Program-made: the position numbers and the translations under genes
Origin: Parietichytrium sp. I65-24A
Lineage: Eukaryota; Sar; Bigyra; Thraustochytrida; Thraustochytriidae
NCBI GenBank assembly: GCA_012862575.1
Contig: BLSF01000021.1
Coordinates: 62,001 to 126,000, forward strand
DNA length: 64,000 nt
Reading direction: 5' to 3'
Shown: positions 1-64,000 of the stretch, piece by piece
How positions within the stretch are numbered: the first letter of the stretch is position 1
Layout of the letters: each line of letters begins with the position of its first letter
Notes under the pieces: generated by a model
The model's input: only the letters and a program-made list of their open reading frames with translations
What the model was told of the DNA's origin: nothing
Database searches by the model: none

Positions 1-663
1 GACATCGTGGACGAGGGAGAAGCGGCCTGCGAGGACCACGAGAGGCGGGGCGCGAAGAAGGAGTGGGAGGATGAGAGGCGGCTGGTGCGCGCGCTGTTGG
101 AAGTGCGAGGGCACGTGCGCACACTGCGCAAAGCGTGGCGCGCGCAGGCGAGGGAACTGGCGGCGGTGAACGAGCTGTGCGCGCGGCTGGAGCGGGAGAA
201 TGCGCGGCTGGTGATGGAGCAGCAGGCGATGCAGCAGCATCTGAGGATGCTGGCGCCAAGCTACGGCGACGCCGAGTCGGTCGCTTCATCCTCGCAGAAC
301 GACTCGTTCCTGAGGGCGTCGCAAAGGTCATTCACCATCTCCGAGTACCGCTTCCAGCCTCCGAGGCACCTGGAGGCGGACTATTACGGCAACGGCAACG
401 GCAGCAGGTTCATGGACCCCGGAGACCTCGCCCCAGGATACGCGGACGGCTTAGGCGATGAGCTGCTGGAGGGCGCCGACGAATACGATGACGAGAACCA
501 AGAAGATGACGTCGGGGACGGGGAGGGTGACGCTGCTCAGGATCCTGATGGTGATGTGTTGGACGAAGAAGAAGAAGATGCTGACGAGGACGACGACGAC
601 GACGAGGAGTCTTACCGTCAGTACGAAGATCTTGAACCAGTCCCCGTTTTGAAACTTAGATAA
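1..663 (+). CDS. Coiled-coil protein with acidic tail, 5' partial
   Basis: The frame is open from the first base and no in-frame ATG precedes the coiled coil, so the gene starts upstream of the window. About 220 residues are visible. The first 80 are charged and helical, rich in E, R and L (a run around RALLEVRGHVRTLRKAW), consistent with a coiled coil. A Ser-rich linker and a GNGNG stretch follow, then a very acidic tail of long D/E runs, ending in EDLEPVPVLKLR and a TAA. I do not recognise the family. The acidic tail would suit a chromatin, nucleolar or scaffold protein, but that is only a guess. It converges on the UTP13 gene. Confidence 0.6.
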   Translation, partial: DIVDEGEAACEDHERRGAKKEWEDERRLVRALLEVRGHVRTLRKAWRAQARELAAVNELCARLERENARLVMEQQAMQQHLRMLAPSYGDAESVASSSQNDSFLRASQRSFTISEYRFQPPRHLEADYYGNGNGSRFMDPGDLAPGYADGLGDELLEGADEYDDENQEDDVGDGEGDAAQDPDGDVLDEEEEDADEDDDDDEESYRQYEDLEPVPVLKLR

Positions 664-1038
664 GGCCTCGTGCCGCGCTGTCCGTCGCGATTGAATCGCG
701 CCCTATTGTAAAGCTGGCTGGTATGTTGATTCACCCACTCAGTCACTCAGTCACTCACTTCCTCACTCCCTGCCGGCCCCTGTGCTAGTGTTTCTTCCAT
801 CCCACTACCGACCTTTCTTCATCTGTCCGTCCATCTTACACGGGGGAAGTCAAGGCTACCATATATTCCATTTTTGCTCCATAAAACTTTTACATACATA
901 CATTCACAGTCAAACACAAAAAGCTAAAGAATTGATTTCTCCACTCACACTGGACGGACATTTCATCAAACAAAAGGATTGTAGAGAAAAATAAATTTGG
1001 ACATCGTCATTGGCAAGAAAAAGGAAAGGGGTTTACAG
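664..1038. other. Convergent intergenic region
   Basis: Lies between the stop of the coiled-coil gene and the stop of UTP13, so it should hold both 3' UTRs. It contains CACT-rich repeats (about 730-770) and a more AT-rich stretch with possible polyadenylation signals (AATAAA-like near 990). No gene seen. Confidence 0.5.
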
Positions 1039-3705
1039 CTACAACTCATCACTCATCACTCCATCGTCCATGCACGCCAGGGCGTGGTCGAGCAGGTACG
1101 AGTCCTTCAACAACCTGTCCACCCTCTGGAAGTGTCGCTCACTATAAGAGCGGAATGGGTCAAGAACAGCCCGTGCTTTGCCCGGCGCAGCCAGTGGGAC
1201 GTCCGCCTTCAAAAGCTCTTCCACGACAATATGAGCCAATGCTGAGTTTCTTGCATAGGTGTTCCAGTCGCGCGAGAGCTCCCACAGCTTGAGGAGCTGC
1301 TCGTGGTCGAGAAGCTTTATGAAGGTTGCCAAATCCTGGCCCTCCAAAGGCACCTGGACCATTTGCTCCAACGTTGTGCGCAGTTGGAAAGGACGGTTGA
1401 GCTCCAGCGCGCGGAGGGCAGCCTTCACGAATTCTTTCTTGCGCAAGCTCATAAACATTTCTTGTTCGTGCAGAATGCTTTCTTCGGACCTGGCCAGCTC
1501 CGCCTGAGTGAGCTCTTCCGAGCAATCTCTCCAAATTACCAGACGCGAATCACCGCCTCCGGAGAGCATCTCCTTTCGGCAATCTTCGTCCTCGGCGTCT
1601 CGCGGCATTGCCAGCGCCCAAACCTTGTCGGTGTGGTGCTCCATTGTGGAAACGCACTCCCCAGCCTTAAGGGACCACACCTTCAAAACACCGTTGGAAG
1701 AGCTCGAAAGGAGCTGATTTCCGGCGTGTGTGTATTGCACGCGCAGCACTGAGGCTGAGTGGCCTTCCAAGACCGACAAGCAGGAAAGATCAGAGATGGA
1801 CCAAATACGAATGGTTTTGTCCCCGGATGCAGAAGCAAGGCACCGCTCGACAGGGGAGAACTGTAAGTGCCAAATACCTCTTCGATGGCCCTTTAACACG
1901 CCGCGAAGAGTAAAGTCTGAGACGTTCCACAATTTGATTGTTTTGTCGAGGGCTCCTGTCGCGACCATCGCTTTGTTTGGCGAGGTGGCAATTGCGTTGA
2001 CAGCCTTTTCGTGGGCCAGCACAGTGTGCTTGCAGACTAATTCTTGGTCGGTGCTCTTGGAGCGCGCGGACCAATATTTGAGCGTTTTGTCCTCGCTTAC
2101 GGTGACCAAGATAGGCTGTGACACTTTCTGCTGAGAAGAAGTCTCCTTCTTATCAGAGTCCTCCGCGTGGTCCTTCTGAGCAGCCTCAACGAGTCGATCT
2201 AAAAGTCCTCCGGGCACCTGAAGGAAATTAACTCCCAATACCGCCTCGGTGTGGCCGCGGCAGATTGCGATGCACTTGAGGGTCTTTGCATCCCACAGCC
2301 TGCTGGTTCCGTCCTTAGACGCGGTGGAGATGAACCCGCCGCATTTTGAAACGTCCACGGCGAGCACGAGTCCCGTGTGCCCGGTCAACAGCTCACTGCT
2401 GAAGGTGTCCAGGTCAAGAATCGTCGTTTGCTCACTATTCGTAGCCATCACCACCGTTCGTTTGGTCAAGTAGTGAAGGTCCACGACTTCATCGTTATAG
2501 CCAATGATCTGCCGACTCCTCTCCAAGGTTTCCGGGTTGTAAAACTGAACGAGATTATCAAAACGGAGGGCCACGAGCGAGTCTTCCCCACGTACCTTCA
2601 CCGAAAGCAAGCCAACGTATGGTTGCGGCGTGGCAAGAGCAGGAGCGGTCTGCGTTTTGATACAGAGCATCCGATGATCACCATTCTCCGGGTCAAATGT
2701 GAAGCACCAATAGCGGATCTGGGCCTTCTCTCCAGCTGTTGCCACAACGTGCTTGTTGGAGATGTCTCCGTCGCCCAACAGATCCGACACAAGATTCACG
2801 TCAACACTAACAATTCCTTCAATGGACTCCAACGCAGGGAAAGTCTTCAACAGCTCACCGCGGCGCCACACATTTACTACCTTGTCGCGACTCGTGGTGA
2901 ATAATACCCCGCTATGGCTAAAGCACGCGCCGGTGACGGCACTGACGTGATTTTCTAGATGAATATGGTTGCGTTGCTTGTCTTTCTTTCCTTTCGCTTG
3001 CCGTTTAGCTGCTTGCTGCTCGGAATCTGTTTGCTGAATTAAGTCCCAGTACCAAATGTGCCCCGACGCATCTCCGGAAACAAGGCGCATCTGGTTTGGC
3101 TCTGGGTGGAACTGGACAAACGATATGATTGCGCGGTGCGACCGAAAGTTGTGTGTACAGTACGCCCCTTTAAAACTCCATACCTTGACAGTGCGATCGC
3201 TGCTGCCGGTCACGAACAGATCGCCCCCCGCATGAAAGTCAGCGCACGTGATGGGGCCTTCGTGCCCTTTCCACGACCGCACCATTTCCGGGTACTCCGG
3301 CTTGGAGCTCTCCAGAAGCACGCTGGACACGTCCGGAATTAGCTTAAACTCCTTGCTCGACTCTTCGTTTAGCTTCTTCTCCAGCAAGTCGCCCAGCGCC
3401 CAGCGCCGCAGGAGCTGGTTCTGTCCCGCCGACACAAGCTCTTTGCCCGACGGGTGCAAGCAAAACGTCGAGTACTTTTCCAGTGCCTCGTCTTCGCCGG
3501 CCTCAATGCCCTCCACACCGAGGTCCTCCACGCCTGGCCGCAGCTTGAGCAGCACCTTTCCCGTTTCGCAGCTGCCCACCACCACGTTCTCCGACAGCAG
3601 ACACGCGAACACGCGGCCGTCCTTGGAAAACTCCATCTTGCCCCCCGTGTACACCCCGTCGTGCGACAGCCGCACGCGCCATCCCTTCCCTGCCTTGCGC
3701 TCCAT
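1039..3705 (-). CDS. UTP13: U3 snoRNP WD-repeat protein UTP13/TBL3
   Basis: An 888-residue WD40 protein of the small-subunit processome (UTP-B), which assembles on pre-18S rRNA with U3 snoRNA in the nucleolus. Many WD repeats can be read, including KVWSFKGAYCTHNF, TSRLWDAKTLKC, IKLWNVSDFTLRGVL and IRIWSISDLSCLSVL, giving the usual two propellers. The last 150 residues (LRKKEFVKAALRALELNRPF onward, then LATFIKLLDHEQLLKLWELS) match the C-terminal helical Utp13 domain that follows the propellers. Length is close to yeast Utp13 (817) and human TBL3 (808). The first in-frame ATG is at 3705; the frame stays open upstream but has no earlier ATG. A (GGGAGA)n-type purine tract lies upstream on the coding strand. 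Confidence 0.93.
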   Translation of the reverse strand: MERKAGKGWRVRLSHDGVYTGGKMEFSKDGRVFACLLSENVVVGSCETGKVLLKLRPGVEDLGVEGIEAGEDEALEKYSTFCLHPSGKELVSAGQNQLLRRWALGDLLEKKLNEESSKEFKLIPDVSSVLLESSKPEYPEMVRSWKGHEGPITCADFHAGGDLFVTGSSDRTVKVWSFKGAYCTHNFRSHRAIISFVQFHPEPNQMRLVSGDASGHIWYWDLIQQTDSEQQAAKRQAKGKKDKQRNHIHLENHVSAVTGACFSHSGVLFTTSRDKVVNVWRRGELLKTFPALESIEGIVSVDVNLVSDLLGDGDISNKHVVATAGEKAQIRYWCFTFDPENGDHRMLCIKTQTAPALATPQPYVGLLSVKVRGEDSLVALRFDNLVQFYNPETLERSRQIIGYNDEVVDLHYLTKRTVVMATNSEQTTILDLDTFSSELLTGHTGLVLAVDVSKCGGFISTASKDGTSRLWDAKTLKCIAICRGHTEAVLGVNFLQVPGGLLDRLVEAAQKDHAEDSDKKETSSQQKVSQPILVTVSEDKTLKYWSARSKSTDQELVCKHTVLAHEKAVNAIATSPNKAMVATGALDKTIKLWNVSDFTLRGVLKGHRRGIWHLQFSPVERCLASASGDKTIRIWSISDLSCLSVLEGHSASVLRVQYTHAGNQLLSSSSNGVLKVWSLKAGECVSTMEHHTDKVWALAMPRDAEDEDCRKEMLSGGGDSRLVIWRDCSEELTQAELARSEESILHEQEMFMSLRKKEFVKAALRALELNRPFQLRTTLEQMVQVPLEGQDLATFIKLLDHEQLLKLWELSRDWNTYARNSALAHIVVEELLKADVPLAAPGKARAVLDPFRSYSERHFQRVDRLLKDSYLLDHALACMDDGVMSDEL

Positions 3706-4674
3706 CGCACTGTACTCCCTGCGCAGCTTCTTCCTTCTTCGCCCTGTGTTTATTGCGTGTCTGCGTGTCTGGGGGTACGCGCCGCGCCTGCTCCCTCTCC
3801 CTCTCCCTCTCCCTCCCACTCTCCTGCCTTTGCCTTGGGGCTCTTCCTCAGAAGGTTTCCTTACTCCCTGCTCTTACTGCTCTCCCTGCTCGCTCTTTCT
3901 ATGGCTTTGTATTTCGCCGACACTGTCCGCTATTTGCCGACGCGTACACTTCCTGCCTCTTTCCCTCTGCGCCGGAAGAGCCGGATGAACGCTTGGTTTT
4001 CCAAGTTGAGCAGCAGGACGGCTGCGGAACGCTTTTACGTGGTGTCTTCCCGGGGGTTCTTAGGGCCCGTGTGAGAGCGGGGTGTACCGTTTTCATTAGA
4101 AGCAATCATACAACATTTAGTCATCGTACTGGTGGGACTTATGGGTTCCGCAGGGTCATATGAGTTTACCACCATAAACGCTAATTCCGGAAGTCTTAAG
4201 GAGGCAGCCTAATCTTCCCTCCTATCCACTCGCTAGCGCCTCCGTAGGCGAGGGTAGACTCGCTTAATCCTCACGTAGGACCCTCCAGGTGGGTGGTTCT
4301 GGGCAAGAGAGGAGGACTACGTGTCATATAGCGACAAATGTAATATACCCGGGTGGTTGCAGAGGTGGGGAAATCGTGTAGAACTGTCGAGTCCCAGCTG
4401 TACATCGCGTGTGCATCTCTCTCTCTCTCTCTCTCTTGATCTCGATCCGCGGGCAAAAGGAGCGTAGACCGGGCACTAAACATCTTCTTAGCGCCCTCTG
4501 CATCTGCATCTGCATCTGCATCTGCATCTGCATCTGCATCTGCATCTGCGGACGGGGACCAGCGGAGCGTACGCTTCGGTATTGGAAAGGCGTTGGGACT
4601 GGCCGCGAGGAGGAGGAGGAGGAGGAGGAGGAAGACGCGGAGAATTGGAGAATTGGAGAATTGGAGTTGGCAAG
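3706..4674. other. Divergent promoter region UTP13 / GPATCH4-like
   Basis: Spacer of 969 bp between two divergently transcribed nucleolar genes, so probably a shared promoter region. It holds a CT-rich tract at 3790-3823 (GA on the UTP13 coding strand), a (CT)n run at 4416-4437, eight CATCTG hexamers at 4501-4548 and GAG repeats at 4608-4633. No gene seen. Confidence 0.6.
4501..4548 (+). repeat. CATCTG hexamer microsatellite, 8 copies
   Basis: Eight perfect tandem copies of CATCTG in the promoter region upstream of the GPATCH4-like gene. Confidence 0.95.
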
Positions 4675-5541
4675 ATGGTGTCCGATATGGTGCTGCAGAA
4701 GAAGACGTTCGCGAAACTCGGGGCGCGGACGAATGAGACGAGCGCGTGGAAGCCGTCGGGGTTCGCCATGGCTCACCTGAAGAAGCTCGGGTGGGAGGAA
4801 GGCGACGGTCTCGGGAAGGAGCGGCAAGGTATGACATCGCACATCAAGGTGGAGATGAAGGATGACAGCAAAGGTGTCGGGTTCAAGGCTGCAACGGACC
4901 TAGACTTTAATAACACGTGGTGGAGTAAAGGCATGGACTCTGTGCTCGCCAGTATCAACGTGCCGAATGTTAGCGCGTCGGCAGGGGATAGCAGCGATAG
5001 CAGCGATTCGGACGATGACTCTGACATGGACGAGGCGCACAAGCTCTCCGTTATGACCCGGAACCTGGACCAGTTCAATGATGAGGACCGCGCCTTGTTC
5101 CTTGCTTGCAAAGGCCGAAGGTGTGGAAAGCGTGCTGGAAGGCTTCAGCATGGAAAAATGCTTCGTGAGCATGCCGCAGATCAGCTCTTTTTGGAGAGCC
5201 TGAAAGAAAAGGCAGTCATTGTGGGATCGACCATGAAGTCCGCTCTCCATGTGGAGTCCACTGTGATTTCTCAGAGTGTAGTCGTTGGCGTGACCTCGCC
5301 AGCATCCAGTGAAACACAATCGACTGAGGCGACGTCTGAGGCAGAGTCGATTGAGAAGAAGTCTAAAAAGGAAAAGAAGTCTAGGAAGGAAAAGAAGGAG
5401 AAGAGGGCAAAGAAGGAGAAGTCTCCCTCGCAGGAGGATAGCTCCTCGAAAAGAAAGAGGGAAGAAACCGAAAGCCAGGAGGAAAAGAAAAAGCGCAAGA
5501 AGGAGAAAAAGGAAAAGAAGGCGAAGAAGGAAAAAAAGTAA
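4675..5541 (+). CDS. G-patch nucleolar protein, GPATCH4-like
   Basis: A 288-residue protein. Residues 31-75 form a G-patch (AHLKKLGWEEGDGLGKERQG, then HIKVEMKDDSKGVGF), the motif that binds and activates DEAH helicases such as DHX15/Prp43. After it come NTWW and a segment LFLACKGRRCGKRAG that resembles the conserved LLQACEGRTAHKAARLG block of human GPATCH4, which favours GPATCH4 over PINX1. The C-terminal third is Lys/Glu-rich (KKEKKSRKEKKEKR), a typical nucleolar basic tail. The ATG at 4675 immediately follows AGAATTGG repeats and is the first in frame. It shares a divergent promoter region with UTP13, consistent with co-regulated ribosome biogenesis. Confidence 0.8.
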   Translation: MVSDMVLQKKTFAKLGARTNETSAWKPSGFAMAHLKKLGWEEGDGLGKERQGMTSHIKVEMKDDSKGVGFKAATDLDFNNTWWSKGMDSVLASINVPNVSASAGDSSDSSDSDDDSDMDEAHKLSVMTRNLDQFNDEDRALFLACKGRRCGKRAGRLQHGKMLREHAADQLFLESLKEKAVIVGSTMKSALHVESTVISQSVVVGVTSPASSETQSTEATSEAESIEKKSKKEKKSRKEKKEKRAKKEKSPSQEDSSSKRKREETESQEEKKKRKKEKKEKKAKKEKK

Positions 5542-6045
5542 ACACCCGTTTTGTATCAGAATATCCCGATGTTCCCGCCATCCCTTGGAATCTTCGGATG
5601 GTAGCCGTGTCTCACCAAAAGCGTTCTGTGTTCTGAGGGACTGTTTCATCTTTAATCTTCGGTTAACGCATATGTGTATATACCTTTCATCTTTTTTTTT
5701 AACGTGTGTGAACTGTGTCAACATCGAATGCATGAATGTAATCGAAATCTCATTGTGCAATTGGAAACCACCATGCGGATATCTTCAGCCGAAAAGGAGT
5801 GCGCCCCGTAGAGCACCAGTGTAACTTTGATGATCATTGCAGTGTCATTTACTTCAGCATGCTGTACACTCCTTGGTTTAAACAGCTCCAGCCTACCTGA
5901 ACGTCATGCTTGGGATATTCTGCCAGAAAAGAAGCTACTGGGAAGTATTTCCGATTTCTTTCTTTATATAATGCTCGATTCGAACAAGTCTTTGACAAGG
6001 AATTACACCGATTTCAGGATTGTGTTGGGAAGTGCACGAGCGGGC
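5542..6045. other. Convergent intergenic region
   Basis: 3' UTR space between the GPATCH4-like gene and EBP1. Composition is more AT-rich than the coding DNA, with a poly-T run near 5692-5700. No additional gene seen. Confidence 0.5.
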
Positions 6046-7624
6046 TTATGCGCTTCCTTGGGAGGCCTGCTTCTTCAACTTCTTCAAAGCAGCTCTGTCA
6101 GGGAGAGCCAAAATCTGCTCGACATTCTCACTAACTTTTTTATCTGTCTGGTAGGCGCTGAGGTCGACAGGGAGACCGCAAATCTTAGCCTGGCCTCCTT
6201 TGTTGAGAAAGACGGTGAACTTAACGTGAGCAACTTTTTCTCCACTCTTCTCCACAAGAACTGGGTATGGCACAAAAAGATCGTGCTTAAGGCACTCGGT
6301 GCAACCCATGCGAGCCTGCTTCTCGTCATCAATGTGGCGGAGGGAGAATGGGAATGTGGAAAACTTCTTGCTTGCTTCGTTGAACAAGTACCGGGATGCC
6401 TTCATCTTCAAGCGGTAACCCTGGTCCACAGAGCGCTTAAAGACGGTGGTGCGAGCGTCGCGCTGGATTGGCTTGCCCTCACCAGTAGAGAAGACAACGT
6501 CTACAGTGTATGCATTACCAGCTTCAAACTCGAAGGTGTCCACCTTCTGGTCAACCTCCTCGCGCTGGATGACAACATTGTTTCCGTCAATGACGAATCT
6601 GTGTGTAGCACAAAAAAAAACAGAAAAACAATCATGCGTCAGTAAAAGTATCTGTCAGATAAACAGGCTGTGGTCTGTGTGGCAGGCTTTTGAGGGTCGA
6701 GCTCTAAACCTTTTCTTCTCGTATACACAATCAAGAGTGGCAGAGATCGTAGGATTCTGTATGGGGAGCAAGCCTCGCAAGCTGACATTGCACACGCCCG
6801 CAACCCTATGGGTCGCAGGGGCACTGCAGCAAGAATAAAGGAATTCACCCAATTTTCTATTTGCTTCCAAAAAGCCTCGCACGCGCACTCTTAAACATCC
6901 AGCACGGCAAGGGGCAAAGGAAGCAACGAAAGAAGAAACAACGGGTGCACAACGCCAGCCCTATGCTCATCCTTTCAAAGCTCGAAAGGCAAGGCCTGGC
7001 CTGCCAGCAGACACTACTCGAAAGAAAACATCACAAAACGTACCTTTTCATCTGGTGCATCAAAACTCCCTGAACTGGGGTCACGCCGAAAGTATTGGCA
7101 ACCTCCTTAATAGCCGCGGTCACGTCTGAGTTCTTCTTGCCTGCGCTCATCAGCTTGTATGCAGCCTCAGCAGCGGTGTAGGCAGCGCAAACGAGGTCGG
7201 CATCGCGGCCAGTAACTGGGGCTGGGTTTTCTCCCTGCACGACGAAGGTGTGGGCCAAAACAGCGGCAAAGCCGTCGATGTGCACGCCAAGATCGACTTT
7301 CACAATATCTCCGGCCTGAAGGACGTGGACATCGGCGTCAGAGGACAGAGGGCTACAATGGCAGACGACCTCGTTGACGCTCACGCAGGTTGGGAAGGCA
7401 ATACCCTTCTCAATCTTCTTGGTCTTGTATGCGTTGGCACACTGTTGGGTGATGAGCGCATCACCAAACACGCACAGGTCCAAGGTTTTCTTGCCGACCG
7501 CTGCAAACTTGAGCATACCAGTCATAGTCTTGTTCGCGATCTCTCCGGCGACGGAGGTCTTGGCCATCACCTCCTCCTCGCTCACCTCCACCTCGCCCAC
7601 GCTCTCCATCTCCACGTCAGACAT
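6046..7624 (-). CDS. PA2G4: EBP1/PA2G4, methionine-aminopeptidase-fold protein (2 exons)
   Basis: Coding exons are 7624-7044 and 6598-6046, spliced over a 445-bp intron (donor AAAAG|GTACG, acceptor CACACAG|ATTCG). The join HQMKR-FVIDGNNVVIQ matches the HQLKQHVIDG region of human EBP1, and the total of 1134 bp gives 377 residues. The fold is the MetAP2-like pita-bread (VDLGVHIDGFAAVLAHTFVV; ARMGCTECLKHDLFVPYPVL), and EBP1 proteins have lost peptidase activity. Known roles are binding at the ribosomal exit tunnel and growth control. The ATG at 7624 is followed by MSDVEMESVGEV; an upstream GTG is not needed. Coding-strand GA tracts (7637-7675, 7700-7727) sit just upstream. It ends in KKLKKQASQGSA and lacks the long Lys tail of animal forms. 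Confidence 0.9.
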
Positions 7625-8479
7625 CTTTCCCACCTATCTCTCTCTCTCTCTCTTCTCTCTTCTCTCCTCTCTCGGACTCTCACACGTGTACGCGACCACG
7701 CTCTCTCTCTCTCTCTCTCTCTCTCTTTGGTCTCCGCTGTGCTCTCCTTCTCTCCACTCTTTCTCTCCTTTCCTTGTCATTCTCCGTTCTCGCTACGTTC
7801 TCCATAGTCCCCTTCCTAGACGAGCTACGCTGGGCTACTGGATCCATCTAGGCCCCCTCAGTTACGCAGCGCGCTACTGGACGTGCTGGGATGGAAGTCC
7901 AGTAGCGAAGGAGTAAGGTGGGTAGCTAGTGGTAGGCGATGGGGGTAGCGTTGGGAGTAGATTGGAGGTAGGGCTCGGTGAGTGGGGAAGGATGAATGGA
8001 TGTGCGAGGAGGAAAGATTGGGCTGGTAGGGAAGTATTAGTGTATTTACTAGGAGATGGAGGTCGTGAGCAACGAGTTGTTCCCTGGATGGTTGGTTGGG
8101 TTGTGGGAATAACTCCTTGTTCGAGAAGGAATTCGTTGATCATGAACCACACGGTCTGATTCAATTGGAAACAGGGAAACTATCCCCTATCGATTTGTTG
8201 TTTTTAGAAATCTCGCGAAGCAATTCTGGCATCCGGGTTTTCTTCGTTGTTCAGGTCTTTTACGGTTGGTTCTCACTGAAGCGGTCGGGACCACGCCCCT
8301 TATCTTGAACGTTTGCAAGGTTTCACATGACTCAATCTGCCATATCCCAAAGCTTTAAGCCGGAGAAGAGGGCGATCGATCGTGAGATAGGAAAGGAGGA
8401 AGGCTATGATTAATTAATTGTTTCAAAAATATTTTCCAGAGTATCATATACATGGGCAAGTCAATTTACGCCACCGGAG
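7625..8479. other. Intergenic region between EBP1 and CCDC28-like gene
   Basis: Besides the GA tracts it holds a perfect 10-bp inverted repeat (7872-7881 with 7898-7907, CGCTACTGGA, 16-nt loop); a third copy of GCTACTGGA lies near 7830. No gene is seen. The more AT-rich part near 8400 is probably the 3' UTR of the CCDC28-like gene. Confidence 0.5.
7637..7727 (-). repeat. GA-dinucleotide tracts upstream of EBP1
   Basis: Two CT runs on the + strand, hence GA on the EBP1 coding strand, 13-100 bp upstream of its ATG. They are probably in the 5' UTR or core promoter. Confidence 0.85.
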
Positions 8480-9264
8480 CTACTTGCTGGTGCTGCTGGT
8501 AGCTGTGCTGCTCTCCTCTTTAAAACCGGGATTTATGGGCATTTTGATGCCTGTGCTGCAGTCGTTCACCTCTTTGATTTGGGTTGTCAGATTCTCCAAA
8601 AGATTTCGGATAGAGTCAAGCGCCTTTTCCTTTTTCTTGAATTTCTCTTGAAACTTTTCGGAGAACCCGTCCGAGACAAAGATGTCATTGTCGTTCTCTT
8701 CTTCGTTCTCGTCCATGGAGAGGCCTACCTCAAGCTTCATTTGTCTCCGAAATATGTCAATTTGTCTGCGCCTGATTTGCTCCACTTGATCAAATACTTT
8801 GGCCTTATTCTGTCCTGTGGATTTGCAGAAAGTGATCATTCCGGTTAGCATGAGGCACCGCTATACACACTTCGCGCATCCGCTGAGCCGCGTGAGAGCC
8901 ACGTGAACTTACCGTAGGCCGACATCTCCTGTTTCTCTGCTGCAGAGTGAATCTGATCGAGACTTTGCTCAAAATTCTGGTACTGCGGAGGGTCGTTTGC
9001 AGTGTTGTACCCTGTCCACGAGCTCTCGGGTTGCGCTTGCTGCCCGTGGCCGCTTGCCGCTGTCCCGCCAGCCTCCGTGTCCCTCACATTCCTCCCAGAG
9101 CTCGAAGACACTGTGCCGAGACCGTGCCGCGGCGCAGTTTGGGTAGACGACACATTGCCACCTCCTGGATACCCGCTGCTGAACGTTTCTGAGACCGTGA
9201 ACGATGCCGAGTGACTGTTGGGCACAGCCGCCAAAGAAGACTTGTTCAGGTGCCGCATAGACAT
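8480..9264 (-). CDS. CCDC28-like coiled-coil protein (2 exons)
   Basis: Exons 9264-8913 and 8814-8480 join over a 98-bp intron (donor TACG|GTAAGT, acceptor CCACAG|GACAG), giving 228 residues. The splice creates a continuous helix: FEQSLDQIHSAAEKQEMSAYG then QNKAKVFDQVEQIRRRQIDI, and later DSIRNLLENLTTQIKEV. This spacing resembles the CCDC28 family (EQGLLQLMEDFHSGKLQAFG, EQMEHVRGMQEKLARL, LDRLLSDLEELNSSIQKL), whose CCDC28B member modifies Bardet-Biedl ciliary phenotypes. The N-terminal 110 residues are low-complexity, Ser/Gly-rich. The match is by eye on a short helical region, so the family call is tentative, but the two-exon gene model is well supported. Confidence 0.6.
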
Positions 9265-10161
9265 CTTTTCCCTTTTCTTTTCCTCCGCTTCGCACTTTCC
9301 CACTCGCGCTTTCGCACTTTCGCCAGCCCGTGCGAAGACCTTTGCGTCGGAAAGACCAAACTAACGTGCGCTAACGTTCGTCATATGGATAGGTCGGCTT
9401 GGTCAAGTGGGTTAGGAAATGTTAGGAAACTTTGGGAACGGGATAACTAGTCAACGTAGCGCATCTGTGGAGCTCTGCGAAGGCAGCTTTATTATGATAA
9501 AGCGCAAATACAATTTCCTCGTGGAGAGCTGGTTTGCCTGCGAAGACAGACCACCCACCCAACACCCACTCGCATTCACTCTCTTTAAAGAGCCATTGAC
9601 TTCAACTCCACTTTTACCATATTTTTTTCTTGGGTTCTTTGCACAGGTGCAGTAGATGAACATTATCACCCAATTAGTATTTCCGGGAACCGGACTTCTT
9701 CCAAAGCTCGACTCATTCTGGTTCTTTTCATTAACTGAAACGCTATCGAGAACTACACGCAGAGCTACTAGATCACACAGGCTTGCCGTGCTTACTTCTT
9801 TGACGTGATCGCAAGGACTACTGAATTCCTTGACTGGCTGTTAGTTAACGACTGCCAATCTCTGATTCGATCTTACGCAGCTACCGTATACCTCTAGGAC
9901 TCCCCACCCCCTCACTTGATACCTTCTCTTTCCTATTCCAAACATACACCCTCTAGCGCCCTAGCGCTCTGGTTACTGGTCGAAGTATTAACCACTGTTA
10001 AGAGCTGAGGTGTCTTAAATCTCTTTATCTGATTTCTATCTCGATATCCGATGCCTAGCGAAGCGGAGGGGAAAGAGGAGGGAGGCGTAGTGAAGCGTAG
10101 TAAAAGCGGTAGCAGTGGTCGCGTACGGGCGCGGGAAGGAGCGAGGACAGCACCGGCAAAA
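9265..10161. other. Divergent intergenic region
   Basis: 897 bp between the CCDC28-like start and the WW-protein start. I see no convincing ORF, RNA gene or repeat. Several CTAG-rich short palindromes near 9945-9970 are unremarkable. Confidence 0.4.
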
Positions 10162-10783
10162 ATGGGTTCGTGCTGCAGCCAGCAGGACGACTGCGGCCCG
10201 CAGAACGGCATCGGCGGAAACGTAAGTGTGGGGAGTTGTTTTTCTTTGACTAGTGGAGTGGTGGACGAGATGGGGCCTCCTGGCCCACCGCGATGCTCCT
10301 CACGTGGATGCTTGCTCCAACGTGGTGACGTGGAATGGCCACATCGGCGGTCGAAGGAGACGGGCTGCGTGAGAGCGTCGGAGGGATATGTTGTATTTGT
10401 TTTGGATTGTGTGTGGGAGATCGTGTATGACGGGGCTGGCGAGATGAGTGAGCGACTGATTGGCTGACTGTGCCGGTACTGTGTGCGGATAGACGAATGA
10501 TTCAGAACCGTTGGCTCCGGTAGAGCTGCCGCCTGGGTGGAAGGCAGTGCCGAGCCGCTCGCGCCCAGGGCAGGTGGCTTATCAAAATATTCATACTGGA
10601 GAGCGCATTTCTTGGATCCCAACAGAGGAGGCGAAGACCTACAAAGGCGGCATTAGCAAGAAGAAGAGGAAAAAGACCGCTATCAAGAGCCCAAACGACG
10701 AGAGTAAAAATGGGAACCTTTCTGGCAACGGGAGTGATGCGGCTACACCAACTCCGACCACTTCAGCAGTCGCGGAGTTTTAA
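10162..10783 (+). CDS. Small dually lipidated WW-domain protein (2 exons)
   Basis: Exon 1 (10162-10221) encodes MGSCCSQQDDCGPQNGIGGN; the intron 10222-10492 (271 bp, GTAAGT...GGATAG) is phase 0; exon 2 is 10493-10783. The product is 116 residues. The start MGSCCS fits an N-myristoylation signal with adjacent palmitoylatable cysteines, so membrane attachment is likely. Residues 32-64 form a WW domain (LPPGWKAVPSRSRPGQVAYQ ... ERISWIP) with both tryptophans (W36, W61) and the trailing proline, so it should bind proline-rich partners. A Lys-rich segment and a Ser/Thr tail follow. Exon 1 carries only the lipid anchor. I know no named orthologue; an adaptor role is inferred. Confidence 0.8.
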
Positions 10784-11395
10784 TATCCTTCAGCGCATTT
10801 AACTTTTTCCAGATATCATATCTCTTTCCTTTCACTCATTTCCATCAGCACCGACTGCTCCCACCTCTGGCCGCTCGCGCGAAGTCGATCCTAGATACAG
10901 AGCAGCAATCTTTCGTCATCTCCGAGCACGCCTTTTCCCGTGTTGGCTTGTGATAATCGGTTCCTAGTTGTATGAACGGCCTTTTGTGTTCAGTGGTCGT
11001 ATTGCATCGCGAAGACGTCCTGGTGACGTAAAAACTATGAAAATCTTTACCACCTGCGACAATCTGCGCTTATAGCAATGCCTTGCACGTACGTAACATG
11101 TTCCCTGCCGCGTTACGAAGCCACTGATTCACGTCACGCAAACTCCCTTCGTGACGAGCCTTCCGCGGTGTGTTGGTTTGACTGGCTGGTGAGTCTGGCG
11201 ATGTCTGGTTGTCTGGTGATGTCTGGTGGTGGGTCGACCATACTTGGTCCATGCGAAAGGAGTGGCAAACAAGCTTGCAGAGCAGATTGAATCAGAGCTA
11301 TCAGAGCAGAACGAAGAAGGAGGTAAAGACGAAGGGACGCTAGATTGGCGGTGCGCAAAAGTGATAGTCGGGAAGAGGAAAGGAGAAGTGGAAAG
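10784..11395. other. Intergenic region
   Basis: 612 bp between two same-strand genes. It contains a short imperfect tandem GATGTCTGGTTGTCTGGT (about 11199-11232). No gene seen. Confidence 0.4.
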
Positions 11396-12373
11396 ATGTC
11401 GAAGGAAGTGACGGCGGAGGAGCAAAAGCGCAGGGAAGTGCAAAATGAGATGCGCAAGTACGTGCTGCAGCTGCAGAAGGATGGAAAGAGCAAGGAAGAT
11501 ATTGAAAAGCTGAAAAAGGCGAAGAAAAGAGAGCTCAACGGGTCCAACAAGAGGAGGGCGGGCGGTCCCGGGGGCTTCGGCGGCAATGGCGGCAATGGTT
11601 TTCAGCAGAGGAGAGATTTTAACAAGAACGGGTTCAATCAGAGAAGAGAAAACGGCAAGAGAGGGCGGTTTGGAGACGACTACAACTCGGGGCGCAACAC
11701 GCGATCCAAGTTTCTCGACTATTCGCAGTACGAAACCAGGGAGGAGGCCGACAAGGCCAGGAAAAGAGACGAGATGGCGAAAAAGCACGACCTCGTGATT
11801 ATTCCGATTCTATGGAAGAAGCGCGAGGATGAGGCGCAACTGATCCGCGACTGTGCGCAAGATTTGAAGAACAAACTAATGAAGCACCGCGTCAACACAT
11901 GGATTGATCAGCGGTCGACTCTTTTGCCCGGCCAGAAGTACGAGTATTGGGAGGCTATGGGAGTCAAATTTCGCATGGAGCTCGGCCCTCAGGAAGCCCA
12001 GACCGAGACGGTATGCTTGAGCAAAGCTAGGCGAAGCCCGGAGGAGGACCCAAAGCGCTGGAAGGACATGAGCACAAAATTGGAAGAGTTCCACAAGATC
12101 CTCGAGATTTTGAAGGAGCAAGGCCTCAAGTGGGTCCCTGCAGATGCTGATCCGTGCGAAGCGTGCGAGCTGGTACGGAACGAAGAGAAGACACAGACCA
12201 AGCCTGCGCCTAGGGCCAGTTATCGCCAAACCGAGGAGCGCCCATCAAGGTTGCTCACACAGGGCAAAGGAAAGCACACGTCATTTGACGATTCGGATGA
12301 CGAAGATGCTGGAGGTAACGCTGGCAGTAACCTTCCCGCAAGTGGAGACGGGCTCGAGGAGAACTGGGAATAG
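11396..12373 (+). CDS. Stand-alone ProRS-type anticodon-binding-domain protein
   Basis: A 325-residue protein with no synthetase catalytic domain. Residues 1-50 are helical and charged. Residues 52-105 are Gly/Arg/Asn-rich (GGPGGFGGNGGNGF, QRRENGKRGRFG), RGG-like and probably RNA-binding. Residues 131-212 match the class IIa anticodon-binding fold in its archaeal/eukaryotic prolyl-tRNA synthetase form: DLVIIPILWKKREDEAQLI, TWIDQRSTLLPGQKYEYWE, GVKFRMELGPQEA. This parallels the ProRS pattern IPIPPKKKED...VDDRDNYTPGWKFNEWE..G.PLRLEIGPRD. The tail is acidic (DDSDDED). A role in tRNA or mRNA binding, such as an accessory subunit or translational regulator, is inferred. The first ATG is at 11396; upstream frame extension has no ATG. 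Confidence 0.8.
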   Translation: MSKEVTAEEQKRREVQNEMRKYVLQLQKDGKSKEDIEKLKKAKKRELNGSNKRRAGGPGGFGGNGGNGFQQRRDFNKNGFNQRRENGKRGRFGDDYNSGRNTRSKFLDYSQYETREEADKARKRDEMAKKHDLVIIPILWKKREDEAQLIRDCAQDLKNKLMKHRVNTWIDQRSTLLPGQKYEYWEAMGVKFRMELGPQEAQTETVCLSKARRSPEEDPKRWKDMSTKLEEFHKILEILKEQGLKWVPADADPCEACELVRNEEKTQTKPAPRASYRQTEERPSRLLTQGKGKHTSFDDSDDEDAGGNAGSNLPASGDGLEENWE

Positions 12374-12666
12374 ATTGTATAAGAATAAGAATAAGAACAA
12401 GAATAACGCATGGTGTGAGTCACAATTGTTATGTGTGAAACAGACTCATTTCACTTTGTCACGTAAAATTTTCCCTTCAGACTCTTCCTCTACAAGCTAG
12501 CTGTAGTGTCTACCGAATGTTGCTTGTGAGATGGGGAAACCGGATCTTCGGGGCGGATTTCTTTTCACGACCCGCCAAAGGTATAACGAGGCGCTGAAAG
12601 GATAAATACAAAAGCTGCTGCAATAGGGTTTCTTAATTAAGAAGTATTTATTCGAGAAAATCGCTT

Positions 12667-13506
12667 TTACTCAAGCGTAAAGAAAAAACTCAGAGCGTAT
12701 CTAGCAGCATTGATGTTCAAGACGGTAAAAAGCACGAATACGATGGCAACTATTACAATAGGGTAAAGCATGCTCGCCACGGCATCTTTCTTCAGGAACG
12801 GGAGGTATAAAAATCCAAGAAACGAGACATACGAGTAGTATCCAAATGTCGCCGCGTAGAGTATGTTGGCTACCAGAGTCGCCAAAAAGGTGCGTGAAAG
12901 CAAAAACGGCAGCATGAAAAATTGCGCCACGTACAACGAGAGAACCAGCGGCCAGTACCCATTGCAGTGTATGTCGAACGCGTACATCCATTCGACCTCC
13001 TGTTCCACGGAGTGGCTATGCCTTGCACGAAAGTATGTATTCGCTACCCACCACCAAAACGTGGCCACGCTGAGCCCGCACACGAAAAAAATGCCAATCT
13101 GCTTTGCCATCAGTCCGAGCATGAACGCGAATGATCTATCCCCAAGAGCAATTGCATAGGCTACGGAGGCGATCGCAATTACGATAAACAAGATCACGAC
13201 AAAGGCAGGATCATCCCTCGCCCACTGCGACTTGGTCTGATTTCTCCAGGAGGTCAGCTTATAGACCCTAGAAGGCGCATGAAGCAGGTATTTCATTTGC
13301 GTGAATGTGTACTGAAAGTCCATTTGCGGGTAATAGACGACTCGGCGCAAATATTTCAGCATCGACCAATGATTCTTGCTTTGGTACTCATCGTACACGC
13401 TGGCCCCGCTCGTGTGATGCCGCGACATTCCACTTGCTACACTGCGCCCCGACGCCGAGGCTCTCTGTCCATAGCCGCCCCCTTGCGATCCATGCAGCGG
13501 CAGCAT
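12667..13506 (-). CDS. UNC50: UNC-50/GMH1 family inner nuclear/Golgi membrane protein
   Basis: A 279-residue polytopic protein. The diagnostic UNC50 core is present: YLRRVVYYPQMDFQYTFTQM, then WARDDPAFVVIL, and VEQEVEWMYAFDIHCNGYWP. Five hydrophobic segments follow the family layout (IVIAIASVAYAIAL; IGIFFVCGLSVATFWWW; LVLSLYVAQFFMLPFLL; ILYAATFGYYSYVSFLGF; MLYPIVIVAIVFVLFTVL). The N-terminal 45 residues are Gly/Ser-rich and cytosolic. Family members work in ER/Golgi trafficking and ARF-GEF recruitment (yeast Gmh1 with Gea1/2) and assembly of cell-surface receptors. The ATG at 13506 is the natural start and the length is close to human UNC50 (259). Confidence 0.92.
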   Translation of the reverse strand: MLPLHGSQGGGYGQRASASGRSVASGMSRHHTSGASVYDEYQSKNHWSMLKYLRRVVYYPQMDFQYTFTQMKYLLHAPSRVYKLTSWRNQTKSQWARDDPAFVVILFIVIAIASVAYAIALGDRSFAFMLGLMAKQIGIFFVCGLSVATFWWWVANTYFRARHSHSVEQEVEWMYAFDIHCNGYWPLVLSLYVAQFFMLPFLLSRTFLATLVANILYAATFGYYSYVSFLGFLYLPFLKKDAVASMLYPIVIVAIVFVLFTVLNINAARYALSFFFTLE

Positions 13507-14193
13507 CTCGCCTGCTTTCTGCCGCGCTTATACTCGGCTGCCACCCCCGCGCACCTTTTCGCGCTCCTTGCTGCGCCAAGTCTGGCGCAACCTCAGTCTG
13601 ACAGCCGCCTTCCCGCTCTCAGTCGCTGGCTCCTGCTCCCAAACCACGGATCACGGGCGAGATCAAAGTACGCACCAAAGCTTCGACGTGGCGTCTCACG
13701 TCCTGCCGCTGCGTCAACGACTCTTGCTCCCTCCGAGGCCCGCGTCCGACAGTCCTGGTTGTCCTGGTTGTCCTGATCGCAGCCGGAGACGCGGGTCAGA
13801 GTCAGCGAGATAAGAAGATGATAAAAGGGAAGGAAAGAAAGAAAGAAGAAATGAGGGAAGAAGTCTCGCTCGCTCACTCGCTACTCTGAGTACGTTGGGG
13901 AGGTAGCGAGGCGTACTCTGGACTCTCACTCCCCGTGGATAGATAGCCTACTGACGCTGTCATGCAAGCAATGCAAGTAATGCAAGGCTCTTCTTGTCAA
14001 GTTGTCTTGCTCGGATCGCTCATGGATACATGGATGCATAGATGCGAGAGAAAGCTCTGTGGACGCATCAGAAAATTTTGAAAGTTGCGTGCGTGTCAAC
14101 TGTAAGAAAAGTTATATAATGGACGAGCGGAGGAAACGGGGAACGTGGACGACAACATAATTACAAGAGGTCGAGTGGAAAGGTTGAGTGGAA
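13507..14193. other. Intergenic region upstream of UNC50
   Basis: 687 bp. It holds a purine-rich tract (13818-13862, AAGGAAAGAAAGAAAGAAG) on the strand opposite UNC50 and imperfect ATGCAAG repeats near 13970-13990. No gene seen. Confidence 0.4.
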
Positions 14194-15495
14194 CTACCAG
14201 AATCCACGAAAGTAGTCGTTTTTGGCGCGCTCGGAAGGAGCAACTCCTGCGATGATGTCGAGCATGGTCTCCACGCAGTACTTGGGCTTGATTTGCAACA
14301 CCTCCCAGGTATTGCGCGAATCGTATATGCGGGACACGTGCTGAGGAAACTGCCACTGCATTTCTGCGTATTTCGGGGCCAGCCGTTCGCGGACTTGGTC
14401 GAGATCGTGATCTAAAAGGGGTGAGATGGTAGAAACAATGAGCGGCCCGAGCTGCGTTGCTTTCTGCTCCTGGCGTTCCTCCACGAGCAATTGCATGCAT
14501 CTCAAATGCGCGACCAGCATGTCGTAAAGAGTGGAGCGAACGCCAGCCAGGAGCTCATCGCACTTGACGTTACCGTTCTTCTTCACCACTACTCTTTCAG
14601 AGGCAGACTTGTCGGACTCGAAAACATCTTCGGCAAAGAAACGCGAGCACCGGAGCACCCCGACGTTGACCTGGCTTTGTTGCAAGCAAATTTGCTCTGC
14701 GGCAATCTTGCTCCTGCCATACGCGTTTCGCGGCTCAAAGAGCTCCGTGTCATTTGCAAGGACCACAGTTTCAGCCTTCTCCTTTTCCTTAACCTCGCGC
14801 GAAATCATGAGCGACGTTGTGGACGAAAAGACCACCCCTCGCGAGTGTCGCTCTCTAGCTGCCTGCAGAACGTTGCGCATCCCTTGTACATTGACTGCCT
14901 GGAAGGCGGCCTCAGAATAATAGTCTAGGTTGGGCGCGTGCAGTGCAGCAGTGTGGAAGATTACACAGCCTTCTGGTGCGGCTGCGAGAACATCCTCCAG
15001 AGACTCCACACTGCCGAGGAAAGTCGTACATGGGCCCGGTGCCACATCAAGTCCACTGACCTGGCATCCCTTCCTGCGCAGGACTTTGACCAGACTGCGA
15101 CCCAGATACCCGGAGCTCCCGGTAACCAGGACCGGTCCAAAGTTCACTTGGATACCCACTACTTCTTCCAGCGTCCTCTCCATCGCAAGCTCTTCCATCT
15201 CCACCTTGCTACTAAACTCACCGCCCTCTTCCTGCACCAAAAAGTATTCTGGCGTGCGGCCCACCGCCACCTCGTCCTGCAAAACGGTGGTCACCATCTC
15301 ACCCACGCACCTTGCAGAGCGCGCCCGAGGCCAGCCAAGCGTTATCTCCTCGCTGACGGGCGCCGCCCCGAAACGACCTAGACGAACGGGAGCTGCGAGT
15401 CCACTCTTTTCTCCGTGGCCAAAGAAAGGCGACAACAAAGCGAGTGTGGTGGCGACGTATCGAACAGGACGGTGTGCAAAGTCGCAGTAAGTCAT
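14194..15495 (-). CDS. Extended short-chain dehydrogenase/epimerase family protein
   Basis: A 433-residue NAD(P)-dependent sugar epimerase/dehydratase-like or 3-beta-HSD-like protein. Residues 120-140 hold the Rossmann motif VTGSSGYLGRSLV (GxxGxxG), followed by an acidic NAD-binding residue in SGLDVA. HTAALHAP corresponds to the NAAA-type motif, FSSTTSLM gives the catalytic Ser/Thr strand, and YGRSK (Tyr259, Lys263) the YxxxK active site. About 118 residues precede the Rossmann fold. They have no clear family match and begin with a hydrophobic stretch (VRYVATTLALLSPFFG) that could be a signal anchor or targeting peptide. The substrate cannot be read from the sequence. It is divergent from the neighbouring glycosyltransferase pair (249 bp apart), and a shared glycan pathway is possible but unproven. 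Confidence 0.85.
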   Translation of the reverse strand: MTYCDFAHRPVRYVATTLALLSPFFGHGEKSGLAAPVRLGRFGAAPVSEEITLGWPRARSARCVGEMVTTVLQDEVAVGRTPEYFLVQEEGGEFSSKVEMEELAMERTLEEVVGIQVNFGPVLVTGSSGYLGRSLVKVLRRKGCQVSGLDVAPGPCTTFLGSVESLEDVLAAAPEGCVIFHTAALHAPNLDYYSEAAFQAVNVQGMRNVLQAARERHSRGVVFSSTTSLMISREVKEKEKAETVVLANDTELFEPRNAYGRSKIAAEQICLQQSQVNVGVLRCSRFFAEDVFESDKSASERVVVKKNGNVKCDELLAGVRSTLYDMLVAHLRCMQLLVEERQEQKATQLGPLIVSTISPLLDHDLDQVRERLAPKYAEMQWQFPQHVSRIYDSRNTWEVLQIKPKYCVETMLDIIAGVAPSERAKNDYFRGFW

Positions 15496-15744
15496 AGTCA
15501 GTCAGTCAGTACCAGTGCATGTGTACTCTACGTCTGGGCTATTCCGTGTTGTATTCATTGTTGTATTCATTGTTGTTGTTTTTGCTGTTTTAGTTTTGTT
15601 ATGTTTTGTTTCATGAACAATTGTTGATCAAAAAGGACGGTACTCGAGTACCGGTACAGACAGTGTGTCAGGGTGGTGGCGCGACGCTCGGGTGATAACG
15701 CCGGCTGGCAAGGGGATTGCTTTCGTGGCAGAAACGCTGGTAGG

Positions 15745-16833
15745 ATGGAGGGGACGGTGGGGCTGGCGGCGAGGCGCGCGGGGAGCGAGTGGGTGAAACT
15801 GCTGTTATTGACTTTGGTGGTGAAAGTGACGCGGTTCAGCTTGGAGTGGTGGTCCATGGAGCGCGTGCTGGCGGAGCTGTGGAGAGAGCGCGCGGAGTGG
15901 AAGATACCGCCGATGAGGTGCGGCGCGAAGAGCAGAACGATGGTGGCGCTCCCTATTTTGGGAGTGGACGCGGCGACAATGAGCACGGAGAGCAAGGTGA
16001 GGGCGATAAGCGTAGTGAGCCAGCTGGCGCGGAGCAAATTGCCCGCGTTGGCGGTGCCCGGGGCCTCCAGCGGGGGAAAGCTTGACAGGATGCTGGCAAA
16101 CCTGGAAAATGCTCTGAGTACGTGCCATTCTCTCAAAGACCAGTACGAGTTGTGCATAATTATGCAAGACGATACTGTCTTGCACCCGAACATCAAAGAG
16201 GAGCTATTGTGCTCGTTGGAAAAGCTTCCGCAAGACTGGACCATGTTCCATATGTGCCCCGGCGCCACGTGGGGTCGAGCGTCTCGCGACGCCTCCAAGC
16301 ACTTTAGACTCAACCCGGAGTTCCCCCTCCGCCATCCTGGCGCGGACGTATCCGGAAGGTACTTTACCATATGGCCGGACTCCAAAGTGTTCCCTGGCGG
16401 ACCAGTTGCATTCGCCATGAAAAGCTCATCGGCTGAGTCCATTTTAAACGTCTTTCGAAGTATGCATAAGAACGCCCTGACCACAGACGACACGATTCTT
16501 GCCGCAATGAAAGTTCATGGCGGGTACACAAGCTACCAGCCGCAGCTCTGCTACGAGGCGGTGTTCTCTGGAAGCTATTTTGAGAAGAATTGGATCATTG
16601 AATTTGTAATTTATGACCTTGGCATCGCCTTTGCAATCTTGACGTTAGCGTTTCTCCTTCGACAGCACCTGCGCGCGAGATTCCTCCCGCAAGGGCAATG
16701 GGAAACGACTGTGGATGGACATTACTCAAGACCCAGCGGTTCTGCGCGAAGGCTTGCAACCATACACGAACGCCACAATCCTGATCTTGACTATTTCAAT
16801 ACCTCAAATCTGCGCTCGCTGGCCACAAGCTGA
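15745..16833 (+). CDS. Glycosyltransferase-like membrane protein, paralogue A
   Basis: A 362-residue protein, homologous throughout to the next gene. An N-terminal hydrophobic segment (about residues 17-30) could anchor it. The core is CIIMQDDTVLHPNI (acidic QDD at 141-143), LPQDWTMFHMCPGATWG, RYFTIWP, PGGPVAFAMK, TDDTILAAM and QPQLCYEAVFSG. The acidic pair before a hydrophobic-HP run and the DW.M.H pattern recall GT-A enzymes of the GT25 type (EDDV.FHP...LP.DWD). A second hydrophobic segment near residues 284-305 (IEFVIYDLGIAFAILTLAFLL) precedes a basic tail. First in-frame ATG is at 15745. A Golgi or ER glycosyltransferase is the best guess; donor and acceptor are unknown. Confidence 0.7.
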   Translation: MEGTVGLAARRAGSEWVKLLLLTLVVKVTRFSLEWWSMERVLAELWRERAEWKIPPMRCGAKSRTMVALPILGVDAATMSTESKVRAISVVSQLARSKLPALAVPGASSGGKLDRMLANLENALSTCHSLKDQYELCIIMQDDTVLHPNIKEELLCSLEKLPQDWTMFHMCPGATWGRASRDASKHFRLNPEFPLRHPGADVSGRYFTIWPDSKVFPGGPVAFAMKSSSAESILNVFRSMHKNALTTDDTILAAMKVHGGYTSYQPQLCYEAVFSGSYFEKNWIIEFVIYDLGIAFAILTLAFLLRQHLRARFLPQGQWETTVDGHYSRPSGSARRLATIHERHNPDLDYFNTSNLRSLATS

Positions 16834-17293
16834 TTGTCATCACTGTAGGTTTCGAGTTCTGTTTTGTCGCAACCCGTCATAACTTCGCTCGTTTTAGAAA
16901 GTAATCAAATGTACAAGCCGCCGGACCTTGGCAACGCTTGATCCCACTTCTGTGCATAGTCAACTTAAATGATGATCCCAGCACTTCCTTCGGATGTCTC
17001 GTCTCTTGTAATTTGACAGTTTCGAGGCACGACTACACAAGCCACTACGGTACTCAGTATATACACCAGGCTGGCACATACTCGGAGAGCGATGTTCCAG
17101 CGGCGTGTTTCAAGTATGGACCACATACATACCCTGAGCGTCTCTTAAACGCGGATTGTTCTCGTCAGATTTGGCATCTCCGCGCCGCTGTGGCTCGCGG
17201 GCGGGAGGGGGTACGTCCCGCTGAGTGCGCGTTACCGGAGCGCGGAGTAACGCGCGCGGTTGTCTGGTAAAGTTCTCCGTACGGTGTGCAAGG
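16834..17293. other. Spacer between glycosyltransferase paralogues
   Basis: 460 bp between same-strand paralogues. It probably contains the 3' UTR of A and the promoter of B. No repeat or gene seen. Confidence 0.4.
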
Positions 17294-18307
17294 ATGTTCA
17301 GTGAAGAATTCGACCGCTGCCGCTTCGCCCTGGACAAAGTTTCGAGGCATGGTTGCCATGTTGTGATTCTTACTTTGCTCATGTTTGTTTGCATCAAGCT
17401 GTTGTTCTTCGAGGCCAACTGGGCATTATTGGACTGGTATTTGTTTGATATACAGAATGAGAGGAAACAGGCCTTTCTCACAGGATGTCGTCGAGACGGT
17501 TTTGCATCGAGCGTGGAAGCCTTTGCGATCGTGATGACCCAGCCCGGCCTTCAGACACAGGTCACGCAGGCTAGGCTCATTCACACAGCCAGCCAATTTG
17601 CAGCTCTGGGATTGCCAGTCCAATTCGTCGCTGGAGTGCAGGATAAATCCAAGTATCGGTCAACTAAATTAGCACTGATAGATGCGCTTCAGTCGTGCCA
17701 CGCCTCTGTTTTGATGCCAGAGCACTGCTTGATTACACAGGATGATGCCGTGTTCCACCCGCGGCTGCTCTCTGAAGCACAATGCACCATCGATGAGATG
17801 CCAGACGACTGGAGAATGCTTCACCTTTGCCCTCGGACATCATGGGGAAAGGAATTTAATCGAGTCGACATGAGATTCCACTTCAACCCAGAGTTCGACC
17901 ACGGCGAAGATGAAGGTGTGAGATACTTCAAACGATGGCCAGCAGACCGTGAGCGAAGGCCGATTCCAGGAGGGCCATTGGCATTTTTTATCAAACGTGA
18001 TCGTTGTCCCGAGATCATCGAGCGTCTCCGGGTTGACTTGGACAAGAAATATAACGACGACATTGTGCTACAGCTCTTTCACATGGACGACTACATCACA
18101 AAGGAGCCTCAGCTATGCTACGAGAATCAATTCACAGGAACCACCTATACTAAAGGGATCCCGCTGAATTTCAAATTCTTCTTCTATGCCGCGGCCTCGA
18201 GTATTGCTTTGCTTCTGGGATTTTTCTTTTGGTATACAAATGAGATCACTGACCTCCATGCCTACTTTTTCCGGCCAACATACCAGCGCTTGGCCAGCGA
18301 GGAATGA
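17294..18307 (+). CDS. Glycosyltransferase-like membrane protein, paralogue B
   Basis: A 337-residue tandem paralogue of the preceding gene. A clear signal anchor covers residues 21-39 (CHVVILTLLMFVCIKLLFF). The shared core reads CLITQDDAVFHPRL (QDD 149-151), MPDDWRMLHLCPRTSWG, FHFNPEF, RYFKRWP, PGGPLAFFIK, DDYI and EPQLCYENQFTG. An upstream block EAFAIVMTQPG and SQFAALGLPVQFVAG also aligns with paralogue A (SQLARSKLPALAVPG). A second membrane segment at 294-314 (FKFFFYAAASSIALLLGFFFW) is followed by a short tail, so the catalytic-like core lies between two membrane segments, as in A. First in-frame ATG is at 17294. GT25-like activity is inferred. Confidence 0.72.
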   Translation: MFSEEFDRCRFALDKVSRHGCHVVILTLLMFVCIKLLFFEANWALLDWYLFDIQNERKQAFLTGCRRDGFASSVEAFAIVMTQPGLQTQVTQARLIHTASQFAALGLPVQFVAGVQDKSKYRSTKLALIDALQSCHASVLMPEHCLITQDDAVFHPRLLSEAQCTIDEMPDDWRMLHLCPRTSWGKEFNRVDMRFHFNPEFDHGEDEGVRYFKRWPADRERRPIPGGPLAFFIKRDRCPEIIERLRVDLDKKYNDDIVLQLFHMDDYITKEPQLCYENQFTGTTYTKGIPLNFKFFFYAAASSIALLLGFFFWYTNEITDLHAYFFRPTYQRLASEE

Positions 18308-18625
18308 AAGCCGTCGCGGCGCTGTAATATTCGGAAGACTTTTTTTTGATTATATTTCAGGAATCTCGAATAATAGGAGAGTACAACGTGTTTCAAAATA
18401 AAAAATCTGTACATTACTTTTGATTAGTTTTTTGGGGAAAAAGTTGGTTTGGAAACGCAAAACTTGCGCGGGTTCAAAATCATTTGGTCTGCTGCGAACA
18501 TACCTCACAGGTACGCGAAAGGGCTAAAGTAGACTCGCGCAGACACTACACTCTCAAAACTGGGCATTTGGCAAAATAAAAATTGGCAGGTTGAGGCAAA
18601 ACTGACGGGCCATAGCGATGATCTT
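18308..18625. other. Convergent intergenic region
   Basis: 318 bp, AT-rich, with probable 3' processing signals (AATAAAAAAT at about 18397). Nothing else seen. Confidence 0.4.
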
Positions 18626-18889
18626 TCAATACACCACACGCGACCAGCTTCCGAGGCTCAAAATTGGGAGCGAGCTCTTGCTCTTGCGCCTATGCGCTGC
18701 AGCCCATTTATTCTGCCTTTCCTCGGCGCTGAGATGGTAAACGAAAACGCGAACTTGCTCGTTAAACGAGATCTTATCCTTCTTCGCGTCCATCTGCTCT
18801 TGCTCCTTCACGTCCGAGTGTGCCATCCTATCCGCAGCTTCGAACACGTTATCGCCAACCACTGGAACACTTGGCTGTTGATCACACAT
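18626..18889 (-). CDS. Small hypothetical protein with PP1-docking-like motif
   Basis: An 87-residue ORF with a true ATG. The frame stays open eight more codons upstream (YKELQDIIQSLP...), starting right after a CGATAG that could be a splice acceptor, so an upstream exon is possible. The visible sequence is hydrophilic and helical. KISF at residues 39-42 followed by NEQVRVFVYHLSAEER resembles the RVxF docking motif plus VxF region of PP1 regulators such as PPP1R15 (KVRFSEKVTVHFLAV). The C-terminus is basic. I do not recognise an orthologue. The gene call rests on codon texture and isolation from other ORFs, so it is moderately uncertain. Confidence 0.45.
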   Translation of the reverse strand: MCDQQPSVPVVGDNVFEAADRMAHSDVKEQEQMDAKKDKISFNEQVRVFVYHLSAEERQNKWAAAHRRKSKSSLPILSLGSWSRVVY

Positions 18890-19913
18890 TTTCGCAGGTA
18901 AAGATTGTATAATATCTTGTAGCTCCTTGTACTATCGTGCTTGGGTTTCTCTGAAAGAGATGTCTTCGCTTTGTTGAATTTATTACTTCTTGGTGCGCTT
19001 TGAGTTTGGGTTTTGAAAGCATTCATTCTCCACGTCCATCTCGTCTCATCATCTGTCTCATCGTTCCTTGTGGCAGCCACAACGGCGAGGCCTAGTCGTT
19101 TTTAGGGCAAACCATAGTGGACCCGGACGCGAAGGTCGAGAAAGCGTGACCTTTGTGCTGGAGACTGTTGCTAGGCGAAGCTGTGATGCAAATCTTCTCC
19201 GGGGCGGAAGTGAATTCTCACGAATGGGGCGAGGAGATGAAGGTCTAATCTTGATAGCCGTGTCACTTTTCGTCGCATGTTGTGAACAAGGGATTACTCC
19301 CATGCCTACGGCGCAGAATCTAAAAACCATGCGGGTTAGAAAGACTCTTCTTGTGGGCCCGTGGGTGAGGTGAGTGAGTGAGTGAGTGAGTGAGTGTGTG
19401 AGTGTGTGTTTGAGATCTTGGCCCCCGGGATTTCTTGGCGCCTCCCGATAAGCAGTCTTCTCGCGAGTAAGAATTGTAAAAATTGTAAGAATTGTGGAAT
19501 TGCGAATTACATAATTAGTCCAACCAGCGCGGGGCGTAAACACAGTAGACATCGTCCTGCTCGTGCACGTCCGGTGACTTGTAGTACGGTGGCAGAAAAA
19601 TAGGGGCCAGTGGTGGCCAAGACTGGCTGTCGCATGAGAAAACTCCGGCACCACAATCGAGGCTCGTGAAGCGCAGGCTCTTACCGCTTGTTTATGCGAA
19701 ACAAGAGCCTCGACGCCGTCAAGGCCTCAAATTTTCGATGGGGATTTCCCATCCCGACTTTTCTGGAGCCGCACACCCCACCCACCCATCCACCGAACCA
19801 TCCATTCGCCCATCATCAATCTGTCTTTGAATCCTTCCAACCCGTTTTGTTTCCCCACCAGTGAACGCCATGTGTGTGAGAACATGTGAGAACAGTTATT
19901 ATTTTTCATTTCA
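18890..19913. other. Gene-poor region
   Basis: About 1 kb with only short, unconvincing ORFs. It contains a GTGA-type microsatellite at 19369-19408 and TTGTAAAAATTGTAAGAATTG near 19472-19492. One reading frame near 18961-19080 (minus) is open and could include an upstream exon of the small PP1-motif gene, but no splice solution was convincing. Confidence 0.35.
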
Positions 19914-20200
19914 TATAATGTTGTGGAGTTGAGAGTTCTCACTTCCGTACCAGAACTCACAGTCAATATTGGGTACAGTCTCGCCGACTCTCGCGGCTTC
20001 GCGATTCACCGTCTGTATGTGTGATGGCTACACTGCCACGAGTTGTACTGAGCTCAGTACCGACACTCGACACGCACGAAACTTGCCATCGACCCTTGAG
20101 AGATCGACAGCGAACTGTGACCGGAAGAGGGAGAATTCTGTACTAACAAGTATCTTTGCAACTGTCATAACAAATTCTCTCCTCCACCATTTTCTGAACC
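19914..20200. repeat. 290-bp direct repeat, copy 1 (left of gap)
   Basis: 287 bp nearly identical to 20878-21168. The copies differ by a handful of substitutions and a 4-bp TGTG insertion in copy 2, about 98% identity. It is non-coding, and the assembly gap starts 11 bases after its end. Confidence 0.9.
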
Positions 20201-20211
20201 ACGAGTAGTGT

Positions 20212-20844
20212 NNNNNNNNNNNNNNNNNNNNNNNNNNNNNNNNNNNNNNNNNNNNNNNNNNNNNNNNNNNNNNNNNNNNNNNNNNNNNNNNNNNNNNNNN
20301 NNNNNNNNNNNNNNNNNNNNNNNNNNNNNNNNNNNNNNNNNNNNNNNNNNNNNNNNNNNNNNNNNNNNNNNNNNNNNNNNNNNNNNNNNNNNNNNNNNNN
20401 NNNNNNNNNNNNNNNNNNNNNNNNNNNNNNNNNNNNNNNNNNNNNNNNNNNNNNNNNNNNNNNNNNNNNNNNNNNNNNNNNNNNNNNNNNNNNNNNNNNN
20501 NNNNNNNNNNNNNNNNNNNNNNNNNNNNNNNNNNNNNNNNNNNNNNNNNNNNNNNNNNNNNNNNNNNNNNNNNNNNNNNNNNNNNNNNNNNNNNNNNNNN
20601 NNNNNNNNNNNNNNNNNNNNNNNNNNNNNNNNNNNNNNNNNNNNNNNNNNNNNNNNNNNNNNNNNNNNNNNNNNNNNNNNNNNNNNNNNNNNNNNNNNNN
20701 NNNNNNNNNNNNNNNNNNNNNNNNNNNNNNNNNNNNNNNNNNNNNNNNNNNNNNNNNNNNNNNNNNNNNNNNNNNNNNNNNNNNNNNNNNNNNNNNNNNN
20801 NNNNNNNNNNNNNNNNNNNNNNNNNNNNNNNNNNNNNNNNNNNN
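20212..20844. other. Assembly gap (633 N)
   Basis: A run of N. Flanking direct repeats suggest the gap reflects unresolved repetitive sequence. Confidence 1.
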
Positions 20845-20877
20845 TTCCCGCTTGCAGTTCAACTATTTTTTTATTCT

Positions 20878-21168
20878 TATAATGTTGTGGAGTTGAGAGT
20901 TCTCATTTCCGTACCAGAACTCACAGTCAATATTGGGTACAGTCTCGCCGACTCTCGCGGCTTCGCGATTCACCGTCTGTATGTGTGATGGCTACACTGT
21001 CACGAGTTGTACTGAGCTCAGTACCGACACTAGACACGCACGAAACTTGTGTGCCATCGACCCTTGAGAGATCGACAGCGAACTGTGACCGGAAGAGGGA
21101 GAATTCTGTACTAACAAGTATCTTTGCAACTGTCATAACAAATTCTCTCCTCCACCATTTTCTGAACC
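20878..21168. repeat. 290-bp direct repeat, copy 2 (right of gap)
   Basis: 291-bp second copy in the same orientation as 19914-20200. The two junctions differ immediately outside the repeat. Ends do not show TG...CA, so an LTR is not indicated. Confidence 0.9.
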
Positions 21169-21710
21169 TTTTAAACTTTGCGTGAGCGAGCGCACCCAGT
21201 GTCTCATTCGCACGCCAGCCAAGTGCAGTGGTGATCCTCAATTCATTATTCTAAATTCTAAATTCTTAAATCTAACTTGTTTCATTGCTGCTGCCTCCAT
21301 TCCGCTACTGGCTGGCCAGTTCGGCGGCGCAGCAAAGCGCGAGAGTCCAGGCCGCGTCAGTTGCTTCATGTCTCTTCACTGTGGAAATAAGAAAGCTCGG
21401 GGAAGCTTACCTCACCTCCTTCATTAACGTGTGCTTCACTGGGAAACTGTACGTGAAGGGTCAACTGTGGGGCGCTACTGCGTTTCCACAGGAAAACATA
21501 CACAGTCGTAAAACTCCAAACTCGCAGAGCGAAAGCCTGTAGTAAGTACGTACCTAGCGAGCGTTTAGGGAGAACACAGACTTCAAACTCAGCCACGCGA
21601 TAGTGGCGGTCGGTGCGCTGGTATGGGAGTCACCTACACCAACATAGGCTCCGGACTCGCAAATGAACGAAGGTAGTTGATCTCACTGTCAAGAGTGTCG
21701 AGAGGCGAAA

Positions 21711-21843
21711 AAGTGCGTTCTCACCGCACTCTTTCCGGCTTATCATCTAACAGTAAGTACCGGTAATGCCTCTCATTCTAAAGTGCGTTCTCACCGAACT
21801 CTTTCCGTCTTATTATCTAAGTACCGGTAATGCCTCTCATTCT
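21711..21843. repeat. Imperfect 69/63-bp tandem duplication
   Basis: Two head-to-tail copies starting AAGTGCGTTCTCACCG and ending TGCCTCTCATTCT. The second lacks six bases and has four substitutions. Confidence 0.85.
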
Positions 21844-22663
21844 GCTGATTCAAGTTGAGGGCCGCTATGGGTTAAAGCGGAATCTCTTTACATTGAGATG
21901 GAATCAAATACATACATTTTCATACTTTCGCATTAAGTTATCAGAATTCAGAATTCAAAATGAAGAATGAAGAATGCAGAACATAGGCGGAGGCGGAAAG
22001 ATGTGTGAAGCGGGTGAGGTCAGATCCAATCAAACAGAGTTGAGACTCATTTGCCATTGGACTCGATGGCAGAGGAGGAAAGTAGAGGTGGCGCTAGTAT
22101 CGCTATTTCCATTGTGCTTCCCCTGATTCTGACTTTCCGCTCGCAAGGTGCGGGAGTCAAGCCTTCAAAGGATAGCCAGCCGCAAAGCCGCGATCGTTTC
22201 ATAGCGCGCCGCTTTAACACTTGACCTCTGACCACTCTGACTTCTGGCTGGATTCTCGCTCTTTCCTCCTGAGCGGGTCGAGAAGAACGGGTGACCCAAT
22301 CCTGCGGCTAGAGAGAGTCGGTACTCTGAGATACATTCTAAACTAAATTCTGCAACGAGTGACAGCGCCGTGTTTAAATGCGGAGTTTCGCTTCGGAGGT
22401 TGGCATCGCCCAAGTGCTGATCGATTCTTGAAAGAAGGGAAAATCTTTCATCAGAAGCAATGTGAAAGCCTTCTAGAAGTTTTGGTGTGGCCGTGTCGAT
22501 TCGCATAGTTCGATTGAAATGTTGCTGGTATCTAGTATCGAGCGACCTGATTTTATACAAGTCAGAATGCAAGATGGCGAGTATACTCGCTCGTCCATGC
22601 TCTGGCGCATGTCGCCGACAGATATGAGACGGATGATCTGCAAGGACACCTGCAGTGGATCTA

Positions 22664-22739
22664 CGCCGCCTCGCGGGCAGTGCCAACGTTTCGTCAGTAT
22701 GTTGGCGGTCGAAATGTTGGCACTGCATGCGAGGCGGCG
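22664..22739. repeat. Inverted repeat (hairpin), 28-bp arms
   Basis: Arms 22664-22691 and 22712-22739 are reverse complements at 25 of 28 positions, with a 20-nt loop. The core pairs CGCCGCCTCG with CGAGGCGGCG and CAGTGCCAAC with GTTGGCACTG. It lies in non-coding DNA. Confidence 0.85.
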
Positions 22740-23882
22740 ATGTGGACCAGATGAGCAGCGGACCGCCAGTGAGAACCAGGCGAGGAATTTTCCTGCAACG
22801 CGTGTCGCCAACCAGCCCATCCGCAGCGCTCCAACTTGATGGTCGATCGTCTCCATCGCTGCTGGTCGTCTTGGTAGCCTCGACAGATCTCGACAGTCTC
22901 GGTGTCTCGGTTCTGCTGAATTCTGAATTCCGAATTCTGCGAATGGGTTCTGCTGATCGCGAAGAGGAACAACTAAGGTGGAACAACTAAGGTACTCTCT
23001 GTTCTCTATCCTCCGCGTGTAGCGTTCGTACTAATGGGATTTCAGCGAGGGAGAACTTCCTTTGGCCAGTGTGGCAGCGCCCAAATGCCTGCAAGTGAGA
23101 GAGAATCCTAGCAACAACTACAATTCACACTACTAAAACTGGGTGTAGCAGAGAATTACGAACCCGGTAGCCAATTTCAGGTGGGAAACTGTCAGAAACA
23201 AAGCGGGTAGCGGGCCTAAGGAGAGTCTTATACCGCGCATACACGATACGATTATGACTCGGAGTAGGACTCTCCTGCCACCTCCCCTTTAGCAAAATAC
23301 ATAGCGGGACGCTTAACAACAGTAGCGACCTGACGTCAGCTGACGATCCAATAGCTGACGCCAGCGTAGGACCCCCTTCTTCCTGGCTAGCACCAACGGT
23401 AGGACCGGAGGATGGATATTTTGATCCAGGGAGAGTGTGAGTGAGAGTAGAGAGTGTAGAGAGAGAGCGACTCCTAATCCTCTCGTCTACCCCGGCGCGT
23501 AGTAGTGCCGCACAGAGGACGAGAGGGGAAGAACGGGAAAGGAGATAAGAAGTAGAAGGAGAGAGAGAGAGAAGAAGAAGAACGTGCGGAGGGAGCATCG
23601 GTCCCCGCGTGTGTTGCGTGTGTTTCGTGTGTTGCGTGTGTCGGTACGCGCGACGACAGACAGAGAGCGCACGCGGTGCGCACAGCGGCAGCACGGCGGC
23701 ACGGCGGAGAGGGCGTCGTGGGCCGAGAAGCGGTTGGGTAGCAGGCGTTAGGTCGAAGACGTAGGAGGGGAAATCGCGAGAACGGGCGGAGCAGGAGATT
23801 GGCGTTGGCGCAGGAGGCAGAACGGCTGCAGAGTGGGTGTAGGAGAAGGTCTCGCAGGGAGCGAGCTGCGCGGGGTGGCATC

Positions 23883-25974
23883 ATGGCGGACTCTGGCGTG
23901 GATCAGATCGTGTATGATCCGGTGGATCAGAAGACTATGAAAAAGTCGGAGGCGTACGCTTCGCATGATGGCTTGTATTTTGGTTCGTTGGAGACGCAGC
24001 AAATGTACTATAATTTGCTTGAGAAGGGCTTTGAGGTGATTATCAAGGACAACAAACCTGTTCTGCAGCCTCGGACCCCCAAACAGGTGTGGAACAAAGA
24101 CCTTCACAACAACGTGACCGAGAGTGTTCCCGGATTGTCAGAGGGAGATTACACTCTCAAGTTTGATCTGCCGGACAAAAACACCCGTCACGTGAAAATT
24201 AAAGTCATGGTACAGTCTGGGGTCGGGGCGTCTTTAATACGCGAAAGCGAGCTTTCTTTGAACAAGGACATACCTACCATCTCCGACAAGTTCTCTATCT
24301 CGGACGAGCAGACCAACGCAACTTTGACTGTCTCGGTGTCAGTTGAGAGCGGTACTTTGAGCTTTATAAAGCGCAGTGTTCGTATTGCAGCTACTCTTCA
24401 CTTTTTGCCAATGAGCTCCTCCAAAAAAGAGACCGCAGCGGCAAGGAGAATGAGCAAGTCCGTAGCAAAGCAGAACGAGAGGGTGGTAGAATTAACAAAG
24501 GGAACAACTGGTGTCGGGATGACGCTGGGTTGGGACAAGGCCTTGCGCGCTGTGCTTATTAGAAGCATTGAGGAAAACGGTGCCGCTGCCAGAACCAAGC
24601 AGCTCAAGGTAGGCGACAGGATTGTCGGGATCCAAGGAAAGAGGGTGGACAACACTTCATACAAGGACGTGATCAAAATCTTGCGTGATGTACCTATGAC
24701 TGTGGTTCTCCTTATCACAGATCTTCCCGCAGGGTACAAGCCGGCAGAGCGAAAGGAGGGAGGTAAGACTCGCAATATTTTGGATCAAAATCACAGAACA
24801 ACACGAGGTGCAAGCCAGCGTGGGCCACCCCCGAGATTACCCCCTTCGTCTAGCGGCGGACCACCCCCACCTCCTCAGCAATCAGGCAGGACGTCGATCT
24901 CAAGAAATTCCGGGAAGCCATCGCGCCCATCGCGCCCGGCCCCGCCTACAAGACCGGCAGCTCCTCAGCCTAAGCGCGGAACTCCGCCACCACCACCTCC
25001 ATCACCTTCCGCGGCTTCGACAGTGAGCGCACCCGCAGCTCCGTCTATACCATCGCGCAGGGCGCCGCCTTCGGTGCCGCTCAATAAAGCTGCGCCACCT
25101 CCTCCTCCGCCTGCCGCTGCTGTGCCCGCGAATCCCTGTCAAGACGTCCCCGCCTCCACCCCCTCCGCCGTCTCCAGCAAGTACTACTTCGGCTCCTCCG
25201 CCACCTTCAGCGGCTGCGGCTGCTGCTGCGGCTGCTACAACCAGGAGGCAGCCTCCTCCGCCAGTGCCACAAGGAAGGCAACCGCCACCGCCGGTGCCAC
25301 TGCAGCAGTCTGCGTCTCAAGAGAATGTTCGAGGGGCGCCTCCGCCACCACCTTCCCAGCGCGCGCCACCGCCTCCGGTTCCAGTGCACGCTGCCTCGGG
25401 AGCATCCCCGCCTGCGCCACCAACCCCTGCTGCCCCTGCGGCCGCTGTTCCGGCAGGCATGGAGAAGTACGCCAAGATGAAGAGCGCCGGACTCCCGGAG
25501 GGGGCTATCCTGAATGCGATGCGACGCGATGGAGTGGAACCGCCACCGGGCTTTTTCCAGGACTCGGACATCACGCAGGAGGCTGTCAAACAGGTGTCTC
25601 GCCCGGCGATTCCGACGCACCACGATCGATCCCAGTCTGCACCAGCACCAGCACCGCCGGCAGGAGGTGGCATGGGCGGGTTACTCGCACAGATCCAAGC
25701 CGGCGCTCCGCTGCGAAAGGCCAGCCCACCACCACCCAAGCCCGCAGCAGGTGCAGCAGGCGGGATGGGGTCGCTGCTGGACCAGATTCAAGCCAAGCCG
25801 AAGCTCAAACACGTGGACGTGGAAAAGGTCAAGGAGGAAAGACGCACCTCAATGCCCGCTGGAGGCGCGCTGGGAGCAATTGCACAGGCTCTGGACGCGC
25901 GAAGAAACCAAATTGGTTCTGGCTCCGATAGCGACGAAGACGATTGGAACGACGATGACGAGTGGGTTATGTAG
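23883..25974 (+). CDS. PDZ-domain WASP-like Arp2/3 activator (frame interrupted)
   Basis: About 695 residues if the two frames are one gene. Residues 1-200 are unfamiliar. Residues 201-280 form a PDZ domain (TTGVGMTLGWDKALRAVLIR, then LKVGDRIVGIQGKRV). A long proline-rich region follows (PPPP blocks; profilin/SH3/WW ligands). Near 25120-25145 the coding frame moves by one base. The second frame continues PPPPPPP..., then KYAKMKSAGLPEGAILNAM, two WH2 motifs (GLLAQIQAGAPLRKA at about 25680; SLLDQIQAKPKLK at about 25770) and a terminal acidic DSDEDDWNDDDEW with the Trp typical of Arp2/3-binding tails. No normal GT-AG intron fits the shift (only 22- or 40-nt candidates), so a sequencing indel in GC-rich repeats is likely. 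The ATG at 23883 is the natural start. Arp2/3 activation is inferred from the WH2-acidic module. Confidence 0.82.
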
Positions 25975-26609
25975 ACTGATTTGTTTTCCTTCTTTACTTT
26001 TACTCTCTCTTTTTGTACACACGCTTGACCCTTGCACGTTTTTCCCACAGGCATCCGGACCACGCCGTGCCTCCATCCCTCCCTCCCTTCCTCGCTAGCA
26101 ATACATACCACAAGGCCCGCCTTTTCTCCTCGCGCTTGGCCTGTTCTACCGTTCGCCCGCCTTCGATCTACGCACTTACGCACTTCATCTGGATTGCTCT
26201 TAGCAACCTGGGGTTGAGTCGGGTCCGCTTTTGCGCAGATTTCATAACGTGCAACTCTCCTCGCTCGCTTCTCGCTTCTTGCGGTGATTCGAGAGCAGCG
26301 CCGCAGCGCACAAGTGCAGGCGCAACCGACGCAGCCAGCGCCTGAACAGGAAGAGCGCCAAGGCGCTTTCCAGCGATATTTCCGCGCGACAAAGATTTGG
26401 GGCGGCGTGTGGGCTTGGCTTCGGGTAGGAAGAAGGCGCTTGTGCCCGGACTGTCCGAGTCCGCTTGCTTACGGTGCGGGTCGATTGGCGTGATTGGCGT
26501 GATCGGCGTGATTGGCGTAGCGCAGAGAGGGCCGGGTCGGGGCAGATCTCAGGAAACTGATACCACCAGGCAAGTGAGGGCCGCGAAGGGAGTGGAGACG
26601 CTGAGAGCG
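25975..26609. other. Spacer between WASP-like and OTU genes
   Basis: 635 bp on the same strand. It includes an ATTGGCGTG-type 9/10-bp tandem repeat (about 26485-26521) about 90 bp upstream of the OTU start. No gene seen. Confidence 0.45.
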
Positions 26610-27674
26610 ATGGGAAACACCTCGAATAGCGTGCTCTCGGGCGCAGAGCAGGAGAGATCCGCAAGGCTGTTTCGGAGCCTGGTGGAAGAGCTCGGGTGCT
26701 CGGAGCAGGAAGCCATCACATATATTGAAAAGTTTGGCCTGGACGAGGGGAAGATCGTCAAGCAGGTCGCGCTGGACGTGCTGCCTGACCGTCAGCGAAG
26801 GAAATGGTCGCACTATTTCGACAAAGCGGCGTACCTGCAGCACACCAAAGTCCTCATCCACAACTACCGTACGCAAAGCGCGGAGAGTGAAACCACGCGG
26901 GAGCCCACCCCGCACGCCCCAGTGGCACCGCGGCGCCTGGAGAGAGAGGCGTACAACGCGTCGGTCCTGAGCACACTGTCTTCCTGCACCATCACGCCAT
27001 GGAACCCCACGCTGATTCGCAGCATCGCCAAGCTCAAACGCAGCGCAGCGCAGGCGAGGGGCCGTTTGGGCGCAGAAGGAACCGGGGATGGATCCGCGCT
27101 CGAGCAAGCGGGCGCCTCGGCGCAGTCCCCTCGCACGGCAGCCGAGACGAACCTGCTGCAGCAGCGTCTCGCCAACTTTCGTCTCCGCGAGGTGGTGATG
27201 AAGGGCGACGGCAACTGCCAGTTCCGATCGCTAAGCCACGAGCTCTTCGGCTCTGCCGAGCACCACCACCACGTGAGGACCAAGGCCGTGGCGCACATAC
27301 GCTCCCACGCCGCCGACTTCCAGCCCTTCTTCGAGTCCGCCCACGACATGGCCAGCTACACCGCCACCATGAGCGCGCCGGGCACCTGGGGCGACGAGCT
27401 CACTCTCAAGGCCTCGGCCGAGGCCTTCGGGCTCACCGTCCACGTGCTCACGTCCACCGCGGGCTTCGGCGGGTACCTGCTCGAGTACGTCCCCGCGCAC
27501 TCGGCTCACTCGGCACACTCGGCCGCGCAGCAACCAGAGGACTCGCGCACCGGCAGCCACGCCTTCCTCACGTACCTGAGCCCCATTCACTACAACGTCA
27601 TGACCCTTCGCGAGGACCCCCGCCGCGAGCGCCTCTCTGCCGACGCCGCCGCCCTCCTCCGCCGATCCCTCTAG
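26610..27674 (+). CDS. OTU-family deubiquitinase, N-myristoylated
   Basis: A 354-residue predicted cysteine protease that cleaves ubiquitin chains. The OTU core begins at about residue 190: VVMKGDGNCQFRSLSHELF gives Asp200 and catalytic Cys203 (DGNC.FRS), HHHVRTKAVAHI and GTWGDELTLKASAEAFG are the conserved middle blocks, and SPIHYNVM supplies catalytic His327. All expected residues are present, so it should be active. The N-terminus MGNTSNS fits an N-myristoylation site (Gly2, Ser6). Residues 17-60 are helical (FRSLVEELGCSEQEAITYIE) and could be a UBA-like bundle. The upstream frame is open without ATG, so 26610 is the start. It lies between two signalling genes on the same strand. Confidence 0.9.
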   Translation: MGNTSNSVLSGAEQERSARLFRSLVEELGCSEQEAITYIEKFGLDEGKIVKQVALDVLPDRQRRKWSHYFDKAAYLQHTKVLIHNYRTQSAESETTREPTPHAPVAPRRLEREAYNASVLSTLSSCTITPWNPTLIRSIAKLKRSAAQARGRLGAEGTGDGSALEQAGASAQSPRTAAETNLLQQRLANFRLREVVMKGDGNCQFRSLSHELFGSAEHHHHVRTKAVAHIRSHAADFQPFFESAHDMASYTATMSAPGTWGDELTLKASAEAFGLTVHVLTSTAGFGGYLLEYVPAHSAHSAHSAAQQPEDSRTGSHAFLTYLSPIHYNVMTLREDPRRERLSADAAALLRRSL

Positions 27675-28146
27675 TCCAACCAGTCCCCATTTCCCGCTTT
27701 CCCGCTTTCCCCCAGATCCCAGCTTCCAGCTTCCAGATCCCCAGCTTGCTCGCTTCCTTGTCGCTCAACGCTGCTGCTTCCTTGCCCGCGGCGCCCCTGC
27801 GCTCGTGCGCGGAACCAGCGGAACCAGCGGAACCAGCGGAACCAGCGGAACGCAAGTGGGCCGCCGGGATTCGGACGCAGACGTCCGCCCGCGGTTCTCT
27901 GGTTCTCTCGTTCCCCACGGAGACGCCGCGGACGCACGCGGACGTACACGGTACACGGTACACGGAGACGCACACGGAGGCGGGGCCAGGGCGTACGCGG
28001 CGGGGACTTGTAGCGAGCCCAGAGACGAGAGCGAGAGTGTGTGTGTGAGGGCGAGTGAGCTGTGAGCTGGGGAGGTGCGCGCAAGTGGCGCAGAGAGGGG
28101 AGAGCACGGGAGGCCAGGGAGGCCAGGGAGGGTGTCCCCGCCGGGC
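27675..28146. other. Spacer with 9-bp tandem repeat
   Basis: 472 bp. It contains four and a half copies of GGAACCAGC (27811-27851), a CGGTACACGGTACACGG repeat near 27949-27966 and GC-rich, CG-dense sequence. It is probably the promoter and 5' UTR of the next gene. Confidence 0.5.
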
Positions 28147-30552
28147 ATGGGTTTCGTGGGCGCGCTGTTCGCGTCGCCGCTGCCGGGGACAGGGCCGGGG
28201 TCCGCGGGGCGCAGCGGGGCAACTGGGCTCGGCGTGGGCAGTGGGCGCGGCGCGGGCGGGTGGGACAGCGGGGACGGGCGCGTGTCGCGGGGCGCGCTGG
28301 CCGTGGAGACGGACCGGAGCAGCTTCCCGCGCGGACGGTGTGGCGTACGGTACCGGGAGGAGCTGGTGGCGGTCCGCGAAGGGCTGCGCGGGACAGGCGT
28401 GCAGGTGGAAGCGCTGGCTGGAACGACGGGCAATCTGCTCCGCGTGGTGAGCCCTGGCGGGCGCGGGGGCGCGGCGCTGGTGCACTTTATTGGCAGCGGC
28501 GTGGAAGCGGGCGGGCTGCTGCTGGAGACGGATAAAGGGTTTGAGCACCCGCTGCGAGCGGATAGCCTGCCCAAGTCGGACGTGAGGGCCCCGTGCGTGT
28601 TCCTGAGCACACATGGGGTGCCGTTCTCGCAGGAGGCCGCGGAGACATTCATGGCGCTCGGGGCGCCGATGGTCGTGCACATGCGCTCGCCGAATTTCGA
28701 CTTTGTCAGGGCTTTCTACGCAGCCCTGGCGAAGGAAGGCGAGGTGCTGGCGGCCCTCGCAGCAGCGCAGGCGGGATTCGGGGAAGATGACCTAGATCTG
28801 CGTGTGCACGCTGCTGAAGAAGGCGCGCCAATTGCGGTGGACCTCACGGACGAGACCATGATCCGGTCGCTCAAAAGCATGGAGGAGCTCAACGCCAGGG
28901 TCAACTTGGCCCCCGATCCGCCGCAGTACGAGGGCCGACTTAGCGAGCTGCGCCAGTTGTGCTCGGTGTTCGTTGGCGACGAGAGACGGAAGGCCGTGCT
29001 CACCGGGGTGCAAGGCAGCGGCAAGTCATCCTTGGCCTTTCACGCCGCACAATTCGCATTCGAGAGGGGCATCGTCCGGAAGGTATGCTTTGTAGACTGC
29101 AGGGCTGTGGAGAAACCTGCACTCCGGTCGCTGACCTGCGTCGAAGGGAGCCACCTATCTAGGGCCAGCGCGGAGGTGGCGCGCAATGTGTTGTGGCTCT
29201 GCAAGCTGATTGCGGAACTCTTCCACCACGAGAGCGACATCGTCAGCCTTCTCGTTCATGATCTGCGATCGCCGAGGGCCGTTGATGCCAATGACTCTGA
29301 CCAGGACGCGTTGCTAGAGCAGCTCGCGAAACAAGCCGTGATCGAAAATCGGACCAGCGAGCTGATTCAGCGCATCGCTCTTGTCGTGCAAGGAGCGATC
29401 GGCTCGCACGACAAGACCCTCATCATCTTTGACAACTGCGAAGGACCTTCACTTTCCAATCCGTACTTTAAAGACCTACTCTTACTGGTCATGGATCGCC
29501 TCAGAGCAAATCTTCTATGCTGCTCGACCCATTTGTTGCCCTTCGATGACTGCGAGTCCATACTTCATATTCGTCTTGAGGGCCTTAACGCTAGGGACGC
29601 CGTGATGATACTCGAGTCCAACGCAGAAATAGACCCCCCAAGAAACGTTCATGAGCTTGTGGAGCGCTTGCAGGCCAAAGAGCTCTGCCTGCCTTCCTGT
29701 CTACGGGAATGCGCCCGCGCTCTGGCACAGCTACCTCCAGGCGAGGACTGTAACGTACACTCGCTCATCGAGGAGGCAAAAAAGTCAGTGAAAGAGCGTG
29801 TTTTTCGCGATTTAAAGTATTTGTTGGAGCTGACCAACTCGGAGAAGAATGCACAGCCTGGAGTGGAACTTTGGAAAGCATGTGTAAAACGGTCTCCTAG
29901 AACGCCAACGCCGACCCATGTCGATTACACATCTTTCAAAGAACTCCTCAAGCTCTCCTTTGCTCAGTCCCTAGCCCCTGGTGTGAAAGAGCGCCCGCTT
30001 AGCTCACAAACAATCGATTCTATGTGTGCCAGATTAACGCGCATATCGCCACTTGCCCCTGAATGCCCGCACCTTGTCTCCATGTCGCGCTTTGCTGTCC
30101 GATTCTGGCCATGGTGGAACGACATAATATCCCTGCTTCAGCTTCTCGGTAAGGAGACTACGCCAGGGGATCGCACGTTGTGGGCCAAGCGAGTTACTGG
30201 TAACCTCCCTGTCATTTGGATTGACAGCCGGGGAGCAGCTGCAGATAGACTCGCTGGTCAGGAGCCCGGGGTGTTCACCCTGCGCTTCAGCGAGAGTTGT
30301 CGCAAAGCAATGGCCGTTGAATATGTTAGTAAAGAGCGGGAAATCTGCTCTTACCTCATAACTTATCGTGGTGGCTCGGTTCACGCTGGTACCCGTGTGT
30401 ATAACTCCGTCAGGGACGCTCTCATGGGGGACCAGAACCTCAAAAAGATCTTTGCCACAAACGCAAATGTCTCGAAGGAACATGTACTCCTTGCTGCCTC
30501 CGTTTCATCACCTCCTGTGCCTCCATCACCTCCCGCGCTTTCGCCCCGTTAG
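28147..30552 (+). CDS. Pseudo-CHAT / STAND ATPase / STAT-like linker-SH2 protein
   Basis: An 801-residue protein with three modules. Residues about 65-215 follow the CHAT (caspase-like) layout: ALVHFIGSGVE at the HFAGHG position, APCVFLSTHG at the NACxTG position, then FMALGAPMVVHM and VRAFYAALAKEGEVLAALAAA. The catalytic His and Cys are replaced (HFIGSG; LSTHG), so it looks inactive. Residues 270-540 form a STAND/NB-ARC-like NTPase: Walker A GVQGSGKSSL (288-297), Walker B TLIIFDN (424-430), NLLCCSTHL sensor-like strand, and LCLPSCLRECARAL at the GLPL position. Residues 650-780 resemble the STAT linker and SH2: FWPWWNDIISLL, then PGVFTLRFSES with the phosphotyrosine-binding Arg713. No tyrosine follows the SH2. 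First ATG is 28147; the frame is open from 28075 without ATG. I know of no named protein with this order. A ligand-gated, phosphotyrosine-reading switch is inferred. Confidence 0.85.
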   Translation: MGFVGALFASPLPGTGPGSAGRSGATGLGVGSGRGAGGWDSGDGRVSRGALAVETDRSSFPRGRCGVRYREELVAVREGLRGTGVQVEALAGTTGNLLRVVSPGGRGGAALVHFIGSGVEAGGLLLETDKGFEHPLRADSLPKSDVRAPCVFLSTHGVPFSQEAAETFMALGAPMVVHMRSPNFDFVRAFYAALAKEGEVLAALAAAQAGFGEDDLDLRVHAAEEGAPIAVDLTDETMIRSLKSMEELNARVNLAPDPPQYEGRLSELRQLCSVFVGDERRKAVLTGVQGSGKSSLAFHAAQFAFERGIVRKVCFVDCRAVEKPALRSLTCVEGSHLSRASAEVARNVLWLCKLIAELFHHESDIVSLLVHDLRSPRAVDANDSDQDALLEQLAKQAVIENRTSELIQRIALVVQGAIGSHDKTLIIFDNCEGPSLSNPYFKDLLLLVMDRLRANLLCCSTHLLPFDDCESILHIRLEGLNARDAVMILESNAEIDPPRNVHELVERLQAKELCLPSCLRECARALAQLPPGEDCNVHSLIEEAKKSVKERVFRDLKYLLELTNSEKNAQPGVELWKACVKRSPRTPTPTHVDYTSFKELLKLSFAQSLAPGVKERPLSSQTIDSMCARLTRISPLAPECPHLVSMSRFAVRFWPWWNDIISLLQLLGKETTPGDRTLWAKRVTGNLPVIWIDSRGAAADRLAGQEPGVFTLRFSESCRKAMAVEYVSKEREICSYLITYRGGSVHAGTRVYNSVRDALMGDQNLKKIFATNANVSKEHVLLAASVSSPPVPPSPPALSPR

Positions 30553-31071
30553 AAGCGCTGCGTATCCGTGTGGACTCAGAACCATCTCAGTCAATGCCCA
30601 TGGTATCTTCAAAAGACAAGGTATTCGGCTTTAGACTTGTCTTTGCTTGTCCAAGCCCGAAGGAAAAACTAAAAGGTATTACGCACCGTACATCGAACAA
30701 AAACGTTTTCTAAAATTGCTACTTTATAAAATTGTAACCATGTAGCCATGATTGCGTGATTGCCAACTTTAGACACACGCATTCCGCAAGAGACGACAGA
30801 AGCTTCTTGCTCGCTAACTCCTTTGTTATAATTTGTCCTTTCATGGCCGACCCAACCTCTGTCTTCAATTTATATGTCGGGGACTACTAGCAACCACCTC
30901 GAACGAAAAAGAACATTGCAGTTGCCCATTCACAGGGGAGTTTGTTCCAGAGCGTGCATAATGGCGTTGGTTTTCGGAGACAAGGCGTTGAGTAGCAAAT
31001 GCACTCGTTGAGCTCTCCCACAATCGTAGGTACAAAACCCGAATCCCACGTGCCTATAATGCGCGGGGTCG
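30553..31071. other. Convergent intergenic region
   Basis: 519 bp between two stops. The minus strand carries a 62-codon open stretch directly after the TMD0 gene in another frame, which I do not regard as coding. Otherwise AT-rich 3' UTR sequence. Confidence 0.4.
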
Positions 31072-32177
31072 TCATGACTCACGGCCTTCCTCTAATGTCG
31101 GAGTTTGGCCGGTTGAATTTCTGTCTCCAGTCCCATATAGCGCACGATTCCACTCAAGAAACGCCTTCTGGTACCTGCTCTTCGAAGCCCCAGATATTAA
31201 AAGATTTGAGGACAGCTTTCTGCGCAGCGTGCGCTCACTTTCGGTTGACCCAAGGTCATCATCACTATCGGTTGTGTCGTCCATTACCACGCTAGACAAC
31301 ATGTTCGGCGTAGGGGCAGAGGTTGACATCATCGTAGCAGAGTAACCCTCATCGTCGCCGTCCTCGGACCATGGCGGAGTGGTGTAGCTTCCGTTCTGCC
31401 CGTTTGTGCCCCGTGACAAAAGTAAAGGCGTGGATATAGTTGCAGCCGAGTCTCGCCGACTCGTGCCATTACTGCCAGCAGACGCTCTGCTTCTAGCATA
31501 CGGTGACTGAGTTCGAGGCTGCTGGTCTATGACTATGGCGCTGTAAAGTGGCTGATCAGACGGGTGAATGGAGAGAAAAGCCAGCAAGATACAGAAGGAG
31601 CAGTAGATTCCTCGCACATCGTGTACGGAGGTCCTACTTCGAAGCTCCGAATGCATCAAGAACACCACGCCATTCACAGCAAACTGGCCAACCCACCATA
31701 TCCGAAGACATGTAAATTGCGGAAGGTGCCGCCTGTAGCCAACCACAAGCAACGCAAGAGCGACCAGCCATGCAATAGATGCCAGGCTAAGGGCAGTGTG
31801 AAGCGCTGGCGACGGTGGCTCAGCGAACACAAGAAGAACCACAGCACAAGCGAGGCACGCGAGCGTGCAAAATAGTTTAAAGTAGTACCTCGGAGAAAAC
31901 GCTGGTTTGACGAGGGGCTCGCGCATTGCTTGCAGGAGCCGCGGGATCCCAAAGAACATGAACAGCGCTGTATACACAAAGACACATTGTCAGCAAATTG
32001 GCCCGACGCCTCAAACGAAAACCCACAGCCCCACTCACCTGCAGAAGGAATGTCCAGCGCCGTAGCGCAGAAGCAGATCGTCAGCGCGCTTCCATGGGGA
32101 ACTGTCGGGCCCCAGCCGTACTTGTCATCGCACCAGCCGTGCAGCGTCACCAGATCCGTCGTGTTCCCGTCCTCCAT
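31072..32177 (-). CDS. Free-standing ABCC TMD0-like membrane protein (2 exons)
   Basis: Exons 32177-32039 and 31967-31072 join over a 71-bp intron (PSA|GTGAGT...TATACAG), giving 344 residues. The N-terminus WCDDKYGWGPTVPHGSALTI then LDIPSAALFMFFGIPRLLQ resembles the first part of ABCC/MRP transporters (FC...GWGP..., CF...L...P), and roughly five hydrophobic segments follow, as in the TMD0 bundle. A Ser/Thr-rich, acidic cytosolic tail follows (DDTTDSDDDLGSTESE) and no ABC core or nucleotide-binding domain is present nearby. The stop falls next to GTGAGTCA, a good donor consensus, so further exons cannot be excluded, but only 519 bp remain before the next gene. A pyrimidine tract on the + strand (GA on the coding strand) lies upstream. 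Function unknown. Confidence 0.65.
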
Positions 32178-32879
32178 CCCGCCTTCATATCTATCCTCTC
32201 CCAAGCTCTCTCCCAACGCACGCACGCACTCTCGCACGCTTCGCTCTCTTCCCTTCCTTTTCCTTCCTTTTCCTTCCTTTTCCTTCTTTTTCCTTTTCTC
32301 CCTCTGTCCTCCTACCCTTATCCTTGCGAAGCTCTTGCATATATTGCGTATGTTGGTATGTTGGTCCTCGTCTCCCCTCAAGAGAAGGTGGGAGAAGGAT
32401 GAACTACTTACTGTAGTAGACCACTACAACCCCTGCTACGTCGCACAGGACCCTCTCCCAACAGTCACTTAGTGTTTACTGCGATTGATAGGGGTATCTA
32501 GATACAGTAGGCGATACGAGTCTTGAAGGTGTTAGGGAGGCGCCACTGGCACGGTACTAGTACACTCTATACACAACACTGATAGACGTAACCATACTCT
32601 TCATATCAGCAAGCATAATCTCATATCCGAAAATACGCGAGGGTGCGCACCACCGAACAAAACGAACCCAACGAACCCTTAGCCGACGTACGCGGGCCTT
32701 AGCCTCGGAGTGCCAGGGCACTACTACACTTATCTAGGCGGTGGGTGTAAGGCGTGCATACGGAACTCCTACGCGCTGCGCACCTTGAGAGCGGGAGAGC
32801 GGGAAAGGGAAGGGGCCAGCTGCGGGTTGCCAGTGAACCGAGTGAGCCCTTCCGCCGCGCGGAGACTGCGGGGTGAGTC

Positions 32880-32924
<45 letters not shown>

Positions 32925-32972
32925 GGAAGAGAGAGAGAGAGGAAGAGAGGGAGGAGGGGAGGAGCGGGTAGG
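32178..32972. other. Divergent promoter region TMD0-like / kinase
   Basis: 795 bp. It holds a TTCCTTTTCC tract (32243-32308), purine-rich on the TMD0-like coding strand, and a (GA)n tract (32887-32964) just upstream of the kinase ATG. No gene seen. Confidence 0.5.
32887..32964 (+). repeat. GA-dinucleotide tract upstream of kinase
   Basis: Nearly perfect GA repeats, interrupted once by TCGG, ending about 10 bp before the ATG on the coding strand. Confidence 0.9.
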
Positions 32973-34877
32973 ATGGGGTGCTGCTCGAGCCAGGACGCGG
33001 GCAGCACAGTGGGAGACAAGGCGGTGGCGGAGCGTTTCACGTTTGAAGCCGCGGCGCCGGCCCCTCACGCGGAGCAGCAGGAGACGCAGGAGAGGCAGCA
33101 GAGGCAGCAGAGCGTGAAAGGCAACGCAGATGCGACGCAAGGAGGTGCGGGCGTGAAGGAGTCGAGCGTCAAGCTGGCAGAGAAAGCGGAGGCGCAGGCG
33201 AGTGCGGCATCGGAGACTGGGGCGGCTGTTGCGAAGAAAGGAGCAGCGGACGCGGAGGAGGGACCTCCGCAGACGCAGACGCAGACGCGAGAAAGGTCCA
33301 ACTCGGGGTCAAGCACTGGATCAGCACGTGGGCCGACAAAGGAAATTGTGTCGACCAAGAATGGAGCAACGCATCACAGGTACAAGATCATAAAACAATT
33401 GGGCCGCGGGTCATACTCAAGGGTATACTTGGCCACAAACGAATTTGGCGAGCAAGTTGCAGTTAAAGTTGTATACAAGAAGCGGCTCAAGCCATCAGAG
33501 CTTCAGAACATGCACCGCGAAACTGCCATCCTTGCTTCTATCGACCACCCTCACGTCATCCACTATGTCGAGCACTTTGAAGACTCGCACCGTTTATACA
33601 TCGTCACGGAGTACCTTGCCGGGGGGGAATTGTTTGAGAAAATTGTGGAGCGAGAGTACTTTAATGAGCAGGATGTGCGGACCGTGATGAAGGTGTTGTT
33701 AGACACGATACAGTATTGCCATGAACGCAATATTGTGCATCGAGACATCAAGCCAGAGAACATTCTCCTCACTTCCAAGTCGGACAACGCCGAGCTCAAG
33801 CTTGCAGATTTTGGCTTTGCGAAAAAGGTCGACTTTGAGTCCTACACGATGCTCCAAACGGCCTGTGGAACCCCGGGATATGTTGCCCCGGAGATCTTGA
33901 GCAACGACTCTTACGACTACCGTGTCGATATCTGGTCCTTGGGTGTGGTGGCTTATATATTGTTGTGCGGATACCCCCCGTTTCGCAAGCCTGACCGCAA
34001 GGCTTTATTCAAGCAGATCCGTAGCGCCGACTATGTCTTTGATAGCCCATGGTGGGACCCGGTTAGTGACACGGCCAAAGACTTTGTCAGCCAAATGCTG
34101 AAGGCAAAGCCTGAAGAACGCAGCACGATCCCAGATCTTCTCAAGCATGACTTCTTGACGGATAAGGTCGACCGCGATATCTCTCCTATGCTTGCGGAGC
34201 TCAAGGAGTGGAACGGTAAACGAAAAGTCTCGCTGTTGCGAAACACGTGGAAGGCTGCTTTGCGCTTCAAGATTTTAGGATCGAGCCGCAAAATCGCACA
34301 AGAAGCTGCTGCCAGCAGCGAGGCTGAGCAATCAGAGAGCCAGGAGGTTAAGACGCCCGTTAGCGCCGATTCTGCAGATGACCAATCTGTTGGTGGGCAG
34401 GATGTGGCGGAGAATGGCTCGGATTCACCCAATCATCGCGGAACCGTTGGTGGCGCCCTGGATCCCATGGCAGAAGACGCAGAAGGAGAAAAAATCGCTG
34501 AGCAGCAAGAGGAGGCACCGGCAAGGCCGCTAGTCGGTGAACAGCTGACCACTGGTTCGAGCATGAACGGCAGTGCGAGTAGCAGTAAAAAGGGGCCGTC
34601 CTTGGCTGACCTGCTTACCCCAAACCGCCCATCGTCGTTGTCCGGCGGTGCCGAGGGAAGCGGAACAAGGGAAAATTTAGTACTAGCGAAGTCCGACCTC
34701 ACCAACCAATCGGGCACTTCTGGTTACCACTCGTTCAGTTCTGGCAGTAGGAAAGAGGGGGGAGCTGCCGACGACGGGGAACATACTGACAATGAAACGG
34801 ATGGCGAACAATCGGAGCCATCACCACGGTCTGCAAGCGCAGATAATGCCGCAGGAATGGCGGTGAGCCAGCAGTAA
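32973..34877 (+). CDS. Lipid-anchored CAMK-type Ser/Thr protein kinase
   Basis: A 634-residue kinase. The N-terminus MGCCSS is a strong myristoylation plus palmitoylation signal. A 125-residue low-complexity linker leads to the kinase domain (about 137-395): Gly loop LGRGSYSRVYLA, VAVK (Lys165), Glu in HRETAIL, HRDIKPEN (Asp258), DFGF (279-281), GTPGYVAPE and DIWSLGVVAYILLCGYPPF. All catalytic residues are present. The sequence around the activation loop and YPPF places it in the CAMK group near CaMKI/CDPK. No EF hands follow, and the 240-residue tail is Ser/Glu-rich, so calcium control, if any, would be indirect. After the kinase core, RNTWKAALRFKILGSSRK is a basic amphipathic stretch that could be an autoinhibitory or calmodulin-binding helix. 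Confidence 0.92.
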   Translation: MGCCSSQDAGSTVGDKAVAERFTFEAAAPAPHAEQQETQERQQRQQSVKGNADATQGGAGVKESSVKLAEKAEAQASAASETGAAVAKKGAADAEEGPPQTQTQTRERSNSGSSTGSARGPTKEIVSTKNGATHHRYKIIKQLGRGSYSRVYLATNEFGEQVAVKVVYKKRLKPSELQNMHRETAILASIDHPHVIHYVEHFEDSHRLYIVTEYLAGGELFEKIVEREYFNEQDVRTVMKVLLDTIQYCHERNIVHRDIKPENILLTSKSDNAELKLADFGFAKKVDFESYTMLQTACGTPGYVAPEILSNDSYDYRVDIWSLGVVAYILLCGYPPFRKPDRKALFKQIRSADYVFDSPWWDPVSDTAKDFVSQMLKAKPEERSTIPDLLKHDFLTDKVDRDISPMLAELKEWNGKRKVSLLRNTWKAALRFKILGSSRKIAQEAAASSEAEQSESQEVKTPVSADSADDQSVGGQDVAENGSDSPNHRGTVGGALDPMAEDAEGEKIAEQQEEAPARPLVGEQLTTGSSMNGSASSSKKGPSLADLLTPNRPSSLSGGAEGSGTRENLVLAKSDLTNQSGTSGYHSFSSGSRKEGGAADDGEHTDNETDGEQSEPSPRSASADNAAGMAVSQQ

Positions 34878-35401
34878 ATCTGGAAAATTCTGGAAGTATA
34901 GGAGTTCAACCTTGCTTTTGCTCGGAAAGTCGGTCAAGCTGTTTTCTTTTTATTTTTGTTGGCTCAAACTCCTTCACTTCCGTAGATTTGGAACATCATA
35001 TGTTGTCTGTTTCTTGATATGCTTTCTTCTCTCTGTTATCCCCACCCCACCCTTCTTTCTCTGCCTTACAGACGGAGGAAATCGCTTTTATGAGCTTTGA
35101 GAGGGACAACGCCGCGGTTTATCGCAAGAATACTGGAAGAGATGTATAGACAAACGAAATGGTTTCAAAGACACCCGAACTCGAGTCAAGTAAATATTAG
35201 GATTCACTGGATACAAACGAAAAGGAGAATACAAGTAGCGGACCCGCAACCAAGAAACTGGCCTTCGTGAGGAAGTGCATTTGGATGGGATGAATTTCCC
35301 TAGGCAATTACCCGTGGAAACTTCCGTCTCACTGATTTTTGGGTAGAGTTTTCTGCACAGGAGAGCTGGAGAGCTTGTGGTATCCATAAGACAAACCTGC
35401 T
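34878..35401. other. Convergent intergenic region
   Basis: 524 bp between two stops, AT-rich with T-rich runs. Presumed 3' UTRs; no gene seen. Confidence 0.45.
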
Positions 35402-36430
35402 TCATTCAATGGCAACGGCATTACCAAGCTTCAAGTCAATAACTTTGCTACAAGCTAGCACTTGCTCATCAAGCTCCTCGTTGCTCTCACCCTGTACAAC
35501 AAAGGCATTTTTTATCACCATCTTTGGAATCTTATCCATGAGGGATCCCAAAGCCTTCCTTGCCATGAAATTGAACTCGTGAACGTTGATGTCTATTTCA
35601 AAATACCAGTCTTCAGGAGCGGACCCAGGTACCTGCCCTGAAAATATCTTGCCTGTCTTGAAGATAATAACCGGCTTGCCGTTATATCTGCTGAACATCT
35701 GTGGTACCCCAGCTACATCGAAATTATCAATCACCCCAATAGCTTTAAATCGCCTTCGAATGTCTTCATCGGTTTCGGCCTCCGAGAAGAATCGTAGCAA
35801 AAGCGCCAAGGCATTGTTTTTAGGAGTTCCGCCGATGCTTCGGTCCACCTCTTCCAGAGTCTCCTTTTTCACCTCAAAATACTGAACTATGCTGACTCCA
35901 GAGCCCGAATGAGAAGATCCAAAGAGCTTCGGGCTACTGGTGGGCACATGGGCATTGCAGATCACAAGCCGAGGAAGCCTTGGCTTCTTGCCTTTGGATG
36001 TGTAACCTTCAACTGTTGGAGCTGGAAGCGCCACCTTCTGAGCGATGTGTTCAATGCATCCATTCGGGAATCTGTCGGACCGAAACAAATCCATACCAAT
36101 CTGCTCATAAAACGCTTGCCCAGAAGGTGCTTTCTTCCCCTGCTTTTGATAGTCAGGCCCACATCTCACGTTGAAAGAGCTCGCGTCGCAGGTGGTCCAG
36201 CTGCAACCTGTGCTGGATTTCAACCCCGTGCTTTCTCCTGCAACCATTGGCAGCTTTCGAACCTCGGCCTTGCCAGGATCCGCGACGCGATCAACCTCGA
36301 CAGCCACCACATTATCATCTCCATCCCTGTGCTGTGCCTTGCTTTCGCGCCTCTTCTTCCTCCCGCGCACCTTGCTAACGAGTCTCTTGCCTTTCACAAT
36401 CCATGCGCAGAGCGAAACCCCGTTCGCCAT
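35402..36430 (-). CDS. EDR2 C-terminal (DUF1336) domain protein
   Basis: A 342-residue protein. From about residue 115 on it matches the EDR2-C/DUF1336 domain of plant ENHANCED DISEASE RESISTANCE 2 and protist homologues: CDASSFNVRCGPDYQKQG, KAPSGQAFYEQIGMDLFRSD, then LPRLVICNAHVPTSSP, VQYFEVKKET, and late DWYFEIDINVHEFNFMARKAL. In plants the full protein also has PH and START domains; here only a short basic N-terminus (VKGKRLVSKVRGRKKRRES) precedes it, so it is a single-domain member. Function is unclear, with lipid binding or negative regulation of signalling suggested for plants. The first ATG is at 36430; upstream open frame lacks ATG. Confidence 0.85.
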   Translation of the reverse strand: MANGVSLCAWIVKGKRLVSKVRGRKKRRESKAQHRDGDDNVVAVEVDRVADPGKAEVRKLPMVAGESTGLKSSTGCSWTTCDASSFNVRCGPDYQKQGKKAPSGQAFYEQIGMDLFRSDRFPNGCIEHIAQKVALPAPTVEGYTSKGKKPRLPRLVICNAHVPTSSPKLFGSSHSGSGVSIVQYFEVKKETLEEVDRSIGGTPKNNALALLLRFFSEAETDEDIRRRFKAIGVIDNFDVAGVPQMFSRYNGKPVIIFKTGKIFSGQVPGSAPEDWYFEIDINVHEFNFMARKALGSLMDKIPKMVIKNAFVVQGESNEELDEQVLACSKVIDLKLGNAVAIE

Positions 36431-37387
36431 TTCCCCGCACCTTTGTTTGCAGTGCAACACTGCAAGTTCGTCCGTGTAGCTGCTTCCAACGCGCCAGACT
36501 GCCGGTCCGAAACTCACTCGCTGATCAAAGTCACCCACTCTTCCAACTAAACCAAACCATCACTGCTCGTTTTCATCACATTTTGTACACCTGCGTCTCT
36601 ACCCACATCTACTCTCGCCAGCGGAGCGAGAGGAAGGAAGGTGTGCGACCTACAACAACTTGCATCTGTTTTGATCGATGATCGGATCGACGATCGACGA
36701 TCGATGGTCGATGATCGAGACTTGCGAAAGTCGAAGTGAAAACGATACTTGGCTCCTCGGTCTTCAAGTGTTTAGACCTGCGAATTGATGAGAATGCAGT
36801 CGCGGTTGTCGTAGAAAGTGTAGAAAGATTCAATTGTGATGCTTGGCATTGGTGCAGAAGGTTAGAGGGACGTGCATGATGGCCATTCATGGCATCTTAC
36901 CTATTCTCAGTCATACCCTTTCCGACTCTCAGTGTCAAGATAAGGTGTGCGGGTGTGCGAGGTGTCAGTGACGAGTGTGGATGTTACAGATTCAAGTTGC
37001 TGAAGAAGACGTGTGCGACTGCGAATGACATGTGTTCCAGCCGCACTTTGTTTTCACTGTCAAAAAACTCTCAGTTAATTGAAGAAGTGCCGACTGGCGG
37101 GCTCCTGCAAAGTTGGCTGTATTTATATAATTGCAGAATGATGGAGAGAAGATCAATAAAGCAGGTGTCGAGGAAGTCAAGCTATTTTGACTGTGAATTC
37201 ATCGTGAGGGAGCATGCCTCCTCCGTCTACAAGAGAATACGAGGCCACGTTGGTTGGGGGCCGGTTTGCTAAGATGAAAATAAAAAGAGGCAAGAGAACA
37301 AAAGTGAGATTTCGAGTGATGTGTGAAGAAGAAAAAGAAAAAGTATGTAAAAATTAGGCCGACGCTGAAGCAGAAATCGTTGAGAAT
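36431..37387. other. Intergenic region
   Basis: 957 bp. It contains a cluster of GATCGA/CGATCGAC palindromes (36672-36718). No gene seen; the part near 37300 is probably the PEPC 3' UTR. Confidence 0.45.
36672..36718. repeat. GATCGA-rich palindromic cluster
   Basis: Imperfect repeats of GATCGA/ATCGACG in 47 bp that can fold in several registers. Non-coding. Confidence 0.7.
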
Positions 37388-40375
37388 CTAGCCAGAGTTG
37401 CGAAGTCCTGCTGCGATGCCGTTGATGGTGATGAGAAGACAATCATCCAACAAAGCCTTCTCCTCTTCTGACTTAAACTCTCCCTGCTCCAGACGGCGCA
37501 TGACCTCGGCTTGCATGACGTTGAGTGCATCAAGGTATGGAGAACGCACCTCGAGCTCGCGCTTCAAGACTGGATTACTCATGTTGAGGTCCTCCTGGCC
37601 AGAAACGCGAAGGACGGAGCTCTGTGTGCTAGAAAGCTCATCGCGGACACGGCGGCCAAGCGCTTCGAGCTCAGGCTTCTTGTCGCTATCGCAGGATGGG
37701 ATGAGCTGCTTGTCATAGTTCTCCACGATGACGGGATCGGCCTTTGCTAGAATCATCGCGATGAGGTCTAGAAGTTCGCGGAACCAAGGCCACTTTTCGT
37801 ACATCTCGTGCAAGTCTGCATCAGATTTGGAGAGCGAGAGGCCCTCATTTACTCCAAGCCAAGCTGGCAAGTGGCAACGGGTCTGGCTCCATGCAAAGAT
37901 CCAAGGAATTGCGCGAAGACTCTCCACTCCTCCCTTTGGATTGCGCTTGGAAGGGCGTGAGCCGACATTGAGGGAGCCAAGCGTTCGTTCTGGGGTAACG
38001 GCACGGAAGTACGGCACAAAGTTTGGGTCCTCGCGGACCAACTCGCGGTAACGCGCGCAAGAAACATCGGAGATTTGGTCCATGGTCTTTCGCCATGAGT
38101 CCTTAGGCATGACGTGAGTGTAGTGCTTTTCGCGAAGGACGGCGGCGGTGTACACGTCAAGGGTGCGCTCGGCAATACGCTGGTGACCAAAATTTTGAGT
38201 AATCATCTCTCCCTGCTCGGTGACCCGGAAGCGGCCATCAATGGTGTTTGGAGGATGGGAAAGAACCGCACGGTATACTGCCGGAGAGCCTCCACGGCCG
38301 ACGGTGCCTCCTTTGCCGTGAAAAAAGGTCAGCTCGATGCCACCGGACGACTTGGCAATCTTGGCGAGCTCCTCCTGGCAGCGGAACTGTGCCCAAGCAG
38401 CCGCAAAACGTCCGGCATCCTTTGCAGAATCGCTGTAGCCGACCATGATCTCCTGGCGGCCTCCGATGCGGCCAGTGTAGGCTGGCAGGCGAAGCAAGCG
38501 CTGCACAATGCCTGGTGCGTTGTTTAAATCGTCAAGAGTCTCAAAAAGAGGGACGACGCGCATCATTGGCTTTGCGCGACCCTCCTCTGCGTCCTTGTTC
38601 CCACCCTCTCCGGCTGCGCACGGTCGCTCAGTCATGCCGAACTCCTGCTGCAAGAGCGCAACCGCAAGAACGTCGCTTGCAGCTTTAGCCTGGGAGATGA
38701 CGTAAGCGTTCAGCGAGCCCTCGCCGAGTTGCGAAGCTACTTTGAAGGTCTCCAAGGTATCAACGACGGTGTCCGAGAACCCAAAAGACTTGAGATCGCG
38801 AATCGCCTGATGAGGCAAAAGTGGGCGGGAAGAGCTCAGCTCTTGGCAAAGCCAGTTGATTTTGGTTTCCTCACTCCACTGCGCGTAAGAACCCTGGCCA
38901 AGGTACTGCGTGATTGCGTCAACAGCCTCCAAATGGCGGCCAGACTCTTGGCGAATATCAAGCGGAACGATCGTAAGCCCGAACACTGCGACCCTGCGAA
39001 TCGTGTCCTCCAGGCGCCCCGTAGCAATCTCCTTGCAGCCGGCTTGTACAAGCGAATTGTAAATCGCCATGAGAGGGTCCATAAGCTCCTTGACGCTGGT
39101 GAGAGGCTTGACTTGCGAAAAATCGTAGTCGTATTCGTCCGCAGAGCCAAATTCTGAGCCAAGGATTTTGCCATTCTTTCTTGCCGTCAAGGCCAGGCGA
39201 GCGCGCAAGTTGGCAAGGATCTTGCGGTACAGTTCATGCTCGTCCACGGAAGCGCCCAAAGAGTCTGCGTATGCCCGGACCTCCTGCGAAAACCCTGTGG
39301 ACATGGATAGCTCCTCGTAGAGGGCCGCCATGTCCTTCTGATAGAGGTTGGCAGCCTGCCACCTGTTTAGTGCTGCAACACGGAGAGTGGTCTCAGGCTT
39401 GACATTTGGGTTACCGTCGCGATCGCCTCCGATCCAAGAAGCAAATCGAATTGGTGAGACATGCAGAGGTAAGCCAGCTTCGCTTTCAGGGAGCCCACGG
39501 GCGCTCAGCTGGCGGACAAGCTCGGTGTCGAGCTTGCGGAGGTAGGTCGGCACAGCCTCCCACAGAACTGACTCAATGATTGCAAGACCTCCTTGTGCTT
39601 CATTAACTGGGGTCGGCTTGAATCGACGGAGCTCATCGCTGAAGAACAAGCTTGCCACCTCACGACGAAAGGAATCGTTGAGCTCGCGTCGCTCGTATGT
39701 TTCCCCAAGCTCCCCGCCACGCTCGAGACGATCTAGATTGTCTGCGGAAGCGAGCAACTTGCCGATGCGTCGATGCTTCTCGAGTACGGTGCGGCGGTTG
39801 ATCTCGGTTGGATGCGCCGTGAGGACGAGCTCTACGCGCTGCTTGAGCAGGGCATCGCGCACCTGCCGTGGTGAGAGGCCCTCTTCGTTGAGTAGCGCGG
39901 CGATCGCTCCGCGGCACGAGTCCTCTTTTGGAGGGAACGCCGACACAGCCTGGGATTTCACTTGCCTCAGCTCCTCAATTTCGCGGACGCGGTGATGCGT
40001 CTCTGCGCAGTTGGACAGCGCCAAGAAGTGCGAAAACGCTCTGGAGACACCCTTGGCTTCCTCCGCGGACACGCGGCGAGCGCACTCCACCATCTCGTTG
40101 AACGCGTCTCTGCTCTGCTCTCTGCGGAACGACTTGGCCAGGTTTCTGAGCTTCTCCACATTCTCAAACACCGAGCGGTTCTCCTCCGCAATGATCTTCC
40201 CCAGCACGCGGCCCAACTGTTTGACATCTGCGCGCAAGGCCTTCGAATGCAGATTCGCAATGTACCCTCCCGTGTTGATCGAGGTAGCTTTCTGCGTCAC
40301 CGCCTCCCGTGGCACCTCTGTGCTACACAGCCTTCTGAAGGCCCTTGTGGGCGCGCTTCGCCCCAGTCTCGGCAT
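37388..40375 (-). CDS. PPC: Phosphoenolpyruvate carboxylase, probably mitochondrial
   Basis: A 995-residue enzyme that carboxylates PEP to oxaloacetate. Diagnostic blocks are LVLTAHPTEINRRTVLEKHR (catalytic His), ASWIGGDRDGNPNV, IMVGYSDSAKDAGRFAAAWA, FFHGKGGTVGRGGSP and ITQNFG, all intact. The C-terminus is LRNSG, close to the RNTG of bacterial-type enzymes rather than the plant QNTG, and the plant N-terminal phosphorylation motif is not seen. The ATG at 40375 starts MPRLGRSAPTRAFRRLCSTE, Arg-rich, lacking acidic residues early and amphipathic, which looks like a mitochondrial presequence. The upstream open frame has no ATG. A CCTTCT tract on the + strand gives a coding-strand purine run just upstream. 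Role: anaplerotic carbon supply. Confidence 0.95.
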   Translation of the reverse strand: MPRLGRSAPTRAFRRLCSTEVPREAVTQKATSINTGGYIANLHSKALRADVKQLGRVLGKIIAEENRSVFENVEKLRNLAKSFRREQSRDAFNEMVECARRVSAEEAKGVSRAFSHFLALSNCAETHHRVREIEELRQVKSQAVSAFPPKEDSCRGAIAALLNEEGLSPRQVRDALLKQRVELVLTAHPTEINRRTVLEKHRRIGKLLASADNLDRLERGGELGETYERRELNDSFRREVASLFFSDELRRFKPTPVNEAQGGLAIIESVLWEAVPTYLRKLDTELVRQLSARGLPESEAGLPLHVSPIRFASWIGGDRDGNPNVKPETTLRVAALNRWQAANLYQKDMAALYEELSMSTGFSQEVRAYADSLGASVDEHELYRKILANLRARLALTARKNGKILGSEFGSADEYDYDFSQVKPLTSVKELMDPLMAIYNSLVQAGCKEIATGRLEDTIRRVAVFGLTIVPLDIRQESGRHLEAVDAITQYLGQGSYAQWSEETKINWLCQELSSSRPLLPHQAIRDLKSFGFSDTVVDTLETFKVASQLGEGSLNAYVISQAKAASDVLAVALLQQEFGMTERPCAAGEGGNKDAEEGRAKPMMRVVPLFETLDDLNNAPGIVQRLLRLPAYTGRIGGRQEIMVGYSDSAKDAGRFAAAWAQFRCQEELAKIAKSSGGIELTFFHGKGGTVGRGGSPAVYRAVLSHPPNTIDGRFRVTEQGEMITQNFGHQRIAERTLDVYTAAVLREKHYTHVMPKDSWRKTMDQISDVSCARYRELVREDPNFVPYFRAVTPERTLGSLNVGSRPSKRNPKGGVESLRAIPWIFAWSQTRCHLPAWLGVNEGLSLSKSDADLHEMYEKWPWFRELLDLIAMILAKADPVIVENYDKQLIPSCDSDKKPELEALGRRVRDELSSTQSSVLRVSGQEDLNMSNPVLKRELEVRSPYLDALNVMQAEVMRRLEQGEFKSEEEKALLDDCLLITINGIAAGLRNSG

Positions 40376-42352
40376 CGCGACGACCCTCTCCTTCTCCTTC
40401 TCCTTCTGCCTCTGTCTCTGCCTCCCTCTTTCTCCTCTGCTCGCGCCGCCGCGGAAACTGTGGGGTCCCCGTGGCTGTCCGCACCCAAGCAAGCAACCAC
40501 CGCAAGCGAAGACGGAACACGACGGATGGATTATGATGGATTGCCTCTTCCAAGGATTGATTGCTTGCTTGATTGATGGTCTCCCACCGTACTCTATAAC
40601 TCCAACTTGCCTCCTTCAATCATTGACAGTATCGATCAGTATTGACAGAGCGAGAGATAGAGATTGAACTCGGAGCTAAGATGTGAATCAAACTAACCAG
40701 AATCCAGTAAATGGACTAGATTACAGCGAATTACGACGCTCCAACAAACATCAAAAGTAAAGCCTGGCTAGTGCATGGAGGTGATCATGACTCGCATGAT
40801 TCTCCTCATGATGGTCATGGCAGAGTAACAGTGCAGGTGATCAAGACATGATGGGAGGAAAGGAAATGCACGAGCATGTCGAGCATGCATCATTTAGCTG
40901 GCATCGGTTGCGGGCTTTCGATGCTAGCCTAGTCGCGCTCCGCACAAGTGTTGCTTGGTGTAGTAACTTACCACACTCGGTCTGAGTCCTCCAAGTATTT
41001 TACGTCTCCACGTCTGTTGATTGTTTTTTTGCTCATTGAATAAATAATAGTCATGAACGAATAAGCGAGAGGAGAGAGAGACTTTTTGCCAGACTAATGC
41101 AGTTGCATTGCATGCCGAGGAGTGAGGAGTGAATGTACACGAGTTACACGATGAGTACCAGGGCCCCACGAACAAAGTTTGAAGAAACTATGACAAGCCG
41201 AAATCCGAGACGCTCTGGACAGTCGTCCAATTTGTGGCACGTCGTCTGTTTCGCCAAGTTTACTTTGTGGACGGTGCAACTGGTGCAAATGGTGCAAGCG
41301 TGCTTGGCCAGGAAGAGGCAGGCTTGGATAGAAATCTGAAACCAGTGCAATGCAAATTTGGTTGGTCAAGAATCAGGATCAATGATCAGCTGCTCATTTC
41401 GTTGACAGCAAAAGACAGCAAGCTCGTGACGAGGTCGGTAGCCACGGTCGCCCGCGGTTCCAGCATTGCCCACGAAATATCTATGCTCTACGTAGCTCAC
41501 GCCTCCGACTCGAGTGCGAGACCACGTGAGGCAGCTAATGCAAGATGGCGTGCCAACGTCTTTCCTTCCACTCACTCGTTGGCACGCCGCACTGACGCGA
41601 GTACCAGTACTGACTGTGAGTACCAGTACCTGCAGGAAGGACAGGAAGAAAGTACAACAACCACGTCAGTTTTCGCTCTCTTCTCTGCAGCACTTGCACT
41701 TCACATTCTTTTTGTTCTTGTTTTTCTTTTCCCTTGCAAAGTGAGTGAGTGCACAAGACTGCGAGACAAGAGCTAGACAGACTACTAGCACGACGTCGCA
41801 GATGAAGGGTGTTGCGTGATGCAACTTGCCGCAACTCGTACTGCCGTGAGTACATGGCTGTGCAGCGCATAGAGTGACATAGAGTGATAGAGTGATAGAG
41901 TGAGTGACGCGGCGAACGAGATGTCACGAATTGTCACGAGTAGTACGAGTAGGAACTTCCAAAAGGGTTTCGCAGGGATCGGTGCACACGAGACTTGCTT
42001 CCTGGCTTTTCCTTCCCCGGGAACCCCAAGACGATCTTTCACATGGTGCGCGGGTGCGTCGATCTCTCGATTGACTGTGTAGCTTACTCTCTACTCGCTA
42101 GAGCAATTTCTGTTTCTTTTCAATTGGAGAACGTTTCACGGTCAGTTGGAAGCTGTTGGCGTTTGAAAAGAAGAGATGGAGGTGCGGGGGGAAAGGACAG
42201 CATTGGAGGATCGCTTTTAATAGGCGTTCATTTATTTCACACCTCGGAACCTTGAAAAGTCGCTCATGTCCAATCCAGCTTGAGTACGGAGAAAAATATG
42301 TATATATAAATGAAGTGTGAGATGTATACTAGCTAACAGATGTGACTTTACT
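40376..42352. other. Long intergenic region
   Basis: Nearly 2 kb between two minus-strand genes. ORFs here are short, with no recognisable domains. Several GTACGAGT/ACTGTGAGTACCAGTAC-like short repeats occur around 41600-41960. I see no RNA gene I can defend. Confidence 0.4.
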
Positions 42353-45112
42353 CTAGAGCGCAGGCAATGCGACAGCGTCCTCCTCACTAACCTGCTCTTC
42401 CTTTGCGAGTTTTCGGCGGCGCCAGCTCTTGATCAGAACCACGCCGCTTCCAGCACATATAATCACAAAAATCCCAGAGGCGAGAAGAGCGATAGAAGAC
42501 GAGTCCAAACCGCTCGATGAATCGCTCTCTTGAATACCTTGAGAATTTCCTCCTGGGGACACTGTCGGAACATCGTTGGTCCCGTTCGCCGAGTTGATCG
42601 ATGGCTTAAAAGTCGGGCTGCTACTCGGCGAACGGGTGGCCTCCCCTTCAAAGGTTGGAGATGGCGTCACGTCGATTGAGCCGGAATAAACCAGCGAATA
42701 ATGTTGCTGCGTTTCTAACTGTGCAGCCACTACTTTGACAACATAATCTCCTGCAACGAGATTCTCCACTGCAATAGTGACCTGCTCAACCGAGTTAATG
42801 TTGTCTTTCGACAGCCCACAGCACGTCTGCCGGTACTCGGTTCCATCGGGGGCAATTACCACAAGGTCGAGGTCATTGACAAGGCTCACGGTCCTGGCCG
42901 TGCTGCTTGGAGAGTCATACCATACCAACGTCGCGCGAAATGGATTCACTGGAGATGACCCTACCGCAAACCTGTAGACCCTCTCGTCGCCCTCATTTTC
43001 AAGCAGGGGTATGTCAGCGAGGTCCCCGTCAAGATAGATGGAGTGATCACGGGTATTACCTTCCTCCATGAAAACGCGGTCTAGCTGAATGCGGCCGTAG
43101 CCTTGAAAGTTGTCTGGTGTGCCACCTAGAGCGGCATTGCTCTCGTAATAACCGTTCAGTGGCTCGGCTGAGTGGATAATAAGAGCCTTCAACAAGGAAC
43201 CCATCGGCGTGAACGCGTCAAATGCATTTTTATATCCAGTTGGATAATACCCTTCTCTTAACGCCTGCCGAAGAAGGGCCACATTCCCTGCCACCACAGC
43301 GGCTGCCATGCTCGTCCCTCGCTTTCTGCTTTTCGAGCACGTGCCCTCTGCGCTCCGAGTGTCGTTGGTCGCCCCGCTCGCGTAAGCACTGAAGAGGGTT
43401 TCTCCGGGCGCAACCACGTCAGGCTTTCGGCGGCCGTCGGTCGTCGGCCCATTACTCGTAAAGTCAGGCAAGTTATTCTCACAATCTGAGAAAGGACACG
43501 TAGTCCCCGCGCGAGAAAACGATCTAGATGTACTAAAAGAAGCCCCGACGCTGATGCAGTTCTTTGCAGTGGAAGGAGCAGAGATACTACCCTGGGAGGA
43601 ATACCCGTAGTTGCCAACAGCAAAAATTATGACAAACTCCAAATGGTTGAACAAATAAGAGTCCACCTCCATTGAGTGTGTAGTGTAAGCATTCACATCA
43701 GTGCCCCACGCATTGGCGTGAATGCTTGCATTGATAGGGTCGTTCTGAACGAGGTCGAAGACCCAACCGAGTTCCTCGGGACCGTACATGACGTTGCTGG
43801 GGTCACCCATGTCAAAGAGAGCTAGCTTTGCGTCATAAGCTATTCCCTTATCCAACGCCGCCGCGCCATGCTCTGGTGATATTGCACTCAGGTCTTCCGG
43901 GAGTCCCGCGATGGTACCTGCCACGTGGGTGCCATGTCCGCCCTCAATGTCGTAAACATCAACGAACGCAGCGTACTGGACCACCTTGCGATGTTCAGTA
44001 ATAGCGACAGAATAGCCTTCCTCCATGTGCGTCCAGTACAGACTATTGTACTCCGAGTCGCGAAAGAAACAGTGGTCAATATCTAGCCCAGTGTCTCCAA
44101 AACCTACTGTTTCTCCCTTCCCAGTGATACCTTTCTTCCAAAAAGGGCTCATGTCATCCGTTAGTTCGACCGTGGTCAGGTCTGTGATGCCGGCATGAGT
44201 CATCATGGCAGCGTCCAGGTTGAAGGTGGAGATTTCTAGCGATGGCTCCACAAACAATACTTCGCTCGAGTTCGTCAGAAGCTCGAACTCATCATTTAAC
44301 GAATCTGTTTCAATATAGATGGCCTTCTTCTCAGATAAAGACCCTAACGCTGCCGTCTTCGCCGTGGCGAGGTCTCTCCTTAGGCGTATTCTCACGCTCG
44401 GCTCAAACCCGGCCAAGGCTCTCCTTCTGCCATGCTCCTGTGTCAATTTAGCAGCAACCGTCTCCGCATCAATATCAGGGTGCTGCAGGAGCTGCACCTT
44501 CCGCGCGATCACTCTCTTTTGCGCCATAGCATTCTTCTTCTCCACCGCCTCCAGCAGCGGGCTGCGCCTCAGCTCTAGCGGATACGCAGCCACAAAGTCC
44601 ACTCCCGGCAGCTTCTCCACTTGCTCCTTGCCGCCGAACGCGAACGCGAACCTGGTCCCGTTGCAGTACAGCCTCTCGTCCGTGCACGCCCTCTCGACCG
44701 CGCACGCGCCCTCAAACTCCGCGGGGTCCGCCACGCGCGCCAGGAACGCGCCCACGCCGCCCTCCACCGCGTACCTGAGCTCCAGCGACTCGGACGCCTC
44801 GCGCAGCGCCGCCGCGTCCGAGAACCGTTCCCGGAACACGAGCCCCGCGCCCTCGCACTGCGCGCGGTCCCGGTGGAACGCCGCACCGCCAGCCAGTGCG
44901 CCCGCGTCGCTCTCGCACCAGCTCATCGTGATCAGGCACTCCTGCAGCACGGGGAACACCGCCGCCCACGCAGATGCAGACGCAGATGCAGACGCAGATG
45001 CAGATGCGGATGCAGCATCCGCCACCGACACCCGCGCCAACGCCAGCGCCAACGCGCAGAGAGCCAGCGAGAAGGCGTGCGCGCGGACGGCCATGGTCAT
45101 TATTATGATCAT
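42353..45112 (-). CDS. Membrane-anchored subtilisin-like serine protease (S8A)
   Basis: A 919-residue type I membrane protease. A signal peptide (about residues 8-33, SLALCALALALARVSVADA) is followed by an AlaSer repeat coded by a GAC/GAT-CAG microsatellite. A long prodomain-like region (50-320) precedes the catalytic core: Asp340 (GFGDTGLD), His393 (GGHGTHVAG), Asn467 (NAWG) and Ser601 (RGTSMAAA), so the triad is complete. The segment ATLVWYDSPSSTARTVSLVN then DLDLVVIAPDG matches the C-terminal beta-barrel of KP-43-like subtilases. A Ser/Pro-rich stalk, a membrane segment (ALLASGIFVIICAGSGVVLI) and a basic then acidic tail complete it. Start could be 45112 or the Met at 45094. GA repeats (+ strand CT, 45178-45234) lie upstream. 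It probably acts at the cell surface or in the secretory pathway. Confidence 0.92.
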   Translation of the reverse strand: MIIIMTMAVRAHAFSLALCALALALARVSVADAASASASASASASASAWAAVFPVLQECLITMSWCESDAGALAGGAAFHRDRAQCEGAGLVFRERFSDAAALREASESLELRYAVEGGVGAFLARVADPAEFEGACAVERACTDERLYCNGTRFAFAFGGKEQVEKLPGVDFVAAYPLELRRSPLLEAVEKKNAMAQKRVIARKVQLLQHPDIDAETVAAKLTQEHGRRRALAGFEPSVRIRLRRDLATAKTAALGSLSEKKAIYIETDSLNDEFELLTNSSEVLFVEPSLEISTFNLDAAMMTHAGITDLTTVELTDDMSPFWKKGITGKGETVGFGDTGLDIDHCFFRDSEYNSLYWTHMEEGYSVAITEHRKVVQYAAFVDVYDIEGGHGTHVAGTIAGLPEDLSAISPEHGAAALDKGIAYDAKLALFDMGDPSNVMYGPEELGWVFDLVQNDPINASIHANAWGTDVNAYTTHSMEVDSYLFNHLEFVIIFAVGNYGYSSQGSISAPSTAKNCISVGASFSTSRSFSRAGTTCPFSDCENNLPDFTSNGPTTDGRRKPDVVAPGETLFSAYASGATNDTRSAEGTCSKSRKRGTSMAAAVVAGNVALLRQALREGYYPTGYKNAFDAFTPMGSLLKALIIHSAEPLNGYYESNAALGGTPDNFQGYGRIQLDRVFMEEGNTRDHSIYLDGDLADIPLLENEGDERVYRFAVGSSPVNPFRATLVWYDSPSSTARTVSLVNDLDLVVIAPDGTEYRQTCCGLSKDNINSVEQVTIAVENLVAGDYVVKVVAAQLETQQHYSLVYSGSIDVTPSPTFEGEATRSPSSSPTFKPSINSANGTNDVPTVSPGGNSQGIQESDSSSGLDSSSIALLASGIFVIICAGSGVVLIKSWRRRKLAKEEQVSEEDAVALPAL

Positions 45113-45175
45113 GCGTACGCGTGCGAAGATGTGCGCCGCACTCCGCCCTGCTGTGGGGCTGTGGGGTACGCGGCA

Positions 45176-45206
<31 letters not shown>

Positions 45207-46424
45207 TTTTCTTTCCTTCTCTCTCTCTGCGTCTTCCTTTGGCCACGCGTGCAGGGCCCTCACAAGTCTCCCCTACCTCCTCCCGCTGGGGTTATAGTAA
45301 ATGATATTGAGCGACTATGCTCCGGAGGATGAGCAGAATTCGCGGCACTAGCGTATAATTATTGGTGCGTAGGGGTGCGGAGTTTCGCTCTTTACAGTAA
45401 TGAGCTGATACAGAGAGTCGTAAGAGGTGTAGCACAGGTTCACTATGAGTGAATTAGTTGGATTGTGAAGGTTGCGCATTTGTGTTGCGGTAGAGGGGGA
45501 GGTATCGGACCGCGTAAGAGCTCAGTAGATAATTGTGTGAGAGCTCGTGACTTTCGGACCAGGTTGTTCTCTAGCCTATGGCTGATCAGTGAGTAAAATA
45601 CACAAACAGGCGTAGGGTTCGTATATTCGGGCGGTAGGACGCCAGGAGCGAGGAACAGTCCGTCAAAAACATAAGCGGAGACTGGCTTTCCAAAATCTCA
45701 CTGATCACAGCAAATCACAGCGAGTCGTGGGTAAGCTTTGACCTATCTCTGGCTACTCGCCCCTCACCATACCGCGACTCCAGCGATTACTATAAGTGCT
45801 GTCGATCGACATCGTAACGAAATTCCCATGAGCGCCGTAGCGCCAGAAAGTACTGGCTCACCCAATAGCAAAAGCGACTAGGACCTCCTTATCCGATCGT
45901 TTTGTTGAACTGGGGGTGGTGTGCACCCGCCGCGCGCCCTTTTCTGGCTTGCAGTGCTACGGTAAGAGCGTAGAAGGCCAGCAGTAAGCCCTGTCCAGTG
46001 TCCCTCTAGTCTAGATAGTAGATGGGGTTAGGAGTTGTGAATGGTCAATCCAACACAACACTTGCTTGTTTTGAGTTACATCTCGTTCTTGGGCAGTGTA
46101 TAAGTTTAGTATGTAGGTCGTATCGTAGCTGGGAGCGCAGCGCCGTTCCCTCCTTGCACTCCATTCCCAGCATCCACCCCACCTCTCCACCATCTCTTTC
46201 CCAATCATCCCCAATCTTCCCATCACATGAATCGCACATGAACAAGCCGCGCACTGGGTTCTCCCCGCGAGAACCCGCAGCAGAACAGACTGAAGTTCCG
46301 GTTCCTGAGCCGAGAACCCGGAACCCGGAACCGGGCGGCTAACAACGACGTCAGCCGGATCCATGCACCACGCAACAGGGATTTGGCTGATTGTGTATTG
46401 TGTCTGTCTTTGCTTTTGTTTCTT

Positions 46425-46463
<39 letters not shown>

Positions 46464-46941
46464 GCACCCCGCGACAGCGAGACAGGAGCAGCGACTGAGT
46501 GCGTGCGTACGTGCGTGCGCGGTGTAAGGTAAGTGTGGGGTACGCGACGGGGACCTGCGTGTTGGGTGGGTGGGTGGGTGGTCGGGTGAGGCGGTGTTGG
46601 TGTTGGTGTCGGTTGCAGCCTGTCGGGCGGCGGCGGTCGGTCGGCCTTGACGGGCACAGGCGGGACAGCCTGCTGGCTGACTGGCTGACTGGCTGACTGG
46701 GACACTGGGACGCGCGGAGTGGCCAGCTGTGGGGAGGAGTGGCCAGCTGTGGGGAAGTGTCCCCGCGAAGTGTAGAGTCGGGTGGGACAGGTGAAGAAGG
46801 CGGGGAAGATCGCGCGCGCTGACGGAAGTGGTGACGGTGGTCTGCCACGCTCTGTGTGTGTGTGTGTTTGTGTTTGTGTTTTGTATTGTATTGTATTGTT
46901 TTTTGGTTGCGGAAAGCAAGAGGAGCGAGGAGCGGAGCAAG
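45113..46941. other. Divergent intergenic region subtilase / protein X
   Basis: 1.8 kb. It holds CT tracts at 45178-45234 and 46432-46460, GGGT repeats near 46562-46580, a CTGGCTGA tandem (46672-46700) and TTGTATTG repeats near 46880-46897. The long minus-strand ORFs across 46000-47500 are low-complexity or antisense to the next gene and not considered genes. Confidence 0.45.
45178..45234 (-). repeat. GA-dinucleotide tract upstream of subtilase
   Basis: CT runs on the + strand, GA on the coding strand, about 65-120 bp upstream of the subtilase ATG. Confidence 0.85.
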
Positions 46942-48420
46942 ATGCTGAGCGCCAGGTGGGGGATGAGCGCCGCCAGGGCCGGATGGGCCGGAGCCTTTGT
47001 GGCGAGGATCGGCGCGCGGAGGATGATGGGGACTCTGCCGCAAGGCGCGACGGTGCTGCCGATGCCGGCGCTGAGCCCGACGATGGAGATGGGCAGCATC
47101 GCTGGATGGCACATCAAGGAGCTTGATGAAGTCGGCGCTGGCACGGTCCTGTGTGAAGTGGAGACGGACAAGGCCACTGTGGACTACGAGGCCGTGGAGG
47201 ACGGAGTCTTGGCAAAGATCTTGCGCGGAGATGGGTCCAAGGACCTCAAGGTGGGAACCCCTATTGCTGTCTTGGCTGATGACGCAGACATTGCGGCCAA
47301 GGTGAAAGAGATGGACCTGTCCTTTTTGATGGAAGAGGGTGGTGGTGCTTCCGCCCAGTCGTCGGAGAAGAAAGCTGAATCGGAGTCGAAGACTGCACAA
47401 CCGGAGCAAAGCGAGTCGTCCACCAAAGCCTCGTCTGGCAATGTAGTCGCTTCCCCTGCTGCATCCATTCTCCTCGCAACGCACGGGGTTGACTTTCGTT
47501 CTGTTGAGCCAACGCAGCAATTCCCATCGGGCAAGACCCGCATCGTCACCAAGGGAGATGCCCTGAAGGCAGTGCGGGGCAAATCAAAGGTTCCAATCCC
47601 TGCTCCACACGCTCATGCAGAGGAGCATGCTTCGCCAAAACAAACCGTGTCACCATCAGCCAGTTCCTCTGCGCCGTCAGCTTCGCAGAGCAGCTCTTCG
47701 GGGGAAATTCAAAATACCATCACGGAGGCACAAGGCGAATTCGAGGATGTGCCTCTTTCTTCCATGCGCAAGATTATCGCTACCCGATTGACAGAGGCAA
47801 AGCAGTCCAGGCCGCACTTTTATGCGACTATGGAATGCGAGATCGATAACATTCTTGCCATGCGCTCCCAGCTCAAGAAAGCCCTCGGCGCTGCTCCATC
47901 GATTAATGATGTCATCGTCCGCGCGGCAGCCTTGAGTCTCAGGGACGTTCCCCGAGTCAACTGCAGACTTGGCGATAACGGAGAGGTAATTCAAAATCCG
48001 ACCATTGACGTAGCCGTGGCCGTGGCCACCCCCACCGGCCTCATCACTCCTATCGTCAAAAACACGGACCAGAAAGGCGTGATGCAGATATCTACAGACA
48101 TGAAAGACCTTGCAGGCCGCGCCAAGGCAAACAAGCTCAAGCTCGATGAGTTTCAAGGCGGTTCATTCGCCGTGTCAAACTTGGGCATGCTTGGCATCTC
48201 CGATTTTACTGCTGTGATCAGTCCACCTCAATCGGCCATTCTTGCTGTAGGCGGCGGCAGAAAGGAATTCAACTGCGACGACGAAAACAACTTGCGCCCA
48301 GTCAACGTGATCACCGTTCAGATTTCATGCGACCGCCGGGTCATTGACGATGTGACCGCCGGTCAGTTTTTGCAGTGCTTTAAGGCTTACATGGAGGAGC
48401 CAATCTTGATGAACCTCTAG
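46942..48420 (+). CDS. E2-like pyruvate dehydrogenase component X (E3-binding protein)
   Basis: A 492-residue mitochondrial protein with the dihydrolipoyl acyltransferase layout. The N-terminus (MLSARWGMSAARAG then ARIGARRMM) looks like a presequence. The lipoyl domain (about 36-115) has the lipoylation site ETDKATVDYE (Lys77). A peripheral-subunit-binding domain follows (ASPAASILLATHGVDF; RIVTKGDALKAV). The C-terminal core has SSMRKIIATRLTEAKQ and FAVSNLGMLGI. The acyltransferase active-site motif DHRxxDG is here DRRVIDD: the catalytic His is Arg465 and Gly is Asp470. Human PDHX shows the same type of loss (DSRVVDD). This favours a structural E3-binding protein X over an active E2, and an active E2 should be encoded elsewhere. 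First ATG is at 46942. Confidence 0.85.
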   Translation: MLSARWGMSAARAGWAGAFVARIGARRMMGTLPQGATVLPMPALSPTMEMGSIAGWHIKELDEVGAGTVLCEVETDKATVDYEAVEDGVLAKILRGDGSKDLKVGTPIAVLADDADIAAKVKEMDLSFLMEEGGGASAQSSEKKAESESKTAQPEQSESSTKASSGNVVASPAASILLATHGVDFRSVEPTQQFPSGKTRIVTKGDALKAVRGKSKVPIPAPHAHAEEHASPKQTVSPSASSSAPSASQSSSSGEIQNTITEAQGEFEDVPLSSMRKIIATRLTEAKQSRPHFYATMECEIDNILAMRSQLKKALGAAPSINDVIVRAAALSLRDVPRVNCRLGDNGEVIQNPTIDVAVAVATPTGLITPIVKNTDQKGVMQISTDMKDLAGRAKANKLKLDEFQGGSFAVSNLGMLGISDFTAVISPPQSAILAVGGGRKEFNCDDENNLRPVNVITVQISCDRRVIDDVTAGQFLQCFKAYMEEPILMNL

Positions 48421-48731
48421 AGGTGTTAAAAAACTTGATTTGCTTGCCCCATTTCCGTCGCATACGCTAGCGTAACCTCTTCCTGACTGTGAGTCCGAAT
48501 CGATTTCACAGTCAAGCGGTGCCTTTTCTGTTCGACAGCTCAGAAGCGTGAGAGACTGTGCGAAGCGACCACTTCAGGTGATTTGAAGAATTTGTCAGAG
48601 ACGTAATATTGATTTGATGTTTCGAATAGGAAGAGTTGTTGTTATTGTTGTAATGGTTGCTAATTCCAAAACAGCCCAGTCGATCAAAGCACAATCATGA
48701 TCATAGCAAGAGTTCTTGTTATTGTAGTTGT

Positions 48732-48768
<37 letters not shown>

Positions 48769-48947
48769 CCCAAAATAGCCCAGTCGAACAAAGCACCATC
48801 GAGATCATTTGAATGCAGCAAAGAATGCGGATCGGAAAGAAGACTAACAAGGATACATGAACGAAATACACTCCTCTTTCTTTTCTTCCAGGTATACATA
48901 TGCCTCGTATGATTTCAACTCAGCCGACAGGCGAACTAGATCTAGAG
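48421..48947. other. Convergent intergenic region with GAT repeat
   Basis: 527 bp. It contains a (GAT)n microsatellite of about 12 units (48732-48768) and an inverted repeat-like pair TTTTGGAATTAGCAACC / CCAAAATAGCCCAGTCGA. The phrase CCCAGTCGA-CAAAGCAC appears twice, at about 48675-48692 and 48778-48797, flanking the repeat. Confidence 0.5.
48732..48768 (+). repeat. GAT trinucleotide microsatellite
   Basis: About 12 perfect GAT units in 3' intergenic DNA. Confidence 0.95.
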
Positions 48948-51900
48948 CTATTTCTTTTTACGCTTTCCTTTTCCCATTCCGAACATTGAGCTGCTCTTAC
49001 CTTGGAGCTTGTCCACGTCGTACTGATCACGGATCGGCTCTTGAGAACTACCCACTTGCGCACGAGCTTTTTGCAGAACGGAGTAGAATTTTCGGAGTAG
49101 CTGCCAACCTGCCTCTACATCTTTGAAGCTCTTGTCGGCACTGGTTTGCGAGGAGAGTGCCTCGTATGCAGCAGAAAACTTATCTAGTGTGTCCTCGATA
49201 TCTTTCGCAAGTTGCACGCGATATTCCATAAGGCGCTGCCTTGTTGAGGGATCCTCTACATGACTGATCAAGTCGCGATCGGAAAGCTTCATCTGTAGAT
49301 CGGATACATTTGGCGCGATGGTGTCTTTCATAGGAGTCCACAAGTAAACCAGCTGCTTCCACTTGTCCTCCACCGCCGTACATTTGGCAGGCCTCCGGAA
49401 CGCCTCTGGGCGAATAGGGGCCCATGTGAGGAAGCGGTTTTGCTGAAGAAGCTTAATCAGAACCGCAGCATTCAAGTCTGGCTTTGGATCTACTAGGTTG
49501 CTCATTGCTTCAAAGAGCTCCATGACCGTGTTTTGGCTACCAATAATGTTTTGCCCCAGCTGTGACGCGCATTGTTGCGCAAAGTCTTCGTAGGAAATAA
49601 TATGATTGATGAACACCTTGTCGGAGACCGCATCCATTTCAGGAACCGGCTCCTCCTTGACCCGCTCCTGCAACGTTTTCCGGCGCATAATCTGCTCCGA
49701 GTGCCATCCTTGTAGGACAATCAGCAACACACAGTCCAAATCAACCGCGCCGTGAACAATATCCAGCCGCTCTAAACGGGTCATGCATTCCTCAAGAACC
49801 TTTGCGCTCGCGCCATACCCGCACAACTGGAGCCCCTTCCCTCCGCTCGGGTTCGCCGTTGCCTCTTGAAAGACCGCTTTGACACCTGCGATTGCCGCTT
49901 CGACAGGGATTCGTGAGGGCTGGCCAACAGGAAAGAGTGGGCGCGCTTCCACTTCATCCTTGCCCTTATCTTTGTAGACAAGACCGAGGAAGATGCTCAG
50001 CGCTGCCACATAGGTGTCGACTGCCTCAGGGGCCTCCAACGCTTTGGGTAGCAATCTCTGCAGGGGCCCTGCACTCCAATCGTGGTGCTCGCCGTATCCA
50101 ATTTCATTTTCAATGTCAAGCGTTCCAAATTCCTCTTCTATAGATGGATCCAGAGCGGACTTTCGCTTTGGTGGAAATAGCGTGGAGGCGCGGACACCAG
50201 TGAACCTCGCGAAAATGCGGATGCGTGGATGCTCACCTGCATAGTGGTGAACGTTCACAAAAAAGTCAAAAATCGCCCTCTCTGCAACGCTTCGAACCCC
50301 CACGAGATTTACAAAAGTCTTGTGAATTGCCTCTTCGAGGCCCATGCGCCTAGCACGGAGTAACATGAGCTTTCCACTCTCACTGCCTGCAATACTGGCA
50401 GCAAGCTCCGTATCTGCCTGCATCTTGTATCGATAAACCTCTTCAATGCTCAACAAGACCCATTCCATCGGCCTGAGCGGAAGCCGCTCCAGACGACGCT
50501 TTACAGTCTCTTTCGTCGCATCGATAGCATTGCCGCTCAGCGACTCGTTCTCATCATCCTCATCTTTCTTTTCAAGTTCGTTTGCAGGTAGGATCAATCC
50601 CGGCTCAAAGCAAACGCTCATGTGTTTTCGCATTCTGAGAGGAATGCCCGGGGCAAGCTCCTGTTTCTTGCGCCATTTTTGCTGAATGAGCGCAGCAGAG
50701 TTCTTCAGCTGAAGAGCTTGCATCCTCTCCTCGCGCTCATCCTGCGCAAAGTCGCGAAGTATTGTCCCCAGCGACTCGAGCTCCTTTTTGGCGTTGATTA
50801 CCGTCAACTCCCCTGAGGAATCCTGCTCTCCGTACAATTCTCGCTTTCCAATTCGCTCGCCAATGAGAAAATACAGCAGTCGCCTAACCGCGCACAATGC
50901 TCGGCGACCGTCCAATTGCACGCCACCCATCTCGAGCTCCACGTCAACATCTTGCAGAAGCCTTTTGAGTTGCCGCTTGGCACTTGGTTCAACGCTTTCC
51001 AGGAACAGACGGATGAGCGGACGAAGCAGAGCCATTTGCTGCCTAACTAGTGTTCCGATCTGCACGCATTGAGCCGGGGTGAGATTGTTGGGTGCCTCTG
51101 TTCCGTAGTGTGGGGGGAGGCGCAGACAGTCGATGAAAAACTGAGACCGATTAGCTGCTTTGGTAAAAGAATCCAAGGTCACCTTGCCATTTCCGAGCTC
51201 AAAGGCAAGCCGGTAAAGCGCCACAGCTTCTGCCGGGCCAGCTCGTTTGTTTAAGGATGTGACGATCGTCAGCAACTGACCAAGGTCAACTGACTTATTG
51301 TAGGCTTGCTCATCTGCGCCAGACGACGCACATCCGAACATGAGACGCAGTGCTGCGCGTCGGTGGGCTTGCTCATCTCGATATTCCTGCAAGAGCACTC
51401 GGAGGCAAACGTTAATATCAATTATTCGCTGACCAGTCGTTGGAGTGATGCGCACTTCTTCTTGCACCGCGTTTTCTACCAGCGTCTTCACTGCTCGCTT
51501 GCAATCATCTTCCGAGGCGCGCGCCATGACTCGCTCAACTGCTGACACAGCATGCTTAATCTCCACAAACACAAAGTCGTCAATTGGCTGAGGCTCCTCA
51601 AGACCCATCGCCTCTTCTTCTTGCTGCATTGCATCATAATCACACGCAGTAGTATTCGCCCCCCATTTGAGATCTGCGTGCCGCTCGTTCGCAACAGCCT
51701 CCAGAATTGTCAAGCAATGCAGGTAAAATGCAAAGTCGTCCTCACCGAATTTCTCGTCCAAGAAAGTGTAAAAGACGCGGGCCTCAGGAAGCTCCGAAAA
51801 GAGCTTCTTGATGCCATAATAGAGCGCCCACCTGTTTTCGTCGGCTTGCGCTTTTGCCATGAGCACGGCCTCGTCACCTTCCTGCTGCTTGAGCTCCTCT

Positions 51901-54119
51901 AGTCGCTCTGGGCGTGCTGAGAACCACATGTAAACAAATTCTGGGAACCGGAGCCTTGGCTTTCCGACCCGGTCGGCAGAAAAGTCTGCAGAGCGCTTCG
52001 CGCGAATAATACACCGCATGCAGCGAATTACCCACGATCTCGATCTGTCAGGCCGATAGCCCATGAGATTTGGGAGGAGCATGCGGTACCCTTCGCACGC
52101 AAGGCGTTTCTTCGAGTCTGCGAACCGCTCATCGATGTTGCCCGCTCTATCCAAGGCCACGTTGCACCTGGGGCACAAAAATGTCTTTGCCGTGCTCGGT
52201 GGGTCCATACCATCACGAATCTCGTTTGCTGCACATTCTTCAAAATTTATGTTTTGATAGGTCTCATCAACCTGAACGGTGTCTGTTGCCTTTAGAATCT
52301 TTTTGCCAACGATATACTTGTCGTTTGCTGGGTTTTTGCTGGATTTCGCCTTCTTTTTCTTCTTCTTCTTGCCCCCTGCAGACGACTTGCCCTTCTTTTT
52401 CCCAGAAGGACTCTTTTTGCCACCTTTCTTCACGACCTTCTTCTTCTTCTTTTTCTTGGATGACGAAGGGCTGGTTGGAGAAGCCGGTGAAGCAGCGCCT
52501 TCTTCCTCCGTGTGAGCATGATCCTCATGATCAGCAGCATCCGCTTCCTCTTCGCCGGCCTCTTCCTCCTCTTCTTCATCATCGTCTTCCTCATCTTCGC
52601 TACTGCTCTCTTCCTCAGAAGACGAGTCATAATTTGCGTTGGACGCTCGCTTCGTGCCGGTGTCGCCTTCACCTTTTCCTAGCTCTTCCATGCTGAGCAG
52701 CTTGCTTTGCTGCTGCATAAGGTTCTCCATGAGCCCCTCCCTCTTCTCAAGCTCTGCTTCCAAAGATGCCACCCGGCCTCGAAGCTCTGCAATAGTGTCC
52801 TCCTGGAGCTCTACCGTCTTGTTCAATTCGTCGCGGATCGTCACGAGCGGCCGTAAGACTTCCAGCTCCGCATGCGCCTTCTTTACTTTCTGTTCCAACA
52901 ACGTACACGCTTCCGAGAGGTCCATCGTACGCAGCACATCGCCTTCATCGCGCATCTTTCTGTAAACAGCATTGAGGGATGCCAACGTCTCCGACATCCT
53001 CTTTTGCGCACCTTCAGCCACGGAGACTTTCTTTTCGTACTCGGCAAACTTCTCCTCTGCGGCTAGCCGGCTTTGTTCCATTGCTGCTTTGTGCTGTTTG
53101 TCGAGATCGTCCCGTATCGTAAACTGCTGCTGACTCAGCTCCACAGCCTTTCGCTTATAAAACATCATTCTCCTGCCCATTTCACTGAGGTCATGAGTGC
53201 ACATGGAGTTGGCGGTGCAGAGCAGCGCAAAGCAGGTCGCCAGCTGATTCCTAATCTTGCCGAGAAGTTTGCCCTGCTCCAAGCAAGAAACCATCACCTG
53301 GCCTTGCAATTCGCCAAAGATAAGGTCCGACCACTTTTGCTCGTACAGCGCGGCGGCCATCGTGGACTGCAGCTCGAGATTTCTCTGGCTTACCTCCGTT
53401 CCGGAGCGCAGACTGAGCTGATTTCTCTCTTCCTCCTCTAACCCTTTCCTGGTCTGCTCCACACTCTCCGCGCCTTGTGCGCCCTTGATATCGTCGGCGC
53501 CGTCCAGAGCGCTTACGGGTAATAACAGCTGCCTGACTGCCTCCTTGGTCGCCACAATATCCTGCTCCATCCTGCTCTCCGGCATCAACCCGCTGCCGGG
53601 CTTCCTAGTCTGCCGTATCTCGCGCTGGGAAGCGTGCATGGCCTTCTCGAACTGCTTTTGCAGCTGCAGGGTGTCCTTGCGCGACACCGGCTTCTCCAGC
53701 GACGAGTCCACCTTGCCCACCTGCTGCCACGTGTTGTCCTTCGTCAGCATTGAGTACTGCCCCTCCCTTTCCCCGCGCGATCTCGCCCCTGCCGCCGCCT
53801 CCTTCTTCCTGCGCCGCACGCCGTCCTTCTCCTTCTCCTTCTCCTTCTCTTCTTCGCGCTCCTCATCGCCGTTCTCTGCCGCATCTGAAGCACCCACTTG
53901 CGCAGGTTCGCCTGCCTTGCTCAAGGCTCCTTCCGACACGCTGTGGAACAGTCCGCTGTTCCCGTTGTTCCCTGCCGCGCCCTGCCAGCTGTCCCCGCCT
54001 AGCCGCGCTAGCTTCACCCTACCGGCGGGCGCGGACGCGCCGCCTCTCGCGTCGCGCTTCTCCAGCAGACCCAGCCGCTGACGCAGCTCCTTGCGCTGCT
54101 TGGCCAGCTCCTTCTCCAT
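48948..54119 (-). CDS. Large axonemal-dynein-light-chain-domain protein (AXDND1-like)
   Basis: A 1723-residue protein in one exon. Residues about 250-465 resemble the axonemal dynein light chain p28 domain: LYEQKWSDLIFGELQGQVMV, SCLEQGKLLGKIRNQ, then a long coiled coil (LEVLRPLVTIRDELNKTVEL, EDTIAELRGRVASLEAELEK), as in AXDND1/DNALI1. An acidic block and a Lys-rich block (KKKKKKVVKKGGKK) follow. Next is a C-x2-C pair (FLCPRCNVAL ... VIRCMRCII), a possible zinc site, and about 1000 helical residues I cannot assign. Such large proteins in flagellates usually belong to the axoneme or basal body. The first ATG is 54119; the last residues are Lys-rich. Family assignment rests on the p28-like region only. 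Confidence 0.65.
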   Translation of the reverse strand: MEKELAKQRKELRQRLGLLEKRDARGGASAPAGRVKLARLGGDSWQGAAGNNGNSGLFHSVSEGALSKAGEPAQVGASDAAENGDEEREEEKEKEKEKDGVRRRKKEAAAGARSRGEREGQYSMLTKDNTWQQVGKVDSSLEKPVSRKDTLQLQKQFEKAMHASQREIRQTRKPGSGLMPESRMEQDIVATKEAVRQLLLPVSALDGADDIKGAQGAESVEQTRKGLEEEERNQLSLRSGTEVSQRNLELQSTMAAALYEQKWSDLIFGELQGQVMVSCLEQGKLLGKIRNQLATCFALLCTANSMCTHDLSEMGRRMMFYKRKAVELSQQQFTIRDDLDKQHKAAMEQSRLAAEEKFAEYEKKVSVAEGAQKRMSETLASLNAVYRKMRDEGDVLRTMDLSEACTLLEQKVKKAHAELEVLRPLVTIRDELNKTVELQEDTIAELRGRVASLEAELEKREGLMENLMQQQSKLLSMEELGKGEGDTGTKRASNANYDSSSEEESSSEDEEDDDEEEEEEAGEEEADAADHEDHAHTEEEGAASPASPTSPSSSKKKKKKKVVKKGGKKSPSGKKKGKSSAGGKKKKKKKAKSSKNPANDKYIVGKKILKATDTVQVDETYQNINFEECAANEIRDGMDPPSTAKTFLCPRCNVALDRAGNIDERFADSKKRLACEGYRMLLPNLMGYRPDRSRSWVIRCMRCIIRAKRSADFSADRVGKPRLRFPEFVYMWFSARPERLEELKQQEGDEAVLMAKAQADENRWALYYGIKKLFSELPEARVFYTFLDEKFGEDDFAFYLHCLTILEAVANERHADLKWGANTTACDYDAMQQEEEAMGLEEPQPIDDFVFVEIKHAVSAVERVMARASEDDCKRAVKTLVENAVQEEVRITPTTGQRIIDINVCLRVLLQEYRDEQAHRRAALRLMFGCASSGADEQAYNKSVDLGQLLTIVTSLNKRAGPAEAVALYRLAFELGNGKVTLDSFTKAANRSQFFIDCLRLPPHYGTEAPNNLTPAQCVQIGTLVRQQMALLRPLIRLFLESVEPSAKRQLKRLLQDVDVELEMGGVQLDGRRALCAVRRLLYFLIGERIGKRELYGEQDSSGELTVINAKKELESLGTILRDFAQDEREERMQALQLKNSAALIQQKWRKKQELAPGIPLRMRKHMSVCFEPGLILPANELEKKDEDDENESLSGNAIDATKETVKRRLERLPLRPMEWVLLSIEEVYRYKMQADTELAASIAGSESGKLMLLRARRMGLEEAIHKTFVNLVGVRSVAERAIFDFFVNVHHYAGEHPRIRIFARFTGVRASTLFPPKRKSALDPSIEEEFGTLDIENEIGYGEHHDWSAGPLQRLLPKALEAPEAVDTYVAALSIFLGLVYKDKGKDEVEARPLFPVGQPSRIPVEAAIAGVKAVFQEATANPSGGKGLQLCGYGASAKVLEECMTRLERLDIVHGAVDLDCVLLIVLQGWHSEQIMRRKTLQERVKEEPVPEMDAVSDKVFINHIISYEDFAQQCASQLGQNIIGSQNTVMELFEAMSNLVDPKPDLNAAVLIKLLQQNRFLTWAPIRPEAFRRPAKCTAVEDKWKQLVYLWTPMKDTIAPNVSDLQMKLSDRDLISHVEDPSTRQRLMEYRVQLAKDIEDTLDKFSAAYEALSSQTSADKSFKDVEAGWQLLRKFYSVLQKARAQVGSSQEPIRDQYDVDKLQGKSSSMFGMGKGKRKKK

Positions 54120-54772
54120 CGCACCACGCACCACGCACCACGCACCACGGCGGAACTCGCAGAACGGCCCCGTATGCCGCGCACCCTCCCGGCCTATCTG
54201 CCACTAGCGACGCCCCACACTTGCCGCAGGGCGGGGGATCACGTCGCAGTGCAAGTGGGTTGTGGGTTGGGGTGGAGAACCCGCCCGCGTCGCGCCGGAG
54301 AACCCGGACCAGCCTGGAGAACCCAACGCTGCCGCCTCCTGCTGACGCGTAACGTATGCTACTGCTTATAGTCGACTAGCGATGGACTACCGCGCCTGGC
54401 ACGCCCACGCGCGCTGAGGATGCTCGTCGCGAGACTCCGCTGCGTCTAGGAGAGAGTAGTGCGCGCTAAGGGTCGAAAACGTTCTTTCCAGCTTTGACGA
54501 GAGCCGTTGGCAGGAACAAAGAGCTGTTCCCTCCAGTTATCCATAGAGCAGGGCGTAGAGTCCTAGAGTGGAGAAAGGACTGAGAGAGGGCTTGGCTGAG
54601 GAATAGAAGAATGTCTAGCTAGTTTGATAGGGAGAGTGTGGCAATGTTAGAGACTAGGCGAGGATCGGCGGTGCCTGCAAGGCTTCTCGACGTTGTACTT
54701 TTTTGGTTTTTCTCAGAGTTCAGGAGATAACATAGCGGGGAAAAAGAGAAAAAAAGGCGAAGAGAGTTGTTT
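54120..54772. other. Intergenic region
   Basis: 653 bp between two minus-strand genes. The first part has CACGCACCA tandem units (54121-54150) and GGAGAACCC units (54271-54325). No gene seen. Confidence 0.45.
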
Positions 54773-55702
54773 TTATACAGAGGGGCTTGGTGGAGCAGGA
54801 GCCGCGCTAGGCTTTTTGAGCAGGATAGCCTGCTGATACGAAGGGTTGATGGGGAGCTGTGTGGGCGGGATGTGCTTGTAGTTGGATCCGCCACCAGAGG
54901 ACTCGTCGTGAAGTGAATAGGTTTTGTCGGCGTCAAAGCCGGACAAGTCGCCGCAAGCAACAAATGGGACAATTACCCGGTTCACGCCCAATATCTGATC
55001 CTTCTCATCTGCTTCTGAAGCGCCAGCCTCATCTGCATAGCTGGGCAATAACATCGGTGCGTTCATCGTAGGAACGTACCCGATCGGAGGGCAATAGTCT
55101 TGGCATACGACAAATGCCTCCATGCTCGAATTTCTACTACTACGGGGTTTGGCGATGGTCACACGGTTGAAGAATTGACGAAGCTGAGTGTACAAAAGTG
55201 TTACATCTTTTCCGCGAAACATCTTTGCACAGAAGCTTCCCCCAGGCTTAAGCACAAAGGTTGCAATATTCAGCCCTGCAAGGACTAGCTGCGACTGCAA
55301 GTATACATCCAAATCATGCAAGCCAGTGACATCAGGAGCTCCATCGGACACAACAATGTCGGCCTTGTTTCCAGAAAAGTACGAAATGATCTCCTTCGCG
55401 GTCTTTTCTGCCGTTATATCCCCTACGAGCTGAACTACACCGGGAATCGGTGCCATTTGCTGCAAATCCACCGCAACTACTCTGGTCTCGCTCGATTTGT
55501 CCTCGTCGTCTCGCCATAGCTTTCTGCTCAAGACTTGGCTCCAACTCCCTGGAGCTGCGCACAAATCTACAGCTCTAGTGACGCCTTCAAACAAGTTGAA
55601 CTCTTCATCAACTTGGATCAGCTTGAAAGCAGACCTTGCCCTGAAACCAAGCTCCTTTGCCCGCCGATAGTAAATATCGCGCCTGTCTTTTGACTTGCCC
55701 AT
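54773..55702 (-). CDS. FTSJ1: tRNA 2'-O-ribose methyltransferase TRM7/FTSJ1
   Basis: A 309-residue RrmJ-family methyltransferase that modifies the ribose at tRNA positions 32 and 34 in the anticodon loop. The start [20 protein letters not shown] matches Trm7/FTSJ1 proteins closely. The SAM-binding strand is [13 protein letters not shown] (46-58). The K-D-K-E catalytic tetrad can be placed: Lys27 (RSAFKLIQ), Asp120 (VVSDGAPD), Lys160 (FCAKMFRG) and Glu195 (SSMEAFVV). The tail contains [18 protein letters not shown], also typical of the family. In other organisms it works with WDR6/Trm734 or THADA/Trm732. The ATG at 55702 is the natural start, and a coding-strand GA tract (55808-55853) lies about 105 bp upstream. 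Confidence 0.96.
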
Positions 55703-56598
55703 TGCTCTACTGGCGTCAACGCCACTTGGTCTATACTGCTCTCAAACCGTGCAGCCAAAGAGCGCCTAATTCAGGCCTCAGAGCGATCCTCTCAATCTCA
55801 CGATCTATCTGTTTCCCTCTCTCTTTCTCTCTTTTTCTCTCTCTCTCTCTCTGTCCTTGTGCTTGCCCTGCGACCATGTCCTCTCTCAAAATGGTGGCCA
55901 CCAAACGCTAGATATTTCCTCGTATCCGCCTCGCGTATTTTAATAACCAAATAACTTCCAATATATAGAACAGCACGAACAAATTATTGTTCTCCACGAT
56001 TTTCTCTCACACAAGTTGGAGAAAACCTATCCGTTGGTGATCTCAGCTCGCAAGTCGGAGTCCGAGTCAAAATATCGAGCTGCAAGTCACAGTCAGGCTA
56101 GTTTTCAAAATTCAACAATAATGTACAGACTGTGAGCACCGCACTCTCCTATTCAGCAAATGGAAAGACAGATTCTAGGGTGCGAAAACCCAATCTCGCG
56201 ATTTTTCACAGACAAGAATGCAAGAGCGAGCACAAGAGCAGGGACGGAAGAGCACGCCGTTGGAGAGAAAAGGAGAACAAGAGAATAAGAATGCAAGTGG
56301 GTATGTAACCAAAGCCAAGCGCAGTCTTGAATGCAGAAATGCGAAACAGAGAGCCTAAGCTATGCTCAAGCCCTTTGCTATTGGGAAGCGCACTATAGCG
56401 CACTGCGAACACGGGAATCGGTTTGGAGTGGAACATTGAACTTGTCATGGATATGAGTAGAGCTTTTCGCCATAGGGCCATCCTTCAAATTGCGGTGAGA
56501 TAGCTCGACTGCCAATACTTGAAAACTCATAGAACGAACTGAGCCGGGCAACGCGGTCAACCAGCGCGCATGCGCGCCCGTACGCCTGGGGCAGCAAA
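55703..56598. other. Divergent intergenic region
   Basis: 896 bp between FTSJ1 and the EGF/7-TM gene. CT tract at 55808-55853 (GA on the FTSJ1 coding strand). No gene seen, though an upstream signal-peptide exon for the next gene could hide here. Confidence 0.45.
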
Positions 56599-57672
56599 AT
56601 GTCGTGCGAGTTTGGCTGCGCCGCAGGCATCTGCAACGTCTCCGCACAGGTCCCGCACTGTATATGCCACAGAGGGTGGATGCAAACTCGGAGTCTGGAA
56701 TGGGAAGGCGTTCAATTTGAGTCAAGCTCGTGTTTGATACACGAGGCTTTGTTGACCGGTCTCCTGTACACGTGCTTGGTGTTCGGAAGCCTGAGCGGCT
56801 TCCTCGCACTTTGTCAAATTGTATTTAGCATATTTCTGAAGCGCCTCTCAAGGCAGTTTGCGATCGGTCTGTCGCTCGTCGCTGGGTGCGCCATCTCGGC
56901 TGCACTGTACGCTGGTCGAGTCCTGAGCGTTGGGCTTGATGAGCCCATGCTTGGGACAGATGTTGCTGCGTCACTAGCCGGGGGCATTGGCTTGTTTTGC
57001 GCTTTCGTATCTGGAGACATGACCTTGGAAAAGAAGATAAGCTACCTGAATCGAGTTCTTCGCGATACACCCGACATTAAAATTGCCAACTACCGTCCGC
57101 GGACCATAAGAACAGTGCTGCGCTTTTTATATTTGGGGGCTGTTCTTGATACGGCAATGGTCATGAGTACCCCCTTCCTCAACAGCGGTCGGATCCAATT
57201 TTTACGGGCTTCATTTGGTCTCTCGGCAGCTTTATCAGTGTTGCATATAATATTGATCCGTACAACCATGTCTCCGATTCTGGGTCACCTGCGGATGATG
57301 TTACAACTTAAAAACAGCAACAGTTCCGGATCAACGCACCTGAGAGTTTTGCGGGCGGCAAAGGCGATCAACGTCACAGGGAATCTGCTAATTTTTTCGC
57401 TGCACATCCCGACAATCATCACGGATGCTTTGGCCGCGACAACCCACTTTGTCTACCGGTTTTACAACTATTATGCCCCTTTGCGGGCTGTCTTGACCTG
57501 CGTGTCCATTCTGGTGTCGTTGTACTTTAGCTTTCGGCGCTCTCGTTATCACAGACGGAAGGCTCGACGAAGTTCCACGAGACAGACGAACGCGTCGAAT
57601 CCCGGCTCACGAGTGAGTGTCCTCCGCTCACAATCAGCGGCAATTACACCACAAAATGCAAATGCGAAATAA
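56599..57672 (+). CDS. EGF-like, seven-segment membrane protein
   Basis: A 357-residue protein. The N-terminus is Cys-rich (MSCEFGCAAGICNVSAQVPH then CICHRGW), the spacing of a short EGF-like module, with one more Cys before the first membrane segment. About seven hydrophobic segments follow (near residues 52-75, 93-110, 122-140, 172-190, 206-225, 254-278 and 290-315). The C-terminal tail is basic and Ser/Thr-rich (RRSRYHRRKARRSS). Topology suggests an extracellular EGF head and cytosolic tail, as in some protist sensory receptors, but no GPCR family motif is evident. A signal peptide is absent, so an upstream exon may be missing. Function unknown. Confidence 0.68.
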   Translation: MSCEFGCAAGICNVSAQVPHCICHRGWMQTRSLEWEGVQFESSSCLIHEALLTGLLYTCLVFGSLSGFLALCQIVFSIFLKRLSRQFAIGLSLVAGCAISAALYAGRVLSVGLDEPMLGTDVAASLAGGIGLFCAFVSGDMTLEKKISYLNRVLRDTPDIKIANYRPRTIRTVLRFLYLGAVLDTAMVMSTPFLNSGRIQFLRASFGLSAALSVLHIILIRTTMSPILGHLRMMLQLKNSNSSGSTHLRVLRAAKAINVTGNLLIFSLHIPTIITDALAATTHFVYRFYNYYAPLRAVLTCVSILVSLYFSFRRSRYHRRKARRSSTRQTNASNPGSRVSVLRSQSAAITPQNANAK

Positions 57673-57847
57673 TCTGGTCTATTCCAATCTGTAATCTTAT
57701 CTCAAGTTAAAAGGGAGAAACGATAGTTTTCAGTTTCAGTTTCAATTTCTTTCTTTCTTTCTCTCTTAAACTACCCAACCGTCCGACAAGTTGAGCGACA
57801 AGCCCTCAAGGACGCACACAAATGAGATTAGCACTAACTTGGAAGAA
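57673..57847. other. Short convergent spacer with TTTC repeat
   Basis: A TTTC/CTTT repeat at 57741-57766 lies between the two stops. Presumed 3' UTRs. Confidence 0.5.
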
Positions 57848-59665
57848 TTAATACACTGACAAATTCCGCGTCTCGGCTACCCGTCTCGCAAAACGTGTGC
57901 ATGCAAATGCTGGAAACTCGCGAGCGTAGTTAACTTCCTCTACTTCTTCCACGTGGCTGTCGCTGGACTCTGTGGCCTCCTGCTCACTCAGTTTATCGTA
58001 TAGATCCTTGTTCTCCACTTCATCAGACAACATCTCGGCCAAAACTTCAGGCTCGATCGTACGTTCCACGCCTCTATTTCTGAAAAACTTTGTAACATTC
58101 TTACAATCCATCAGCAAAAAGTCTTTCACTTTTGGATGGTCGAACATCACAGCCTGGCCCATGTCGATTAAATAGCAGTTGCCCTTCATGTACAAGAGAT
58201 TGTATTCGCTCAAATCGCTGTGAACAAGATTGCATCGCGTAACCAACGCATGCATCATAAACAGCACTTGAAGGTAGCACTTTGTCAACCTCTTGGATGA
58301 AATATCCGCGTCTTTGAGACGCGGTGCTGCCCAACCGTTCTCGCCAATGAACTCCATCACCAAGACGGTGTTAAACAGTCTGACAGGATACGGGCACGGG
58401 AGACCGGCTTTTCGGGCCCGAGACAAGTTTCTGATCTCTTTCTCAGCCCAAATTGCAACCACCTTTCGAGGGTTCTGACGAGAAAGTCGCTCGATATCAG
58501 CGAACCTGTGGTCTCCGCGAACGTAATCTAGCCGATTTTTGAATTCGCTTAAAGTGGTTTTGAACACTTTAATTGCGAAATCGGTCAACACAACGTGTTC
58601 GTCACTCTGCACCCACGTGCGAAGCTCGGGCCGAGCAGGATCCACCCATGCCTTCTTCACTTCCTTTTCAAGCGGAACGTCAATAGCTTCAGCGCCTTCC
58701 TCTTCGCTTCCTGCTTCCTCTTCGTTTACGACAAGATCGCGTTCTTCTAAACTGTCAAAGTGACCAGTGGCATGATACACAACAGCCTCCTTCCCGGTCC
58801 GCACGATTCCATTCACAGCGTCAAGCAGCCCGAGGTTGACCATTTTCTGAAGAGTGAGCCGGTTCCTTTGATCGAGACCTTTAGCATGCGTTTGAATACT
58901 CTCCCGCTCCACCGTAGCGCTCAAGCCCTTAACCGTACCCTGTTGCTTCTTCATATTGTGTTTGAGAGAATTGTACACGTTATTGGCAATCTTGTGCTTC
59001 CCCGAGACAAAGTCACCAGCCTTTGCTTGCTCGCCAAGCCTTTCCCAATTCTTCCTACCGTTGACTTCCGGATCGTGCTTGGTAATAATTTCCTCATCCC
59101 CGCCTTGCCCTTTAAGCCCCTTATTTCTTAATGGCCATGGAGGGAGTTTGGGTCCTTTTGGTTTAATGGCTGCTTTCAAAGCGGTTGACACGGAAAGCGT
59201 ATCCTCGTAGACTTCATCTGCATCGTCTGCAGAGTACAACCTTGGCTCGCTCTGCTGCACAAAAGAAAGCTGACTTGGAGATTGAAATCGAGTCTTCAGA
59301 AACACCTTTCCTGCCAGATTCCCTCGCTCCGAACGGGTAAAGTCGTCCAAAGCAGCCTGCTCCTCTTCCTGCAACTGCAACGCCAAAGCGAAATCGCTCT
59401 CGTCAGTGCTTGAAGAATTCTGTTGAGTCATGGTTGATTCATCGCCAGTTCCATCGTTCATTGAGAGCTTGATCGCCAGAGCCAAGTCCAGCTCCTCCTG
59501 GCTCATTAAAGCAGAGCTGACATTGCTGTTATCACTCTCCGCTGCGCTCTTCGGCACTGACTCGCCGTCAACTCCTTCGTAATGCTCGGCCAGCTGCTCG
59601 CTCATGATCGCGCCGAGACCCATCTTCACCGGCGCCGAGGCCACTGTGCCCGTTCCCCAAACCAT
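57848..59665 (-). CDS. RIOK3: RIO-family atypical kinase, RIOK3-like
   Basis: A 605-residue kinase. The catalytic domain (about 268-520) has the RIO signatures: LTLQKMVNLGLLDAVNGIVR then TGKEAVVYHA (nucleotide loop), FAIKVFKTTLSEFKNR (ATP-binding Lys), VRGDHRF, RKVVAIWAEKEIRNLSRARK, LVHSDLSEYNLLY (catalytic Asp) and YLIDMGQAV (metal-binding Asp). The conserved words NPRK, DCKNVTKFFRNRGV and the long N-terminus fit RIOK3 better than RIOK1. RIO kinases act in late 40S maturation. The N-terminal region carries two ubiquitin-interacting-like motifs (EELDLALAIKLSM; ESDFALALQLQEEEQAA). Human RIOK3 also has an ALALQLQ segment. The ATG at 59665 is first in frame. Confidence 0.9.
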   Translation of the reverse strand: MVWGTGTVASAPVKMGLGAIMSEQLAEHYEGVDGESVPKSAAESDNSNVSSALMSQEELDLALAIKLSMNDGTGDESTMTQQNSSSTDESDFALALQLQEEEQAALDDFTRSERGNLAGKVFLKTRFQSPSQLSFVQQSEPRLYSADDADEVYEDTLSVSTALKAAIKPKGPKLPPWPLRNKGLKGQGGDEEIITKHDPEVNGRKNWERLGEQAKAGDFVSGKHKIANNVYNSLKHNMKKQQGTVKGLSATVERESIQTHAKGLDQRNRLTLQKMVNLGLLDAVNGIVRTGKEAVVYHATGHFDSLEERDLVVNEEEAGSEEEGAEAIDVPLEKEVKKAWVDPARPELRTWVQSDEHVVLTDFAIKVFKTTLSEFKNRLDYVRGDHRFADIERLSRQNPRKVVAIWAEKEIRNLSRARKAGLPCPYPVRLFNTVLVMEFIGENGWAAPRLKDADISSKRLTKCYLQVLFMMHALVTRCNLVHSDLSEYNLLYMKGNCYLIDMGQAVMFDHPKVKDFLLMDCKNVTKFFRNRGVERTIEPEVLAEMLSDEVENKDLYDKLSEQEATESSDSHVEEVEEVNYAREFPAFACTRFARRVAETRNLSVY

Positions 59666-61953
59666 CGTGCTTACAACCTTCCCTTCCAGACTGCGAGTAC
59701 TTTTGCACCCGGCTTGCGCTCACCTTTGCCGCGAGAGGCCCTTTGCGCTTTACAAGCGGAGGACGCCTTAATTTCGGTCTGCCGCGCACTCGATCAGCGC
59801 ACTTGGGAGGCTCACAGAGCTCTGCCAGGGGGTCAACTTGCCGAGTTGTCGAGTTGTCGGGGGTTGCTCGGAGGGAGAGAGTTCCATTCCAGCAACTCGC
59901 TGCTCTTGTCAGGTGTAGTGTAGTACAAAGTTTTACCAATTTCGCTGGTGCGCCGTAGTATGCCGTCCTTCCATCCTTACCAGCGCCAGTCGGGCCCAGC
60001 TTTACTCTCCCTGATAGTCCTGATATGTCCTGTAGCTGAACTCGCACTCCCCACACCCCACGTTCTCGGACTGTTGCGTGCGCGAGCCATGCGAGCTTGT
60101 CTCTCGGTTGGGGGGCACACTCCCATCTTTCAGGATGCACAATCACTTCCGCAAGCCAGTTGCGCAGCTTGGAGATGTAAATTAGTCGGGTTCGAAAGCT
60201 TTAGAATGTTTTTGCATGAGACATGGAGACTTGCAGGAAGAATTCATCAAATTTACCGACGTGATTGCTGTTCAGTTCAGTTCCGGCAACGGCTCGCCAA
60301 GGTACTGATTGCGCTGCGAGTTACAAATGTCGTACGATGACTCAACACTCCCCATTGTTGAAGCCAAACTTTCACGGGCGGATTCCAGCCCGAAGAGTGC
60401 CACAGTACGTTTGTATGGTTCTGCCTGTGAATTCTAGATTCTGACGACTTTATAAGAGACTTGAGGTCCAAATCTTCTTGCGCTTGCGGCTGAAGTTGAA
60501 AGTGCACGGTCCGTCGGTTCACTGGAAGAGTGCGGAAAGATTTGTCAGATCCTCGTGGGTGCGCCCATTTCCTCTCACCATTGTGGCATTTTGAGGGCAT
60601 CATCATTTCATTGTTAGAGGGTAGAGGAGCTTCCGTGCTCGGCTGCGAGCTCATCGTGTACCTTGTCGGGACAATTTTGCCATGTGTTGTTTTGTTCGCA
60701 ATGTCGATGTCAAATTTCTAACAGTAAATCTCAAAAATTCAACAAACATTTTGGAAATCTACTATCATAGATTTCGTGAAGAGATCGAGCGGGCAGAGTT
60801 GGAATTTGCATTTTTTTCTCTGCAGAGAGCCTTCATCAAGAAGAATAATAAGAGAGTAAAGTACATGAACGATTGCCCTATTTACACAAGTACAAGAGTA
60901 ATTACAAACGGTCATGCCCACCAAATCCCTCAGAATAGAAGAATTGTAGATATAAGTGCTTTTCTTCAGTGTACAATCAGAAGGAAGTCGACTGTGTTAT
61001 CATCATCGGGAATCGATTGGCGGACCGTAAAACGATGAGGCAAAGGCCTTGATCACGCGTCAAAGTTCATTTTCTGGGACATCACAACAAAACTTTCAGT
61101 CAGCAAAAAAAACATCAAATGAAGACCACCCGCGGGTCACGGAGCTGCCCACGCAACATCATTCCTCCAATACTACCTAGCGATTGGTGATGATAAGTCT
61201 CTTCATGAATATTTCCATAGCCATATCTTGTTTTGTCATTGGAATGAGGCTTTCATGGCAAGCACAGCAACAGTTGTAGCAGAGCTCAGAAGTGCTTTCG
61301 TTACTCGTCACAGAATTCAGAGTGATCTATGCTTAATTTTGAAATGATCTTCCTCACAGCTCCCAGCTTCAACAAAACAGACAAACCCGCAAATACTCCA
61401 CCCCGCCCAAGGCCAGCTCGATCAGTGTCGCAATGCAGCGCAAAGTGCTCAGTTCACTACTCAGATATAATAGACATCACAACCTTCAGAGTTTCACATG
61501 TGTTTTATAGTTCTCCTCACTGCACTCGGCCGTCCGCATTGCTCCCCTGCTCCGCTCTGTCCACCGCGGTCTCCTCCGACTCCTCGCCTTTCCTTTCATG
61601 TGCAACGTACCTGCCAAAAGCCAGCAATAAACCACGACCGAGGCCCCTCCAGCCCGTCGCGCATACGTCGGTCGCAGGCACTCACTACCGCGACACGACG
61701 TTAACTGTAGAGGCGCTCCATCGCCACCCTGCGTTTGGTGACTGACTGACTGACTGACTCACTGATTGGTGTTTGCCTCTCTCTCTCTCTCTCTCTCTGC
61801 ATCCCTTTATCTCACTATCTCTCTATGTCTATGAGAGCTCATTCATCTCTCTCCTCCACTCCTTTTCACACCATCCATTTCCGTCTTACGGCTGGCCACC
61901 CAAAACGTTAGTGGATGTGCTAAGATAGATTTATTTACCTCTTAGTAACCATA
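59666..61953. other. Gene-poor region upstream of minisatellite
   Basis: About 2.3 kb. Small ORFs here (for example on + near 60682-61038) are AT-rich and show no domain. There are GACTGACT tandem units at 61740-61762 and a CT tract at 61779-61799. I can defend no gene or RNA. Confidence 0.4.
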
Positions 61954-62560
61954 TCAAACATCAGCATCGTGCAGGGTTCGCCGTTTCCAAACTTTCTCAT
62001 CCCTTCGGTGCGAAAACTTTTAGAAAACAGACCGGAAGACGTAGGCTTAATATCTATGCTTTTGCAATAACCATGTCAAACACCAGCATGTCAAACACCA
62101 GCATCGTGCAGGGTTTGCTGTTTCCAAACTTTCTCATCCCTTCGGTTCGAAAACTTTTTAGAAAACAGAGCAGAAGTCGTAGTATTATTATCTATACCTT
62201 TCCAATAGCCATCTCAAAACACCAGCATCGTGCAGGGTTCGCTGTTTCCAAACTTTCTCATCCCTTCGGTTCGAAAACTTTTTAGAAAACAGAGCGGAAG
62301 TCGTAGGCTTACTATATATGCTTTTGCAATAACCATGTCAAACACCAGCATCGTGCAGGGTTTGCTGTTTCCAAACTTTCTCATCCCTTCGGTTCGAAAA
62401 CTTTTTAGAAAACAGACCGGAAGACGTTGGCTTAATATCTATGCTTTTACAATAGCCATGTCAAACACCAGCATCGTGCAGGGTTCGCCGTTTCCAAACT
62501 TTCTCATCCCTATGGTTCGAAAACTTTTTTCAGAATTCAGTATGCAGGGTTTGCCGTTTC
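61954..62560 (+). repeat. 123-bp minisatellite, five copies
   Basis: Tandem units start at 61954, 62091, 62214, 62338 and 62461, spaced 122-124 bp, each beginning TCAAACACCAGCATCGTGCA and containing TTTCCAAACTTTCTCATCCC and CGAAAACTTTTTAGAAAACAG. A 15-bp partial duplication precedes the second unit, and the last unit is truncated and followed by a second TTTCCAAACC. It lies directly upstream of the membrane-protein gene. The period is 41 codons, so one frame stays open. Confidence 0.92.
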
Positions 62561-62665
62561 CAAACCAAGTGGACGCAACTGGGATCAATTGGGACTTGGA
62601 ACCCAGTCCCCGTGCGAGCCGAGTTGCTGATAAATTGACAGTGAATACACTGGAGCGGCAGAGGA

Positions 62666-64000
62666 ATGCATCTGGACGACGGACTGGCGCGCAGCTCGGA
62701 GATTCCGACGTCCGCAGAGAACGCGCACTCTGGAGAGACGCATCTGGGCGACGGAACGGCGCGCAGCTCAGAGACACCGTTGTACGCAGAGAACGTGCGC
62801 TCTGGAGAGAATGATTTGGAGGCAGAGACGGGAAAGCCGTGGTATCGAAGCGCGATGGAGTGGGTGGACTGGGTCTTCGTTCAAGCGCCAGTTCAAAAGC
62901 AGGGCCGCGAGTACGAACGAGCATTCCCTTTAGAACACAGGTACTGGACGAGCAAAGAGAGTCAAGATCCTTTGTGGGCGATAGAGCCTGACAAATGGCA
63001 ACTGTGGACTGGCGGAGCGTCGCTCTCACTTCGCGAGAGGAGGTCAGGATTGCTCTCGTTCTTGATCTACAGTCACTATCTCTTGATCGCCTTCACGTAC
63101 TACGCCGTTGTATTCCAAGTCGTGTTTCGCGAGCTCGATAGCAAACTCGCGGAGATCGACTCGAGCGGGTCGCTGTCGAGCATCCTCTCCACCTTGATCC
63201 TGATAGCTGCCTTCCTCTTCGCAGGAATACTGTGCCTCCCTTGTTTTATCGTCAACAACGTTCGGGCGACGCCATTGGCTGGCGCACTCTCTCTAACATA
63301 CTACTTGTTGGTACTTTGCTTCATTCCTATTTTCTCTCTTTGGCAGTTGGAGCTGGGGCAGTATATCGGGGGATATAAACTTGCCATCACAGTTATTTCT
63401 GCCATCTATTCGGTCTGCGTTCTTGTACTCGGAATCTACCACACTGGCATCAGCGTACTCCGTCCCCGTCATACTTTCTACGTGAATAGGCAACGGGCGT
63501 GCAGACTTTACACCAAGATACAACTTTGGCGCCTACTTGGTCAAGGCTCGCTGCGAGCTCAACTCTCGGCGCCAGCAGACTCGCTCCTCCGCACGAATGA
63601 GAAGTCCTTGCACAAAAATACCTGGGCTGTCAACACCCAGCCGACAGCACTGCAGTTGATTAGAAAGGCGTGGTTTCCAGCTACGCAAGTGCTCCAGGAT
63701 TTAGACCCAATATTTGTTGCTCACGACTCGATTTTGGCGGCGATGAGTTTTGGAGTTGTGATGCTCGCGTTCATTGCTATACAGATACCATTCGTGGCAA
63801 ACACCGCGTACGATAGCATTGGAAATCTTCTCGATGGGTTTCAACAAGTGAAGGATTCGCTACCCTCGAATGCCAACAGTAGCGCCGTAGCCGTTGGTGG
63901 AAACGTGTCCGAATTTGTAGCTGCAAACATCAAATTTTGGCAAGAGGTCCAGCTCCCGCTTTATCAATCCATCCTCATTGGCGGCTACATGGCACTTGCC
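62666..64000 (+). CDS. Polytopic membrane protein, 3' partial
   Basis: The frame runs 445 codons to the end of the window without a stop. The ATG at 62666 is the first in frame (a TGA lies at 62642); an alternative is MEWVDWV at 62855. Between them a 24-residue unit is duplicated (HLDDGLARSSEIPTSAENAH / HLGDGTARSSETPLYAENVR). Hydrophobic segments follow: LLSFLIYSHYLLIAFTYYAV, LSTLILIAAFLFAGILCLPC, LSLTYYLLVLCFIPIFSL, LAITVISAIYSVCVLVLGIY and AAMSFGVVMLAFIAIQIPFV, plus the start of another. Asn-linked sites (NNVR is cytosolic-like; NSSA and NVSE after segment five) suggest that loop is lumenal. I do not recognise the family. The context offers no clue beyond the upstream minisatellite. Confidence 0.75.
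   Translation, partial: MHLDDGLARSSEIPTSAENAHSGETHLGDGTARSSETPLYAENVRSGENDLEAETGKPWYRSAMEWVDWVFVQAPVQKQGREYERAFPLEHRYWTSKESQDPLWAIEPDKWQLWTGGASLSLRERRSGLLSFLIYSHYLLIAFTYYAVVFQVVFRELDSKLAEIDSSGSLSSILSTLILIAAFLFAGILCLPCFIVNNVRATPLAGALSLTYYLLVLCFIPIFSLWQLELGQYIGGYKLAITVISAIYSVCVLVLGIYHTGISVLRPRHTFYVNRQRACRLYTKIQLWRLLGQGSLRAQLSAPADSLLRTNEKSLHKNTWAVNTQPTALQLIRKAWFPATQVLQDLDPIFVAHDSILAAMSFGVVMLAFIAIQIPFVANTAYDSIGNLLDGFQQVKDSLPSNANSSAVAVGGNVSEFVAANIKFWQEVQLPLYQSILIGGYMALA
62668..62811 (+). repeat. In-frame 72-bp tandem duplication
   Basis: Copies 62668-62739 and 62740-62811 share GCATCTGG.CGACGGA and GCGCGCAGCTC.GAGA. The period of 24 codons keeps the membrane-protein frame open. Confidence 0.88.

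Follow-up and report, generated by a model that had tools for sequence, protein, structure and literature searches.

NLR/STAND switches are exemplified by APAF1, plant NLRs and bacterial antiviral STAND proteins, and their known C-termini are LRR, WD40, TPR or lectin-like domains. In STATs, the linker-SH2 unit participates in dimerisation. Metazoan STATs and Dictyostelium STATa carry a W-rich linker followed by an SH2 domain with the LRFSES motif. According to PMC10907252, NLR/STAND switches are composed of an N-terminal effector-like domain, a central STAND NTPase and a variable C-terminus; in characterised antiviral STAND proteins and likewise in NLRs, sensing is the task of the C-terminus and the N-terminus is the acting part. 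For bacterial MoxR-vWA conflict systems, caspase domains were described that occupy the effector position and are inactive; they make up about 70% of the caspase domains fused to the vWA component (PMC7159879). PMC8195603 names SH2 as one of the adaptor domains found at the C-terminus of NCOA6-clade TRADD-N proteins, and STAT family proteins were reported from Acanthamoeba and Physarum (PMC4053784 and PMC4758236). No CHAT or STAND module joined to a STAT-type SH2 domain was encountered in the literature searched, which comprised partially accessible texts and had most subscription papers outside it. The domain combination of CHAT, STAND and STAT-type SH2 is likely new.

The ORF at 28147-30552 (+) of the window (the whole stretch of 64,000 nucleotides analysed here) resembles NLR/STAND switches in the order of an N-terminal effector-like domain, a central STAND-type NTPase and a variable C-terminus, but differs from them by a probable STAT-type SH2 at the C-terminus and a putative pseudo-protease at the N-terminus. 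With STATs it appears to share a W-rich linker placed before an SH2-like segment with LRFSES; unlike STATs, it has no Pfam STAT match and no tail tyrosine, and carries STAND- and CHAT-like regions instead.

The ORF encodes 801 amino acids plus stop in one uninterrupted frame of 801 codons and is a real gene. Its frame stays open from 28066 to 30549; at the local base composition, 828 open codons in a row have a chance of about 8e-13. For coding analysis, nine ORFs of the window with Pfam support served to train a codon model; a tenth was excluded because of stops. Among the six frames, that of the ORF had the highest score in 25 of 27 coding windows (starts 28066 to 30406) and was exceeded by another frame in the two windows starting at 29956 and 30046. 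Scores were clearly negative over the first ~60 codons, and were also negative in windows starting at 29866-30046 and in the last window (start 30406), so that coding potential was weak across residues ~570-690 and at both ends. GC3 dropped from 0.81 in the CHAT region to 0.53-0.55 at the C-terminus. Given these negative scores, the gene model is least certain in the connector and at its two ends. The Gly/Arg-rich N-terminal extension (residues ~1-45, 28147..28280; like all following features of the ORF on the + strand) had a negative coding score and could lie in part outside the translated region or be part of a different gene model; M1 is the sole methionine ahead of M169. The weakly scoring connector (residues 559-648, 29821..30090) contains one stretch that aligns with the STAT1/STAT3 region preceding the W-rich linker. 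All motifs named in the preliminary description were recovered within this single ORF: HFIGSG (residues 113-118), LSTHG (153-157), GVQGSGKSS (287-295), LIIFDN (425-430), FWPWWNDI (653-660) and GVFTLRFSES (708-717).

Residues ~48-218 (28288..28800) were assigned to a putative pseudo-CHAT (caspase-like) domain. Pfam CHAT (PF12770) matched residues 71-211 of the whole protein under its cut-off (E 0.011), and a trimmed piece reached E 2e-4 (21.3 bits; cut-off 24). For our own CHAT profiles, 24 family matches were collected from four cyanobacterial plasmids, and 22 of them were translated (L012 and L030 were excluded); 14 rows entered a short and 6 rows a long profile, L028 and L029 being used in neither. 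The short profile scored the ORF at 17.4 bits, with maxima of 3.9 bits in 2,500 shuffles and 5.7 bits in a second shuffled set. Three of its rows (L015, L016 and L026) stem from places indicated by tblastn with the query itself. Upon their removal the score was about halved (9.2 bits versus at most 5.6 in shuffles), with the ORF at 9.1 bits versus 3.6 for the runner-up among 685 window ORFs; when the weak row L003 was omitted as well, 7.6 versus 5.2 bits were obtained. The profile of six long CHATs missed the ORF. The tblastn search of plasmids with the CHAT segment returned 13 records at E up to 10 (best E ~1). In the three records checked (Nostoc C057, Calothrix NIES-4105 and Nostoc HK-01) the matches fell inside Pfam CHAT matches; the two best-placed records were from Cupriavidus and had no annotation beneath the match.

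In the alignment to the 14 short bacterial CHATs, the catalytic His column is occupied by His in 13 and by Gln in one, whereas the ORF has Ser117 (28495..28497). The catalytic Cys column holds Cys in all 14, and the ORF has no Cys there (H156/P159) and a three-residue insertion around H156. Since both catalytic residues are missing in the alignment, membership in the family would at most be that of a pseudo-CHAT. The assignment, which rests equally on Pfam and on our own profile, is held with moderate confidence. The proposed CHAT-like N-terminus with both catalytic positions replaced was thus moderately supported by the sub-threshold Pfam match, the short profile, S117 and the absent Cys, but not by the long-CHAT profile, and the score fell without the query-selected rows. 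The Gln in the His column belongs to an Allocoleopsis plasmid ORF (L003:604-2091, +) with a trypsin-like domain and a weak CHAT match. In bacteria, CHAT proteins that also carry TIR and AAA-type modules combine a CHAT fold with a P-loop ATPase module, as the ORF probably does; in a Nostoc HK-01 plasmid ORF (L020:1417-3408, +), CHAT, TIR and AAA_35 are present in a single chain. No SH2 was listed for the eight ORFs scanned at bacterial CHAT loci (some clipped at the ends of the stretches), in contrast to the probable STAT-type SH2 of the ORF described here.

For the central module (residues ~249-558, 28891..29820), Pfam AAA_16 matched residues 263-432 with E 1.2e-4 (23 bits; cut-off 32.6). DAP3, NPHP3_N and NACHT matched weakly (NACHT E 0.19), and NCBIfam and PADLOC yielded weak P-loop matches only. 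The Walker A motif GVQGSGKSS (residues 287-295, 29005..29031) is intact, and the Walker B-like LIIFDN (residues 425-430, 29419..29436) ends in FDN without a second acidic residue. By eye, a sensor-1 Arg was not seen, CSTH replacing TTR. LCLPSC (residues 513-518, 29683..29700), also found by eye, resembles the GxP motif known from the winged-helix part of STAND proteins, with CLP for GxP. In a PDB search with the STAND part, five of eight matches were UvrA. The module is best named STAND-like, and judged by sequence both the CHAT and the STAND assignments appear moderately secure. The STAND NTPase of the preliminary description accordingly stood at family level (AAA_16, Walker A and B), but below the Pfam cut-off and with no sensor-1 Arg seen by eye.

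The C-terminal region comprises the STAT-like W-rich linker FWPWWNDIISLL (residues ~649-690, 30091..30216), defined by alignment to STATs, and the probable STAT-type SH2 (residues ~691-787, 30217..30507), identified by STAT profiles, PDB matches and hhalign. It is followed by a short Pro/Ser tail (30508..30549); the last tyrosine of the protein is Tyr752, hence no tail tyrosine follows the SH2. No Pfam STAT or SH2 match was obtained with the whole protein or with C-terminal pieces of 260, 180, 137 and 100 aa. Pfam SH2 (PF00017) appeared with a single 97-aa piece (E 0.14, 12.7 bits versus a cut-off of 21), and its score was equalled by DUF792, an unrelated Borrelia family (E 0.11 in the 97-aa piece, E 0.03 in the 100-aa piece). 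Ahead of the linker, no Pfam STAT model (coiled coil or DNA-binding domain) matched, and this region matches AAA_16 and CHAT. A PDB search with the 180 C-terminal residues gave 14 matches at E up to 10, eight STATs and six others, with ARL15 on top (E 0.33). With a 48-residue core, all nine matches were SH2 proteins (seven STAT1 sequences, a Crk-like protein and Dictyostelium STATa); seven being one protein, three different proteins were matched. The best E of the core search was 0.28, and no match was significant singly in either search.

With a linker-SH2 profile of four human STATs the ORF obtained 17.8 bits, while shuffles did not exceed 4.5, and a profile rebuilt with STAT5B gave 15.1 bits against at most 3.8 and placed the ORF at the top of the 1,353 ORFs taken from window and loci (15.0 versus 3.4 bits for the next), values which stem from a chosen comparison and would be modest if corrected for all families and ORFs possibly tried. 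The SH2 half alone reached 11.6 bits versus at most 4.1 in shuffles, and the linker half alone failed to beat shuffles; FWPWWNDI aligns with the STAT linker and adds to the score only when anchored to the SH2. By hhalign against STAT, an equally chosen comparison, the C-terminus obtained 90% and the whole protein 82%, with 32% identity over 69 columns; a single control, the adjoining OTU protein, obtained 0.1%. R713 aligns with the Arg of STAT LLRFS (the beta-B Arg of the phosphotyrosine pocket) and R695 with the Lys of ISK, so that both fall on STAT basic positions, which would fit a working phosphotyrosine pocket. AlphaFold without alignment gave unusable models (pLDDT 32 for residues 600-787, 45 for 688-787). 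Foldseek with the 688-787 model (pLDDT 45) returned 620 matches at E up to 10; no match reached E <= 0.001, and the best 50 included no SH2. The STAT-type SH2 claimed beforehand is therefore retained as probable on the strength of the STAT profiles, the PDB core and hhalign, but did not reach Pfam thresholds and gained nothing from structure prediction and fold search; the claimed W-rich linker aligned at the right place before the SH2, but was not significant alone.

Together, a single protein with pseudo-CHAT, STAND-type switch and STAT-type SH2, acting as a phosphotyrosine-triggered NLR-like switch, is a tentative reading to which we give slightly less than an even chance. The three modules would follow the usual STAND/NLR order, with a CHAT fold without protease dyad, a STAND-type ATPase switch and a STAT-type linker-SH2. 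As the SH2 would occupy the sensor position of NLRs, the switch would probably be triggered by a tyrosine-phosphorylated protein. Once phosphotyrosine docks in the R713/R695 pocket, the ATPase would be released and may then oligomerise, thereby clustering the pseudo-CHAT domains. The clustered domains would serve as scaffold, adaptor or decoy, not as protease, and could be linked to defence or cell death; the part in immunity or self-recognition put forward in the preliminary description would be conjectural. The inactive caspase domains of NTP-dependent conflict systems provide a precedent for the pseudo-CHAT reading (PMC7159879). Taken to its full extent, i.e. a eukaryotic NLR-type switch in which a STAT-type SH2 reads tyrosine phosphorylation and a dead caspase-like domain is the output, the protein would be a hybrid of a JAK-STAT reader and an NLR/apoptosome, which we consider speculative and somewhat unlikely. 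If true, sensing in a STAND switch would be carried out by a phosphotyrosine reader, which would join two systems usually kept apart, and STAT-type linker-SH2 domains would range wider. The ORF would offer a testable case of a pseudo-caspase retained as non-enzymatic output of an NLR-like protein.

Several alternatives were weighed against the phosphotyrosine-triggered switch. A CHAT-STAND protein whose C-terminal region is unrelated and whose LRFSES resembles STAT by chance would agree with the lack of a thresholded Pfam SH2/STAT match, the equal score of DUF792 in trimmed pieces, the non-significant linker alone and AlphaFold models without an SH2 fold. Such a coincidence is nevertheless judged unlikely, as all nine core PDB matches were SH2 proteins from three different proteins, the ORF led the 1,353 ORFs by 11.6 bits, and the W-rich linker was aligned in the right place with both basic pocket positions retained. 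The SH2 might alternatively be the output, forming dimers or docking on phosphorylated partners, with the ATPase or CHAT region as sensor. Two points are in line with this arrangement: the role of linker-SH2 in STAT dimerisation, and the variable module order in the bacterial stretches scanned, where CHAT precedes AAA_35 in the L020 ORF and comes after it in the L019 ORF. On the other hand, with no tyrosine past 752 there is no tail site for STAT-like reciprocal pTyr-SH2 dimerisation, and sensing falls to the C-terminus in NLRs and in those antiviral STAND proteins that have been characterised (PMC10907252). An SH2 output is hence regarded as doubtful, and the C-terminal SH2 as sensor of the switch is preferred.

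A wrong gene model would have its N- or C-terminal part derived from another transcript, or contain an intron of a length divisible by three. This is held to be very improbable in view of the 828 codons without stop and the same frame being best in 25 of 27 windows, despite the negative coding score over the first ~60 codons and in windows 29866-30046, the fall of GC3 from 0.81 to 0.53-0.55 and, by eye, a split M24 gene in the window. The latter, an M24 peptidase-like gene at 6049-7633 (-), apparently lies in two pieces, of which just the first has a Pfam M24 match; this suggests introns in this genome (by eye).

For relatives of the protein, six eight-residue patterns from the one sequence, which reach near relatives only, confirmed none in viral or genome contigs, and a phage search with E values up to 1 yielded no relative. 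In plasmids, the only match was a weak one of 76 residues at the P-loop in four Sinorhizobium records (E 0.04); the one record inspected encodes a cyclase-AAA_16-TPR protein. On this Sinorhizobium plasmid no CHAT family match was obtained, and no SH2 match in a search that was silent in controls too. As no homologue was found in the collections searched, the architecture is described from one sequence; these collections being viral and prokaryotic by description, they say little on its spread among eukaryotes.

The window is eukaryotic by content, with UNC-50, Utp13, RIO1 and OTU genes among others, and a protist origin is plausible. Directly upstream of the ORF and on the same strand, an OTU-type deubiquitinase gene is located at 26397-27671 (+; Pfam OTU E 9e-16). 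A functional link between the two genes was considered and dropped, as nothing supported it. Downstream, at 32973-34874 (+), a protein kinase gene was found, the product of which starts with MGCCSS, by eye a possible N-terminus for lipid modification. Two adjoining ORFs at 15628-18304 (+) look by eye like two divergent versions of the same membrane protein, which may be a glycosyltransferase; neither had a Pfam match. A run of N at ~20209-20850 represents an assembly gap or a masked stretch. Near the end of the window, at 62209-62811 (+), a repeated peptide stretch (NTSIVQG...PNFLIPSVRKLF) is encoded in an open frame.
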